Source: Nitrososphaerales archaeon
Lineage (GTDB): Archaea; Thermoproteota; Nitrososphaeria; Nitrososphaerales; CADDZS01
Direction: 5' to 3'
NCBI GenBank assembly: GCA_030038075.1
Contig: JASHPO010000035.1
Coordinates: 1 to 54,623, forward strand
Length of the DNA: 54,623 nucleotides
A program made the position numbers and the translations under genes. The notes under the pieces are model-generated. The model was not told the DNA's origin. It was given only the letters and a program-made list of their open reading frames with translations, and did no database searches. Positions 1 to 54,623 of this stretch are shown one piece after another. Positions within the stretch are counted from its first letter, which is position 1. Each line of letters starts with the position of its first letter.

Positions 1-222
1 CAGCTTGCCCAAGAGTTGCAGATTGACTGGAAAGCAGTTGACTATCAAATGACACTACTTAGCAAGTACGGTCTCGTGCACGAAGAGCAGGCCTTCGGGA
101 AAGTCAGGATTTATCGGCTTACAACGCTGGGAGAAACTCTGCTCAAACTCCTCAAAGAATTCAATAGTGACATCGATGCAAAATTAGCAGTGGATGGAAA
201 GCCCCAAATGGACCGAACATAA
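1..222 (+). CDS. Winged-helix DNA-binding protein, C-terminal part (truncated by window start)
   Basis: Frame is open from base 1 (QLAQELQIDWKAVDYQMTLLSKYGLVHEEQAFGKVRIYRLTTLGETLL), an ArsR/MarR-like wHTH pattern. Confidence 0.6.
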   Translation, partial: QLAQELQIDWKAVDYQMTLLSKYGLVHEEQAFGKVRIYRLTTLGETLLKLLKEFNSDIDAKLAVDGKPQMDRT

Positions 223-364
223 AGACGCAAACAAAACAGCCCCCTAAACTGACACCGCAGCCAGAATCTTTCCCTCAAAACAGTGTATGGAAGCAAATAG
301 GCTTTAGTTCGCCTACCTTTCTTCCTGTTGCCCAACAGGAGTGCCTTTCTGAGCTATCCCATTC

Positions 365-595
365 CTAGAAAGCTTGAAACAGTTGCTTCCTACTAATCCG
401 GTCTCTAATGAAAGTCGGACTTAACTTCTCATAACACCGGAGAATAGTGGCAGGCTTATCTCCTGTGTCCTCAATAACAATGCTCATCGGAATATCGCTC
501 TCGAAACTTTGAGTTGTGTAGGTGTGCCTTAGGCAATGCCACGATTTCGGCTTGTTGAGAACTCTAGTTTTAGTGTTCCGTGCTTGAGCATACTG
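365..595 (-). pseudogene. Tyrosine recombinase C-terminal remnant
   Basis: RVLNKPKSWHCLRHTYTTQSFESDIPMSIVIEDTGDKPATILRCYEKLSPTFIRDRIS matches a HxLRHT box plus terminal Tyr region; no N-terminal part or first catalytic Arg nearby. Left boundary from stop codon, right boundary approximate. Confidence 0.6.
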
Positions 596-1404
596 CACGT
601 AACAGCGTGGACTCCCATGCCGTACTGCATCGCTTTTTTCTGTCTTAGAACCGTCGAAGGGGGAACACCCAAAGATCTTCCGAGGCAACGCCAGATTCGC
701 TTCCTTAACATATCGTTACCTTTCAATATCTTGTATTCGATTGGTATTTTGAGGCAGTAATCCACAAACTCAGGATCCAAAAATGGTTCGCGCGTTTCGA
801 AGCCGAATTTGCCTACGACGAGTCCAACCTGCTCTAGGAGTTTATTTGCTAGGTCAAGAGCCTCGCAGATTTCTTTGCTGGCCGCATCGTACCCTTGCTC
901 ATCCACTAATCTTCGAAACCTGTCGTACCCACAAAAGAGCTCATCAGCGCCGTTTGCGGACAAAATGAAACGCAAATTCTCTAATTTGCTTGCGGCGGAT
1001 GCAGCGAGCCAAAAAGAGACGCAGTCTTCAAAGTGTGCGAGATTGGATGCTGTTACTATTTTCGAAACCTCGACCGCCGCTTTCTCTATTTCTTGCTCTG
1101 AGATATTCACCAAGTAGAATCGAAAACCTTCCCGCATTGCAAGGTTGTCCTGAGCGACTGTCCTTATGTCAGAGGATTGGGGCGTTCCCAGGGTGAGCAA
1201 AGTAGCGCTTCCAAATTCCTTTCTGAGGATCGTCGCAAGTATGCTACTGTCGATTCCCGCCGAGTAGGCAAGCGCGGAATAGGCGTGAATGGTTTTTTGC
1301 ACTGATTTCGTCGCAATCTCCTCTAACTTTTGCAGGGTCGAGTAAACGGTTTCTTCATCACTCTCAGGCAAGAGATCTTCGTACTGGTAAGAAAGTGCCA
1401 ACAA
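529..1404 (-). CDS. Asparagine synthase-domain protein (amidotransferase domain absent), C-terminus probably altered by junction with recombinase remnant
   Basis: PP-loop motif SAGIDSS, SANGADELFCGYDRF, FETREPFLDPEFVDYCLKIP, LRQKKAMQYGMGV. Confidence 0.75.
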   Translation of the reverse strand: MLALSYQYEDLLPESDEETVYSTLQKLEEIATKSVQKTIHAYSALAYSAGIDSSILATILRKEFGSATLLTLGTPQSSDIRTVAQDNLAMREGFRFYLVNISEQEIEKAAVEVSKIVTASNLAHFEDCVSFWLAASAASKLENLRFILSANGADELFCGYDRFRRLVDEQGYDAASKEICEALDLANKLLEQVGLVVGKFGFETREPFLDPEFVDYCLKIPIEYKILKGNDMLRKRIWRCLGRSLGVPPSTVLRQKKAMQYGMGVHAVTCSMLKHGTLKLEFSTSRNRGIA

Positions 1405-1428
1405 CCATCACTTATGAAACAGGAGAAT

Positions 1429-3231
1429 TTAGAGCAACCGCTCTAACTCTATCACGCTGTTCATAAGCTCATCAAAGCCGCTCTGCCAGAATTTCTCAGA
1501 CCTGACGTCAAATCCAGTCTCGGTTAATATTTTTTCTGGAGATTCAGATCCGCCGTATGAGAGAATTTTCAAGTATTTTGGCGCAAAATCCTTTGCTCCT
1601 TCTTTTTTGTATTGCCTGTACAGGGAGAGAACGAGAAGGTTACCCCACGCGTAAGAGTAACAATAGAAAGGAGATCCGTAGATATGGGGAATTGAGAGCC
1701 ATTCGTATCCGAATTGGCTTTGAACTTTCACCGAATCGTTGAACTGAGTTTTCAAGTTGGCCAGATACATATCTTTAATGTCGTTCATGTCTGCACCTTC
1801 CGAGATCTCTCTGTGAGCATCAATTTCGAATAAAACGAAAAACGCCTGACGCATTATGGTTCCGTAGCTGTCGTTTATCATGTCTACGAGAATACTCTTC
1901 CTAGTGTTGACATCTGCTTCCAAAAGCATCCTGTCTGTGAGCAAAAGTTCCCCAAAAACAGAAGCTGTTTCAGCAATAGGTAGTGGCGCCTCAAACGTAA
2001 GCTGGTTGTTTCTCTCGGCCGACAACTGATCATGGATTGCATGCCCTAATTCGTGGGCTAGGGTCGCAACGCTTCTGGGAGTGCCCGTGTAGCTCAAGAG
2101 GACATAAGGAGTTATGTTGGGAGTGATGCTCGTGCAATAGGCTCCCCCGATTTTTCCCTCTCGTGGTTCGGCATCGATATGACTCTGTGAAAACAGATTT
2201 GAAGCCATTGAAGCAAATTTAGTATCGAAGGAACCGAACGTATCAAGCACCAGCTTGCTCCCTTCTGTCCAAGAGTATTTTTTCTCGCTTCCTACGGGAA
2301 GAGGAGCGTACACGTCAGTTCTCGAAAAATCGGGCAGGTCGAGAACTCTGGACTTTAGTCTAAAGAATCGTTGAAAAAGGGAAGCATTTTCTCGACATAC
2401 TCTCAGAACTGAATTAACGGCTTCATCGGAGACATCGTTGGAAATATTTCTAATTGAGATTGGGCTTGCGTACTTTCGAAGTTTGATACCTTCGTTCCGC
2501 CAGTCCCTCACAAGTATCCTGTAAATCTCTCCCAGTACGTCTCTGTTCTGTTCAAACTTTGAAAGGAAGGCCTGATAGCTCGATTCTCTTTCTGCCTTCC
2601 TTTGACTGTGGAAAAGATCGCGCACTTCTTCCTCGCACAGTCGTTTGCTTCTGCCGTCGATGAGCGTATCATAGGTGAACGAATCTCTAATCTGATGGTA
2701 GATTTGCAAAAAGGCGCTTCTTCCCGTCACGTCCTTTAGATTGATTGCTTGCTCAACAGGCTCGGATAACGTGTATGGTTTTGTTTGGACGAGTCGACGC
2801 AGATAGTAAGAATACCACCCTGATTTTGAAATTAGATCCTCAGATATATTCTCGGGCAACGATTTCCACCAGAGCTCAAAGAAAAGAGTACGGTTTTCAG
2901 TATCAGCATTTATTTCCTCCGCTCTTGCTTTGAACGTCTTCGCTTCTTGAGACCTAGTATCCTCGGAGAAGAACATGTGAGAGTAGTTTGCCAGTCTCGA
3001 ACAAAGACGACAGATCTTTTCATATCGTTCGAGCACATCGTTAAGATCCTTACTGGTTATTGAATCGTTAAGATTGGGTCTCAAATTTTCAAATTCGATA
3101 GTCATTGCCTCCAACGGATCAAGGACAGACGACTGAAAGATCTTTCCAGATCGCGCCGGCAGAACATCATCAAGGTTCCAGCGAATTCTCGAGGCGATGT
3201 TTTCGTTCTGACTCTCTACTTTTTGGGCCAA
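1429..3231 (-). CDS. pepF: Oligoendopeptidase F-like M3 metallopeptidase
   Basis: 600 aa; zinc motif HELGHAIHDQ; GGAYCTSI, YGSPFYCYSYAWGNLL typical of M3B. Confidence 0.9.
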   Translation of the reverse strand: MAQKVESQNENIASRIRWNLDDVLPARSGKIFQSSVLDPLEAMTIEFENLRPNLNDSITSKDLNDVLERYEKICRLCSRLANYSHMFFSEDTRSQEAKTFKARAEEINADTENRTLFFELWWKSLPENISEDLISKSGWYSYYLRRLVQTKPYTLSEPVEQAINLKDVTGRSAFLQIYHQIRDSFTYDTLIDGRSKRLCEEEVRDLFHSQRKAERESSYQAFLSKFEQNRDVLGEIYRILVRDWRNEGIKLRKYASPISIRNISNDVSDEAVNSVLRVCRENASLFQRFFRLKSRVLDLPDFSRTDVYAPLPVGSEKKYSWTEGSKLVLDTFGSFDTKFASMASNLFSQSHIDAEPREGKIGGAYCTSITPNITPYVLLSYTGTPRSVATLAHELGHAIHDQLSAERNNQLTFEAPLPIAETASVFGELLLTDRMLLEADVNTRKSILVDMINDSYGTIMRQAFFVLFEIDAHREISEGADMNDIKDMYLANLKTQFNDSVKVQSQFGYEWLSIPHIYGSPFYCYSYAWGNLLVLSLYRQYKKEGAKDFAPKYLKILSYGGSESPEKILTETGFDVRSEKFWQSGFDELMNSVIELERLL

Positions 3232-3290
3232 TCAGATAAGACCGGATAAATTCAAATCCTTGATAGAGTAATATTTCTATTGGGCTGGAT

Positions 3291-3476
3291 TCAAGTTCGT
3301 GAGTCTTTCTTATCCTGACCTTTGACTTTGTCTTGCCAAAGTTTCTCAATTTCGTATGAGGAATAGCCTTTCTCAACGCCTTCCTTTTCTGTTTCCGTTA
3401 AGGAGTCGACAAGATTCTTCGAATAACTCTTCCAGATCTTATCGGCTTCGTCGCGGTTAAATTTCTTGCGAGGCAA
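3291..3476 (-). CDS. Small hypothetical protein
   Basis: 61 aa lysine-rich ORF with plausible start; no family recognised. Confidence 0.35.
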   Translation of the reverse strand: MPRKKFNRDEADKIWKSYSKNLVDSLTETEKEGVEKGYSSYEIEKLWQDKVKGQDKKDSRT

Positions 3477-3540
3477 AGAAATCCCTAATCAGAATTACCA
3501 CCGCAATATTCAACCTTTTTGTTGCGATCATTTCGTCATC

Positions 3541-3798
3541 TCACTCTTTCGATTCCTCATTCTGGGTTTCTGCAACTTTCTTCATGCCGTAGCCCAGCAA
3601 CAGTCCCCCCAAAAGCATTGGATAGAGGAATAACGATCGCACAACGCCCTCAACACTGAAACAAGCTTTGATACACGACGAGTCCATATAGAGAACTACG
3701 AGCAGCGGACAAACCAGGAGAACAGATCCTATAGCGAACAGTCGCACCAAGAATTTTCTAGTGGGGGGCTGCCTTCGAGCAGTCTCTTTGTCATTCAA
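3541..3798 (-). CDS. Small membrane protein, two predicted TM segments
   Basis: 85 aa with hydrophobic stretches; overlaps the end of the downstream-named aconitase-X small subunit by 4 bp. Confidence 0.5.
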   Translation of the reverse strand: MNDKETARRQPPTRKFLVRLFAIGSVLLVCPLLVVLYMDSSCIKACFSVEGVVRSLFLYPMLLGGLLLGYGMKKVAETQNEESKE

Positions 3799-4193
3799 TA
3801 TTCGACGAGCACTAGTTTTTTCTCGTCCACGCGAACTTTGCTTATCTCCCTTAATTCAGATATTTTGCCATCAACTAGATCAAAAAGTGGAATCTCGGAA
3901 ATAGCGCAGCCGGAGGCTATGATCATGTCGGCCTTTTGATTTATTATAGCTCTGGGGGCCTTTCCGTTTTTTTTCAACCTGTAAATGACGTAGGCTCCTA
4001 CAGAGCTCCCGACGGCATTGGGAAACACAAGTATCTTGTCCTCGAAAGGTTTTAAGTAAATTTCATGTTTTTTATCCGAAACGAATCCTCCCTCGACATC
4101 AACTCCTTGCAAAAAGGCTATTGGTTGTGATGAAAACAAAATCTCTCCCGCTGCTTTACCCTCGACGATGGAGCGCACCCTTATTTCGTTCAT
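3795..4193 (-). CDS. Phosphomevalonate dehydratase-type small (swivelling, DUF126) subunit of aconitase X
   Basis: From the internal ATG: MNEIRVRSIVEGKAAGEILFSSQPIAFLQGVD...FPNAVGSSVGAYVIYRLKKNGKAPRAIINQKAD; ATGA overlap with large subunit stop at 4190. Confidence 0.85.
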   Translation of the reverse strand: MNEIRVRSIVEGKAAGEILFSSQPIAFLQGVDVEGGFVSDKKHEIYLKPFEDKILVFPNAVGSSVGAYVIYRLKKNGKAPRAIINQKADMIIASGCAISEIPLFDLVDGKISELREISKVRVDEKKLVLVEY

Positions 4194-5368
4194 TCCATAT
4201 TTTCCCTGATGATTGTGCTCGTATCTTTGAGGGAAATATCTACTCCGTGAACCTTTCGCATGTAGTGCGCTCCCTTCACCGAATCTGTTACGACAGAACC
4301 GACCTTGAGAGACGAAATAAGGGGGGTAAAATCGGCACATGCGTCTCTAACAAAGGTAGCTCCGGACGACTCGATACTCTGAACGTAACCCTCGTGACTC
4401 GCCCTTTCAAACATCATCGATGAACAAAAGACGATGCATTTTTTCCTGAAGTGTTTACCTTGAATGGCATTGCTTAGGTCTCTGAGCTCCTCGAGGGTCA
4501 TTTGAGGGCAGCCGAATACTACAGCTTCCCCATTTTCTGACTGCGACAGGTCTGACATTGTTTCTTCGAATTCTCGATCGGTGAAATCGATAGTCTCCAC
4601 TTTCTCCTTTGAATCTAGGATGAACATGCCGGAGCTGCCGAGCGTGCCTATGGCGGCTGAAAGAGCTTTTGCTTCAGCCAGTGAAAGTTTCTGCTTCACT
4701 CGTTGAAAGCCGATAACGCCGGGCACTTCCTTTCCGGCGAAAAATCCAAGGACCCCAAAATTCAGCGAGCCGGAGAAATCCATCTTTTTTTTCAGGTTAA
4801 CTCGAATGTTCTTTGAGGGTTTACGGTTCAACGGAATTTGCAGGTCTGAATAAACTGTTTTTCCTGTGAGTGCGCAAGCCAGAGCGCTTATGGCGCTCTC
4901 GCGGTTTGTTCGCAGGCCCAAAATCGAATTGCCGAACACCGCAGCAGAAGACTCGGCCCAGGCAACACACGTGCCCGCAGGTGGAACCTTGTAGGTCTCG
5001 AAAGGGACACATGTGAATGAATTAGCCATCCCTAGTTTCTTGTAACATTCAATTATTTGCAGTTGTTTCTCCGCATAATCGGTCGGTATCTCGAGCGCTT
5101 TCCAATTCTCAATGTCCATGCCGCAAGGGTTCACCGTCGTGAAAACCTTGAATTTTGCTCCCTTCGAATTGCTGATCTTTTCCAGAAAGTCCAGACCGTA
5201 CTGACCGATAGTAAGAAAGGAAACGCCTGAGACGTGCACCCATTCGATTGGAATAAGCTTTTGAGCATCTCCCAGTTTTCCCGTTGCAACTAGTACTCGG
5301 TAGGCAATCTGCTCTGCCTCGCCACGCTCCCCAGAGAGCGCTTTTTCTTCCGCGTTAGTAAGATACAT
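4190..5368 (-). CDS. Phosphomevalonate dehydratase-type large (DUF521) subunit of aconitase X
   Basis: MYLTNAEEKALSGERGEAEQIAYRVLVATGKLGDAQKLIPI...HVSGVSFLTIG...ESSAAVFGNSILGLRTNRES, characteristic of AcnX. Confidence 0.88.
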   Translation of the reverse strand: MYLTNAEEKALSGERGEAEQIAYRVLVATGKLGDAQKLIPIEWVHVSGVSFLTIGQYGLDFLEKISNSKGAKFKVFTTVNPCGMDIENWKALEIPTDYAEKQLQIIECYKKLGMANSFTCVPFETYKVPPAGTCVAWAESSAAVFGNSILGLRTNRESAISALACALTGKTVYSDLQIPLNRKPSKNIRVNLKKKMDFSGSLNFGVLGFFAGKEVPGVIGFQRVKQKLSLAEAKALSAAIGTLGSSGMFILDSKEKVETIDFTDREFEETMSDLSQSENGEAVVFGCPQMTLEELRDLSNAIQGKHFRKKCIVFCSSMMFERASHEGYVQSIESSGATFVRDACADFTPLISSLKVGSVVTDSVKGAHYMRKVHGVDISLKDTSTIIRENME

Positions 5369-5397
5369 GGTTCTTATCTTGCTGGGATGTCCTCTCC

Positions 5398-6729
5398 CTA
5401 GTTCGATTTGAACCCTTTAAGGACTTGTTCCACCGTTGGGGAAATCTTTATGGTCGCTTTTTCAAACGCGCCGCGGTCTTTCTTTACGGGCAAAGTTGCG
5501 TCGAGGCCCAACTTGCTGGTTACCGCACTTTTCCCACTAGACGGATCGAGGCTCGATCCCCTAGCACCTTTCAGTAAAACAAGTCCCGAATCGGCTTGAA
5601 ATCTAGTTGCGAGCGCCCATTCTACTTCCTTCAGGTCGTAAGGATCAACATCTCCATCAACCGCGATGACCAGTTTCAACGGATGCGACGCGGCAAAGCA
5701 GTTCATTATTGCAGTCTTGCCATCGCCGTCATTACCTTTGTCGATGCTGACGATGCAATGGAAATAACCCCCGCTTGATGCCGTCAGGTTAATTCCTCGA
5801 AATCCCGGAACCGATTTGGCTAGGGCGTCTCGTATTTTTAGCTCTTGAGGTAGCCCCATGAAGGTTGAATGTTCCATCGTGCTCGCTACTACAGCTTGGT
5901 AGACCGAGTCTGCCCTGTATCTCATCCTTTGAAGCGTTATTACTGGCTGCTTTCTCACCTCATCATAGGTTCCAGTCAGGTCAACGAAGGGGCCTTCATC
6001 TGCTAGCTCTTCAAAGTTGATGAAACCCTCAAGGACAATCTCTGAATCGGCAGGCACCGCTATGTCTGATATTTCAGATAAAACCAGTTCCAGAGGGGAA
6101 GTTCCAAGCTTATTGGCTACCATATACTCGCTCAGGCCGTACTCAAGTTGTAGCGAGGCGGCGAGGAAAACTCGAGGTGGAGGCCCAATGATAATGCTTA
6201 CGGGAAATTTCTTCTGGGAAGCTTCCTTGCCCATTTGATTCAAATGACGGGGAACTAGTCTGGCTGCGACTTTGTTTTTGGAAAGAACCAACATCCTGTG
6301 AAATGAGAGATTTTCAAATTCAGAGCCGGGAAATCTGGCAGCTACAATACCCGCGGTCAGATAGTAGCCTGCTTCATTTGCGAAATGTTTGAGAATCGGA
6401 AGCTTCGAAAGGTCGGCTTCACCGACATAATCCCAATCTGTCTTTCTGAAATCCGATAGATGCCCTTTTCCGTTGGAAGGATTCCGTACCGCTTCTTCAA
6501 CTCTGCGTACTAAAGTCTCCGGTGCAAAGCCTAGACCGAGTTCAAGATTTTTCCTTGCGCCGTACAGATTTCCAGCAAGGCGCAGACTAGAACCCTCCAC
6601 GTTCTCGAAAAGCATAGCTCTGTCCTGGAAAGAGCTAAGGACCGAGGAGACCTCAAGGTTCGGGGAGATCTTTTCCTTTACCGGATATAAAGAGCCTTTA
6701 GCTTGGAGGGAGCTTAAAAACTCCTTCAA
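5398..6729 (-). CDS. UbiD-family decarboxylase, likely anhydromevalonate phosphate decarboxylase
   Basis: 443 aa; SFHRMLVLSKNKVAARLVPRHL, EIVLEGFINFEELADEGPFVDLTGTYDEVRKQPVITLQRM; directly upstream of the AcnX pair in the same direction. Confidence 0.85.
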   Translation of the reverse strand: MKEFLSSLQAKGSLYPVKEKISPNLEVSSVLSSFQDRAMLFENVEGSSLRLAGNLYGARKNLELGLGFAPETLVRRVEEAVRNPSNGKGHLSDFRKTDWDYVGEADLSKLPILKHFANEAGYYLTAGIVAARFPGSEFENLSFHRMLVLSKNKVAARLVPRHLNQMGKEASQKKFPVSIIIGPPPRVFLAASLQLEYGLSEYMVANKLGTSPLELVLSEISDIAVPADSEIVLEGFINFEELADEGPFVDLTGTYDEVRKQPVITLQRMRYRADSVYQAVVASTMEHSTFMGLPQELKIRDALAKSVPGFRGINLTASSGGYFHCIVSIDKGNDGDGKTAIMNCFAASHPLKLVIAVDGDVDPYDLKEVEWALATRFQADSGLVLLKGARGSSLDPSSGKSAVTSKLGLDATLPVKKDRGAFEKATIKISPTVEQVLKGFKSN

Positions 6730-6738
6730 AAGAACTCT

Positions 6739-7098
6739 TCAATCCTTGCGCGAAAGTTTTCTAACTTCGTTTATGAGTGTTTTCATGGAATCAGTATCGA
6801 GTTCCTCTCTGAGATAAAGAGAGACAACTGCGATTCCGCGCAACTTGTCTGCAAGCATCTCACCTATCATCCCCGCGAAGATGCTTCCCTTGCTCTCCGG
6901 GATAAGGGAGGAAGAGGTCGCCCTTTCGCCCGTTCTTATGGAGACCGTGATTGCCCCCATCTTCGCATTCTGATCTTCCGAAATACTCGCGAAGCAGCCG
7001 TTTGTAAACTCGAGCAAGTCAATTACATAAATTCGACCTTTTATGTTGCACATCGAGGAGACGAGTTTTCTCTCGGAACGCGCATCTGAAGCAGGCAA
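6739..7098 (-). CDS. Conserved-looking hypothetical protein; weak resemblance to PAC3/PAC4 proteasome-assembly-chaperone fold
   Basis: 119 aa, ends 10 bp upstream of the UbiD start; RATSSSLIPESKGSIFAGMIGEMLADKLRGIAVVSLYL...MKTLINEVRKL. Confidence 0.5.
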   Translation of the reverse strand: MPASDARSERKLVSSMCNIKGRIYVIDLLEFTNGCFASISEDQNAKMGAITVSIRTGERATSSSLIPESKGSIFAGMIGEMLADKLRGIAVVSLYLREELDTDSMKTLINEVRKLSRKD

Positions 7099-7135
7099 AC
7101 CGATAGTTCTCCAGCATCGAACTATATGATAAATT

Positions 7136-7507
7136 CTATTTCTTTCTCATTCCAAGGAAATGCAGAATATTGACTAGAACAAGAACGAGTATCAGTGCCT
7201 GGACGAAATCGAAGTCCGCAACGCCCACCAAACGAGTGCATGACGAGCCCATGCACCTTGTTGCAACGTAGTGATAGGTGAGGACCGAGAAGTGCAGCGA
7301 AATGTTAGTTTCGCCAAATCCTAGTCCGCTGGGCGAGCCGATTGGACGACTCATAATAAGTGGGTAAAGATAGAATTGAAGATATGCTGCTACACACGCA
7401 AAAGCCAGAATTATGACATTAGTCACGATGTGTTTTAGAGTCCAGAACCGTGACGGAGCTATTCTATCATTTTCAACTAAGGGATTGCCAGGTTCACTTG
7501 CGGTCAT
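7136..7507 (-). CDS. Membrane protein, about 3 TM segments
   Basis: 123 aa with hydrophobic blocks (HIVTNVIILAFACVAAYLQFYLYPL; ALILVLVLVNILHFLGMRKK). Confidence 0.5.
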   Translation of the reverse strand: MTASEPGNPLVENDRIAPSRFWTLKHIVTNVIILAFACVAAYLQFYLYPLIMSRPIGSPSGLGFGETNISLHFSVLTYHYVATRCMGSSCTRLVGVADFDFVQALILVLVLVNILHFLGMRKK

Positions 7508-7648
7508 ATAAATCGTGTCTGTGAAAGGAGTTTATTCAAAACAGTCTACTTTCCGCTCTATAAGTCTGTTTCAAAACAAATATCAGCAATTTCAGTTTCC
7601 TTGGCAAAGAGAACATCTTAAATCAAAAATGCGCGTGATTCTCTCGAA

Positions 7649-7987
7649 TTGAAAGTCAGCGACTGGGAAGGAAAGGAGCAGTTTACGAAGATATCAAACT
7701 CTTCCGACCCTAAGATAATACTCTTTGCGGCAAAATGGTGCGGCTTTTGTGCCAAGTTTTTGGCAATGGCAAAAGAATTCAAAGCTCCATCGGATGTTGA
7801 ACTCATCCTAGTAAATGCTGACGATCCAGACGAGTCTCTCTGGGACGCTTTCAATTTGAAGATCGTTCCGACATTGGTAGTGTTCAAGGAGGGTAATCAG
7901 CTGTTTCGCAAGGACGGAATATCTGGCGTAGGTTTGAGAGCAGCCGATCTTACGGATGCCCTAAACTTTCTTGCTAAACCAGCCTAG
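7649..7987 (+). CDS. Thioredoxin-like protein
   Basis: KIILFAAKWCGFCAKFLAMAKEF (WCGFC active site), IVPTLVVFKEG cis-Pro. Confidence 0.85.
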   Translation: MKVSDWEGKEQFTKISNSSDPKIILFAAKWCGFCAKFLAMAKEFKAPSDVELILVNADDPDESLWDAFNLKIVPTLVVFKEGNQLFRKDGISGVGLRAADLTDALNFLAKPA

Positions 7988-8810
7988 GGTAGGAACCGAA
8001 CACAATTAGAAGAATTGAGGCAGTCAGGCCTATAGCCCAACGGGTCTTGTCCCAGTCATATACGCTCGTGCCATCGAATGATCCGAACGGTATCAGGTTG
8101 ATAATTGCCAGCCACCCGTTAAAAATCGCAATACCTAGAAACGCATCTCCGAGGAGCGCAGGCGACAATTTCGCAGCCACGAAAGAAATTGCGCCGAATA
8201 TCAGGTTAAACCCAGGTCCGACGATTCCTATAATACCCAATACTTGTTTACTTCCGCTCCCTTTGATCGTAACTTGACCTGGCGCGAGAAATTTGAAAAA
8301 CGGCAACAAGAAGCAAATAGCTGTTAGCACAAGGCCATAAGTGTTAGTTCGGAATTCCGCCCACAGCCCGTTGCGCTGAGCGAGGATTTTATGGCAAATT
8401 TCGTGCCCCAAAAATGACACAATAAAAGCAGGAACGACTAGCAAAAGTAGGAGGGGCTGAGCAATAACGACCGAAAGTACTATCGATAATCCGACGAGCA
8501 CTACAACGGCAGTCGCTAAAAGTATGTGCTTGGCTTCTGTGGCGGAAAAAATGCCGGCGTATTTCATACGAAATCTTGAGCGGTCCGATCTCACGAATGG
8601 AACGCTTGGTTTTTCTTTCTGCTGGGGCCGGATTCGTCCCACACGAGCGTAGCCCGGAAGTAGCGCGCCGCCTACGCGAGGGCAAGCATGATTCTCAGGC
8701 AGTCTGTGATCTCCACAGAAAAACTCTCCGCAATAGTTACATTTGAACGGAAGACCTTCTTTCTCTTGCCCGCAAAAGTGGCACTGCATGTTTAGCGCTG
8801 AACTCGCCAC
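7974..8810 (-). CDS. AN1-type zinc finger plus M50 (site-2 protease-like) membrane metalloprotease
   Basis: CHFCGQEKEGLPFKCNYCGEFFCGDHRLPENHAC followed by FLGHEICHKILAQRN and multiple TM; GSFDGTSVYDWD. Confidence 0.85.
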   Translation of the reverse strand: MASSALNMQCHFCGQEKEGLPFKCNYCGEFFCGDHRLPENHACPRVGGALLPGYARVGRIRPQQKEKPSVPFVRSDRSRFRMKYAGIFSATEAKHILLATAVVVLVGLSIVLSVVIAQPLLLLLVVPAFIVSFLGHEICHKILAQRNGLWAEFRTNTYGLVLTAICFLLPFFKFLAPGQVTIKGSGSKQVLGIIGIVGPGFNLIFGAISFVAAKLSPALLGDAFLGIAIFNGWLAIINLIPFGSFDGTSVYDWDKTRWAIGLTASILLIVFGSYPRLV

Positions 8811-8854
8811 CAGCAGCGTATTTACTTATCTGATTGATCGGTGTCTGTTTATAG

Positions 8855-9748
8855 TTGCAAATTTCCGATCCTTTCAAAATCTGGGAAGAGGCGCTTTCAT
8901 TTGATCTAGTGGGAGAGTTCGAATCTTCGGCCCGCCAATTCAAAGAAGCGGGCAAGTCATTTTTCGATTCTGGAACTGGAGAGAAATCAGGGGTTGGAAA
9001 GGCTTTTTTTGAGTATTCTTGGCTGATGGACGCTTTTGCGGCCGTTCAAACCGCGCGATCCCTGAAACTACAGTCCGAGTATGACTTGTCTCTGCAAGAG
9101 TTCACCAAGGCGGCAGAGATTTTTCGCTCAACTGTGCACTACGGCTTCCTTTCAGCTTACGTTTCAGGTTGCGCTACCTTAGAAACGGCGCTTGGAATAG
9201 AAGATTCTGACGAAGAGTTTGAGGCACTAAAGAGCACTATCGCTTTGTTTGAGCAATCAAAACTTGCGTTGGGATTCAGGGACGAAAGACACCCTTTGGT
9301 AAATGTAATTGATTCTATGATCAAATATTCAATTTCTGAAGCACTGCTCGCGGAATCAAAAGGTCTAGCTCATAGAGGAATTTCCGAAGAGTCTCAGATC
9401 AAACTCAAGCAGTCGAAGTCGCTCGAGGCAGAACATGAACTATTTGCAATGAAGGTAGGAAAAAAACCTCGTAAAATCGATTATCTCCCGCTAGAGGACT
9501 GGAAGAGAGTCAAAAGTACCGGTTACGTAATTTCATTTCCCGAATTGAATACAATTTGGTTTGGAAATGTCGGTTTGAATACTGTTATCGTAGAGACATT
9601 CGCCAATACCCACATTGGTAGAGTCATCGAACCTTATCAGAACATATCCTGTGCGTTAGATAACATTTCCAAGGGCCGCGTTCGGATTGTTTACGTCGAC
9701 GAATCGGATCAGAAACGCTACGACGAGGGCTGTCTTTCCGTGATCTAA
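8855..9748 (+). CDS. Hypothetical TPR/SNAP-like helical protein
   Basis: 297 aa; N-terminal repeats of the type FDLVGEFESSARQFKEAGKSFFD / YDLSLQEFTKAAEIFR; TTG start. Confidence 0.5.
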   Translation: MQISDPFKIWEEALSFDLVGEFESSARQFKEAGKSFFDSGTGEKSGVGKAFFEYSWLMDAFAAVQTARSLKLQSEYDLSLQEFTKAAEIFRSTVHYGFLSAYVSGCATLETALGIEDSDEEFEALKSTIALFEQSKLALGFRDERHPLVNVIDSMIKYSISEALLAESKGLAHRGISEESQIKLKQSKSLEAEHELFAMKVGKKPRKIDYLPLEDWKRVKSTGYVISFPELNTIWFGNVGLNTVIVETFANTHIGRVIEPYQNISCALDNISKGRVRIVYVDESDQKRYDEGCLSVI

Positions 9749-9752
9749 CTTT

Positions 9753-10760
9753 TTACACTTCCTGCTTTGGATTAGTGGAGTACAACTGCGCTATTTTGAG
9801 CGCTATTTGCGCAAGATCAGTCACTTTTTTCCCTATCAGATAGGTCATTGGTTCGACTCCTTCTGATCCTCGATCTACGACTGCGATTGTTGATGCTTGT
9901 TGGTCAGACCCCAGCTTCACTTGAGAAAGACGAATAAGAACCGGATCGTCAATTCCGCGAATCGCTGAGACTGAGTGCCCACTTTTTCCGGTCGAAGTAA
10001 ATCTTTTTGGAAGATTCAGCTCATCCAAAGCGTTTCCAACCGATTCGTCGTATTTGATGTTAAGTGCCGCCCGGAAATCAGGGATTTTGGAGTTGGCGAG
10101 CAGTAGCACATTTGACATGTGATTCGAACAGCCAAATTCAGGAAGAACGAAGGCTTTAGCTCTCCCGTGAATTCTATTTATTCTCCCCGGTATTGCTGCA
10201 ACATCACGAGTTGTTTTCGGATTACGTCTCGACATTGCGATGTTAACGGAGACCTCGGGCATGATGCTGGGGAAATAAACCGAGTCCTCGATCATGGAAA
10301 CCGCCTGGGAAATCTCGCGCATGATTTCCATGTCTTCGCTCTCTTGGTCGGGAAGTTGCGCTATTTCCCTTTGCGGCTTGAATATCTCCATACATACAGC
10401 GCAATCATGCGAAACACTGGATTCTTTCTGGTGAATCACGCATATCGCGCCGCTGAAAAGCAAATTCTTCCAAATGGAGTACAGGGTGAAGATAGAATCG
10501 ACCTGACTCCTCCTGGCATCCTCCGCCAAAAGCTTAGAATAGCTTGCTATGTCATTTTGAGAAATCGAAAATTTGCTAGCAAGTTCTGCGGAAAATTGTG
10601 TCTTCTTTCTGGCTAAATAATAGCTTACTCTAGCTTGCGTGATCCCGAGTAGGAGCGCAATTTTTCTCTGGCTTTCTCCTTTTTCGTGCAACTCGTGCGA
10701 GACTAATCCTCTCATATTAGGAAGGAAATCGTTGATCATGATTTCGCATGGTGGCTGCAT
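9753..10760 (-). CDS. HTH-ThiN domain transcriptional regulator (ThiR-like)
   Basis: N-terminal HTH (RKIALLLGITQARVSYYL), C-terminal ThiN-like VNIAMSRRNPKTTRDVAAIPGRINRIHGRAKAFVLPEFGCSNHMSNVLL. Confidence 0.8.
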   Translation of the reverse strand: MQPPCEIMINDFLPNMRGLVSHELHEKGESQRKIALLLGITQARVSYYLARKKTQFSAELASKFSISQNDIASYSKLLAEDARRSQVDSIFTLYSIWKNLLFSGAICVIHQKESSVSHDCAVCMEIFKPQREIAQLPDQESEDMEIMREISQAVSMIEDSVYFPSIMPEVSVNIAMSRRNPKTTRDVAAIPGRINRIHGRAKAFVLPEFGCSNHMSNVLLLANSKIPDFRAALNIKYDESVGNALDELNLPKRFTSTGKSGHSVSAIRGIDDPVLIRLSQVKLGSDQQASTIAVVDRGSEGVEPMTYLIGKKVTDLAQIALKIAQLYSTNPKQEV

Positions 10761-10837
10761 TTATGATAAGCAGCTTAATTACCAAGTAATCTAAACATTG
10801 CCCCCAAGCAATCGTTATTACCATTCGCTGCGGCTAT

Positions 10838-12286
10838 TTGCCAAGACTTCTGAGAGCCGACTCTTCTTTGAGCGAATCAGTGACAAAGCTTGATGCTGAT
10901 GTTGTAGTGATAGGTTCAGGTCCGGGCGGGTACGTCGCTGCTATTCGATTAGGGCAATTAGGCAAGAAAGTAATCCTGATCGAGAAGGATAAACTGGGGG
11001 GAGTTTGTCTAAATGTTGGCTGCATTCCAAGCAAAGCGTTGATCACGGCAAGCAAGCTTGTGAAAAATGCCCGCAACGCTTCCAAGATGGGAATAGACGC
11101 GGAAGTCAAGGTCGATCTCCAGAAACTTCAGAAATGGAAGCAAGACATCGTCGATAAATTAGTCGCCGGCGTTTTGCAGCTCTGTAAAGTGAACAATGTT
11201 CAGCTGGTTAAAGGTGAGGCCAAGTTTCTTTCCAAGAACGAATTGCAAATTTCAGGCGCCAATCCCTCTAGGGTCCTATTCCAAAACGCAATCATAGCAA
11301 CCGGTTCATCACCCATCGAGCTTCCAAACGTAAGGACTGATGGTAAGAGGATTTTTACGAGCACCGAAGCACTCTCATTGGATCAGATTCCTGGCAAACT
11401 GGCAATCGTAGGCGGCGGTGTGATTGGTTTGGAGATAGGAATGGCATACGCCAACCTATTCGGAACGGAATTGACCGTTGTCGAACTCACCGAACAGTTG
11501 TTACCCGGCGTCGACCCAGAGCTGGTTACTCTGGTGTCCAGGTCATTGCAGAGACTGAAAGCAAAGATACATCTGAGGAGCAAGATAAAAAGCTGCGTTG
11601 ATCTAGGAGACAGTGTGGAGGTTCTAATCGAGAGCCCGGAAGGTGAAGTTACTACCGTAGTGGATTACGTCTTGATCACAGTTGGAAGGAAACCGAATTC
11701 AAATGACCTTGGTCTTGAAACGGCGGAAGTTCGCACAGATCAAAAGAGATTCATCATCGTGGACGGCAATTTGCGCACAAGCGCGGAAAACGTATTTGCG
11801 ATCGGCGACGTGATAGGAGGTTCTCTCCTTGCTCACAAGGCGAGCAGGGAAGGGATTATCGCTGCTGAAACAATATCAGGGTTAAGTCCAAAGATCAACA
11901 ATGTAAATGTCCCATCTGCGATTTTCACTGACCCTGAAATTGCTCTCGTTGGTTTGAGTCAGAGCGAGGCGACGAAGAAGAACATTCGAGCAGTATCCGG
12001 GAAGTTTCCGTTTCTTGCAAATGGAAGAGCTCTTGCCTCACTGGAATCAGAGGGCTACGCCAAAATCATAGCGGACGAGCAATCTACTAGAATTATAGGC
12101 ATGCAGATAGTGGGTGCCGAATCCTCGGATTTAATTAGCGAAGGCGCTCTAGCCATCGAGTTGGAAGCCACCTTAGATGATGTTGCGTCGACCATTCACC
12201 CTCACCCTACGCTACCCGAGACAATCATGGAATCTGCAGAAAACGCGCTAGGAAAAGCGATTCATATTCAAAACAGGAAGCGCTAA
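10838..12286 (+). CDS. lpdA: Dihydrolipoamide dehydrogenase
   Basis: VVIGSGPGGYVAAIRLGQLGKKVILIEKDKLGGVCLNVGCIPSKAL; AIGDVIGGSLLAHKA; HPHPTLPE. Confidence 0.93.
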   Translation: MPRLLRADSSLSESVTKLDADVVVIGSGPGGYVAAIRLGQLGKKVILIEKDKLGGVCLNVGCIPSKALITASKLVKNARNASKMGIDAEVKVDLQKLQKWKQDIVDKLVAGVLQLCKVNNVQLVKGEAKFLSKNELQISGANPSRVLFQNAIIATGSSPIELPNVRTDGKRIFTSTEALSLDQIPGKLAIVGGGVIGLEIGMAYANLFGTELTVVELTEQLLPGVDPELVTLVSRSLQRLKAKIHLRSKIKSCVDLGDSVEVLIESPEGEVTTVVDYVLITVGRKPNSNDLGLETAEVRTDQKRFIIVDGNLRTSAENVFAIGDVIGGSLLAHKASREGIIAAETISGLSPKINNVNVPSAIFTDPEIALVGLSQSEATKKNIRAVSGKFPFLANGRALASLESEGYAKIIADEQSTRIIGMQIVGAESSDLISEGALAIELEATLDDVASTIHPHPTLPETIMESAENALGKAIHIQNRKR

Positions 12287-12990
12287 TGATGGAGAAAGAG
12301 ATGTCATCAAACGCCTTTAGTTGCAGTTCTAGGCAAGGATTCATTCTTTACGATCTGGAAAGGGCTTGCGACTACAAACAGGTCTGGGAATTTCAGAAGC
12401 GATTGGTCGAACTTCGACTCCAGAACAAGATTTCCGATTCTCTCATACTAGTTGAACATCCCCACGTTTTGACTCTTGGTCGAAACGGTCATCGCGAGAA
12501 TCTTCTAGTCGACAACCTTCCTGTGTTCGAAGTCGAACGCGGAGGAGACGTTACCTATCATGGCCCCGGACAGCTTGTAGTCTACCCTATCGTTCGGCTT
12601 CAGGATTATTCCCTAGGAGTTAGGGAATACGTCGAGCTCTTGGAGAAGGTCGTCATAGACGTTTTAGAACAATTTGGTGTCAAGTCTGAAGGGAGGCTGG
12701 GGGCTGAAACAGGTGTCTGGGTCGGCGGTTTGAGAAAGATTGCCAGCGTCGGAGTAGCGACTTCTCATTGGATCACTTTTCACGGGTTCGCTCTGAACGT
12801 TAACACCGACCTTTCCTATTTTGAAAGAATAAGACCTTGCGGGTTTGATTCCAGCGTAATGACTTCGATGGCAAAGGAATTGGGCAAACCAATTCAAATG
12901 AGTGACGTGAAACGGAGGATAGTCGACTCATTTTCAAAGCGGTTTGGCATAGAAATCGCAATGCCAGATCGGAACGATTTTAAAACCTGA
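12286..12990 (+). CDS. lipB: Octanoyltransferase LipB
   Basis: VEHPHVLTLGRNG; VERGGDVTYHGPGQLVVYPIVRL; IASVGVATSHWITFHGFALNVNTDL..FERIRPCGF. Confidence 0.93.
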   Translation: MMEKEMSSNAFSCSSRQGFILYDLERACDYKQVWEFQKRLVELRLQNKISDSLILVEHPHVLTLGRNGHRENLLVDNLPVFEVERGGDVTYHGPGQLVVYPIVRLQDYSLGVREYVELLEKVVIDVLEQFGVKSEGRLGAETGVWVGGLRKIASVGVATSHWITFHGFALNVNTDLSYFERIRPCGFDSSVMTSMAKELGKPIQMSDVKRRIVDSFSKRFGIEIAMPDRNDFKT

Positions 12991-13023
12991 GAATTTCGTC
13001 TTACCTCTCTGCAGTGTTAACTT

Positions 13024-13974
13024 TTGGGCGACAGCGCTCTAACTAGCTCCGAAAATCCGCAGCCCGGAAAGCTGGCGATTTTTTACAGATTAACCCGCAT
13101 GCAGTTTCTCCCGTTGATTGTTTTGCCGGTGCTCTCCGGTACATTTCTAGCTTTCCGGTACTATCACACTTTCAATCCGGAATACTTTGCTCTGATGCTC
13201 GTGGGGGTGATCCTTCTCCACCTCGGGGCGAATGCAATAGACGACTGCTACGATCACCAAAACGGAGTAGATAGCATCGCGAATTCAATGTTCCCAAAAG
13301 ACTTCGCTGCTTGGAAACCGCTTCCGCGCGGGTTCATAACACTCCAAAACGCCAAGTCTGTCTCTTACGCTCTGCTGCTCGGAAGTCTCCTCCTTGCAGT
13401 TTACTTCGCTTTCGCTGTAGGGCCTTGGGCTCTGATTCTGGGTGTTGCGGGCATCGCTCTTGCCGTAATTTATACCGCACCGCCGTTCAAATTGGATTAC
13501 AGAGGACTGGGACTGGGCGAGATTGCAATTTTTTTCTGCTTCGGTCCGATTCCTGTTCTGGGCTCGTTCTACGTGCAAACTGGTCTCCTCAGTCTGCGTG
13601 ATCTTCTGGTCTCTATCCCGATTGGCATCATGACAGTCACCATTCTCGTCGACCACGACCTGATATTTTACGAGGTCTATACTGCCGCCAAGAAATTTAG
13701 TCTGGGTGCGGCTCTCGGACGGGCTAGATCGCTCTCTCTTTCCTTGACACTAACAGGAATTTCTTACGCGATGGTTTTTGTCCTTGTAGCTTTACGAGTG
13801 CTTCCTATTTGGTGTAGCCTTGCGCCAGTCGCTTCAGCCCTCATCCTTGTTCGAAAAGCAAAGACATTCAAATTGCCGAACGAGCTGCCATCGTATTATG
13901 TTTCGTTTACAGTCAACGCGCTGCTTTCTAACTGGATCTTCGCTCTGGTCCTTGCTCTAACTGTTCTCGTTTAA
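13024..13974 (+). CDS. UbiA-family prenyltransferase
   Basis: NAIDDCYDHQNGVDS Asp motif, multi-TM, YTAPPFKLDYRGLGLGEIAIF. TTG start. Confidence 0.85.
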   Translation: MGDSALTSSENPQPGKLAIFYRLTRMQFLPLIVLPVLSGTFLAFRYYHTFNPEYFALMLVGVILLHLGANAIDDCYDHQNGVDSIANSMFPKDFAAWKPLPRGFITLQNAKSVSYALLLGSLLLAVYFAFAVGPWALILGVAGIALAVIYTAPPFKLDYRGLGLGEIAIFFCFGPIPVLGSFYVQTGLLSLRDLLVSIPIGIMTVTILVDHDLIFYEVYTAAKKFSLGAALGRARSLSLSLTLTGISYAMVFVLVALRVLPIWCSLAPVASALILVRKAKTFKLPNELPSYYVSFTVNALLSNWIFALVLALTVLV

Positions 13975-13977
13975 GAA

Positions 13978-14631
13978 TCACTCGGCGCTTTCCCAGATTT
14001 CCTGCAGTCCTCTGGGCATCGAACGAGATATCTCCATTGCATAAGCGCCCGGTATCATTTCTTTGATGGTGGAAAAAACTTCTCTGGCTGCGATGAAGGC
14101 TTCTTCCATGCTCTGAAGCCTACCCTGTTTTTTTATCGGGACCAAAAAGTTTCTCATGTCGAACGACTGCTCGGTTCCCGGGTGCTCTACGGATGCCCAG
14201 AGACTCCGAATGCCAAATGGCAGAGTTTTTTTGAAGTGCTTCTTTTCTGCTTGAGAAAGGCGAAGCGTGAAGAGGTACAGGGTTATCCTTGCTATGCGTT
14301 CCGTCTGTTCCAAATTGTCCAGTCCCAGCCGACGGTCGATTTCCTTGATCAATCTCTTTTTTGACACGAGATCCCTTTCATTTCCAAGGACGGGTTGCTT
14401 CTCTAGAAGCTCCGCCTTGTTATCCTTAAGAGTGACGACCCTGTTTCCAATCGCGGAGATCGACGAATATGGAAGCATGATTCGCCTAACGCGTTTCTTC
14501 CCCTTTATGACCACGAATCCCTCATTGTTGAGTTCTCGAATCTTACCGGCGGCGACTCCGTCGGAGAACCTGACTTCGCTCCCTAATCTTGGAGTCCTTT
14601 GCGTGATATTCTCTTGAACGGCCAAAATCAA
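13978..14631 (-). CDS. Hypothetical protein with PRC-barrel-like N-terminus
   Basis: RLGSEVRFSDGVAAGKIRELNNEGFVVIKGKKRVRRIMLPYSSISAIGNRVVTLKD. Confidence 0.5.
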   Translation of the reverse strand: MILAVQENITQRTPRLGSEVRFSDGVAAGKIRELNNEGFVVIKGKKRVRRIMLPYSSISAIGNRVVTLKDNKAELLEKQPVLGNERDLVSKKRLIKEIDRRLGLDNLEQTERIARITLYLFTLRLSQAEKKHFKKTLPFGIRSLWASVEHPGTEQSFDMRNFLVPIKKQGRLQSMEEAFIAAREVFSTIKEMIPGAYAMEISRSMPRGLQEIWESAE

Positions 14632-14922
14632 ACCTCTTAATTCGATAGGATCGCGGGATATAACTGTGAACGACCTAAGATCGGAAGAAGCAAATATCCT
14701 TTGGCGGATTAATAGCCGATAAATATCTACGATAGAAGAGTTACTGCCTAGTTTTATGGATAAATTTCCTATCGGAATTCGCTACAACTGTCTCCATTTT
14801 TGTGAGTCGTGGGCCAATCTCGGATTGGAATCAAGGACTTGGCCATGCTACTGGGCGGAGATTGATTTGGTAAAGATTATTGAACCAATTTGGCCTGAAA
14901 AGAACCAAGTTGCGCCTTTGCT

Positions 14923-15492
14923 TCAGAGCCGATTAATGGAGACATATCTCTCGAATGCGAGACGTGCATCAAGAGTTATTTTATTTTTCTTGGCGTTGAA
15001 GAACTCTTTACATTTGGCGATCGACATGAAGGTTCCTGCTTCTACCTCTCTTGGATCTATGTGAATTAGGTCATCGGAAGTTGCTTCGAAAACAATGTCG
15101 AGCTCCCGTTCTATTTTATCCATGAATTTGACGGTCGGCACGACAAATTTGAACAGGAATGACGGTTCGCATGAAATCCCCAGTTCCTCTTCCATTTCTC
15201 TTTTCGCTGCCTTTGTTGCGTCTTCGCGCGACTTTACGTGTCCGGTGCAGGAAGCAGTCCAGTAGCCCGGAAGCCAGTCGTCATTCTTGCCGCGCTGCTG
15301 TAGGAAGAGCTCGCCCTTTGAATTTCGCAAGAACACTGTGACTGCGCGATGAAGCAAGCCCAACCTCTGGCATTCATCGAGCCTCCTTGTTTCAAGCACC
15401 GAGTCGCTTTCATCGACCACGTCAACTAGTTCGATCAATTCTTCATTCAACTCAATCGTCATCTTCCTTAAATCACTCTTCGCATTCGGCAT
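14923..15492 (-). CDS. NUDIX hydrolase, isopentenyl-diphosphate isomerase (type 1)-like
   Basis: HRAVTVFLRNSKGELFLQQRGKNDDWLPGYWTASCTGHVKSREDATKAAKREMEEELG; start chosen at MPNAKS, since the upstream extension is not conserved-looking. Confidence 0.7.
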   Translation of the reverse strand: MPNAKSDLRKMTIELNEELIELVDVVDESDSVLETRRLDECQRLGLLHRAVTVFLRNSKGELFLQQRGKNDDWLPGYWTASCTGHVKSREDATKAAKREMEEELGISCEPSFLFKFVVPTVKFMDKIERELDIVFEATSDDLIHIDPREVEAGTFMSIAKCKEFFNAKKNKITLDARLAFERYVSINRL

Positions 15493-15502
15493 TTTTGCGA
15501 TT

Positions 15503-16867
15503 ATGAAGATCCCGGATTCAATCCAAGGTGCTTGGAAGTATGCTGAGAGACATAAGCAGAAGTTCATATCCGAACTGAAGGAGGTTGTCAGCCAGCCCAG
15601 CATTTCTGCCCAAAATGTTGGATTGAAAGAATGCGCGGAACTGGTTCGCCTAAAAATGTCGAATCTGGGAATCAAGACGAAACTTATGCCAGTTTCGGGA
15701 GCGCCCGATGTCGTTTATGGCGAACTCGATTCGTCAAACGATGCTCGCACGCTCGTGATCTACAACCATTACGATGTGCAACCCGCGGAACCCCTGAGCG
15801 AGTGGAAAAGCGACCCGTTCAAACCTGAGATCAGGAATGGAAGAATATTCGGTCGCGGGGTCGGAGACGACAAAGGAGAGCTCGTAGCGAGATTCAACGC
15901 GATAGAGTCACTCCTGAATAAGGAGGGCGCGATCAAGCCCAACCTCAAATGGATCGTCGAAGGAGAGGAAGAAGTCGGCAGCCCCCATCTCCACAGCTTT
16001 ATCCAGAGAAACAAGAGCTTCCTGAAGGGTGACGGTTGCCTCTGGGAAGAAGGCGATCGGTCAGCTTTAGGCACCACTGAGATAGAGCTTGGCGTGAAGG
16101 GGTTGCTCTACGTCGAATTCAGGGTCAAGGTTGGCGAAAAGGATCAACATTCAATGTACGGCCCGATTGCGCCCAACCCGGCCTGGAGGCTTGTGAATCT
16201 ATTAAAAACTATCAAAGATGAGAATAATCGAATTCTGATAAGGGGCTTTAACGACCGCATCGCAAAGCCTACACCGCAAGAGCGCAAATTTCTCGAGCAG
16301 AACGAATTCTCGACCGAAAAACTTCGAAAGGCACTCCAGATAGATTACCTGCTAAAAGGGAAAGACGACGTCGAAACAGTGACAAAGCTCCTCTACAGCC
16401 CTTCTGCGAATATTGCAGGTTTCGGCTCCGGATATCTGGGTCAGGGCGCCAAGACAATAGTACCAAAAGATGCATTCGTAAAGATGGATTTCAGACTAGT
16501 TGAAAGGATGCGAGCCGATGACATCCTGGCAAAATTAAAGAGGCACTTGAAGATTCACGGATTTGACGATGTGGAACTCATAGTCCATTCCAAGGAAGAT
16601 CCCGCGAAAACCCCCGTCGACAGCTACATAGCCCGAACAATGATCAATTGTGTAGTCATGGCGGAGGGGAAAAGTCCGAACGTCTGGCCGACCATGGCGG
16701 GCACTGGGCCTCTCAGCCTGTTTACAAAGACACTAGAGCTACCAACGGCCATGGGCCTGGGAGTCAATTACGCCGGGGCGGGATTTCACGCACCCAACGA
16801 ACACATAGTCCTCGACTATTATCACCGAGGGATAAAGCAGTTGATCTGTCTGTTTTCGACGTTCTAA
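15503..16867 (+). CDS. M20-family metallopeptidase/deacylase
   Basis: LVIYNHYDVQPAEPLSEWKSDPFKPEIRNGRIFGRGVGDDKGE; WIVEGEEEVGSPHL; GVNYAGAGFHAPNEHI. Confidence 0.9.
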   Translation: MKIPDSIQGAWKYAERHKQKFISELKEVVSQPSISAQNVGLKECAELVRLKMSNLGIKTKLMPVSGAPDVVYGELDSSNDARTLVIYNHYDVQPAEPLSEWKSDPFKPEIRNGRIFGRGVGDDKGELVARFNAIESLLNKEGAIKPNLKWIVEGEEEVGSPHLHSFIQRNKSFLKGDGCLWEEGDRSALGTTEIELGVKGLLYVEFRVKVGEKDQHSMYGPIAPNPAWRLVNLLKTIKDENNRILIRGFNDRIAKPTPQERKFLEQNEFSTEKLRKALQIDYLLKGKDDVETVTKLLYSPSANIAGFGSGYLGQGAKTIVPKDAFVKMDFRLVERMRADDILAKLKRHLKIHGFDDVELIVHSKEDPAKTPVDSYIARTMINCVVMAEGKSPNVWPTMAGTGPLSLFTKTLELPTAMGLGVNYAGAGFHAPNEHIVLDYYHRGIKQLICLFSTF

Positions 16868-17128
16868 TCAGGACATTGCCTGTCTAAGCTCTTCATTATA
16901 TTGCATGCTTGATGACACGAGGCAGCTGTGCTGCGCCAGATGAAGGGTGCACATGAATGCTCCGCACGCGCAGTAGTAGCTTGCTATTTCCTTAGAGTCC
17001 TCGCACCTTAGGCAGAATATGGTGCGGCCGACTACTCTGATCTGCTGCCTGACCTTCGGCTCCAGCTCCCGAAACAAATCCTGTTCGCCCGCTTCATTTC
17101 GAGCCGGGCCATCCAGTGTCATGCTCAC
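16868..17128 (-). CDS. Small zinc-ribbon-like protein
   Basis: IFCLRCEDSKEIASYYCACGAFMCTLHLAQHSC Cys/His-rich. Confidence 0.55.
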   Translation of the reverse strand: MSMTLDGPARNEAGEQDLFRELEPKVRQQIRVVGRTIFCLRCEDSKEIASYYCACGAFMCTLHLAQHSCLVSSSMQYNEELRQAMS

Positions 17129-17255
17129 TTGAGACTTGCTTGAGAGATTTCTCCCAAAGGGTCAAAATTGCAAGGCCTGCGGCTCACAAACCGTTCACAT
17201 TCACAGAAAGATAGATAGCACACTTTTCGAATAACGGGAAAAGGGATCGACAAAG

Positions 17256-18566
17256 TTGAAGACTCCCTCCAAAAAAAGAGCTTCCATCAGAGCAGAAATT
17301 CGCGATCCCATCCACGGCTACATCTACGCGACCGAAGTCGAGCGCAAAATAATCGACACGGCAACATTTCAGCGGCTGAGGAGAATTAGACAGCTAGCAG
17401 GCTGTCATCTCGTATATCCCGGAGGGCAGCACTCGCGTTTCGAGCATGTCATAGGATGCATGTTTTTGACGGGGCGAGTAGGCGAAGTTCTCTCTGCCAA
17501 ACGCTTTGGGTTTGGTGACGAGGAAATCCGGAGGCTACGAGTCGCGGCTCTACTTCACGATGTCGGACACGGACCGTTCAGCCACGTCTTCGAAGAGGTG
17601 ATGGCTGGCAAAACCGAGTTCACTCACGAGGACATGACACAGAAGATTATCCGTGAAACTGAAATCGGCGATATTCTCGAGAGTTACGGACTCTCAAAGA
17701 AAAGAGTCGGTGAGCTTGCTGTGGGCAAAGCCACGCAGGAAAGGCGCTACATGAACGAAGTTATCGGAGGAGGTCTGTCGGTTGACATTATGGACTATCT
17801 TCTCCGGGACTCTTACTTCACAGGTGTAGAATACGGGAGGGTCGACGTTCACCGGATAATAAATTCGTTCGAGATCGTGAAAGACAGTCTTGCTATTTCG
17901 CAGGCAGCTCTTTTTGCGTTTGAAGCCCTGATGATCGCTAGATACGAAATGTTCCGCGCGGTCTATTTCCACCGGACAGTTAGGGCGGCTGAGTTGATGA
18001 TAGTCAAGGCTATGTCGCTTGCGGACAAGGCTCTGCATCTGACAGATCTTTCGCTCGAAAATTATCTTCAGCTGACTGACGAGGTAACATTGGACAGGAT
18101 TGTGAGGCTTGATGTGGGAAGCGACCCCGAGCTAAAGCTTGCGAAATCCCTAGCGCTGGATTATCAGGGGAGAAAACTGCTGAAGTGCGTCTTCGAGCGG
18201 ACTGTCCAAGGTAAGGACAAGTTTCTGGCTTCTATTTTCAACCAGAAGAGCTTTCGTGATCAGCTCTCTTCGCAGATAGCGCAATCGGCGAGAGTCCCTC
18301 AATCTGAAGTCTATGTAGATGTACCGACGGCCCCTTCCGTACCCGTTTCGTCCACGAGGGAATCATTCAAGGGAATTACCGTGGTGAACAAAAGGGTCAG
18401 CGGCGCGACTCAGGTCGCTATTGAAGACATGCCGCTCATCGGCACGATAGCCGGCTTCATGGATGTGCTCAGGGTCTACACAAGCGAAAAAAACAGAGCG
18501 AAAGTTCAGAAGGCCACAGCGACCGTTTTTCAGGCGGAGGGCTTTGAGACCAAAGTCCTAACCTAG
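17256..18566 (+). CDS. HD-domain phosphohydrolase (SAMHD1/dGTPase-like)
   Basis: IRDPIHGYIYATEVERKIIDTATFQRLRRIRQL...HSRFEHVIGCMFL...LLHDVGHGPFSHVFE. Confidence 0.88.
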   Translation: MKTPSKKRASIRAEIRDPIHGYIYATEVERKIIDTATFQRLRRIRQLAGCHLVYPGGQHSRFEHVIGCMFLTGRVGEVLSAKRFGFGDEEIRRLRVAALLHDVGHGPFSHVFEEVMAGKTEFTHEDMTQKIIRETEIGDILESYGLSKKRVGELAVGKATQERRYMNEVIGGGLSVDIMDYLLRDSYFTGVEYGRVDVHRIINSFEIVKDSLAISQAALFAFEALMIARYEMFRAVYFHRTVRAAELMIVKAMSLADKALHLTDLSLENYLQLTDEVTLDRIVRLDVGSDPELKLAKSLALDYQGRKLLKCVFERTVQGKDKFLASIFNQKSFRDQLSSQIAQSARVPQSEVYVDVPTAPSVPVSSTRESFKGITVVNKRVSGATQVAIEDMPLIGTIAGFMDVLRVYTSEKNRAKVQKATATVFQAEGFETKVLT

Positions 18567-18880
18567 AGATTATCTAGGATCTCTGTAAACTCTTCAAACG
18601 AGACACCAACGTATTCGGGGAAAATCGATTCTATTTCTTTTACGCCCATTTTACTCGGAAGTTCCTTTCCCTCTCTAATTTCTGCCAATAGGCCGCAAAG
18701 AATCATGGCGTTCTGGACTTGATCCTCCGACCCCAGTTCTGATAGCAGCCTTCTGAAAACTCGTGCGTCTTTTCCGTCAAGAAAAAGGATCGCCTTGTCC
18801 GGCAGCTCGGATCTGAATGAGACGTCCAGCAAGTTGAGACAGCGACATCTCGTGTGAGATATATAGGTAATGGGATCCAA
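18563..18880 (-). CDS. Hypothetical protein
   Basis: 105 aa; convergent 4-bp overlap with HD gene. Confidence 0.45.
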   Translation of the reverse strand: MDPITYISHTRCRCLNLLDVSFRSELPDKAILFLDGKDARVFRRLLSELGSEDQVQNAMILCGLLAEIREGKELPSKMGVKEIESIFPEYVGVSFEEFTEILDNL

Positions 18881-18959
18881 GCTGCAAATTTTCGCGATCT
18901 CTAGTTCGTGCCCATAATCTATGCGAAAGTTTCAATATCACGATATCATTGAACCCGCT

Positions 18960-19124
18960 ATGGAGAAACACATCAGGGTTTCCACGCAAGGCCGGCTGAC
19001 GATCCCGAAACAGATGAGAGATTTGCTCGGAATATCTAAGGGACAGCCAATACTTTTGCGGACAAATTCCGCAAAAAGAGAAATTACGATTGCACTGCAG
19101 CCGACCATGTCCGATTTCAAGTAG
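18960..19124 (+). CDS. AbrB/SpoVT-like DNA-binding protein
   Basis: MEKHIRVSTQGRLTIPKQMRDLLGISKGQPILLRTN swapped-hairpin AbrB pattern. Confidence 0.7.
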   Translation: MEKHIRVSTQGRLTIPKQMRDLLGISKGQPILLRTNSAKREITIALQPTMSDFK

Positions 19125-19175
19125 GTTAGCGTAGCAATTAAATGGCCGGAGAATTAACTTGGGTTAGTTCGAAGA

Positions 19176-20360
19176 ATGAACTCGCAGAGTAAGATCGCTG
19201 TAAAGCCTTCGGCGAGGTCTGAATCGCTGGGTCTATCCGGAATAAGGGTAATCTTTGATAAGGTCTCGAAGATGCCGGACGCGATACGCCTCGAATTCGG
19301 AGAACCGGACTTTGATACCCCAGACAACATCAAGGCTGCGGCGATCGACGCCGTGAGAAAGGGTAAAACAAAGTACACGCCGAGCTCGGGAATTCCGGAG
19401 CTCAAAAGCGCGGTGGCGTCAAAGCTCAAGAGAGAGAACAATATCGACTACGATCCCGTTAAGGAAATTGTTGTTACGGCTGGTGCGACTTCTGGGATCA
19501 ATCTCGCTCTTTTGGCGACTATGGATTATGGAGATGAGATTCTCGTACCTGACCCCGGTTGGGCCACTTACGTCCACGCTGTTAACATCGTGGGAGCAAA
19601 ACCGATTCCGTATGTCCTTCGGGAATCTTCCGATTACTCGATTGATATCAAGGAACTAGCAGGTCTAGTCACGCGAAAGACAAAGGCGATTCTCATAAAC
19701 AGCCCGAGCAATCCGATGGGCTCGATACTCTCACGCACAAATTTGCAGGAGATTGCGGACTTTGCCATAGATCACAACCTATTCGTCCTCTCAGACGAGG
19801 TTTACGAGAAATTTCTCTATCAGGACGGAGGAATGAACGAACAAGTCAGCATTGCGAGCCTGAACGAAATGAAGGACCGAACCGTGATGATCAACGCATT
19901 CTCAAAGACGTACGCGATGACAGGATGGAGAATCGGGTACGCCGGAGCTTCAGAGAATATCGCTGGCGCGATGACAAAAATCAACGCCGCGCAGTGCTCG
20001 TGCGTCTCCACAATCAGTCAGTATGCAGCTCTGGAGGCACTCAAGGGCCCTCAGGACTCCGTCCGCAACATGATCTCAGCATTTACGGAACGAAGACAAG
20101 TGCTAGTCAAGGGATTGAACGAGTTCAGTGGGTTCCGGTGTGCAATGCCGAAAGGCGCCTTCTACGCGTTTCCAAATATCAAAGAAACCGGATTTCGTTC
20201 CGATGAACTAGCCATGAAGATAGTCGACAAAGCCCACGTCGCCGTGGTTCCGGGATCTGCGTTCGGAAATCAGGGAGAGGGGTATCTAAGGCTGGCTTAC
20301 GCTAACTCTGTCGAGAACATACAGGAAGCTCTCGTAAGAATCAGAAAAATTCTGAACTAA
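19176..20360 (+). CDS. PLP-dependent aminotransferase class I/II
   Basis: LEFGEPDFDTPDNI; NSPSNPMGSILS; NAFSKTYAMTGWRIGYAG. Confidence 0.9.
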   Translation: MNSQSKIAVKPSARSESLGLSGIRVIFDKVSKMPDAIRLEFGEPDFDTPDNIKAAAIDAVRKGKTKYTPSSGIPELKSAVASKLKRENNIDYDPVKEIVVTAGATSGINLALLATMDYGDEILVPDPGWATYVHAVNIVGAKPIPYVLRESSDYSIDIKELAGLVTRKTKAILINSPSNPMGSILSRTNLQEIADFAIDHNLFVLSDEVYEKFLYQDGGMNEQVSIASLNEMKDRTVMINAFSKTYAMTGWRIGYAGASENIAGAMTKINAAQCSCVSTISQYAALEALKGPQDSVRNMISAFTERRQVLVKGLNEFSGFRCAMPKGAFYAFPNIKETGFRSDELAMKIVDKAHVAVVPGSAFGNQGEGYLRLAYANSVENIQEALVRIRKILN

Positions 20361-21697
20361 CTTCCTACCGCGCGCGTAACGTGGACTCCATTTATTTTCA
20401 TGGACGGAACCAAGGTCGGAGTATTAACTTCCCACCAGCGAATCCAGTCTCTCTCCTTTGAGACGGTCTCGATGTTTTTGAGCTGGCGCGGAATCGAGTC
20501 GCTAACGCGGAGACCGGCGATGGATTCTTTTATCTCCCCGGATTCGATCCTAAAGGCGGCGTCGCGCGGGACCGTAGAATATTCCCCTGTCCTCATGTTT
20601 TGATATCGCGTGTACCAGTTGTTCGTTATCAGGACTCCACTCTTGGTATCTCGCAACAATTCATCAAACGAGGTGTCTCCCTCGTTGAAGACTATGGTCG
20701 TGGGCCGCGGCGCGATAATCCCGGCGTTACCCGTGCTTTTTGCTCCGAATTTTTTCCCCGTTGTGCTGTTGTGAAGCATGGACGTGAACTTTCCGCTCGA
20801 AATGATTTCGTTTATCCGGGTCGGGGTTCCCTCTTCGTCGAAGATTCTTCCTCCCAAACCCTTGTCGTAAACGCCGTAATCCTCTATAGTCAGCTCGGTT
20901 ACTGCAACCTCCTCACCGAGCTTGCCTTCAAGAAAGGAGTTACCGGACTCGATCGCAAACGCGGAAGCGTTTGAAGCAACCGGAAGAATGTTCGCGACAA
21001 CAGTCGAGGAAAATATGACGTCATAGATTCCGTCGGGGATTTGCTTCGGGTTTAGCGCCATTTTCGCGTATTCGCCGGCTTTCCGCCCAGCCTTCAGGGG
21101 ATCAAAGTCAGCGACGAATGAACTGCACGATAGGCCCTGTCCCGATGCATTGTCGTCGGCAAAAGCCCGCACGTTGAGCAGCATTTGAGACTCCCTGTCC
21201 ATGCCCGCCGCCCCGCCGGAAGTAATTATGAACAACTCTGTTGACTCTGTGTTGAGCGAACCACTCGCTCTTTTTGCGCCAGAGCGAAGGCACTGGTCGA
21301 TGGTTTGCTTCACGTAATCGACTAGGGGAGCTTCCTGGACCTTGGAATCGAAATTCGCCTGTCCGGTGTAACTAAATGGGCCCAGAGGCAGCGGAACGTA
21401 ATCTTTGCTCTCGGGTAGCGCTTCACAGGACTTCACCAAATTTTTTACGAACCTCTCGATTCCCTGAGTCGTGGGATTGTACGAAGCTCCTATCAATCTC
21501 CTTCTTACCTTTGAAATGTAGACCTCGAGGGTGACATTACGTACGTAGTTCACTAGGGTGATCGTGTTGTTTGCAAATCTCACCTGCGAGTCGCGCGACC
21601 TTGCGCACAAAACGGAGACGTCATCGCAGCCCTGACTCTTCGCTTCGGAGAGGGCGGACTTTGCTATCTCCTCGATCTTCGTTTCCTGCGCTATCAT
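20357..21697 (-). CDS. pmbA: TldE/PmbA metalloprotease-like protein
   Basis: GDTSFDELLRDTKSGVLITNNWYTRYQNMRTGEYSTVPRDAAFRIESGEI; start at internal ATG 21697 overlaps TldD stop (ATGA). Confidence 0.85.
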   Translation of the reverse strand: MIAQETKIEEIAKSALSEAKSQGCDDVSVLCARSRDSQVRFANNTITLVNYVRNVTLEVYISKVRRRLIGASYNPTTQGIERFVKNLVKSCEALPESKDYVPLPLGPFSYTGQANFDSKVQEAPLVDYVKQTIDQCLRSGAKRASGSLNTESTELFIITSGGAAGMDRESQMLLNVRAFADDNASGQGLSCSSFVADFDPLKAGRKAGEYAKMALNPKQIPDGIYDVIFSSTVVANILPVASNASAFAIESGNSFLEGKLGEEVAVTELTIEDYGVYDKGLGGRIFDEEGTPTRINEIISSGKFTSMLHNSTTGKKFGAKSTGNAGIIAPRPTTIVFNEGDTSFDELLRDTKSGVLITNNWYTRYQNMRTGEYSTVPRDAAFRIESGEIKESIAGLRVSDSIPRQLKNIETVSKERDWIRWWEVNTPTLVPSMKINGVHVTRAVGS

Positions 21698-23139
21698 CTT
21701 GAGGACACTCTCACGTTTCTTAGCCGGATATGAGGGGCACCGAAAAAGACTGGAGCGCCCTGCATTGGATCGCCCTTCCCGCAAGTGCCGCAGGTATACT
21801 TAATGTCGCTTGCCCGGGCATCGATGCTCCCCCAGTACTTTGGGGTCGTGATCTCCAAAACAGGATTCTTGACCGCTTCGCCGAGTTTCCCGTTCTCGAT
21901 CATGAATGCCTGCAATCCAACGTAGCGCTGGTTTAGCCGCTTGTCATCGATGTTCCACTCCATAAAGCTCTTGATATAGATGCCGCGTTTTACCTCCTTC
22001 AGCATTTCCTCGAACGTCCAGTCGCCCGGCTCGATGAATGTGTTGGCCATCCTGATAATCGGCTCTCGGTCAAACTGCACCGCCCTTGAAGAACTATTGC
22101 TCTTGATTTTGAAGTAACTTGCGGTCGCTCTGTTTTGCAGAAACTCTGTGAATTTTCCGGCGGTGATTAACCGTCGCTTCCTCGCCTTGACTCCCTCGTC
22201 ATCGTACATGTAAAAACCCATGGAATTGGGGATTGTCGGGTCGTCTGAAACGTACGCTTCCGAGCTTCCTATCTGCATGCCGAGTTTGTCGGCCTTCAGA
22301 AACGACTCGCCTGCCTGGGCTCCTTCGCGGCCGAGAATCCTGTCCGCCTCGCCGGGGTGCCCGCAGGATTCGTGACTGGTTAGTCCGGCGACGTTAGGCC
22401 CCAAAATCAAGTCGAGCGTCTCATCCTTTGGGGGCTTTGCCGACGCCTTGATTCCCGGCATCATCTCCTTGAGCTGCGAGGGAACATAATCGACCAAATT
22501 GAGATTTTCCATAATCTCCCAGCCGCCAGTTCCTCCGAGACCCGAATAACCGGGAGGAATCGTAATCGGAATTGGATTTCCATTGTACAGGCATACAATC
22601 ATGCCAAGATATGCTACGCGCGGGACGCGGCTTTCCAGCCTAGAGCCGTCAGAATTTGCGTAGTACTTCTCCTCGGTATTATAACCAGCATATAGGTTCC
22701 GGTTTGGAAACGATACGTCAGAGAGTGGCTCGGATATAGTTTTGTCGATCTCCCTGAGGAAGGAGATCATTGATTCAACAGAAACATCGTCAACCTTCTT
22801 TTTTTCCTGAACGCCCCATTTTTCGACATGGCTCTCTTCCTGAGAGAAGTGTATTTTCTCGGCCGTAACTGCCGCAGCAGCTTTCGCGTCCTTGACAACT
22901 TTTTCGACGAGGTCTTTGACGTTCTCACGGGAGATTAGATTCGTGGCTCCAAACGATAACGCGCCGTCGTAAATCACCCTTATGCCGATTCCTTCCGCGT
23001 CAATAATTACGGCGGGCTCTGGATTCCCATTTCTGGTAAAGCAGGTTACGTCGCTAGTCTTCTGATATCTTGCTTCAGAATATTCACAGTGTTTCTTGTC
23101 TGCCAGTTCCAAGGCGTAATCGACGAGGTCGTTACTCAA
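21694..23139 (-). CDS. tldD: TldD metalloprotease-like protein
   Basis: GPNVAGLTSHESCGHPGEADRILGREG (HExxxH); TFIEPGDWTFEEMLKEVKRGIYIKSF; YTCGTCGKGDPMQGAPVFFG. Confidence 0.9.
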   Translation of the reverse strand: MSNDLVDYALELADKKHCEYSEARYQKTSDVTCFTRNGNPEPAVIIDAEGIGIRVIYDGALSFGATNLISRENVKDLVEKVVKDAKAAAAVTAEKIHFSQEESHVEKWGVQEKKKVDDVSVESMISFLREIDKTISEPLSDVSFPNRNLYAGYNTEEKYYANSDGSRLESRVPRVAYLGMIVCLYNGNPIPITIPPGYSGLGGTGGWEIMENLNLVDYVPSQLKEMMPGIKASAKPPKDETLDLILGPNVAGLTSHESCGHPGEADRILGREGAQAGESFLKADKLGMQIGSSEAYVSDDPTIPNSMGFYMYDDEGVKARKRRLITAGKFTEFLQNRATASYFKIKSNSSSRAVQFDREPIIRMANTFIEPGDWTFEEMLKEVKRGIYIKSFMEWNIDDKRLNQRYVGLQAFMIENGKLGEAVKNPVLEITTPKYWGSIDARASDIKYTCGTCGKGDPMQGAPVFFGAPHIRLRNVRVSSR

Positions 23140-23354
23140 TGAGATCTGCTAGCCACATGATTTCTTTCTTATATTTTCATTTCCTCAGATTGTGAAGAAA
23201 TCTTCATATGTCTTCCCGAAAACCCGTCGGATTTCGAAGATTTTCGCGCAATCTATCTCCGATTGATGTAACAGGACTGTAATCTCGCATCTGCAACTCA
23301 CCTACCAATTCTTCTTGACTATAGAGTCCTTTTTTACGGTGTCCCCGAATACTC

Positions 23355-23687
23355 TTGCAGAAGGCATTGTTCACAAGAATCTGCAATAGGTCCGAGATTC
23401 AGGACTACGAGCTCTACCGCTTTGACATCGGGGATAAAGCGTTGCTTGTGATGCGGGATGGAGATGAATTCATTGTGACAAGCGCTATTTGCACCCACGA
23501 AGAGTCAGATCTGACGCTTGGCATTCTATCAGACAAAACAATAACCTGTCCATTGCATCAAGCAAAGTTCGACCTCGAATCCGGTATTGTTCTCTCGGGA
23601 CCGGACGGCGACTCGCCCGACTCGATTCCGAGGCTCAAGATCTTCGAAACAAAGATTGAGAACGAAGATCTGTTTGCAGACCTTTAG
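23355..23687 (+). CDS. Rieske-type [2Fe-2S] ferredoxin
   Basis: ICTHEESDLTLGIL...ITCPLHQAKFDLESG (CxH/CxxH). Confidence 0.88.
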   Translation: MQKALFTRICNRSEIQDYELYRFDIGDKALLVMRDGDEFIVTSAICTHEESDLTLGILSDKTITCPLHQAKFDLESGIVLSGPDGDSPDSIPRLKIFETKIENEDLFADL

Positions 23688-23732
23688 ATTTTTGCTCCAC
23701 GCATGGTTGAAATTGTCACACAGTTGATTTAG

Positions 23733-24878
23733 GTGGTCGAATTGCAAGAGCAAACCCGAAAAGAAAGACCTGTCTCGCTAGTTGATATTTTTCTCAAGGC
23801 AAGGGAACTTGAACGCGAGGGAAAAGATGTCATACATTTTGACGCGGGAGAACCTGATTTCGATCCCCCAGAGCAGGTCATGAGCGCCACTATAAATGCC
23901 ATAAGGGCGGGAAGGGGACGATACACCGAGTCAGGCGGCATCCCCGAAGCGAGGAGGGCGATTTCTGAACATATTGCGAGGAAAATACGAGTAGAAATCG
24001 CCACTAACCAGATCGTTGTTACCGCGGGCGGCAGACTGGCTCTCTACTACGCTTTCGCGTCTCTTCCAAAGAATTCTAAAATCGGAATCATCTCGCCCGA
24101 CTGGCCTGCTTACAAGGACCTTGCACGCTTTATCGGCCATCAAGTACAATTCTTCGAAACAAGGCTTGAAGACGGCTGGGACATCGATGTGGATCAAATC
24201 AGGAACAGCGATTGCAACGCGATTGTGCTGAACTATCCGAATAATCCTACTGGGAAAATCCTGGAGGATTCTGTAATTCGTGACCTCGTCCAAATTGCTT
24301 CAGAAAAGAAGATGACGGTCGTAAGCGACGAGGTCTATTCCGATTACGTGTTTGGTAAAAAACACTTTCGGAGCATCCTCGAAACTACGGGTCTTCATTA
24401 CATACTCGTCACTTCGCTCTCCAAGAGCTATGCGATGACGGGCTACCGCGCGGCCTACCTAGTGTCCGATGAAAAGACCATCCAGCATATAGGCAGGATG
24501 AACAGCATGATTATGACCAGCGCTCCAGAGTTCGTCCAGTACGCGATCGTGGCTGCCTTAAGCTGCGAAGAATACGTGAAAGAAAAAGCCGAGCTTATCA
24601 AGAAAAGGAGGGATGTTGCCGCAAGTGCCCTGAAAGAACGCCTCGGCGCTGAATTGTACAGTCCAGACGGAGCGCTCTACGTTTTCCCGAAACTTCATTC
24701 GGGACGGTCCTTTGACTCTGAAAGATTTGCACTTGAGCTTCTGGAAAAGAAATTTGTCTCAGTCTCGCCCGGAACGGCATTCGGGAGTTGGTACAAAGAA
24801 CACGTAAGGATGACGCTGCTTCAGGACGAGAAACGGATTGAAGAAGGCATCGAACGCATGGCCCAGTTGATCGAATAG
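23733..24878 (+). CDS. PLP-dependent aminotransferase class I/II
   Basis: FDAGEPDFDPPEQV; LNYPNNPTGKIL; TSLSKSYAMTGYRAAYL. Confidence 0.9.
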   Translation: MVELQEQTRKERPVSLVDIFLKARELEREGKDVIHFDAGEPDFDPPEQVMSATINAIRAGRGRYTESGGIPEARRAISEHIARKIRVEIATNQIVVTAGGRLALYYAFASLPKNSKIGIISPDWPAYKDLARFIGHQVQFFETRLEDGWDIDVDQIRNSDCNAIVLNYPNNPTGKILEDSVIRDLVQIASEKKMTVVSDEVYSDYVFGKKHFRSILETTGLHYILVTSLSKSYAMTGYRAAYLVSDEKTIQHIGRMNSMIMTSAPEFVQYAIVAALSCEEYVKEKAELIKKRRDVAASALKERLGAELYSPDGALYVFPKLHSGRSFDSERFALELLEKKFVSVSPGTAFGSWYKEHVRMTLLQDEKRIEEGIERMAQLIE

Positions 24879-25351
24879 TGAGTTCAGTTATCAGGCCAAT
24901 TTTCGTGTATTTTGACGGGTTGTGCGAGCCCAAAAACCCCGGCGGCATAGCGACATACGGCTTTCTGATTCAAAGAAACGGCGAGACAATTTTTGAAGAC
25001 TATGGGTTGGCAGATGCCGAGCCCTGGTCTAAAGAGGCTTCCAATAACGTGGCAGAATACTCTGCGGTGCTTCGAGCGCTAAAATGGCTTGACGAGAGAA
25101 AGGAACACGACGCGCAGATAGTGATTCGAGGCGATTCGAAACTGATCGTCAACCAGCTCAAGGGGGAGTACAAAGTAAAGTCTCTAAGAATAGTAGAATT
25201 ATTTCACGAAGCGAAGAAGCTCCTCTCCAAATTCAAGAACTTGCGCATCGAGTGGGTTGACAGGTCCTTGAATCAGGAGGCCGACCGTCTCAGTCGAATT
25301 GCCTACAAAAAATATGTCCGAACTCACGAGAACGGTCGAAACTTCTTTTAG
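24878..25351 (+). CDS. Ribonuclease HI family protein
   Basis: VYFDGLCEPKNPGGIATYGFLI; NVAEYSAVLRALKWL; VIRGDSKLIVNQLKGEYKVK; WVDRSLNQEADRLS. GTG start. Confidence 0.88.
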   Translation: MSSVIRPIFVYFDGLCEPKNPGGIATYGFLIQRNGETIFEDYGLADAEPWSKEASNNVAEYSAVLRALKWLDERKEHDAQIVIRGDSKLIVNQLKGEYKVKSLRIVELFHEAKKLLSKFKNLRIEWVDRSLNQEADRLSRIAYKKYVRTHENGRNFF

Positions 25352-25389
25352 CCCTTGTTATTTCAGAATAAATCGCTCCGTGAGATTGC

Positions 25390-25860
25390 ATGTCGGTCGA
25401 AGAACAGCAATTACTTATACGACGGATAAAAGACGGGACTGTAATAGACCACGTGAGAGCAGGCGAGGCGCTCAGGGTCTTGCAGATCCTGGGCATCACC
25501 GGAAAGGACGGCGAGATAGTAAGTGTTGCCATGAACGTCCCCAGCTCGAAACTAGGCAAGAAAGACGTAGTCAAAGTCGCTAACAGATTTCTAAAGACTG
25601 AGGAAACTGACAAGCTAGCTCTCGTCGCGCCTCAGGCTACGGCGAACATTATCAAAAACTACAAGGTCTCTGCAAAGCACAGAGTCGAACTTCCTGACGT
25701 GTTCAAAGGAATCTTAAAGTGTCCGAACCCGACGTGCGTCTCAAATCTTGCAAACGAACCAATAATACCCACGATTGATGTCATAGACAAGGAGACGCCT
25801 CTCCTGAAATGCAGATTCTGTCAGAGGCTGATAACGGCTAACGAAACAGTTCTCGTCTAG
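25390..25860 (+). CDS. pyrI: Aspartate carbamoyltransferase regulatory chain
   Basis: IKDGTVIDHVRAGEALRVLQILGI; KCPNPTCVSN...LKCRFCQR zinc domain. Confidence 0.93.
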   Translation: MSVEEQQLLIRRIKDGTVIDHVRAGEALRVLQILGITGKDGEIVSVAMNVPSSKLGKKDVVKVANRFLKTEETDKLALVAPQATANIIKNYKVSAKHRVELPDVFKGILKCPNPTCVSNLANEPIIPTIDVIDKETPLLKCRFCQRLITANETVLV

Positions 25861-27317
25861 CCTTTTACCACGGCAATCGGGGTCAACCGGACGACCTTCG
25901 TCCCGATTCCCACGCTATCGGAGACATCGGCAACGGAATCAACGTCCTTGTAGGCTCCCGGTGCCTCTTCGACAACGCCCTTTTTGCTCGCTGCTTCCAG
26001 CAGGATTCCGCGGGACTCCAGGTCCTGCCTGACCTTTTCGTATGGATAGTTCCTGATTGCAGCTCCGCGGGACATCATCCTTCCCGCTCCATGGGCCGTA
26101 GATCCGAAACTCACTTCCATCGACTTTTCTCTTCCGAGCAAGACCCACGAAGCAGTCCCCATTGATCCCGGAATCAGAACTGGCTGCCCTATTGTTCTGT
26201 AGTCTTTGGGGACAGCCTCATTTCCTTTTGAAAAAGCTCTAGTTGCACCCTTTCTGTGTACAAAGACCTTCTGCTTTTTCTTCGGATTTGCCAAATCAAC
26301 AGAATGCTCCTCGACCTTGCAAATGTTGTGCGCCACGTCATACACCAGTTTCATGTCAAGATCAGACTCGCTCATTTTCATTACTCGTTCGAAAGCTTTT
26401 CGCACCCGTTGCGTAATGATCTGCCTGTTCGTCCACGCATAATTTAGAGCAGAACCCATCGCGAATCTGTAATTTTCGGCTTCTCTAGATCCGGCGGGTG
26501 CGCACGCCAGCTCGCGATCGGGGAGTTCGATCTTGAAATTGGGCGATGCGACGTCGATTATCTTCAGATAGTCGCTACAGACCTGATGCCCCAGACCCCT
26601 GCTTCCGGTGTGCATCAGCACGCAAACCTGTCCGGTTCTCCCAATTCCGAATGTCTGCGCCGCCTCGCGGTCAACCACATTGTTCACTGTCTCGATTTCC
26701 AAGAAATGATTACCGGAGCCCAGCGTTCCCAAGGATTTAGCGCCTCGCTTTTTCGCATCACCCGACACTTTTGAAGAGTCCGAGAGTTTCATCGTCCCAT
26801 TTTCTTCGCAGTGTTCCAGGTCTGACTGGGTTCCATACCCGTTGTTTATTGCCCATTTCGCTCCTTCGGCGAGCACGTTGTCTAGCTGCTGGGTCGAGAG
26901 GTTTAGCGCACCGACGTTTCCGAGCCCAGACGGAACGGCGTGAAACATTTCCTTCACAAGCTCCCTCAGTTTTGGCCGTACCTCTTCTTCGTTCAAGCTG
27001 GTTCGGAGCAACCTTACTCCGCAATTAATGTCGTACCCTACACCACCAGGTGAAATAACGCCCGTCTCGAAATCAGTTGCAGCGACCCCGCCGATCGGAA
27101 AACCATAGCCCTCGTGACCGTCGGGAAGAACTACAACGTGTTTCTTCACTCCCGGCAGAAATGTCACGTTCACAGCTTGATCGATAGTCCGGTCGGTTTG
27201 CATTTTTTCGATCAGCGAATCATTCGCATAGATCGTGACCGGAACTCTCATCCCCGACCTAGCAGTTTGCTCTATCCTGTACTCAACGTCGCCAACTTTG
27301 GTCATTCCAAATTTCAA
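25857..27317 (-). CDS. rtcB: RNA-splicing ligase RtcB
   Basis: VVLPDGHEGYGFPIGGVAATDFETGVISPGGVGYDINCGVRLLRT; HTGSRGLGHQVCSDY; STAHGAGRMMSRGAA. Confidence 0.95.
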   Translation of the reverse strand: MKFGMTKVGDVEYRIEQTARSGMRVPVTIYANDSLIEKMQTDRTIDQAVNVTFLPGVKKHVVVLPDGHEGYGFPIGGVAATDFETGVISPGGVGYDINCGVRLLRTSLNEEEVRPKLRELVKEMFHAVPSGLGNVGALNLSTQQLDNVLAEGAKWAINNGYGTQSDLEHCEENGTMKLSDSSKVSGDAKKRGAKSLGTLGSGNHFLEIETVNNVVDREAAQTFGIGRTGQVCVLMHTGSRGLGHQVCSDYLKIIDVASPNFKIELPDRELACAPAGSREAENYRFAMGSALNYAWTNRQIITQRVRKAFERVMKMSESDLDMKLVYDVAHNICKVEEHSVDLANPKKKQKVFVHRKGATRAFSKGNEAVPKDYRTIGQPVLIPGSMGTASWVLLGREKSMEVSFGSTAHGAGRMMSRGAAIRNYPYEKVRQDLESRGILLEAASKKGVVEEAPGAYKDVDSVADVSDSVGIGTKVVRLTPIAVVKG

Positions 27318-27376
27318 AAACTGCCACGTCGGATTGAAAGAAAACTTTGGACTGCACTGAAAAGCCTTTCGAGCGA

Positions 27377-29551
27377 TTAAGGCAGTTGTTTCTTTATCTG
27401 GTTTGCAACCGCAGGCCCGATCCTCGGAAGTCGAGCAAGTTTTTCGATGGTTGCCTGCGATAATTTGTCGATGTCGGTGTAGCCGGCATTGTAGAGAGAT
27501 CTAGCTCTTACACGGCCGACCCCTTCGAGTTTTGTAAGTGGAATCAGCTCGCTCTTTATCCCGTACCTGACGCGTTCCCGCAGTTCGCTGGACTCGACCA
27601 CAAGATCCATGCGCCCGAATAGCCGCGCCAATTCTCCGAACGAATAAAGAAGCCAGTCCGCATTGTCCACCATTCGATGGAGGTCTCCGGGTTCTATCGC
27701 GTATTTTTCAAGCACGGATTGCTCGGGGTTCTCGTTTATCCAATGGGTCAGTGCCAAAACCGTCCGAAAGTCTCCGAGGATTGTGTCAAAATCCCGGTAG
27801 AACTCAAAGTCGTTTGATGCTGGAAGGGGTATCAGCAGCTCGGACCTGCGAGTCTGAACGACCTCGTCAAGCTCTGCTTCATCCTTGCTTCTTATGCTAA
27901 ATTTTGGTGACATGTCGGGAGTCTGCGTAAGCAGATGAAGCATCCCCAGAACATGAGTTCCGGCTTTCTCGGATTGTTTGATTCCCTGCTTCATGATTAT
28001 AGCAGATTCAGGATCTATATAGAGAAGTGCGACTCTTCGACCGAAATCAGTTGCCCTAAATTTCTTGGAGGTTCGAATAAGAAGTCCTTCCTCCTCCAAG
28101 TAGACTAGGGCTTGCTTCACTCTTGACTTGACCGTCGCTTTCCTGTACTGGGCCCCGAAAAGAGTGCTTTCGAAAAAGTCGTAAACATCCTCTTCGGATA
28201 TTCCCTGACTCGCGGCAATAAGGCCCAGGAGATGCATTCTCAATGGCCCGTCAGCCGAAAGCTGGGAGCGGATAGGTTCGGGTTTTCCCTCGACATACCG
28301 CTCGTATATTTCCTGCGAGCTCATCTGGGCACCCGCGAGCAATACTATTTCCCCGACCTGATCGAATCTGGGTCTGCCCGCCCTTCCCGCCATTTGCTTG
28401 AACTCGAGAACGCTGATTGGAGACTGACCTCCTTCCTCGACGTCGTACCTGAACAAACTGGAGAGAACTACTCTCCTCGCCGGCAGGTTCACGCCTGCTG
28501 CGAGCGTTGGAGTCGCCGTTAGTATCTTTATCTGCCTCTCGCGGTAGGCATCTTCGATAATTTTTCGGTGCTTGGAGTCAAGCCCCGCGTGATGGAAAGC
28601 TGTACCTTTTTCGACTACTTCTGCGAGTCGCCTTGAAACGTCAGTCTCCTCCCCGGCAGAGTGTATCTTGAACGCAATTTCACGAAGCTTCGCGCTTTCT
28701 TCAAAGGTGAGAAACAGCGGAAGTAGTTCTGCAGCCCTTTCGGCTGCAACAACCGATCTTTTTCTCGTTTCGCAGAAGATCAGCGCCTGACCTCCGTTTC
28801 TAACCGATTCCAGCGCCACGTCGACTGCAGGCCCCTGCTTTGACTGTGTCAGCCGCCGCTGCTCCCCGTCGACAAAAGAAAGGGTACCGTAATCGTAGAT
28901 CCCCTCTACAAGCTTGACTGGCCTCCAGTAGGTTTCGACGAGCTCTGCCCTTAGCCACTCTGCGAGATCCTTCGTGTTACTAATAGTGGCGCTGAGTGCG
29001 AGTAACTGCGCTCCAGGTACGAATTTCTTTGCCTTTGCCAGTATCATCTCAAGCGTGGGGCCTCTGTGAGAGTCGCCCACCAGATGAACTTCGTCAGCGA
29101 TGAAAAGAGAAACTGAATCGATCCAAGACGCTTTGTGTCTAACAACGGAGTCAAACCTCTCGTTTGTGAGAACTATCACGTCGCCTCCTCCAAGAGACTC
29201 ACCGGAGGAGTCAAAATCCCCTGTGGAGATGAAAACTCGTATTTTGGATTTCGAGCTGGGTCTTTTCAGCGATCCCAAAATTTCCTTGAACTCTTCGTAC
29301 TTTTCCGAGGCAAGCGCCCTCAGCGGGGCAAGGTAGACGACCTTACCGCCACGCTCTATCGCTCTGATTGCTGCCATCATCGCGACGAGTGTCTTTCCGC
29401 TCGCCGTGGGTGTAGCCAAGACAAGATTTTTTCCGTCAAGAACTCCGGACTTTACCGCGTCCTCTTGGGGAGGGTATAGGGACTCGTACCCCTTGGTTCG
29501 AAGAGCTTCGATGAACTCTTCTGGGAGATCTGGAATTTCGCTAATTAGCAA
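27377..29551 (-). CDS. hel308: Hel308/Ski2-type DNA helicase
   Basis: TPTASGKTLVAMMAA; ADEVHLVGD; MAGRAGRPRFD; C-terminal HhH (LEGVGRVRARSLYNAGYTDIDKLS). Confidence 0.92.
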   Translation of the reverse strand: MLISEIPDLPEEFIEALRTKGYESLYPPQEDAVKSGVLDGKNLVLATPTASGKTLVAMMAAIRAIERGGKVVYLAPLRALASEKYEEFKEILGSLKRPSSKSKIRVFISTGDFDSSGESLGGGDVIVLTNERFDSVVRHKASWIDSVSLFIADEVHLVGDSHRGPTLEMILAKAKKFVPGAQLLALSATISNTKDLAEWLRAELVETYWRPVKLVEGIYDYGTLSFVDGEQRRLTQSKQGPAVDVALESVRNGGQALIFCETRKRSVVAAERAAELLPLFLTFEESAKLREIAFKIHSAGEETDVSRRLAEVVEKGTAFHHAGLDSKHRKIIEDAYRERQIKILTATPTLAAGVNLPARRVVLSSLFRYDVEEGGQSPISVLEFKQMAGRAGRPRFDQVGEIVLLAGAQMSSQEIYERYVEGKPEPIRSQLSADGPLRMHLLGLIAASQGISEEDVYDFFESTLFGAQYRKATVKSRVKQALVYLEEEGLLIRTSKKFRATDFGRRVALLYIDPESAIIMKQGIKQSEKAGTHVLGMLHLLTQTPDMSPKFSIRSKDEAELDEVVQTRRSELLIPLPASNDFEFYRDFDTILGDFRTVLALTHWINENPEQSVLEKYAIEPGDLHRMVDNADWLLYSFGELARLFGRMDLVVESSELRERVRYGIKSELIPLTKLEGVGRVRARSLYNAGYTDIDKLSQATIEKLARLPRIGPAVANQIKKQLP

Positions 29552-29584
29552 AAATCGTCCGAAACCCTCTGAGAGTTTTGGCCT

Positions 29585-31648
29585 TTATGCTTTCTTGAAA
29601 AAGTGGGCCCTGACCTCGAAGATGACTCCGGATTTCCACATGTCCTGAAAGACCTTTTCGATCTGATCTCTAGAGAAACTGCCCGTCTTCTCCATTTCCT
29701 CGTAGAACGCCTTGTCCTCGACGGGTTGCTTTGTTTCACCAGAGAGTTTCTTGAAAGTATCCAGCGCCGCCTCTCTCAGGCCCTTTTCGCTCACCGGCCT
29801 GTTGTACAGGACTCCCACGTCGACCTTTTTCGTCGCCTGGTCTATGGCGACTGTGTGCAGCATTCTTTCAACGAGATTTATGGAATGAAGAGCATCGTCT
29901 TCGGTGACCCGGGGGTGGAGCAGGAGTCTTGCCCTTGCGATTGAAAGCCTGATCATTGCTTCAAGCCATCTGGGTGTTACTGAAATTTGTTCGGGTGAAG
30001 CTTCCCGCCTCAGCTTGATGTAGTAGGAAGAGAGCCTGGTTGAAGCTTCGTCTGTGAATTCCGGATCGAGTTTTTTCGCGTAAATGATGTACTTCTTCAG
30101 CAGTTCGAAATCGACAGGCGGAGCTGTCGGAAACGACGATTTGGCCCTCATATCCAGAATGTGCCTCGCGACTGTCTCGTCCTGCGCGGGGTCTGCCTCG
30201 TCCCTGAGAATGAAAATCAGATCGAAACGCGTCAAAAGAGGTATGGGCAAGTTGACGTTGTCCAGGATATTCTTGTATGGGTCGTACTTTCCGTCGACTG
30301 GATTTGCGGCTGCAAGAATGCTGGTCCTCGCGTTCAGCGTCGCGATGATTCCTCCCTTGGCTACACTCGCGGTTTGTTGCTCCATCACCTCGTGCAGGGC
30401 GGACCTGTCTTCATCACGCATTTTGTCAAATTCGTCGATCGCTGCAACGCCTAAATCTGCCAAGACCGTCGCACCTGCTTCGAGCATCATCATGCCGTTT
30501 TTCTCTTTTACGACGGCGGCCGTTAGTCCAGCGGCGGTGCTCCCGCGTCCGCTGGTGTACAGTCCTCTGGGGGCGACGCGCGCCACGTACTTCAAGAGTT
30601 CTGACTTCGCCGTTCCAGGGTCCCCTACCAGAAGTATATTCACGTCTCCTCTGAGAGTCGATCCGTCCGGAAGATTTTTTTGGGGCGATCCGACCATCAG
30701 GAGCAAGGCTGCCTCCTTGTGGAGTTCGTGACCGAATATTGCGGGAGCGACAGACGTTACCAAGCGATCGTAAGCTCCGGGCAGAGCGGCGATTGCTTTG
30801 ATTGCGCCTTCTTCCTCCCTTGAAATCTCTTGTTCTTCTGGCCTCTTCCCAATCTGCTCCGCGAAATTTGCTTCAATGCGCGTACTGAAGAGCTTTCGCG
30901 ATACTCCGCTAATACTCTCCGATTCCGCCTTCACAATTCCTGTGAGAACTATCCTGTCTCCGGGTCTGGCAGTATTCACGAGATCACTGGTCATGCTCAC
31001 GTCAAACGACTGCGGTAGCTGCCCCGGCGGAAGCTCCTCGGGCATTTCCTGGATCTTTATCACTTGAAAATCGATAAACTCTGTCCTCTTTTCGTCGAGC
31101 TCAAAGTTTCTTGTCTCTCCGCATCCCTCTGTCTCGCACTTTATCGGCCGTTTCAGAGTAGATGAGACACCGCTCTGCTCGACGTAGGTGAGGTGATGGT
31201 TCGAACACCTGAACGCAGCGTTGACGGCGAGCGGGCGCAGCTCGGAGGTTCTGGTAACCATTCCCGCTACCAAAATCAGGGTGTTCAATTGATCCTTCGT
31301 TACTGCCCTGAGAGAGATTCTGTCGGGCAGTTCCCGCAGTCGCACGTGGAGTTCCTTTGATACCTTCTCGGCGTAGACGGGGTTCTCGATCTTGAGCGAT
31401 TCAATTGCGGCGTCATCAAAGGACTTCAGGTAAAGATCTGGATCTTTCACTAGGCTCGTTGCTAGGTCTGTGTCGAATTCCTCGAGATCTCCGTAATCAA
31501 CTATCACTGAGCGGGTTGCTTTTGCGGGCAGCTGGGAAATCTGGATGCGGTATTTTAGTTCGTTTCTTTCGTCCGTATATCCCTTCAGGAAATCAACGAA
31601 AAAATCCTTGACTTTTGCTTCGCTGTATTCCATTGTGTTACTTGCCAT
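29585..31648 (-). CDS. mcm: Replicative helicase MCM
   Basis: LLVGDPGTAKSELLKYVARVAPRGLYTSGRGSTAAGLTAAVV; AAIDEFDKM; LLTRFDLIFIL. Confidence 0.95.
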   Translation of the reverse strand: MASNTMEYSEAKVKDFFVDFLKGYTDERNELKYRIQISQLPAKATRSVIVDYGDLEEFDTDLATSLVKDPDLYLKSFDDAAIESLKIENPVYAEKVSKELHVRLRELPDRISLRAVTKDQLNTLILVAGMVTRTSELRPLAVNAAFRCSNHHLTYVEQSGVSSTLKRPIKCETEGCGETRNFELDEKRTEFIDFQVIKIQEMPEELPPGQLPQSFDVSMTSDLVNTARPGDRIVLTGIVKAESESISGVSRKLFSTRIEANFAEQIGKRPEEQEISREEEGAIKAIAALPGAYDRLVTSVAPAIFGHELHKEAALLLMVGSPQKNLPDGSTLRGDVNILLVGDPGTAKSELLKYVARVAPRGLYTSGRGSTAAGLTAAVVKEKNGMMMLEAGATVLADLGVAAIDEFDKMRDEDRSALHEVMEQQTASVAKGGIIATLNARTSILAAANPVDGKYDPYKNILDNVNLPIPLLTRFDLIFILRDEADPAQDETVARHILDMRAKSSFPTAPPVDFELLKKYIIYAKKLDPEFTDEASTRLSSYYIKLRREASPEQISVTPRWLEAMIRLSIARARLLLHPRVTEDDALHSINLVERMLHTVAIDQATKKVDVGVLYNRPVSEKGLREAALDTFKKLSGETKQPVEDKAFYEEMEKTGSFSRDQIEKVFQDMWKSGVIFEVRAHFFKKA

Positions 31649-32177
31649 CCATGGTCATTGATCGCCACGACTGGAGCAGGGAGTAAACAGAATCGAATAT
31701 CTGGTATTCTTCCGGGGTCAGCTTGTCCCTGATGTCCGTCGGCGGGGAAAGGGAAGCGGCAATTGCGAGAATCTTTCGCAGTCGCAATGCTATCAGATCG
31801 TAAATGAGTATTCGTGTTTTTTCGACTTCGGGAACTGTTGAGGGCTTGGTCGCATTCGCAAATGCGAGATTCCTTCGAATTTTGAGATAAAAGTCCGGGC
31901 GAAGTGTCGAAAGCTGATCAACTCCCGCAATCTTTTCCCGCGTCACAGCCTTGAACACTTCGGAGGCAAAGCTTTCTTCCTGACTTTCACAGATATCAAG
32001 TCTTATCAGAACTTCAGCAACCCAGCGCGGAAGGTCTACGGCGTCGCCCTCATTAAGGGGCTCGAGATGAATGCTCCCGATGTCGATTTTAGGAATCTTT
32101 TGTTTTACTTTCAACCTCGTGCTCGCTAAGAGATACGCGAATTCCCTATCGCGAATAATCTCAAGAACCGAAGACAT
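31638..32177 (-). CDS. GINS complex subunit (archaeal Gins15/51-type)
   Basis: Located directly upstream of MCM and overlapping it by 11 bp; SIHLEPLNEGDAVDLPRWVAEVLI and helical DFYLKIRRNL..RILIYDLIALRLRKIL. Confidence 0.75.
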   Translation of the reverse strand: MSSVLEIIRDREFAYLLASTRLKVKQKIPKIDIGSIHLEPLNEGDAVDLPRWVAEVLIRLDICESQEESFASEVFKAVTREKIAGVDQLSTLRPDFYLKIRRNLAFANATKPSTVPEVEKTRILIYDLIALRLRKILAIAASLSPPTDIRDKLTPEEYQIFDSVYSLLQSWRSMTMDGK

Positions 32178-32358
32178 TAACGACAAATGGGTATAACACA
32201 ATATGATAATAACTTTGCATTTCAAATCTCAAGATGTCTTGAGATCCGGTATCGGTTTCAGACTTGGCTGATACCTCGAGCGCTGAACCTCGAATCCAAA
32301 TGTGAGCACTACAAAACCTTATCCGCCTGTTAGAAAGGAGTTGGACTAAATTTCACGC

Positions 32359-34695
32359 GTGGATAGCATGAGCAAAAAATCCGCCGGTAATGCAGATTCG
32401 GAGCAGTTGATGTGGGTTGAAAAGTACCGCCCTCAGAAACTTTCCGAAGTCATAAACCAATCTGAAATCGTTGAGCGCCTAAAGGCAACTGTGAAAAAGC
32501 CCGATGAAATGCCGCACATGCTGTTTGCCGGGCCACCCGGAAGCGGAAAAACTACGGTGGCACTATGCGTTGCTAAAGAAATCATGGGGGACAACTGGAG
32601 GGATTACACACTGGAACTGAACGCGTCAAACGAGAGGGGAATCGATACCGTCAGGGTGAGAATAAAGAATTTTTCGAGTTATTCGGATAGGAGAGAAAAC
32701 ATTCCATTCAGAATATGCCTTCTTGACGAGTCGGATCAGATGTGCCTAGATCCGGAAACAAAGGTTCTCTCCGGTACTCTTGGTGACCTGCACGAAACGT
32801 CTTTGCGGGAGCTATTGGAAGTCAATTCTGACCGCTCGTTTGATCTCCCATCGTTTTCTGGCAGATCCATGCGTGCAGAAAACGATCGCGGCAAAGTCAT
32901 AGTTTCCGGAAAGGCGGATTTGTATGAGATAGAGCTTGAGGACGGAAGACGGATTTCTGCCTCTTCCGACCATCCCTTCTTCATAGTGAACGGCACATCG
33001 ATTAGGACAATCAAGACCAGTGAATTGATTCCCAATGAGACTGTGATAGCAGATTATTCAAACAGATTCTTGCGTTGCTACCAATGCAAACGTATTTTTT
33101 ACCGTCATCATCCTTACAACGTGTACGAGCATTATTTCTGTTCCAAAGAGTGCAGGAACGTCTTCTTCGGTTCTCTGTCGAAAGATAGATCACCTCAGGA
33201 GCGACAACAAATATGGCAACTAGCTCTTAAGGGAATGAAGGATAAGGGCAGTTATACCTCGCCTTCCTATAGAGCGAAACGCTCCGAAATTGCGAAGAGG
33301 CTCCAACATGAAGGGAGGATTTTAAGATCTTCGCGATACAAAAAGGGCGAAGGTTACTGGTTAGGTAAGACACTCAGCGACGAACATAAGTTGGCTATAG
33401 GCAAGGGTACTCAGAAATTCTTCATCGAACATCCCGAAGCGGCCCGCGTAATTGGCGAGAAAGTAAAGATCTCTCTGGCGAGAGAAGATGGAACATATCG
33501 AAAGCTAGTCGCAAGCGGCTTTTTCAAAGAAGCGTCGAGGAAGGCATTCCTAGCCTCCACAGAGTATTGGAAGAGAAACCATTTCAGAAGCAAACTTGAG
33601 GTCCAAATGGCTAGCCTTCTCGACAAGTGGGGAATTCCATACCGCCGTGAACACGTCATATTCCACGACGAAAAAGGGAACGCGTATTCGCTTGTGCTCG
33701 ACTTTCTAATTAAAGAGAGAATCGTGTTACTTGTCCATGGCTGTTGGTGGCATGTTTGTCCAACATGCAGGATCGAGCCAAAGTACGAAAAACAGAGAAA
33801 GAACATGGAGAAGGATGACAAACGTGTTCGCGGGCTCGAGGAAATGGGGTTCAAGGTAGTAGTGGTTTGGGAGCATGAACTGAAGGAAGAAAAGACAATT
33901 CGGGACTCAGTGTTGCCCAGAATCTATGAGACTGTCGGCATAGCAGGCATGAGCTTGCACACGATCAAACACTCAAAAGTCGTGGCGGTGAGAAAAATCG
34001 GAGAGCGTGATGTACTAAATATCTCAGTTGAAAACAATCAATGTTTCTTTTTAGCAAACGGAATACTGACTCACAATACAAACGACGCGCAAACGGCCCT
34101 AAGACGGATAATGGAAGAAAGCTCGAGAACGACCCGTTTCATTTTGACGGCAAATTACAGTTCGAACATCATCGAACCGATCCAGAGCAGGTGCGCAGTT
34201 TTCAGGTTCCAACGACTAACTGAGGCCGATGTAGTATCGTATTTGGAATCGATTTGCAGAAAAGAAGCTATAAAGTTCCAAAAGACGGCTCTATCTACGA
34301 TATTCCAGGCGACCGAAGGCGACCTCAGGCACGCCTTGAACATGCTCCAAGCAGCTTCTAGTTTAGGAGACATTACAAACGAGAACGTGAACAAGGTCAC
34401 GGGACTTTCTGGGAAGGCCAAAGTCTCGGAGGTGATCGAAATCGCCCTAACAGGAGATTTCTCCAGCGCGAGGATGAAGATGATTGAACTCTTGCAGGTC
34501 TACGGAATGTCCGAGCACGATTTCATAAAGTATGCAAACGAAGCCCTCTCAAAATCAGAATATTCCACTTCCTTCGACGCGCTCCAAGCGACTGCCGACG
34601 CAGACTATCGGTTGCTGCTCGGGGCAAATCCCGATATCCAGCTGAGCGCTTACCTCGCGCAGCTCGCCAAGATCGGGAAGCAGCTCAAAAAGTAG
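32359..34695 (+). CDS. rfcS: Replication factor C small subunit precursor containing an intein
   Basis: WVEKYRPQKLSEVINQ; FAGPPGSGKTT; LLDESDQM | intein | TNDAQTALRRIMEESSRTTRFILTANYSSNIIEPIQSRC. Confidence 0.95.
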   Translation: MDSMSKKSAGNADSEQLMWVEKYRPQKLSEVINQSEIVERLKATVKKPDEMPHMLFAGPPGSGKTTVALCVAKEIMGDNWRDYTLELNASNERGIDTVRVRIKNFSSYSDRRENIPFRICLLDESDQMCLDPETKVLSGTLGDLHETSLRELLEVNSDRSFDLPSFSGRSMRAENDRGKVIVSGKADLYEIELEDGRRISASSDHPFFIVNGTSIRTIKTSELIPNETVIADYSNRFLRCYQCKRIFYRHHPYNVYEHYFCSKECRNVFFGSLSKDRSPQERQQIWQLALKGMKDKGSYTSPSYRAKRSEIAKRLQHEGRILRSSRYKKGEGYWLGKTLSDEHKLAIGKGTQKFFIEHPEAARVIGEKVKISLAREDGTYRKLVASGFFKEASRKAFLASTEYWKRNHFRSKLEVQMASLLDKWGIPYRREHVIFHDEKGNAYSLVLDFLIKERIVLLVHGCWWHVCPTCRIEPKYEKQRKNMEKDDKRVRGLEEMGFKVVVVWEHELKEEKTIRDSVLPRIYETVGIAGMSLHTIKHSKVVAVRKIGERDVLNISVENNQCFFLANGILTHNTNDAQTALRRIMEESSRTTRFILTANYSSNIIEPIQSRCAVFRFQRLTEADVVSYLESICRKEAIKFQKTALSTIFQATEGDLRHALNMLQAASSLGDITNENVNKVTGLSGKAKVSEVIEIALTGDFSSARMKMIELLQVYGMSEHDFIKYANEALSKSEYSTSFDALQATADADYRLLLGANPDIQLSAYLAQLAKIGKQLKK
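32743..34077 (+). mobile_element. Intein (445 aa) with Vsr/EDxHD-like endonuclease insert
   Basis: Starts C-LDPETKVLSG; block B GKADLYEIELEDGRRISASSDHPFFIVNG; ends NISVENNQCFFLANGILTHN followed by Thr +1. Insert contains CYQC...CSKEC, NUMOD-like GYWLGKTLSDEHKLAIGKG, and SKLEVQMASLLDKWGIPY...LVLDFLIKERIVLLVHGCWWHVCPTC...KDDKRVRGLEEMGFKVVVVWEHEL. Confidence 0.92.
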
Positions 34696-34705
34696 AGTAG
34701 CTCCC

Positions 34706-35968
34706 ATGGATTTCTCGCTGCCCAGGGGTCTCAGGGACATATCGCCCGAAGAGGCCGAGAATTCCGAGATAATCAGATCCGTCTTTGTCGATACCTGCCG
34801 AATATTCGATTACAAACTGACGGAGCCCTCCAGTTTAGAATTACTAGAAACGCTCGAAGCAAAGAGCGGCCCCGCGATCAGAGACGAGATATATTTCTTC
34901 AAGGACAAGAGCGATCGAGACCTAGGCCTTCGCTTTGATTTGACAGTCGGAATCACGAGGTACGTTTCTTCAAAGCGCGAGCTCAGTCCGCCCGTGAGGC
35001 TGGGAGCTTTTTCTTCTGTCTGGCGATATGACGAGCCGCAGTACGGAAAGTACAGGTGGTTCTATCAGTGGGACGCTGAGCTTTTCGGTCCCTCGAACAC
35101 CGAGGCCGATGCCGAGGTCATTGAGTTCGCCTACAGACTGTTCAAGAAATTGGGAACAAATCCCAGAATTTCGGTTGGGTCGAGAAAAATTGTAGAATCT
35201 TTCATCAGAAATTCTTTGAGTATCGAGGAGAAAGATCGAATTCTAGATGTCATGAGGGCAATTGACAAGCTGCCTAAGAAATCCGTCGATAAGATTGCCG
35301 AAGAGTATTCCTCTAGCGTTTCCAAGGAACAACTCGCAAAGCTGGTCGAATTGGTAAAGCTCTCTGGCGACCCTCCCAAAGTTTCCGATTTCCTGAAGGA
35401 TTTCAAAATTGACTCCTTCGGTTTGCTTGCGATCGCCGATTCGCTCCAGTCTCGTGGGGTCAGGGATGTCGAGTTAAACCTGAGCATAGTTCGGGGAATC
35501 GACTATTACACCGACATGGTCTTCGAAGCGTTCGACAGGGATAAGCCGAACCTGGGAGCGCTGTGCGGAGGCGGTAGATACGACTCCCTTCCCGCCGTGT
35601 ATGGCCGTTCGGACCTGGGTGCGACAGGAGTCGCTGGAGGAGTTGAAAGGGCGATGCTCGCATATAAGTTCTCGAAGGTGGATGTCCAAAGAATTTTCGT
35701 CGCAACGGCCGGAAGCGATCCGAAACTCAAAAACTTCAGCGCAAAGATTGCAGCCGAACTTCGATCGGCCGGTTTTGCGGCTCAATCAGATATTTCTGGA
35801 CGCAGCTTGAGAAAAAATCTCGAAACCCAGGCCTCGTCTGGAACCAAAGCGATCGTAATAGTGGGAGAAAAGGAGCTCAACGCAAACTCGGTTAAAGTAA
35901 AGTGGATGTCCTCGGGCGAGGAGGTACTCGTCCCGATAAATGAGCTAAACGAGACACTAGCCAAATAG
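34706..35968 (+). CDS. hisS: Histidine--tRNA ligase
   Basis: LPRGLRDISPEE; LRFDLTVGITRYV; YRWFYQWDAELFG; GALCGGGRYDSL. Confidence 0.9.
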   Translation: MDFSLPRGLRDISPEEAENSEIIRSVFVDTCRIFDYKLTEPSSLELLETLEAKSGPAIRDEIYFFKDKSDRDLGLRFDLTVGITRYVSSKRELSPPVRLGAFSSVWRYDEPQYGKYRWFYQWDAELFGPSNTEADAEVIEFAYRLFKKLGTNPRISVGSRKIVESFIRNSLSIEEKDRILDVMRAIDKLPKKSVDKIAEEYSSSVSKEQLAKLVELVKLSGDPPKVSDFLKDFKIDSFGLLAIADSLQSRGVRDVELNLSIVRGIDYYTDMVFEAFDRDKPNLGALCGGGRYDSLPAVYGRSDLGATGVAGGVERAMLAYKFSKVDVQRIFVATAGSDPKLKNFSAKIAAELRSAGFAAQSDISGRSLRKNLETQASSGTKAIVIVGEKELNANSVKVKWMSSGEEVLVPINELNETLAK

Positions 35969-35992
35969 AAAGAATCACAGGATTGCGACTTT

Positions 35993-36430
35993 CTACTTTG
36001 GCGTGATTTTTATTGAGACTGTTGGACAGACTGTTTCGCAAGCCATACAGAAAATGCAATCAGCTTCGCGAATCGGGTCTGCCTTGTCTGTTCTGTAAAG
36101 GTTCCAATTTTCGGAACCTTTCTCGATTTTCACGTCGTTTCCAGAACCACCCTGGCCGTCTCCCCTGAGGAACCAACCGAAGACGTTGACTGGACAAACG
36201 TCTGTACACTGACCGTCGGCTATGCAAGAATCCCAGTCCACGGCAACGTTTGTTCCGTGAACACCGAAGGAGGTCGGATAGGGATTGCCGTCTGCGTCCG
36301 GTCTCTGCATGCCTTCGGCGCGAACATCGTGCCCTTCGTGAGTCCCAGTGATTGGGTACTCTTGAGGTTTGGACAAAAAGTCCGGGTCGATTGGCTTTGG
36401 CTTGTAATCGAGAGTCGCAATATCTACCAT
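35993..36430 (-). CDS. Zinc-containing-ferredoxin-like 4Fe-4S ferredoxin
   Basis: HGTNVAVDWDSCIADGQCTDVCPVNVFGWF...DCIFCMACETVCPTVSIKI with His-containing N-terminal extension. Confidence 0.85.
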   Translation of the reverse strand: MVDIATLDYKPKPIDPDFLSKPQEYPITGTHEGHDVRAEGMQRPDADGNPYPTSFGVHGTNVAVDWDSCIADGQCTDVCPVNVFGWFLRGDGQGGSGNDVKIEKGSENWNLYRTDKADPIREADCIFCMACETVCPTVSIKITPK

Positions 36431-36497
36431 GAGATTTTCGTATTTTGAGAGGCCGAAACGCGCTATATAATGTTCACGGCACTTGAATGAAAATTAG

Positions 36498-37151
36498 CTA
36501 CTTCAAAGCATCCAGTACGTTTTGGGTACTGCGGACCCTGCCTATCCTCCTGAACGTTGCTAGAGAATTATTGTGCGCGTCTGGGGAGAATATTCCGGTC
36601 ATCCCATCCTCGACGAAAACTTGATTGTATCCGTATTCGTAAGCAAATCTTGCGGTACTTTCAACGGCGATGTTAGTTGCGATTCCGCACAAAACCAAAG
36701 TGTCTTGGCCCCTTCTCCTCAACTGCAAATCAAGCTCCGTTCCGTAAAACGCTCCCCACTGCCTCTTTGAGATTAAGATGTCACCTTCTTTTGGCCCCAA
36801 TTCAGGAACAATATCTGTCCAGTCTTTTGGAGGAGGCTGGCCACTCGAGCTCCAAGGAGCTTGATCAACCGTAGGTCTCAGGGAGGCGGCCGGCGAGCCC
36901 ATAACCACGTGGACCAAAAACACGGGCATGTTGTTGTTCCTGAAGGCCTCCGCGAGCTTGGCGGCGTTTGAAACTACAGCATTCGCAGCGTGAGGCTGTC
37001 CCTGCATTTGGACGACCCCTTTCTGGAGGTCGATTACGACGAGCGAGGTCTTGTTCTTGTTCAGTTCAAGAGCGCTCTGCGGCTGTTGCTGTCCCCAAGA
37101 TGAGGAAGAATCTTTCGCGGTTGAGGTAGTTTGCTGCCATGATGATGACAT
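36498..37151 (-). CDS. Isochorismatase-family (cysteine hydrolase) protein with Ser/Gln-rich N-terminus
   Basis: TSLVVIDLQKGVV; ISKRQWGAFYGTELDLQLRRRGQDTLVLCGIATNIAVESTARFAYEYGY. Confidence 0.85.
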   Translation of the reverse strand: MSSSWQQTTSTAKDSSSSWGQQQPQSALELNKNKTSLVVIDLQKGVVQMQGQPHAANAVVSNAAKLAEAFRNNNMPVFLVHVVMGSPAASLRPTVDQAPWSSSGQPPPKDWTDIVPELGPKEGDILISKRQWGAFYGTELDLQLRRRGQDTLVLCGIATNIAVESTARFAYEYGYNQVFVEDGMTGIFSPDAHNNSLATFRRIGRVRSTQNVLDALK

Positions 37152-37376
37152 ACTATTCCCAAAAGAATGATTATCTATAATCCTTTCTTGCGCCGTGGTA
37201 CTCAAATCACCCCTTGGCTTGATCCATAGGCAAGGCACTTCGTCACCAGCCTTGCATACAGTCAGAGCCGTTCTGCGAATTCCAATGCAAAAGCAAGGAA
37301 ATTCAAAATAGATCGAGAAATCCTCTGATATATTATTCCAGCTAGTAGTTACGGCGAGTAATACGATTTCTTTTCA

Positions 37377-39116
37377 TTGACTTCGAACCAGACGCGTTCT
37401 AGGAAAACCAACTATATCGTAATCTCCTTTGTAGTTGTCATCATACTAATAACCGCTACATTCGCCACGGCCACTTTGCTTTCCCACTCCAACAAAGTGT
37501 CCATTGAAGCAACGAATTACTCGACGACTTCGAGTTCAACAACACTTTCAAGCACGTCCACTTTGTACTCGATCTCATCAAGCTCGACGTCATCGAGCTT
37601 TATCTTTTCGACCTCAAGCACTACGACGTCAAGTACGACAACTTCGGTTTCAACTGTTGACGATTGGCTGACCTATCACTACAGCGCCAACAGAAGCGGT
37701 TACTTCACATTTATTCCCAACGTCAATTCGCCTTCCGTCAACTGGACCGCGAAGGTAGATGCTGCAGTGTATGCGGAGCCCCTCTATTACAACGGATACG
37801 TCTTTATCGCCACAGAAAATAACTCGGTATATGCTCTAAGCGCTACTACCGGGGCTATCGTCTGGTCTACGCATCTCGGAACTCCAGCTGACAGTCTCGC
37901 TCCGCCCTACGCATGTAACGGCGATGGTCCGGACATCACACCCATAATAGGAATCACCGGCACACCGGTGATCGATCCGACAACAGGCACTATCTACGTT
38001 GCTGCACTGATTCGCAACACTGGATACGTCCTGTTTGCCCTAAACGTACACACGGGACAGGAGCAATGGAATGCCTCAATTACGGCTAGCGGCTTCGATT
38101 ACATGCCGGAAGAGGAGCGAGGAGCCCTCGCGCTTTCTAACGGGCTTGTCTACGTACCCTTTGGCGGATATTCCTATGATTGTGTGCAGCCGGGGCCGAT
38201 CGGCTGGGTTTTCGCGATGTCCACTAGTGGTGGAGTGGTATCCGCGTATGAAGTCCCCAGCGGAAACGAGGCTGACGTATGGACTCCCGAAGGGGTGACT
38301 GTGGATAGCTCGGGATTTGTCTACATTGTGACAGGAAACAGTTACTATAACGCGACCTACAACTACGGAGATTCGGTAATCAAGCTTACTTCAAACCTTA
38401 CTGTCGTGAGCTACTTCGCGCCGTCGAACTGGGCCTATCTAGGGCCCGCCGACCTAGACCAAGACACGACTGGCGCAACTCTCTTGCCAGACAATTTGAT
38501 TTTCTCAATTGGCAAGTCAGGGGTCGGCTACCTCCTGAACTCTTCAGATTTAGGTGGGATTGGAGGTCAACTCTACAGCGCTCAGGTGTGCGGTTCGGTC
38601 GCGGCCGGATGGCCGTACGGGGCCTGGGGAAGCACTTCCTACGCTAACAGCATAATCTACGTGCCCTGTGGCACTGGACTCAACGCTCTGAAGCTTGAGC
38701 CGGGAGCAAATCCTATGTTTATCTCGCTGTGGAATTACACCGGCATTTGGGCAGGGCCGCCCATAATTGCCGGCGATGCCGTCTGGACGGTAGATATTAA
38801 CAGCGGGAATTTCTACGCGCTGAATCCTCAAACCGGCTCGGTCCTTTTCCAGATGTCAGCTGGTCCTGTTGAGCACTTTACAACTCCATCTGCTGGTGGT
38901 GGACTCGTTTTCCTAGCCGCGAATCAGACCATTTACGCAATCAATCCGTCAAGCTCTAGTTCTGCAGGAGGAGCAGACGATCTGATTTTCAATGCTCTCA
39001 CACTGAGTAGCATCGCTCCACTTTCCGTTTATTGCGCCGGTGTATTTGAGGTCGATTCGTCCAGCAATTTCGCTCGAAGGCTCGACTTTTTGGGTTCACC
39101 CACCATGAACATTTGA
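37377..39116 (+). CDS. Membrane-anchored extracytoplasmic PQQ/quinoprotein-like beta-propeller with Ser/Thr-rich stalk
   Basis: N-terminal TM, S/T-rich linker, repeats GYVFIATENNSVYALSATTGAIVW, GTIYVAALIRNTGYVLFALNVHTGQEQW. TTG start. Confidence 0.85.
   Translation: MTSNQTRSRKTNYIVISFVVVIILITATFATATLLSHSNKVSIEATNYSTTSSSTTLSSTSTLYSISSSSTSSSFIFSTSSTTTSSTTTSVSTVDDWLTYHYSANRSGYFTFIPNVNSPSVNWTAKVDAAVYAEPLYYNGYVFIATENNSVYALSATTGAIVWSTHLGTPADSLAPPYACNGDGPDITPIIGITGTPVIDPTTGTIYVAALIRNTGYVLFALNVHTGQEQWNASITASGFDYMPEEERGALALSNGLVYVPFGGYSYDCVQPGPIGWVFAMSTSGGVVSAYEVPSGNEADVWTPEGVTVDSSGFVYIVTGNSYYNATYNYGDSVIKLTSNLTVVSYFAPSNWAYLGPADLDQDTTGATLLPDNLIFSIGKSGVGYLLNSSDLGGIGGQLYSAQVCGSVAAGWPYGAWGSTSYANSIIYVPCGTGLNALKLEPGANPMFISLWNYTGIWAGPPIIAGDAVWTVDINSGNFYALNPQTGSVLFQMSAGPVEHFTTPSAGGGLVFLAANQTIYAINPSSSSSAGGADDLIFNALTLSSIAPLSVYCAGVFEVDSSSNFARRLDFLGSPTMNI
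37500..37662 (+). repeat. Ser/Thr low-complexity coding tract
   Basis: Repeated tca/acg/aca codons encoding SSSTTLSSTSTLYSISSSSTSSSFIFSTSSTTTSSTTTS. Confidence 0.85.
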
Positions 39117-39239
39117 AATTAGCTTAGATATTCTCAAATCGAAAACTTGCCAGAATTAGGACAAGGAGTACGAAGCTGTACTCCCTGAACGTTATTAATC
39201 TGGCGCTCAGACTCTGACCTCGAAAGCCGTTCGTGCACC

Positions 39240-39566
39240 ATGCAGAAATTAGGTCCACTCGCCGGCAGTTTCAAGTCGATAAGACAGAATGCGATCAAAC
39301 AGGGATTGACAAACGTCTTGGGTTCAACTGGAGCTGTTGCGGTCATAATTAACTTCAATCTCGAGTCCTATGAAGACGATCCGGTGGCGTTTCACAACTC
39401 GCTGTTCAGTGTGTTCAAGGAACCCGCGACGCAAATTATGGAAAAGGCAATTGTCAAAGAGGTATTTGGTCAGATGGGTGAGCACTTTGAATCCTCAGGC
39501 GCTTTTGATTTCCCGACCCACATGAATTTCGCTAAACAACTCTTCAGGGCAAGAGTGGTGCAATAA
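39240..39566 (+). CDS. Hypothetical protein, first gene of KaiC-like cassette
   Basis: 108 aa; same strand and short spacing to the HTH and KaiC genes. Confidence 0.55.
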   Translation: MQKLGPLAGSFKSIRQNAIKQGLTNVLGSTGAVAVIINFNLESYEDDPVAFHNSLFSVFKEPATQIMEKAIVKEVFGQMGEHFESSGAFDFPTHMNFAKQLFRARVVQ

Positions 39567-39568
39567 AA

Positions 39569-39868
39569 GTGGAAACCGGTCAGGAGATTCTAAGCGTGCT
39601 TTTGGCTACCGAAACGAGGGCAGATCTGGTTTCCATTTTTCGAAAGAATCCAGGCCTCATAGATTCGGCTGAAGGAATTGCGCGACGGGTAGGCAGAAAC
39701 GGTGGAGCAATTCAAGCGGATCTTCAGGAATTGGTCAAACTCGGAATTTTGAAAACAAGAAGATTTGGAGATAACGAAGTTATCAGCCTTGATCGCGCGC
39801 GCGACAAAACGATCCAGAACGAGGTCGGCGAATATTTGCAGAATCTGAAACCGAATATCAAAGGGTAG
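39569..39868 (+). CDS. Winged-helix regulator-like protein
   Basis: ARRVGRNGGAIQADLQELVKLGILKTRRFGDNEVISL. Non-ATG start. Confidence 0.6.
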   Translation: METGQEILSVLLATETRADLVSIFRKNPGLIDSAEGIARRVGRNGGAIQADLQELVKLGILKTRRFGDNEVISLDRARDKTIQNEVGEYLQNLKPNIKG

Positions 39869-39878
39869 GTTTGAGGTC

Positions 39879-40655
39879 ATGACAAGAGTAAGAACTGGAA
39901 GCGTAGAGCTGGACGAGATGCTGAAGGGAGGTTTCATGCCTACCGACGCGGTTATGATAGCGGGTAGCGCGGGTACTGGCAAGACGACGCTTGCGCTACA
40001 GTACCTTGTGAACGGTATCACGCAGTTTGGAGAGAACGGGATTTACCTCTCGTTTGAGCAAATGCCAGATCAGATTTACAGGGATGCAGCAGCTTTTGGT
40101 TGGGACCTGAAGAAACTTGAAGAAGAAGGAAAGTTCAGGATAGTTCTCACTTCGCCCAACGTTCTTCTCGCCGGCGGTGGCGAGACCTTGCTGGACGAAA
40201 TGATCAAGGAAATCGGCGCAAAGAGAATTGCAATCGATTCTTTGAGCCACTTCGCGATGTTCATCGGCGAGGACAAGCTCAGGCTGGAGGCCTACCGTCT
40301 GGTATGTTTTGTCAAGGCAAGGGGCTTGAGCTCTCTGTATCTATGGGAGGCTCCGCAACTGATAGGTGCCTCTTTCTCGGTAACCGAAGTCGGCATGAGT
40401 TTCCTAGTCGATTGCATTGTGCTACTGAGAACCGTAGAAATTGACTCCGCCCTCAGAAAGGGTTTGGTCATTTTGAAAATGAGAGGAAGCGATCACGACA
40501 AGCGTCTTCGAGAGTACGAAATAACGGCGAGTGGAATGAAGGTCTTCGCTCCGTTTAATCAGTATCAGGGACTCATGACCGGATCTCCGACGAAGGTCGC
40601 TTCGGAGAAATTCAAGGAAATGTTTTCGACGGTAGCAAAAAGTAACAAGAAGTGA
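39879..40655 (+). CDS. KaiC/RecA-superfamily ATPase
   Basis: TGSVELDEMLKGGFMPTDAVMIAGSAGTGKTTLALQYLVNG; IAIDSLSHFAMF; VDCIVLLRTVEIDSALRKGLVILKMRGSDHDKRLREYEIT. Confidence 0.88.
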   Translation: MTRVRTGSVELDEMLKGGFMPTDAVMIAGSAGTGKTTLALQYLVNGITQFGENGIYLSFEQMPDQIYRDAAAFGWDLKKLEEEGKFRIVLTSPNVLLAGGGETLLDEMIKEIGAKRIAIDSLSHFAMFIGEDKLRLEAYRLVCFVKARGLSSLYLWEAPQLIGASFSVTEVGMSFLVDCIVLLRTVEIDSALRKGLVILKMRGSDHDKRLREYEITASGMKVFAPFNQYQGLMTGSPTKVASEKFKEMFSTVAKSNKK

Positions 40656-40665
40656 GCGAAGCATA

Positions 40666-41058
40666 ATGGACGCACAGTGGGTAACGATCGGCGTCGCGGC
40701 GTTATACGCCATTGTCGTCTTATCTTTCGCCTGTTCAATACTGGCAGTACTGTTTGCTTATCGGCTCTCACGCATAACTGGCCTCTTTGGTGCTTGGTTG
40801 CTCATGATAGCGGCGTTAGCCCTTACTGCGTTCGAAGACTTTGCGTATTTCGGCTCGGTGGTACTAGTTAGTTACAGCAAAGTACAAGGTACCGTCGAGA
40901 CGTTTACGCCCGGCTCTTTTCTATTTGCAGCCTTGATACTGGTTGCCATTCCCGGGCTATTCTTTGGGGCAATGTACAAGCTTCATGGAATGTTCAAGTC
41001 ACAAAAAGAGAAGCCAGCTGTTCCGCTCGGCACCGAAAATACTCCGTTCGCACAATAA
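40666..41058 (+). CDS. Membrane protein, about 3 TM
   Basis: 130 aa hydrophobic ORF directly after KaiC-like gene. Confidence 0.6.
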   Translation: MDAQWVTIGVAALYAIVVLSFACSILAVLFAYRLSRITGLFGAWLLMIAALALTAFEDFAYFGSVVLVSYSKVQGTVETFTPGSFLFAALILVAIPGLFFGAMYKLHGMFKSQKEKPAVPLGTENTPFAQ

Positions 41059-41177
41059 ACGCTCTGCCCGAGACTAGAGCCCTGCAGGCCTTTTCGAAAG
41101 TGCCAATAGATTAGGATGATTCCCTAGTAAAACGTTCGCTGGGAAGGAGAGGATTAGTCTTCTCGTCGGATAAGCTT

Positions 41178-41624
41178 CTACTCAAAGCGTCTTAGGTTTT
41201 CTTGGTCTTCTCTGAAGACTTGATCCAGGTTTCTGAGTACCAGTGTTTTTAGCTGAGCTTCCGGTATGACGTTTGACGTGTATTCGCCGACAACTACGAC
41301 ATCGGTTCTATTGATCCCTTTCGGCTGGTAGTACTGAACAGTCTTCGATCCCGCCAACGGACCTTCGAGATACTCCATGGTCATGGCGACGGGGGGAATC
41401 ATTGTCATCTTCAGTTTATGCTTCACTGTCCCATTTGCCCCTGGTATCACGTTCTCGTATGAGAGTATTGTATGACCATCCTGCGTCTCCGTCTGGACGT
41501 TCATGTTACCGGGGTGCGAGTGAGCTGATGACTGCGACGTCAAGAACCGCCATATCTTGTCCAAGGGCTCGTCGAAAGTTCCGTCTTTATCAACGATGAA
41601 TACCATGAAAGAAAAGAGTCGCAC
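41178..41624 (-). CDS. SRPBCC/START-like domain protein
   Basis: 148 aa; FDEPLDKIWRFLTSQSSAHSH...TVKHKLKMTMIPPVAMTMEYLEGPLAGSKTVQYYQP. Family assignment by pattern only. Confidence 0.5.
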   Translation of the reverse strand: MRLFSFMVFIVDKDGTFDEPLDKIWRFLTSQSSAHSHPGNMNVQTETQDGHTILSYENVIPGANGTVKHKLKMTMIPPVAMTMEYLEGPLAGSKTVQYYQPKGINRTDVVVVGEYTSNVIPEAQLKTLVLRNLDQVFREDQENLRRFE

Positions 41625-41903
41625 AGCGGTATTTATTTTGGGTAGTCGCTACAATACAAGAATTGGCGTATCAGATTGTAAATTCATACCAGTGCTCTAA
41701 AGAGATCGTAGGAAAGGGATTCAACTTTTCGGCACGAAATGTGAGTCGAATCAAGACTTGGCTCTGCTTTCTATTCTAAAGGCGAGTCATAAGCTTCGGA
41801 CGTTAACGATGATTAAAGTGTAGCGACCTTGCTGAAAGTGCAATGTGCCTCGTGCTTCGCTTCAAAATCTTGCGTAAGATTTGAGCAAAGAGTTTCTAGT
41901 GAT

Positions 41904-42485
41904 CTATGCGTCAACCGAAAAGCTGCACTTAGCTTCGGTAACCTGCTTTTGCCCCGGTTGAATCACTCCTGCAACAGTTACGATCGAGCTGACCTTCCAA
42001 TTCCCTTTTGGTGAATAAGAGGGCAAAGTGAAATTCTCAGAGAAGTGAGAGGAGTGGTCTGCACTACCGTCGGGTTGCTGTGGACATATTGGACCTAAAA
42101 ATAGAATGCTTGGATCGCTGAAGCTAACGTACGTAGTCGAATTTGGCTCCAAGACGTTGACCGTGAGGTTGAATTTTGAGTTCCACAAGTTCCCGTACAT
42201 GGCAACCGTGATATTGACGTTCTGGCCCGGCTCGTAGGTGGACTTGTCAGTAGTGGTTGAGACGTAAATCGCTCCAGAATAGCATTTAGTTTGAGTTATT
42301 TGTCCTGGAAGGACATTCTCTGACGACCTTGTGTTCCCTTGTGTTGTGCGGTTGTTGTTTTCTCCTCCGGTAGGGTTCCCGTAAAAATGAGAAATCGCTA
42401 TTACAAAAAAAATAGCTGAGGCCAAAAGAATCGCGACCAAAAAAAATACTGCGACCCGATTATGTGTCTGCCATAAGGACCGCAT
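41904..42485 (-). CDS. Secreted/membrane-anchored hypothetical protein
   Basis: N-terminal TM then beta-rich YVSTTTDKSTYEPGQNVNITVAMYG. Confidence 0.55.
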   Translation of the reverse strand: MRSLWQTHNRVAVFFLVAILLASAIFFVIAISHFYGNPTGGENNNRTTQGNTRSSENVLPGQITQTKCYSGAIYVSTTTDKSTYEPGQNVNITVAMYGNLWNSKFNLTVNVLEPNSTTYVSFSDPSILFLGPICPQQPDGSADHSSHFSENFTLPSYSPKGNWKVSSIVTVAGVIQPGQKQVTEAKCSFSVDA

Positions 42486-42537
42486 ACGACTTCGGTAAAC
42501 GCATGCTGAACTTTAAAAGCTAATACACAAAAATCTG

Positions 42538-43047
42538 CTAGCTTGGTACAATGACTCTCATATGCACCGCAATTTGACCAATGTCAAAGCCTATAACGTA
42601 ATTTCCTGAAGGAGGAACATTGCTAGCGACGTTAACGGTTACCTGAAAGCTTGAAGAAGAGCCGGGAAGCAGACTGATACTGGGTACTGAAAGCGAGACT
42701 CCAAAACCGTTTGGCAAATCAACTGGAGCTATAGTGCTAAATGAGAGAGTGGTAGTGACCAACGATGTGAGCGTCATCGTGAAAGTTGCGCTGTTACCGG
42801 CGCTGATTTGCAATGGTCCCGTAAGGCTATTTGTGATATTTATATCATTGGGTGCAAGTCCATCGACTTGTTTTAGAGCACTCGCATTAGCTGATTGATT
42901 ATGAAATTCCGGAGTAATTACCACTACAAGCAGACCTGAAGCAAACAGTGCCACCGCAACTATCGCCATCAGCTTTGGTGTGGTATACCTGCTGAAAACA
43001 TTCTGAGAAAAGGCCTTTCTTCTTGAAGGGAGCGGTTTGTCAAGCAT
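42538..43047 (-). CDS. Secreted/membrane-anchored hypothetical Ig-like protein
   Basis: N-terminal TM (LMAIVAVALFASGLLVVVI) and PLQISAGNSATFTMTLTSLV...SLLPGSSSSFQVTVNVASNVPPSGNYVIGFD. Confidence 0.55.
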   Translation of the reverse strand: MLDKPLPSRRKAFSQNVFSRYTTPKLMAIVAVALFASGLLVVVITPEFHNQSANASALKQVDGLAPNDINITNSLTGPLQISAGNSATFTMTLTSLVTTTLSFSTIAPVDLPNGFGVSLSVPSISLLPGSSSSFQVTVNVASNVPPSGNYVIGFDIGQIAVHMRVIVPS

Positions 43048-43116
43048 TCAGTTGAGGACGATCTTGGCGCGATAGGGTACTCCGAGCAAGTAGTCGAGGA
43101 GATAAACAGGCTCTGC

Positions 43117-44243
43117 CTAAGACGAACCTTTTCGTCTCTTGATCATTTTCTCGCTTAGCTGGTGCATTTCGTCTATCGCGGCGCTGACGCTCGCTTTCCA
43201 TTCTTCGAGCTCCGCGATTCTTTTCTTGAGTGATTCTACGTCCTGCGATATGACGACCTGCGGACGTGGTTCTAGTATCGTCAGTTCCGATACTTCCTTC
43301 AGATATTCCTCTAGGAGCTCTTTTTCGTCCGGTCGATAGTAGTTGTCTTCGAGACCGAGCGTATGACCTAGAAGCATCTCCACGTGCAGAGACTTCATTT
43401 TTCGCTCGCATACCGTTTTGAAAAATTTACGAAAGCCGTGATCTGCTTGGAATTCGTACCGTTTCTTTCCCTTCTCTAACGTGGTTCTTAGACCCGTAGC
43501 TTTGAGCGCGTCCTCGATCAGTCGCTTGACGCCCGTACTCTTGAGCCGGATTGGAAGGTGAGGCTCGCCCTTCCCTAGATGGTCGGGGTGAAAGAGGTCG
43601 CGAATTAGCGGAGAATTGCTAGTGATTTTCTCGCCTTGCGACCTTCCGTAATCGACGTACTCCTGGATCGCGTGATAGCACTCCGGCGTTATGGAACTAA
43701 AGTACTCTTCCGAAGTCCCCGCGTAAATGCGAATCTTGCCGTTCTCGGAGATATGCCCGTAGTTCAGATAGTCGAAAGCGCCGATACGACAGCTACAAGA
43801 TTCCATTAGCAAGATCACGGGCTTGATTCTCCGGTCTGGGTAGGTTAGAATCTTCTTGATTTCCTCGACCGATGGCGCTCGATCGCTGGCAGCGCGTCGA
43901 CCTTTTGGAACACGGCGGGCTAGCTTTTTCCAATTCAGATTGATGTCGTTTTCCTCACAAAATAGCCTGATCGGCTTGTACATGTTTGCGACGCGAGACC
44001 GGCTATCTCTCCCTTTTCGACCCGCTCCTTTTGCGACTGAATGTAGCCATTGATTTGTATAGTAGCCCACTTTGGGTCTGATTGAGCTTGCAGACAGAAA
44101 AATTTCGCTTGAGCTTTGAATGCTCCCTCGATCTTCAGATAGTCAAAGAATTTCTTGAGGTCAGCTTCGTAGCCACGCCGAGTCTGAGGGTTTCTGATGG
44201 CAGAAAAGAACTCGGTCAATGGATCAAGCTTGAGGGCTTCCAT
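43117..44243 (-). pseudogene. Tyrosine recombinase/integrase, split by a frameshift
   Basis: N-terminal core-binding part in ORF 43935..44243 (FFSAIRNPQTRRGYEADLKKFFDYL...QINGYIQSQKERVEKGEIAG) continues in another frame as RVANMYKPIRLFCEENDINLNW in ORF 43117..44070; catalytic CRIGAFDYL, HGFRKFFKT, LLGHTLGLEDNYYRP. Confidence 0.8.
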
Positions 44244-44290
44244 CGGCTCGAAGCTTGATAAATAATCCTATTTAAGAACCCAAATAAGAG

Positions 44291-44436
44291 TGCGGCGACC
44301 GGGATTTGAACCCGGGTTACCAGCGCACTGCTCTTGATTCATTTTTGAGAGATTGGCAGGCTGATGTCCTAGACCAGGATCTCCCGCATTTGATCATTCG
44401 TAGTTAAGGGACAAATTGCGTCTAGACGATCGCCGC
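44291..44436 (-). tRNA. tRNA-Gly(GCC) with two introns
   Basis: Exons 44436-44422 (GCGGCGATCGTCTAG), 44376-44354 (TGGTCTAGGACATCAGCCTGCCA), 44325-44291 (CGCTGGTAACCCGGGTTCAAATCCCGGTCGCCGCA). Acceptor GCGGCGA/TCGCCGC, D-stem GTC/GAC, anticodon stem TCAGC/GCTGG and T-stem CCGGG/CCCGG all pair. 37/38 intron has CTGC/GCAG helix with CAA and TGC 3-nt bulges (BHB). Confidence 0.85.
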
Positions 44437-44455
44437 ATCGCGGCAGTATTTCCTA

Positions 44456-44477
44456 AAGAGCGTTAATAAACGCTCTT
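44456..44477. repeat. Perfect 9-bp inverted repeat (hairpin) between divergent tRNAs
   Basis: aagagcgtt-aata-aacgctctt. Confidence 0.8.
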
Positions 44478-44579
44478 CCGAATTTGAAGTTAGATTCACA
44501 CAGATTCCTAGATTTGTAAAACAATCATCTCAGCTGAAATAACACTTTTAACAAGATAAATGAAAAAGAAATTCTACGC

Positions 44580-44712
44580 GGGCCGGTCGTCTAGAGAAGT
44601 CCCTTCCACTTCGGAAAGCCTGGTAGGATACAGCGGTTCTGAAGAGTTTTTCTTCGCTGCATCTTGCACTTTGGCATGGTGGGGGTCCTGGGTTCAAATC
44701 CCAGCCGGTCCA
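44580..44712 (+). tRNA. tRNA-Ala(GGC) with two noncanonical introns (best parse)
   Basis: Exons 44580-44594 (GGGCCGGTCGTCTAG), 44621-44631 (TGGTAGGATAC), 44667-44712 (CACTTTGGCATGGTGGGGGTCCTGGGTTCAAATCCCAGCCGGTCCA). Acceptor GGGCCGG/CCGGTCC including G3:U70; D-stem GTC/GAT; anticodon stem CCACT/GGTGG; loop TTGGCAT; T-stem CTGGG/CCCAG. Confidence 0.75.
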
Positions 44713-44741
44713 CTTCCACTGATTTGTCGTCGGAAACGCTC

Positions 44742-45431
44742 TCATTTTTCACCCGATCTGTTGACGAACTGTTCGGGTTTCAGCAGCAGTGAGTTAACAT
44801 GCCGCAAAAGGTAAGTAGACGTTATTCCCACCCATGCTATAACCGAACCAATAAGCAACCGCTCGAACAATCCGCTATAGTCGCTCTTTAGATGATGAAG
44901 GAACGGGAGCACTCCTAAGTAAAATAACATGAACAAAACTGCAAGCCCTGCAATAACGAGTGCAATCTTTCTTACACCAGCGAGGGCTTTCACTCTACTT
45001 AGTTTCAGTGATATGGATAATTCGCCTAATGGCGTTGCAATAAATATAATGATTGCAATAATTGTGTGAATCCCAAGAGTACGCCCCGTTGCAGGAAATC
45101 CGGCGAGGAGCAGTGCCGCCACTCCCCAGATTATGATTCCACACAATCCCAATTTGTAATTCCGCCAATCCACTCCAATCATTGTGAAAGTTTGGATTAT
45201 AGCATACACAAATAGAAGAGAAAACACCCCGCGATTTAGAAAGTTCACGGTCATAATATAGCCGTATGGCCCTACGGCGAGCAAACTTTCGGCTTGCGAT
45301 ATTGGACTGTAGTGCGGCGGTAGTGCCTGTACAATAGCATCTAGCACAATGTAGAGAATGATAAGAGCGTCAACAATTAGAAACTCTCGACGAATTGTTG
45401 AACGCTTTGAATTATCCGTGAGGGTGGCCAT
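44742..45431 (-). CDS. DUF998-like multi-TM membrane protein
   Basis: 229 aa, about 6 TM; SQAESLLAVGPYGYIMTVNFLNRGVFSLLFVYAI...GFPATGRTLGIHTIIAIIIFIATPLGE. Confidence 0.65.
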   Translation of the reverse strand: MATLTDNSKRSTIRREFLIVDALIILYIVLDAIVQALPPHYSPISQAESLLAVGPYGYIMTVNFLNRGVFSLLFVYAIIQTFTMIGVDWRNYKLGLCGIIIWGVAALLLAGFPATGRTLGIHTIIAIIIFIATPLGELSISLKLSRVKALAGVRKIALVIAGLAVLFMLFYLGVLPFLHHLKSDYSGLFERLLIGSVIAWVGITSTYLLRHVNSLLLKPEQFVNRSGEK

Positions 45432-45944
45432 AAAATCGCAATGACCAGCTTTTGATAAATACGTTAAAAACCTATGAGGGGGTGAGGATCCCCGAATTCC
45501 TCTTTCCTAGATTTGTTTCTTTTTCAGCATGAGCCATGAAGCGGAGAGACAAAAAACTTCTTTTTGCTGTTCAGAAGTTAAATCTACGCCTACAATCCAA
45601 ATGAGTTTTGTTGGCACTAAACAAGTGTCGATTGATACCTAGGTTCGCATTCGATGCTTGTGAGATGACTCTTACTATACATTGCAGAGTGGATTGAGAA
45701 GAACCACTTCATAACCTCGGCTTAGGAAATGATGCCGCGTCCCTCCAGCAATCTATTCTGCGCAGTACAAGGTGTTCCTCCGGATTAGCGTCCAGCTAGC
45801 CACCAAAGGTGTATACATTGAGGTGGTAGCTTTAACATCATCTCTTATCTATTCGTTTATTTCCATTCCAAAGTAAACTAGCGCCGCCGTAGCACAGATA
45901 CTTAGGCGGCAGGAAATCTACAGACTGACGCTGGCGAAATCACC

Positions 45945-46877
45945 TTAGCCGAGTTTGTCTCCGCGCCTCAAAATTTCTCGGGCCTTTTGGGGTTGGCCTT
46001 TCAGGTCAAACGTGCAGTTTGCGACGCTGATCACGCCGTCCGCAGTGCCGACCAAGAGAGACGACTTGATAGGGTCTTGCTTATCGTAATCCAAAACTCG
46101 TCCACACCTAAGTGCTCTGCCAAATTTGAGCTCCCGATATTCATTGCTGGGCCTGAGTTTCGATCCGGTGACATACAACTTTTTTCCGTTGAGAATTGTG
46201 TGCGCGTAAAAGCCAGGCTCGAAACAGGCTCTTATCAGGTTATGAATGTCAACTGATCTTTCGTTCCAATCAATCCTAGTATCTTCCGGAGTTATGTGAG
46301 GAAAATAGTTTCCCTCATACACCGGATTTTGCTTTGTTCTCTTCTCTATTTCATCGTCCAAAGCTCGTATTGCCCGCATGACGATCTTAGGATAATACGG
46401 TTTCATCCGTTCTCTAACATCGAAATACGTGTCATCAGACTCTATCGGAAAGGACTCTTGAGCCAAAATCTCGCCTGTGTCAAGGCCCGCATCCATCTGG
46501 TGGATCGTCACGCCAGTCATTTTTTCGCCGTTTATCATAGCCCAGCGTATGCAGTCTCTCCCGCGATAGAATGGAAGAAGGCTGGGGTGAACATTCAGTG
46601 CGCCGAATTTAGGGACGCTGAGAAGTTTTTCGCGATACTTTTGAAGAAAGATTACGTTGATCAGAACGTCAGCTTGAAGTTCTCTCACGCTGGAAATGAA
46701 CGAATCAGAGTTCACGTCGTCCACCTTCAGAACGTTCTGGTATACGCTCGTTGCAAATTTTAGGAACTCTTCGTCGCCGGGAACCACCGCGACAACTTCG
46801 ACAATGTCATTTCTTCCCAGAAGCTCCTTCAGCGTTAGAATTCCCAGATCCCTGCTCGCAAGCAAAATCACCTTCAA
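45945..46877 (-). CDS. Formyltransferase-family protein (Fmt/ArnA-like), substrate unknown
   Basis: ALNVHPSLLPFYRGRDCIRWAMINGEKMTGVTIHQMDAGLDTGEILAQESFPI. Confidence 0.8.
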   Translation of the reverse strand: MKVILLASRDLGILTLKELLGRNDIVEVVAVVPGDEEFLKFATSVYQNVLKVDDVNSDSFISSVRELQADVLINVIFLQKYREKLLSVPKFGALNVHPSLLPFYRGRDCIRWAMINGEKMTGVTIHQMDAGLDTGEILAQESFPIESDDTYFDVRERMKPYYPKIVMRAIRALDDEIEKRTKQNPVYEGNYFPHITPEDTRIDWNERSVDIHNLIRACFEPGFYAHTILNGKKLYVTGSKLRPSNEYRELKFGRALRCGRVLDYDKQDPIKSSLLVGTADGVISVANCTFDLKGQPQKAREILRRGDKLG

Positions 46878-47013
46878 TTTTTAGTAACACGCAAAAGCTT
46901 CCAAGCCGACCGGTGTGCAAAAGTATTTCGCAAGTCCTGTATCACGAAGCGAACTTAGATTTGGAAAAGTTGATAATGAAATATTCGGAAAAGGCAGGCC
47001 ACGAGCTGAATAG

Positions 47014-47544
47014 CTGATTAAAATTCATAACAACCGGAGCTGGCAACTAGATGTTGATCGGCGGATCTACGATGCGCTAAAGAGCTCTGGAATTGATTTT
47101 GCATCCAGCGTTCCTTGCAGCCTTCTCTCAGGAGTCCTTGATCAAGTCTCACGCGATTCAGGAGTAGTTCACGTTCCCGCGACAAGAGAAGAGGAAGCCG
47201 TAGGAATCTGCGCAGGAGCTTTTCTTGCCGGTTCTAAACCGGTCTTAATCATGCAGAATTCAGGGTTGGGAAATTCTCTAAACGCACTGCTGTCGCTGAC
47301 GAACTTTTACGAGCTTGGCCTTTTTCTTCTAATTGGATTCAGAGGTAGAAAAACGGAAGAGAAGATAGCGGCGCAGATCCCTATGGGCGAAGCAACTGGT
47401 AAGCTGCTATCGCTGATAAATGCAGAAACACAGATCGTCGAAAATTTGTCAGGCATCGACAATATCAAACGATTAGCTACTAACGCCTACGAAGGTAAGA
47501 TAACCGCAGCCCTGCTGACTCCTGGACTGTGGTCAGAAAAGTAG
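47014..47544 (+). CDS. ThDP-dependent decarboxylase alpha (PYR) subunit, ComD/sulfopyruvate or phosphonopyruvate decarboxylase-like; start uncertain
   Basis: Translation upstream of the annotated ATG (47251) is homologous-looking: DRRIYDALKSSGIDFASSVPCSLLSGVLDQVSRDSGVVHVPATREEEAVGICAGAFLAGSKPVLIMQNSGLGNSLNAL. CTG at 47014 used provisionally. Confidence 0.75.
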   Translation: MIKIHNNRSWQLDVDRRIYDALKSSGIDFASSVPCSLLSGVLDQVSRDSGVVHVPATREEEAVGICAGAFLAGSKPVLIMQNSGLGNSLNALLSLTNFYELGLFLLIGFRGRKTEEKIAAQIPMGEATGKLLSLINAETQIVENLSGIDNIKRLATNAYEGKITAALLTPGLWSEK

Positions 47545-47553
47545 GTAACCAAC

Positions 47554-48120
47554 ATGAAAAGAATCGATGTTATAGAGGAGATAGTGAAATCGAGACATCA
47601 TCAAAATAGCCTGATCGTCTCAAATATTGGCTACTGCAGCAGAGAATTATATTCCGTCAAGGATAGTCCGAATACCTTCTACATGCTAGGGTCGATGGGA
47701 CTAGCAAGTTCGATAGGACTGGGAGTTGCTTTGGCTACCCATGGAGAAAAAGAGGTCATCGCATTCGATGGAGACGGTTCGGTTCTCATGAACCTTGGAA
47801 CACTTGGGACAATAGCAAACTTTGCGCCCGAAAACTATCATCTGCTTATCGTTGATAACGAATCCCACGGTAGCACGGGAGGCCAAGAGAGCCTCACCGC
47901 GATGCGAACAGACCTTGTGAAACTTGCGAAAGCGGCTGGAATAACTGGTGTTTTGCGAATACGCGATCGATACAATCTTCGTCTTGTCTTGAAGAGACCA
48001 AGATTGCCCAAAGTAATCATAGTGGAGTGCACCCACTCGAACGCCGACGTGCCGATTATTCCACTTTCCTCGATAGAGATCAAAGAAAGATTCATGAATT
48101 CGTGCAGAAATGGCGAGTAA
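47554..48120 (+). CDS. ThDP-dependent decarboxylase beta (PP) subunit, ComE-like
   Basis: GSMGLASSIGLGVALA...VIAFDGDGSVLMNLGTLGTIANFAPENYHLLIVDNESHGSTGGQES, a ThDP-binding motif. Confidence 0.85.
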   Translation: MKRIDVIEEIVKSRHHQNSLIVSNIGYCSRELYSVKDSPNTFYMLGSMGLASSIGLGVALATHGEKEVIAFDGDGSVLMNLGTLGTIANFAPENYHLLIVDNESHGSTGGQESLTAMRTDLVKLAKAAGITGVLRIRDRYNLRLVLKRPRLPKVIIVECTHSNADVPIIPLSSIEIKERFMNSCRNGE

Positions 48121-48138
48121 TAGATGTTTATCCCTAGA

Positions 48139-49056
48139 TTAATAGTGCGGAAGCTCAGGATGTACCTCTTTGATCAGAGAATAGTCGAACAAGTCTCGCT
48201 CGGATAGCTGAGCCGAAAGGTATCCGAGTTTGTTTAACACCTGGGTCAGTCTCAGCGTTGAGTCTACATAGTCGGGCGGAAGAGAGGCGCAATACTTTGG
48301 CGACACTTTCAGGACATCAAAGACGAATTGTTCGTCAACAAGACCGACTGTCTTCGAAACTATAGACGCGACTTTGTGTGGTTCCTTCCTGAGCAGAGAA
48401 CAGCATGCTTCTTTGTGGATTGTGGTGAATTTCTCCAGTAGATCTTTCGAGTTCTCGAGCATCGTAACGGTCGTCACAATCCCATAGCTCGGATTATACG
48501 GCCAAATTCTTTCTGGGGGGACGATAACTTTGGCGCCAGCAAGTCTCGATAACAGGACTGCAAGTGGCGGAGTGCCTGCGGCTGCTTCGACTTCGCCCTC
48601 ACTCACCGCATCCGGGATCATATCCGCCCAATCGTAGTTGACAACTCCGACTTCGTTGTCCAGCCCATATTGTGAGAGATAGTATCGTAGAAAGACATCG
48701 TGCAGCGACCCCTTGCGGGGAGTGCCGATTTTCTTTCCCTTGAATTGTGCGAGAGTCTTTCCCAAGTCTCCTGAAAAGGAATCAATTGAAGAGTACTCCT
48801 TCCTCGAAACTATTACGGTCCCCTCCATATGACCCCCGGCAATGCACTTGATCTTGAGACCCTTTCCGACGCCGATAGCAACGGGAGCTAATCCGATGTA
48901 CCCGAGATCTATTTTACCCTGAGAGAGTGCGTCGATTATTGCGGGACCTGTACCATAAAGGTTCCAAGTAGGTTCGATCCCCTCGCTCTCAAGTAATTTC
49001 AGCCCCTTGATCAAAATTGAGGAATGGTACATCGTGGAGAGGTATCCTATTCTCAG
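48139..49056 (-). CDS. NMT1/THI5-like periplasmic-binding-protein-fold protein, apparently without signal peptide
   Basis: With upstream CTG start: LRIGYLSTMYHSSILIKGLKLLESEGIEPTWNLYGTGPAIIDALSQGKIDLGYIGLAPVAIGVGKGLKIKCIAGGHMEGTVIVSR. Confidence 0.75.
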   Translation of the reverse strand: MRIGYLSTMYHSSILIKGLKLLESEGIEPTWNLYGTGPAIIDALSQGKIDLGYIGLAPVAIGVGKGLKIKCIAGGHMEGTVIVSRKEYSSIDSFSGDLGKTLAQFKGKKIGTPRKGSLHDVFLRYYLSQYGLDNEVGVVNYDWADMIPDAVSEGEVEAAAGTPPLAVLLSRLAGAKVIVPPERIWPYNPSYGIVTTVTMLENSKDLLEKFTTIHKEACCSLLRKEPHKVASIVSKTVGLVDEQFVFDVLKVSPKYCASLPPDYVDSTLRLTQVLNKLGYLSAQLSERDLFDYSLIKEVHPELPHY

Positions 49057-49121
49057 TTTGGAGGCCGAGTCTTCGCGTCACTTGATCCTTTAGGCGTAGG
49101 TCTACTGAATATGATCTCAAA

Positions 49122-49427
49122 TCAACGCGAATTACAGTGCCCATCGGCACCACCGGCGATGGCTGGCATTATGATCAATCGATCGTTTTCTTTTAGGGTT
49201 GTATCCAAACCGCGTTGGCTCCTAATATCCGAGCCGTTCACGAATATGTTAATGAAATCGTTCAGCTGGTTCGTTTCTTTGAAAAGCTGTCGTCCAAGTT
49301 TTGGATAACCTGTGACAAGAGAATCAAGTGCCTCTTTGACCGTCCTGCCTTCAGATTCGACAGATTTCCTATTTTCCGCGAATTGCCGCAGCGGCGACTT
49401 GATTTCGATATTGACTTTTGCTTTCAT
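49122..49427 (-). CDS. MoaD/ThiS-like ubiquitin-fold protein with C-terminal extension after diglycine
   Basis: VNIEIKSPLRQFAENRKSVESEGRTVKEALDSLVTGYPKL...FVNGSDIRSQRGLDTTLKENDRLIIMPAIAGG-ADGHCNSR. Confidence 0.8.
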   Translation of the reverse strand: MKAKVNIEIKSPLRQFAENRKSVESEGRTVKEALDSLVTGYPKLGRQLFKETNQLNDFINIFVNGSDIRSQRGLDTTLKENDRLIIMPAIAGGADGHCNSR

Positions 49428-49455
49428 TTTTCGATTGGCTCCAGCTCAGCAACAA

Positions 49456-50553
49456 TTATTCAGGAGCAACTGCCGCGCGCATTACTTTTTTGCTGTCGAC
49501 GGCAATGAAGGCATTTTCTATCTCTTCGAGAGGAAATTTCTCCCCGATGACCTTTTCGAACGGATATTTGTTTTGGGTCCGAGACAAGAATTTCAGAGCG
49601 TCGAACAGGTTTGTCGCGTTGTTCCTTGCCGTTCCGATGAGCGATATTCTTCTGAATATCAGATTGTAGAGGTCTAACTCTGTACTCGCTCCTTGATATA
49701 TAGGCCCTATAGTGACATATCTTCCTCCGTCTCGGGGAAGCTTCAGGCCCACCGGAATCACATTTGGAACTCCGGTCGCTTCAATGACGAGGTCGGCTCC
49801 CGTGCCGTTGGTCAGCTCTTTGATCTTTTCAATGTGCTCTCGGTCAGAAAGCCCGCTAACATTTAGGGTAACATCAGCTCCGAAAGATTTCACGAACTGC
49901 AGTCTAGATTCGCTGGTGTCCAGAGCAATTACTCTGGATGCCCCGCTCTCTTTGCATAATGCCACTGCATAAAGACCGAGAGGACCGCAGCCCTGGACGA
50001 CAACACTCTCGTTAAGAGTTAGCTTCGCCTTCTCCAAGACGCTGACCATAGTAACAAGCGCGCAGTTTGCAGGCGCAACGGCCTCGTCCTTCAACTCATC
50101 CGGTATTTTGAAAAACGTCGTGCCAGGACGAAGGTAGATGTATTGCGAAAAGGCACCGTTGAAATGCGGGGGCGAATCTGAAGCCGCAAACAGACCGTAA
50201 ACAAATCTATTGGGGCATCCCGCCGTGTCCTTCAGAATGCTGCAGTAGTAGCACTCTCCGCAGCTCTTGATGTAGCTCCAGGCAATTCGGTCGCCATTTG
50301 ATATGGTCTGCCCGGATGAGTCAGTTTTCAGGCTTGATCCTTTTGTTTCGATTACACCCATTGCCTCGTGTCCCAGGATGATAGGGAGCGGCGCCTTTCT
50401 CTTTCCGCGCCAAATATGAAGGTCGGTCCCACAGATTGACGCAAGCTTCACTCTAACAAGAAGGCCCTTTGGTCCCACATCGGGAAGGGGATATTCTTTC
50501 ATTTCGAACTTGTTATCTGGGCCGAGGAATACCTCAGCTCTTCCTGAAGGCAT
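49456..50553 (-). CDS. Zinc-dependent alcohol dehydrogenase (MDR family)
   Basis: ASICGTDLHIWRG; ILGHEAMGVIE; CGECYYCSILKDTAGC; VVQGCGPLGLYAVALCKESGA. Confidence 0.9.
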   Translation of the reverse strand: MPSGRAEVFLGPDNKFEMKEYPLPDVGPKGLLVRVKLASICGTDLHIWRGKRKAPLPIILGHEAMGVIETKGSSLKTDSSGQTISNGDRIAWSYIKSCGECYYCSILKDTAGCPNRFVYGLFAASDSPPHFNGAFSQYIYLRPGTTFFKIPDELKDEAVAPANCALVTMVSVLEKAKLTLNESVVVQGCGPLGLYAVALCKESGASRVIALDTSESRLQFVKSFGADVTLNVSGLSDREHIEKIKELTNGTGADLVIEATGVPNVIPVGLKLPRDGGRYVTIGPIYQGASTELDLYNLIFRRISLIGTARNNATNLFDALKFLSRTQNKYPFEKVIGEKFPLEEIENAFIAVDSKKVMRAAVAPE

Positions 50554-50648
50554 TAGTTTTTACTCTGCGAGTCCATTTTCCCTTTCAACTAATGTCTTTT
50601 GCGCTCTGGCCTAATTCGTAAATATCCGACATTGTTTCCAGTACAGCC

Positions 50649-50903
50649 ATGAGCACCACACGAAGAGATAACATGGAAGAAACGGAGAAGAATCTGTTCG
50701 AAGGACTGATAGAGGCTCTCGCAGACAAGCATTCACGCCTGGATCTAAATTTCCAGAGTGTCACCCTCAAGCTTCCGGCCATGCAGGGTTTTGGTGTCGA
50801 ACTAAACGGGACAATAACCGTCTCGGTCCACATGAGAGACCTTACCGACGAGGAAAAGAAGGCCCTCGCGGCAAGCCATGTCGCGCTTACGGCGACCCAA
50901 TAG
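50649..50903 (+). CDS. Hypothetical protein
   Basis: 84 aa, no recognised family. Confidence 0.45.
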   Translation: MSTTRRDNMEETEKNLFEGLIEALADKHSRLDLNFQSVTLKLPAMQGFGVELNGTITVSVHMRDLTDEEKKALAASHVALTATQ

Positions 50904-50952
50904 AAAAACTGCAGTCGACGGGGATTAGCTCTCGCTAGTAAAGAACGTGGTC

Positions 50953-52182
50953 TCAAACAATTTCGCGGCTTTCCACTTCTGAAGGGTTTGCGTTCCTGAA
51001 CGGCTCTCTTACAAAGAGCAAGAACGGCACGAACACGAGAGTGAATACTCCGGCAGCAAGCCAAGCATCAATGTACCCTACACTCCCTGCAACGCCAGCG
51101 AAGAGTATCGGAAGAACGAAGGCGCCTAAAATCTGGATGCTGTTCATTAGCGAAATTGAAATAGACTTCTGCTCAAACTGGAGTTCGTTCATCTGAAATG
51201 GAGCTGCATACATTGAAACGAAGGCGAATGCTTGAACCAAGCCAAGTATCGAAAGAAGAACCAGCGATTGATCGAATTTCGCAAATCCTATGAGTGATGT
51301 TCCGAGCCCAAACGCGATCGTCGGATACAGAAGGAAAGGCTTTCTCTTCTTTAGCCTGTCAGATAGCCACCCGCCAATTACAGATCCCGGAATCGGAACA
51401 ACGAGGACAAGGGAAGCCAAGAGACCTGCATACTCAGGGCTGAGAAACTTGACATTGGTTTCAAAGAATGGAAGAAACTGGGAAATCGCGTAGGAAGCTG
51501 ACCACATTCCGATAATCCCAACGCCCATGTACCAGATCTGCCTGTTCTTGAGGACTCCCACGACCGCCTTTCCTGGATCGGCGGAAGTATGCCCAAATTC
51601 TTTTTCAGAATGCCTGACCACCAGATAGAGTGCCACGGTCACAGGCGCGACGAGTACCGCGCCGATTAGCAAGGCAGTCCTCCACCCAACAATTTGGACA
51701 ACGTAAACCCAGCCGAGTAGAGCGATCACGCCGCCCACGTTGAATGCAGAGTTGTAAACTCCGAGCGCGAGACCCTGTCGCTCATTACGGAATAGAGGTG
51801 CAACCACTATTATTGCCGGAGAGAAGAACATGGCCGCTCCTATGCCTAGCAGAAATCGAAAAATGATCAAGACAAACAAGCTTGGTGCAAATGAACCCAG
51901 GCCGTTCGCCAGGCCGATTACGACGAGCCCCGAAAGGATCAGCAGCTTCGCGTTCCATCGAGCCGCCGCGTAAGCCGCGGGAACTTGGAACAAACCCGCT
52001 CCAACAAGAAAGGCGCTTTCTAGTATACCAAGGTTCTGGATACTTGCGTGGAACGTTGTTTCGACTTGAGTGAGGCCGGGTGAGAGTGTGTACCAGTTCA
52101 GAGAATATACTACTCTCCCGATTGCAACCGTAGCGAGAATCGTGAGCCGATATCTTTGCGAGAATTTGCTCGTCATTTGCAA
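50953..52182 (-). CDS. MFS transporter
   Basis: 409 aa, about 12 TM; IGRVVYSLNWYTLSPGLTQVETTFHASIQNLGILESAFLVGAGLFQVPAAYAAARW; GGWLSDRLKKRKPFLLYP. Confidence 0.88.
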   Translation of the reverse strand: MQMTSKFSQRYRLTILATVAIGRVVYSLNWYTLSPGLTQVETTFHASIQNLGILESAFLVGAGLFQVPAAYAAARWNAKLLILSGLVVIGLANGLGSFAPSLFVLIIFRFLLGIGAAMFFSPAIIVVAPLFRNERQGLALGVYNSAFNVGGVIALLGWVYVVQIVGWRTALLIGAVLVAPVTVALYLVVRHSEKEFGHTSADPGKAVVGVLKNRQIWYMGVGIIGMWSASYAISQFLPFFETNVKFLSPEYAGLLASLVLVVPIPGSVIGGWLSDRLKKRKPFLLYPTIAFGLGTSLIGFAKFDQSLVLLSILGLVQAFAFVSMYAAPFQMNELQFEQKSISISLMNSIQILGAFVLPILFAGVAGSVGYIDAWLAAGVFTLVFVPFLLFVREPFRNANPSEVESREIV

Positions 52183-52295
52183 CTAGTCCTGAGGGAAGGA
52201 GAGTTGTCACCAAGCGCAGAGCTTCGCTTTTAATTATGCTGGATACTTGAAGCCGAGAGTCATCCTCGAAATGAGTTCGTACTTTGCAGCACTCG

Positions 52296-52697
52296 TCAAA
52301 GAGCTTTGGTAAGTTTGGTAAATTCCTCTCTCATTTCCATCGCAAATTTAACATCAGAGTCGATGTGAATCATATCGGGGCTAGCGCCCAGTTTATAGTA
52401 GAATTTCGCCTTTGCGAACTGCAGGTCTTTTGCGTACACATTCAGAGCATCCAGCACTAACTTGCTGTGTTTTCGGAGCAAGTCATGAAACGTATCATCT
52501 TCTTCGTATTTGACGAGCTTAATAGCTTCATTACACTGGGCAGTCAAATCGTTTACGTCGTGATTAAGGGTTGCAGAAACGAGTCTGTTTTCGTCATCAG
52601 CCCGTACTTTCGCTAATTTACCCGAATAGTAATCCAAAGACCTGACTACCATTGTTTGGTATTCTTGCATCAATGCGCGTGACAAGGTTGAGCACAA
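52296..52697 (-). CDS. Hypothetical protein
   Basis: 133 aa, alpha-helical composition, no family recognised. Confidence 0.45.
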   Translation of the reverse strand: MCSTLSRALMQEYQTMVVRSLDYYSGKLAKVRADDENRLVSATLNHDVNDLTAQCNEAIKLVKYEEDDTFHDLLRKHSKLVLDALNVYAKDLQFAKAKFYYKLGASPDMIHIDSDVKFAMEMREEFTKLTKAL

Positions 52698-52850
52698 AAT
52701 ATCGTATTCCTCGCTACTTGAGGTTTTTTGCCATTGCGGTCATTCGCTACCTATCTAGTTCCCATTTTGAGCAGATTCTAAGCAGTTACCTTATCCTCGC
52801 TATTATGCCAATCTTCACCGTTACATCTGAGCATGCGAATCACTAGCGGT

Positions 52851-52942
52851 CATACTCCATCTGAGGCTGGCGGAATAGTGATTGATGGGGAAAACAAGGG
52901 CCCACTTTGATTCAGAAGGCATCGAAGGAACAAATTAACTAG
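52851..52942 (+). pseudogene. DDE transposase C-terminal remnant (copy 1)
   Basis: HTPSEAGGIVIDGENK, then +1 frame GPTLIQKASKEQIN*; parallels HTPSEACGIKVEGEDKWKTLIENAS at 54.4 kb. Confidence 0.7.
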
Positions 52943-52956
52943 CTCCTTCTCAATTC

Positions 52957-53183
52957 CTATTCCAAGACCATAAGCGTGGAGAAATCATGTACGTAGTCAT
53001 TGATCTCATATGCTTCATCAAATCCATCTTGAACTTTGATCGATTGACATCGATCTCCACAAGAACATCAAATCTTCATAAGACCCTCTGAACCTCAATG
53101 GTGATTCCAAGTTCTCTCAGCTCTCTAGTTACTTCGTCAGCATGTCCACCTTCCACATTTAGGAAAATGTAAGCTGTTCCCAT
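52957..53183 (-). pseudogene. Stand-alone Lrp/AsnC RAM-domain gene remnant
   Basis: MGTAYIFLNVEGGHADEVTRELRELGITIEVQRVL*RFDVLVEIDV... then another frame INDYVHDFSTLMVLE*; matches the RAM pattern (AYVLINVEPG...VTGRYDVLVKVEV...TLTVLE). Confidence 0.7.
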
Positions 53184-53422
53184 TTACTCAGGAAACATCT
53201 ATTCTCAACCAATCGGCAACAGTGATAAGAAACTTATGCTTCAACTGAAGAGGTAACGACCCAAGAGTCGGTTTCTGTGAAAACTTTGGGGATGCGCTGA
53301 ATTTTGACAATAACTGTCCAGTGTTACAGATCGTGGGATGGGGTGTTCTTTACAGATAGACCATCTATCAACAATGAAGTTGTAAGTGAGATTTACGCTA
53401 GTAGTACAGAAGGGGTATATCT

Positions 53423-53959
53423 TTACTGTTTCTGAGTGGTTTGGTAATATGGATCCGTAGGCGGCGTTGCTGGGGGGCGTTTCTTGAGCACCGCCCCTAA
53501 TATAGCGACAATAATTCCCGCAATGAACAATACTATGCCTCCAAGCACTAGCAAACCTAATCCAATTGTTTTTGAGAGGTGCCCGCCAGTAATCACTATT
53601 CGCGAGCTGGGTTGCGTTGAAGAAAAGACCACGTAATAATAGTCTCCCGTCAGGTTCCTGTAGGTTTCTGTGCCACCTGCGGTCGATCTAGGAGTTATTA
53701 CGTAAGAGCTGACGCTGCTTGAATTTACCACTGCAAGATCTTGCTCGGGGATCAATCCTCCGTTGCTTGCTGGCGACGTGACCACGACCACCGAAGTAGA
53801 ATTCATGACTAGCTCAGCAGAAACATATTCCCCGGCTTGCGGCTGACTGAACGTGGTAATGATCGTCGTTGAACCGAGAGCGCCAAGTGCGCCAGCTGCA
53901 AAGAGAACGATTCCAAGAATGAGAATCACCACGCCGACAATTACCAAAACGGTTCTCAT
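53423..53959 (-). CDS. Membrane protein with N- and C-terminal TM segments
   Basis: TVLVIVGVVILILGIVLFAAGALGALGS and LGLLVLGGIVLFIAGIIVAILGAVLKKRPP. Confidence 0.65.
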   Translation of the reverse strand: MRTVLVIVGVVILILGIVLFAAGALGALGSTTIITTFSQPQAGEYVSAELVMNSTSVVVVTSPASNGGLIPEQDLAVVNSSSVSSYVITPRSTAGGTETYRNLTGDYYYVVFSSTQPSSRIVITGGHLSKTIGLGLLVLGGIVLFIAGIIVAILGAVLKKRPPATPPTDPYYQTTQKQ

Positions 53960-54276
53960 GTGTCAGGCTCGACTTGATTCTTTTGTGGAATGTAAATAAG
54001 TATAATCTCGCTGGGTTCTTTCGGGTCTTAGGGTCATAAGTTATTTTTTGTTTGTGTAAAAGTTGGGTCATAGGTCAAATCGGTTAGCTAGGTTCATTGA
54101 GTAAAGTAATCATGCATCTTTCTATCATTTCGCCTGATCGCCTTTTTGTTTTGCTCGAATTTCCATAGAAGCTCAGGTCTATTGTCGATTGAATTATTCT
54201 GCTTAGGTTTTTCAGTTGCTCCCCCTAATCTTTGATTGTTCATGTATATTCTCAATGAACTTGTCTTGAACTTGCA

Positions 54277-54492
54277 TTGGCGGCAGAGGAAATTCGTGAT
54301 CGTGAACACACGATGCGAGGGCTGAAATCCGAGACTCCTATACTCGCTGGAATGCAGATATTTCACAACTACATTCGAGGACACGAATCGCTAGGCGGCC
54401 ACACTCCTTCCGAGGCTTGTGGAATCAAAGTCGAAGGGGAAGACAAGTGGAAAACCTTGATTGAGAACGCCTCTAGCGCCAATCTGAAATAG
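54277..54492 (+). pseudogene. DDE transposase C-terminal remnant (copy 2)
   Basis: EEIRDREHTMRGLKSETPILAGMQIFHNYIRGHESLGGHTPSEACGIKVEGEDKWKTLIENAS matches the common DREK.MRGLKS...YHNFIRPHxSLxGxTPAEAAGI..EG.NKW.TLI pattern; catalytic core absent. Confidence 0.75.
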
Positions 54493-54513
54493 AAGATTCT
54501 CTTCGAGGTCTTC

Positions 54514-54623
54514 ATGCCAAAAGGAACTATCCTTGCTCTGGCCGGCGTTGCGAGATCCGGAAAAACAAATACGCTAAAGGAGTTCGTGAAGAAGTTCGAT
54601 AGGCGAATTTCAAAGCATCTTTA
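54514..54623 (+). CDS. P-loop protein, N-terminal part (truncated by window end)
   Basis: MPKGTILALAGVARSGKTNTLKEFVKKFDRRISKHL; Walker-A-like GVARSGKT. Confidence 0.6.
   Translation, partial: MPKGTILALAGVARSGKTNTLKEFVKKFDRRISKHL

Follow-up and report, generated by a model that had tools for sequence, protein, structure and literature searches.

Two introns, one in the D-loop and a canonical one in the anticodon loop, in a tRNA-Gly(GCC) gene of a Nitrososphaerales archaeon

The window analysed here is a stretch of 54,623 nt with a G+C content of 46-50%, from the 2.6-Mb genome of an uncultured archaeon. At 44436..44291 on the reverse strand, its sequence reads as a tRNA-Gly(GCC) gene that is interrupted by one intron in the D-loop and by a canonical one at 37/38. 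The acceptor stem GCGGCGA/TCGCCGC forms seven Watson-Crick pairs and places the 5' end of the gene at 44436, as the preliminary description had proposed, and the discriminator A at 44291. Exon 1 (44422..44436, -) comprises positions 1-15, that is, the 5' strand of the acceptor stem, U8, C9, the D-stem 5' strand GTCT, A14 and G15; it was assigned by the 7-bp acceptor pairing and by its conservation among family members. It is followed by a D-loop intron of 43 nt at 15/16 (44379..44421, -), which was placed by the register in 46 relatives, by covariation and by the empty site of tRNA-Ala. Exon 2 (44354..44378, -) holds positions 16-37 (CCTGGTCTA GGAC A TCAGC CTGCCA), and exon 3 (44291..44325, -) holds positions 38-73; CCA is not encoded. 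The two are separated by the canonical anticodon-loop intron of 28 nt at 37/38 (44326..44353, -), which was found from the sequence, by our solver and by ARAGORN after removal of the D-loop intron. Its BHB, with the central helix CTGC/GCAG and the bulges CA^A and TG^C, is the one described before. All stems of the gene are intact, and the acceptor, the T-arm and the anticodon arm can be fitted only if the inserts are bridged.

A tRNA-Ala(GGC) gene with G3:U70 lies divergently next to tRNA-Gly (44580..44712, +); it was identified by the solver and by ARAGORN on the spliced form. Its exons (44580-44594, 44619-44631 and 44667-44712, +) are interrupted by an intron of 24 nt at 15/16 (44595-44618, +) and one of 35 nt at 27/28 (44632-44666, +). 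The divergent Ala-Gly pair is kept across the family. In the sister genome G001 the tRNA-Ala gene (L146) carries a different D-loop insert, and the intron sets differ among sister genomes.

Neither ARAGORN nor, at the gathering score, the Rfam tRNA model reported a tRNA in the window. ARAGORN also gave no call on the unspliced tRNA-Gly precursor, and Rfam produced a weak partial match of 18.9 bits to the 3' part of the gene. A naive 5' end near 44388, which had been said to fail, indeed resulted in no ARAGORN call. When the D-loop insert was removed, ARAGORN called tRNA-Gly(gcc) with a 28-nt intron, and when the 37/38 insert was removed as well, it called tRNA-Gly(gcc). Because of these results on the edited sequences, both inserts are required to explain the gene, and the claim of a two-intron tRNA-Gly(GCC) holds, also in that the inserts recur in relatives. 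The D-loop insert has the features of an archaeal BHB tRNA intron at a noncanonical position, and its removal restores a full cloverleaf that includes the conserved tRNA nucleotides. At 43 nt, and with no Rfam match at the gathering threshold in the window, it does not qualify as a self-splicing group I or group II intron. The exons are collinear within 146 nt, unlike those of split or permuted tRNA genes. Since the D-loop site is missed by ARAGORN and by the Rfam tRNA model, the annotated tRNA sets of these archaea can easily fall short.

The single sequence permits two registers for the D-loop intron. In the 43-nt register, the central helix is GTCT/GGAG (3 bp and G.G), the cuts are AG^A and AT^C, and an intronic helix CGCA/TGCG lies beside it. 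Excision of 44421..44379 leaves GTCT-AGCCTGGTCTA-GGAC and a mature tRNA of 75 nt. In the 45-nt register, proposed in the preliminary description, the same intron would be spliced as 44421..44377, leaving a 73-nt tRNA with the D-loop AGTGGTCTA, and would be held by GTCT/AGAT and an outer helix GATC/GGTC. This copy offers four of four central pairs and a 4-bp outer helix for the 45-nt register, and ARAGORN accepts the 73-nt product. Two versions of our home-made solver were split between the registers, one weighting preferring 45 nt. Across the relatives, however, GTCT/AGAT is paired in only 37.8% of the central-helix cells, compared to 85.4% for GTCT/GGAN. The empty sites of tRNA-Ala retain CC, which speaks against the 45-nt register, and its forced fold was 4 kcal/mol worse than that of the 43-nt register. 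We consider splicing at 44377 unlikely. The D-loop intron is thus best placed at 15/16, 44421..44379, because of the alignment of the relatives and the empty-site tRNA-Ala orthologues. Of the earlier proposal the 5' splice site stands; the 3' site is off by 2 nt and should be 44379, and a tRNA of 75 nt replaces that of 73 nt. The GTCT/AGAT pairing is present in this copy but not kept among the relatives, and the pairing shifts to GTCT/GGAG.

The central helix of this copy has three of four pairs (G10 faces G), and since it is only 3 bp long we regard its BHB as relaxed. Folded without constraints, the precursor reached its minimum energy (-48.1 kcal/mol) without the BHB; forcing it gave -42.0 kcal/mol, a cost of about 6 kcal/mol, which speaks against the proposed structure. 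Unconstrained folding was of no help in the choice of the register.

We compared the D-loop site among relatives. All nine sampled genomes of the family carry an insert at the same site, each in a Gly-type gene, with variable lengths and fixed exon edges. About 43 of the 301 genomes of the order have an insert at this position, belonging to families f1, f4, f10, f12 and f14; reversed control patterns gave no match in the 301 genomes. The matches that were followed as far as the anticodon were all Gly(GCC) or Gly(TCC). One of the carriers, G017, has a genome in a single contig with a listed completeness of 100%, which excludes an assembly artefact. These data confirm that the D-loop intron is real and widespread in the group. 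A phylum-wide pattern search gave no match outside the order, a result of little weight because the pattern was built on, and demands, the exon sequence of the order itself. The intron lengths across relatives range from 17 to 90 nt; the upper value, found for the orthologous tRNA-Gly in G004 (L042, contig C34), is long for an archaeal tRNA intron.

In 46 sequences the arrangement GTCY-AG^N-stem ... stem-GGAN-NN^NC-TGG was found in register and without gaps, except for one or two loose copies, e.g., in G069. This alignment points to a central helix of about 4 bp that is flanked by splice-site bulges. When the cut is set 2 nt past each strand of the central helix, all mature D-loops start with AGTCTGG, AGCCTGG or AGACTGG, and the latter two are also the forms found in Gly genes of the same order that lack the insert.

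Covariation was determined on the 41 distinct copies (cores). The expected pairs held in 88.5% of the paired cells, compared to 29-54% in slid registers. The covariation score was 0.409 versus 0.130 for shuffled sequences, with 0 of 500 shuffles reaching the observed value, and 56 cells were changed on both sides versus 16 in the shuffles; the sequences are related, and therefore the shuffle counts are not probabilities, while the slide control retains the relatedness. The intronic helix showed compensatory changes at all four pairs, the first pair being CG in 21, UA in 11, GC in 5, AU in 2 and GU in 2 cores. Covariance of the BHB in relatives, named earlier as a check, was thus found, for the 43-nt register. 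As judged from these alignments, the structure is kept by strong compensatory change. The 46 covarying introns at one site provide material to train intron finders and to test how EndA reads relaxed BHBs.

Genes without the insert showed the predicted exon join. In genomes of the same order lacking it, the Gly genes read GTCTAGACTGG or GTCTAGCCTGG. In five sister genomes (G003, G005, G006, G007 and G008) the D-arm of tRNA-Ala has no insert and reads GTCTAGCCTGGTAGG, where GTCTAG|CCTGG is exactly the predicted join. The tRNA-Ala of G001 lacks the second insert (GGATACCACTTTGGC) and again matches the prediction. At the level of sequence, these same-order Gly and sister-genome Ala genes represent intron-free orthologues with the exact exon join, and the comparison of relatives now gives the D-loop site a clean definition.

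We also considered whether the locus is a decayed or disrupted tRNA pseudogene, resulting for example from a tandem 5' duplication or from the nearby integrase, with another copy supplying Gly(GCC). The 3' end of the intron, taken together with the exon behind it (GCGGGAGATCCTGGTCTAG), bears a loose similarity to the 5' end of the gene, and a frame-disrupted, tyrosine-recombinase-like gene begins 47 bp past the tRNA 3' end. In this integrase-like gene (43117-44243, -; PHROG_1, E=5e-6), the R, HxxR and Y motifs were recognised by eye, and the coding sequence is divided between two frames, 43935-44243 and 43117-44070. Against decay stand the intact stems and the conservation of the exons and covariation of the introns across the order. 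Moreover, a search of the genome with Rfam and a T-loop pattern revealed no second Gly(GCC) gene. The loci fetched from relatives that share the insert contain no integrase homologue, and the tRNA 3' end was not found a second time. We therefore regard a pseudogene as very improbable. An origin of the insert from an att site was rejected, since neither a repeat of the tRNA 3' end, in the window or elsewhere in the genome, nor an integrase homologue at the relatives' loci turned up.

For tRNA-Gly we observed the gene anatomy, the conserved and covarying BHB, the empty-site orthologues, and the presence of two EndA paralogues and of RtcB. Two genes for EndA-family proteins (PF01974) are present in this genome, as in nearly all relatives. 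The tRNA-splicing ligase RtcB (25857..27317, -; PF01139, E=6.9e-172) is the presumed ligase for these exons. We estimate a probability of about 0.9 that the gene gives rise to a functional tRNA-Gly(GCC), from which EndA would remove two BHB introns and whose exons RtcB would join. EndA is described to cut the introns of archaeal pre-tRNAs at BHB motifs, and the lineages rich in noncanonical introns are given as those with two different EndA subunits (PMC4090602).

The transcription, the cleavage, the order of events, the assignment of the enzymes and the decoy role in the following scheme are what we infer. Before splicing, GTCT (10-13), the 5' strand of the D-stem, would pair with GGAG just inside the 3' end of the intron. 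The intronic GGAG/GGAN resembles the D-stem 3' strand GGAC and may serve as a decoy; by imitating GGAC it would hold the D-stem 5' strand until splicing. The intron-internal stem CGCA/TGCG would stack beside the central helix. Protein binding or co-transcriptional folding could supply the cost of about 6 kcal/mol for the BHB. EndA would then cut on both strands 2 nt beyond the central helix, at AG^A and AT^C, and release the 43 nt of 44421..44379. The anticodon-loop intron, 44353..44326, would be cut at its canonical BHB. Ligation by RtcB would lead to the standard D-loop AGCCTGGTCTA, and the pairing of the D-stem would move from intron to exon.

The family's intron-rich tRNA set is more interesting than the single tRNA-Gly gene. 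The tRNA genes of the genome were located by the Rfam search and the T-loop pattern. Of the 29 genes that were parsed, 27 contain introns. With two doubtful ones in tRNA-Ser set aside, the introns number about 41, and roughly 23 of these lie away from 37/38; this count of about 40 was made with a parser of our own on a genome that is 86% complete. One more gene, read as Pro(TGG), is intact. Introns at 15/16 occur in five genes, Gly(GCC), Gly(TCC), Ala(GGC), His(GTG) and Lys(TTT), and the other noncanonical sites are later D-loop sites, 22/23, 24/25, 27/28, 29/30, 30/31 and the variable loop. Three introns were parsed in one tRNA-Pro(GGG) gene. The tRNA-Arg(GCG) gene (L082, G000:C68) is 218 nt long and carries two or more introns, including one in the D-loop; its D-arm region (CCTAGCATGGAT / CCTAACATGGAT) occurs twice.

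Features of this kind are already known, also from Thaumarchaeota. The earlier statement that D-loop introns are best known from Thermoproteales understates the literature, since 107 noncanonical introns were reported in Thaumarchaeota genomes, where a separate BHB model was used (PMC8450103); a two-intron tRNA in a thaumarchaeal-like genome was correct in kind. As in the noncanonical BHB introns of Thermoproteales and Thaumarchaeota, the site lies outside 37/38 with BHB junctions, a canonical intron co-occurs in the same gene, multi-intron genes are found and two EndA paralogues are present (PMC8450103 and the text of PMC4090602). A difference is that 15/16 is not mentioned among the sites in the text of PMC4090602, whose list ends in "etc.". 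In the present genome the 15/16 site recurs in five tRNA genes, and within the order it is filled in Gly-type genes from five families. The split tRNA-Gly of Caldivirga maquilingensis (PMC4090602) is likewise interrupted at two or more places, and its junctions form BHBs. Here, however, the pieces would lie in one transcript (cis-splicing), and the break is in the D-loop instead of at 25/26.

The genome has about 1.4 introns per tRNA gene, compared to an archaeal mean of 0.21 and 0.84 in Thermoproteales (PMC8450103). Pyrobaculum calidifontis, with 71 introns in 46 tRNA genes, has a comparable density and also many noncanonical sites (PMC8450103), whereas the present genome appears to fall within the order of ammonia-oxidising thaumarchaea and not within Thermoproteales. 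We see an even chance that 15/16 is an old intron site, repeatedly used in the order by way of the D-stem 3' decoy, and that the family, at about 1.4 introns per gene, matches the Pyrobaculum record in an unrelated lineage. With its intron density, the family can serve as a second, independent system for studying why introns accumulate in the tRNA genes of some archaea. Elsewhere in the window, the gene for the small subunit of replication factor C (32359-34695, +) contains an in-frame intein (PF14890) of about 430 aa.

Follow-up and report, generated by a model that had tools for sequence, protein, structure and literature searches.

Two predicted non-canonical introns in the tRNA-Ala(GGC) gene of a soil thaumarchaeon

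Archaeal tRNA genes carrying two or three introns each have been described in Pyrobaculum and other Thermoproteales, where many of the introns occupy non-canonical positions, intron density is high and the splicing endonuclease is of the (alpha-beta)2 type (PMC4090602, PMC4033280). P. calidifontis, for example, has 71 introns in 46 tRNAs (PMC8450103). For non-canonical introns, a relaxed HBh' class of splicing motif has been described (PMC4090602), and an (alpha-beta)2 endonuclease with a Crenarchaea-specific loop has been linked to a broad substrate range (PMC12397907, PMC4090602). Non-canonical tRNA introns were also reported from Thaumarchaeota with tRNAscan-SE 2.0 (PMC8450103), and some tRNAs of Caldiarchaeum subterraneum carry multiple introns (PMC3293823).

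The locus studied here lies in a window of 54,623 nt (the whole stretch of DNA that was analyzed) from the genome of a soil thaumarchaeon, G000, which belongs to the genus of isolate SubAcS9-71. This isolate is counted among the heterotrophic terrestrial Thaumarchaeota, with an in-silico growth optimum of 33 °C (35 °C for a sister genome; PMC10640624). We are highly confident that positions 44580-44712 hold a functional, single-copy tRNA-Ala(GGC) gene with two non-canonical introns of the BHB type, one of 24 nt at position 15/16 and one of 35 nt at position 27/28. A doubly interrupted tRNA-Ala(GGC) is a known sort of archaeal oddity, and it is well supported here.

The tRNA-Ala(GGC) gene and its splice boundaries

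The original prediction had proposed a tRNA-Ala(GGC) with two interruptions, paired stems and the G3:U70 pair, and this was borne out by the sequence and by eight orthologues. Once two segments are removed from 44580-44712 (forward strand), all stems pair around the anticodon GGC, and G3:U70, A73, T33 and a T-loop of TTCAAAT are all present. The gene was found in a single copy, and GCC and GCU codons are common, together making up 42% of the alanine codons in eight ORFs of the window. In order, the locus consists of exon 1 GGGCCGGTCGTCTAG, intron 1 AGAAGTCCCTTCCACTTCGGAAAG, exon 2 CCTGGTAGGATAC, intron 2 AGCGGTTCTGAAGAGTTTTTCTTCGCTGCATCTTG and exon 3 CACTTTGGCATGGTGGGGGTCCTGGGTTCAAATCCCAGCCGGTCCA.

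Exon 1 (44580-44594) provides the 5' strand of the acceptor stem, the 5' strand of the D stem (GTCT), A14 and G15, and is identical in all eight family orthologues. Intron 1 (44595-44618) was delimited by boundary comparison and by its motif, set against shuffled bodies (p about 0.001). Exon 2 (44619-44631) comprises D-loop nucleotides, the 3' strand of the D stem (GGAT), A26 and C27, and is contiguous with its neighbors in intronless relatives. Intron 2 (44632-44666; p about 0.002), which splits the 5' strand of the anticodon stem, is absent from G001, a genome of the same genus, and the orthologous 27/28 introns covary. The rest of the anticodon arm with GGC, the variable loop, the T arm, the 3' strand of the acceptor stem and A73 belong to exon 3 (44667-44712), which is 100% identical in G003 and G006-G008 and whose last 45 nt are also present in G004 and G005. 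CCA is not encoded at the 3' end. A TATA-like TTTTAA (44546-44551, forward strand), 29-34 nt upstream of the gene, may serve as its promoter; the surrounding CACTTTTAA recurs in G001 and G004 at about the corresponding location.

The gene forms a divergent pair with tRNA-Gly(GCC) (44291-44436, reverse strand), which has introns at 15/16 (44379-44421) and 37/38 (44326-44353). This pair is kept in G001 and in six genomes of the same family (G003-G008), with a spacing of 108-207 nt in seven of the eight family genomes and 1.9 kb in G008. Although the tRNA-Ala introns of these genomes vary in presence, position, length and sequence, removal of the predicted introns turns all eight orthologues into an identical 74-mer; none of the 74 exon nucleotides varies among the eight species, in contrast to the divergent introns and flanks. 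Four genomes (G003, G006, G007 and G008) have the 27/28 intron only, leaving the D loop AGCCTGGTA uninterrupted, and in G001, which lacks the 27/28 intron, GGATAC continues directly as CACTTTGGC. Outside the family but within the same order, orthologues are full-length at 74 nt and intronless in most detected cases. The original prediction had suggested a comparison with intronless relatives, and the closest of these, G021, has 93% identity and the same sequence across both exon junctions. The uninterrupted D loop and junctions of relatives and the intronless outside orthologues thus fix the splice sites in G000 without a folding model. Excision restores a canonical, conserved tRNA of 74 nt, whose D loop AGCCTGGTA is the one found in relatives without a D-loop intron. 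An exact 44-nt search over 84,980 species returned seven contigs only, all matching genomes of the family, including SubAcS9-71.

As originally noted, intron 1 sits at the same D-loop position as an intron of the neighboring tRNA-Gly: both follow GTCTAG and precede CCTGG. From this, an intron transfer between paralogues had been suggested, for which the shared position holds, while the sequence similarity is only suggestive. In detail, instead of arising by an independent gain, intron 1 would be a copy of the 15/16 intron of tRNA-Gly (or tRNA-His), brought in by gene conversion or intron transposition, an origin that is compatible with a functional, doubly interrupted tRNA and that we consider conceivable but rather unlikely. 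The exon flanks match, and the 15/16 intron of tRNA-Gly(GCC) occurs in all eight family genomes (it is absent in the outside relative G034, L049), whereas that of tRNA-Ala occurs in G000 only. Moreover, when 13 introns were compared with intron 1, the three other 15/16 introns examined in G000 ranked at the top, but the individual similarities are weak, with p, uncorrected for multiple tests, of 0.03-0.05 for Gly(GCC), 0.05 for His(GTG) and 0.22 for Gly(TCC), and 15/16 may just be a site where introns insert repeatedly. The tRNA-Ala D-loop intron of G001 likewise resembles that genome's own tRNA-Gly intron (p 0.0015-0.003), in a match that spans two stacked introns and is one of nine comparisons. 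A common origin of the 15/16 introns is possible, but unproven.

Splicing motifs and splicing enzymes

Both introns have 3-nt bulges and a central helix at their exon-intron borders. In intron 1, the inner helix pairs GAAGT (44596-44600) with ACTTC (44608-44612) over 5 bp, and the central helix sets GTCT (44589-44592) against GGAA (44613-44616), where three of four pairs form and the outer pair is a G:A mismatch; the bulges are AG|A and AG|C. In intron 2, a 4-bp central helix of GGAT (44626-44629) and ATCT (44661-44664) adjoins the bulges AC|A and TG|C and an inner helix GCGGT/GCTGC. The length, central pairing, bulges and missing outer helix of intron 2 had been predicted correctly, and one more pair brings its inner helix to 5 bp. 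With an outer exon helix of 0 bp in both cases, neither intron has the strict hBHBh' form, and both predicted motifs belong to the relaxed HBh' class. When the exons were held fixed and the intron bodies shuffled, the motif quality of the 24-nt intron 1 was reached in 0.12% of trials and that of intron 2 in 0.18%.

Seven orthologous 27/28 introns could be compared for covariation. In these, 87% of the helix cells are paired versus 72% in shuffles, 8 cells are changed on both sides, and the covariation score is 0.529 versus 0.264 in shuffles, of which 1 in 500 reaches 0.529. Every slid register of the motif scores far lower. Six of the seven lack pairing at the outermost position of the central helix. 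The 27/28 introns of the family thus usually have an effective 3-bp central helix with an inner helix of 4-5 bp, and by this standard the outer mismatch in intron 1 is unremarkable.

Three solutions with two deletions yield the conserved 74-mer, and only the combination of 44595-44618 and 44632-44666 has a good BHB motif at both introns; the other two boundary sets, in which an inner or a central helix is lacking, were rejected. The original prediction had placed the second segment exactly, but had ended the first at 44620 instead of 44618, giving a mature tRNA of 72 nt where the conserved 74-mer calls for 74. A 26-nt intron 1 with a 72-nt product, or an intron 1 with otherwise shifted ends, is very improbable: the 72-mer also pairs in all stems, and D-loop length varies between tRNAs, but the 26-nt motif is no better than shuffles (matched by 56% of shuffled bodies), and C16 and C17, present in the family orthologues, would be dropped. 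The BHB motif of intron 1 had accordingly been called weak, an impression that came from the wrong 3' end and does not apply to the 24-nt version.

In thermodynamic folding of the whole precursor, the central helix of intron 2 has a probability of about 0.99 and the motif of intron 1 of about 0; for the latter, dominance is predicted only while the nascent transcript is limited to its first ~45 nt. With ViennaRNA the mature 74-mer fails to adopt a cloverleaf, and the precursor result therefore counts for little. For the same reason, a splicing order derived from folding energies was discarded as uninformative. The ordered splicing suggested in the original prediction is not required for the tRNA-Ala of G000, as the two motifs share no nucleotide and could form side by side; an order is implied instead in three relatives (see below).

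The exon strand of each central helix (GTCT at 44589-44592, GGAT at 44626-44629) is a future strand of the D stem, and the D arm would thus form only after splicing. In each 3-nt bulge, an endonuclease of the (alpha-beta)2 type would cut between the second and third nucleotides; RtcB would then join 44594 to 44619 and 44631 to 44667, giving the 74-nt tRNA with its G3:U70 alanine identity pair.

Candidate enzymes for these steps are encoded in the genome, which contains two EndA-family genes. Crenarchaeal catalytic subunits (2cv8, E 4e-40; 3p1z_B, E 2e-38) can be aligned to the 183-aa product over the active-site Tyr, His and Lys, and K39 of this product lines up with K44 of 3p1z_B. The 3p1z structure is that of the enzyme from A. 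pernix, and K44 is the lysine in its loop, presumably linked to relaxed substrates. The 237-aa product aligns with EndA, lacks the His and looks like a beta subunit; a catalytic and a structural subunit together imply the (alpha-beta)2 type. A gene for the tRNA-splicing ligase RtcB is located in the window at 25857-27317 on the reverse strand (PF01139, E 6.9e-172). As judged by gene presence, the host thus has alpha and beta EndA-like subunits with the conserved loop lysine, as well as the ligase. The tRNA-splicing enzymes of the cell very probably remove both introns. We infer transcription, cleavage and ligation of this tRNA-Ala and assembly of the endonuclease subunits.

Copy number and intron turnover among relatives

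ARAGORN made zero tRNA calls on the whole window and so missed the gene, as did a whole-genome Rfam tRNA search. The only Rfam match on the locus was a spurious one to tmRNA (RF00023) at 20.3 bits against a cut-off of 47, attributable to the acceptor and T arms; with a score below the gathering threshold, a tmRNA identity was rejected. A second, intact tRNA-Ala(GGC), which the original prediction had named as evidence that would count against it, was sought in the draft MAG and none was detected. This MAG is 85.9% complete with 5.04% contamination, and an intact copy could therefore sit in the missing part. It is nevertheless extremely improbable that the locus is a decayed pseudogene with two random insertions while another tRNA-Ala(GGC) does the decoding, a reading that fits the failure of three tRNA finders and the imperfect central helix of intron 1, but not the zero exon substitutions among eight species with divergent introns and flanks, the lack of a detected second copy, or the location of both segments exactly where splicing motifs form. 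We regard a tRNA gene missed by the finders run here as settled, with splice sites obtained from comparison and not from folding.

Across the eight relatives, tRNA-Ala has introns at four sites: 15/16 (G000 only), 17/17a, 27/28 (seven of eight genomes) and 28/29. At 17/17a, G004 has a single intron (CTAG CC|T ... CTAG AA|T), and in G001 a first intron (CTAG CC|A ... CTAG AA) would be followed directly by a second one of 39 nt (CTAG AA|A ... ATAG CT|T), with an exon of zero nucleotides between them. In G004 and G005, a 28/29 intron lies one nucleotide past the 27/28 intron, leaving C28 as a 1-nt exon, and its motif draws on the 3' end of the 27/28 intron (TCGA AC|A). The loci concerned are L039 (G001), L042 (G004) and L043 (G005).

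A single-intron reading of G004 and G005 was rejected, as no one deletion yields the 74-mer in either genome; in G004, with its D-loop intron, two deletions would not suffice. For G001 a single deletion would suffice, and the stacked reading has the better motifs. One 70-nt intron at 15/16 was here replaced by stacked 17/17a introns, which give the exact 74-mer and share the site of G004. An alternative parse of G001 with three introns, in which the 74-mer has CT in place of CC, received about the same score, and the stacked parse is preferred, not proven.

Since the introns of G001, G004 and G005 abut, the downstream one would have to be removed first, implying an obligate order. The principle is already known, as the authors of tRNAscan-SE 2.0 describe introns so near to each other that one must leave before the motif of the next can form (PMC8450103). 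No mention of one-nucleotide tRNA exons turned up in the literature searched, which is no proof of novelty. Separately, the tRNA-Arg(TCG) gene at L077 apparently contains two directly abutting D-loop introns and a third intron.

With its mature tRNA invariant and introns gained or lost at four sites among close species, this gene amounts to a small natural experiment. As a speculative possibility, less likely than not, tRNA introns in this soil family of predicted mesophiles may be gained at a high rate, by insertion into or beside splice junctions already present and into a D-loop site that is hit repeatedly, giving stacked introns 0 or 1 nt apart with a fixed order of removal. If true, intron gain could be traced inside one genus, and turnover of this kind in predicted mesophiles would speak against the view that heat adaptation drives intron-rich tRNAs.

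Interrupted tRNA genes in the genome and in known systems

Two other features of the window were recorded. The Replication factor C small subunit gene (32359-34695, forward strand) contains an intein (PF14890, residues about 147-573), and a stretch of the insert resembles Vsr-type endonucleases by eye. A 317-aa ORF (43117-44070, reverse strand), separated by about 220 bp from the tRNA-Gly 3' end, resembles tyrosine recombinases on visual inspection. It had no Pfam match, and a search near tRNA-Gly for a tRNA-derived direct repeat found none; an integration-site reading was therefore rejected.

A partial census of the tRNA genes of G000 was compiled from T-loop pattern matches and Rfam matches (loci L058-L098). 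Interruption was called by length, as more than 86 nt from acceptor to discriminator, and individual introns were not placed in several genes (e.g. L060, L065, L091 and L094). By this measure 28 of the 30 resolved genes are interrupted, with lengths of up to 218 nt. In a predicted mesophile, this is more interesting than the tRNA-Ala gene itself. When draft genomes of this kind are judged by their tRNA counts, these will be too low unless introns are allowed for. The lineage is also useful for testing how relaxed splicing endonucleases let tRNA introns spread.

With this share of interrupted genes, the lineage presents itself as a soil counterpart of Pyrobaculum. It resembles Pyrobaculum and other Thermoproteales in that single tRNAs hold two or three introns, often at non-canonical positions and with relaxed HBh' motifs, the endonuclease is predicted to be (alpha-beta)2 and intron density is high (PMC4090602, PMC4033280). 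Unlike the hyperthermophile Pyrobaculum, the present host is a soil thaumarchaeon from a genus with a predicted optimum of 33-35 °C (PMC10640624). Positions 15/16 and 27/28 are absent from the example intron positions in PMC4090602, a list that is open-ended. The thaumarchaeal introns reported with tRNAscan-SE 2.0 come from the same phylum and are of the same kind, but the share of interrupted tRNA genes in G000 is far above that implied by the archaeal average of 0.21 introns per gene (PMC8450103). In Caldiarchaeum subterraneum, too, introns interrupt the D, V and T arms, and some tRNAs hold several; there, 13 of 45 tRNA genes are interrupted (PMC3293823), as against 28 of the 30 resolved in G000.
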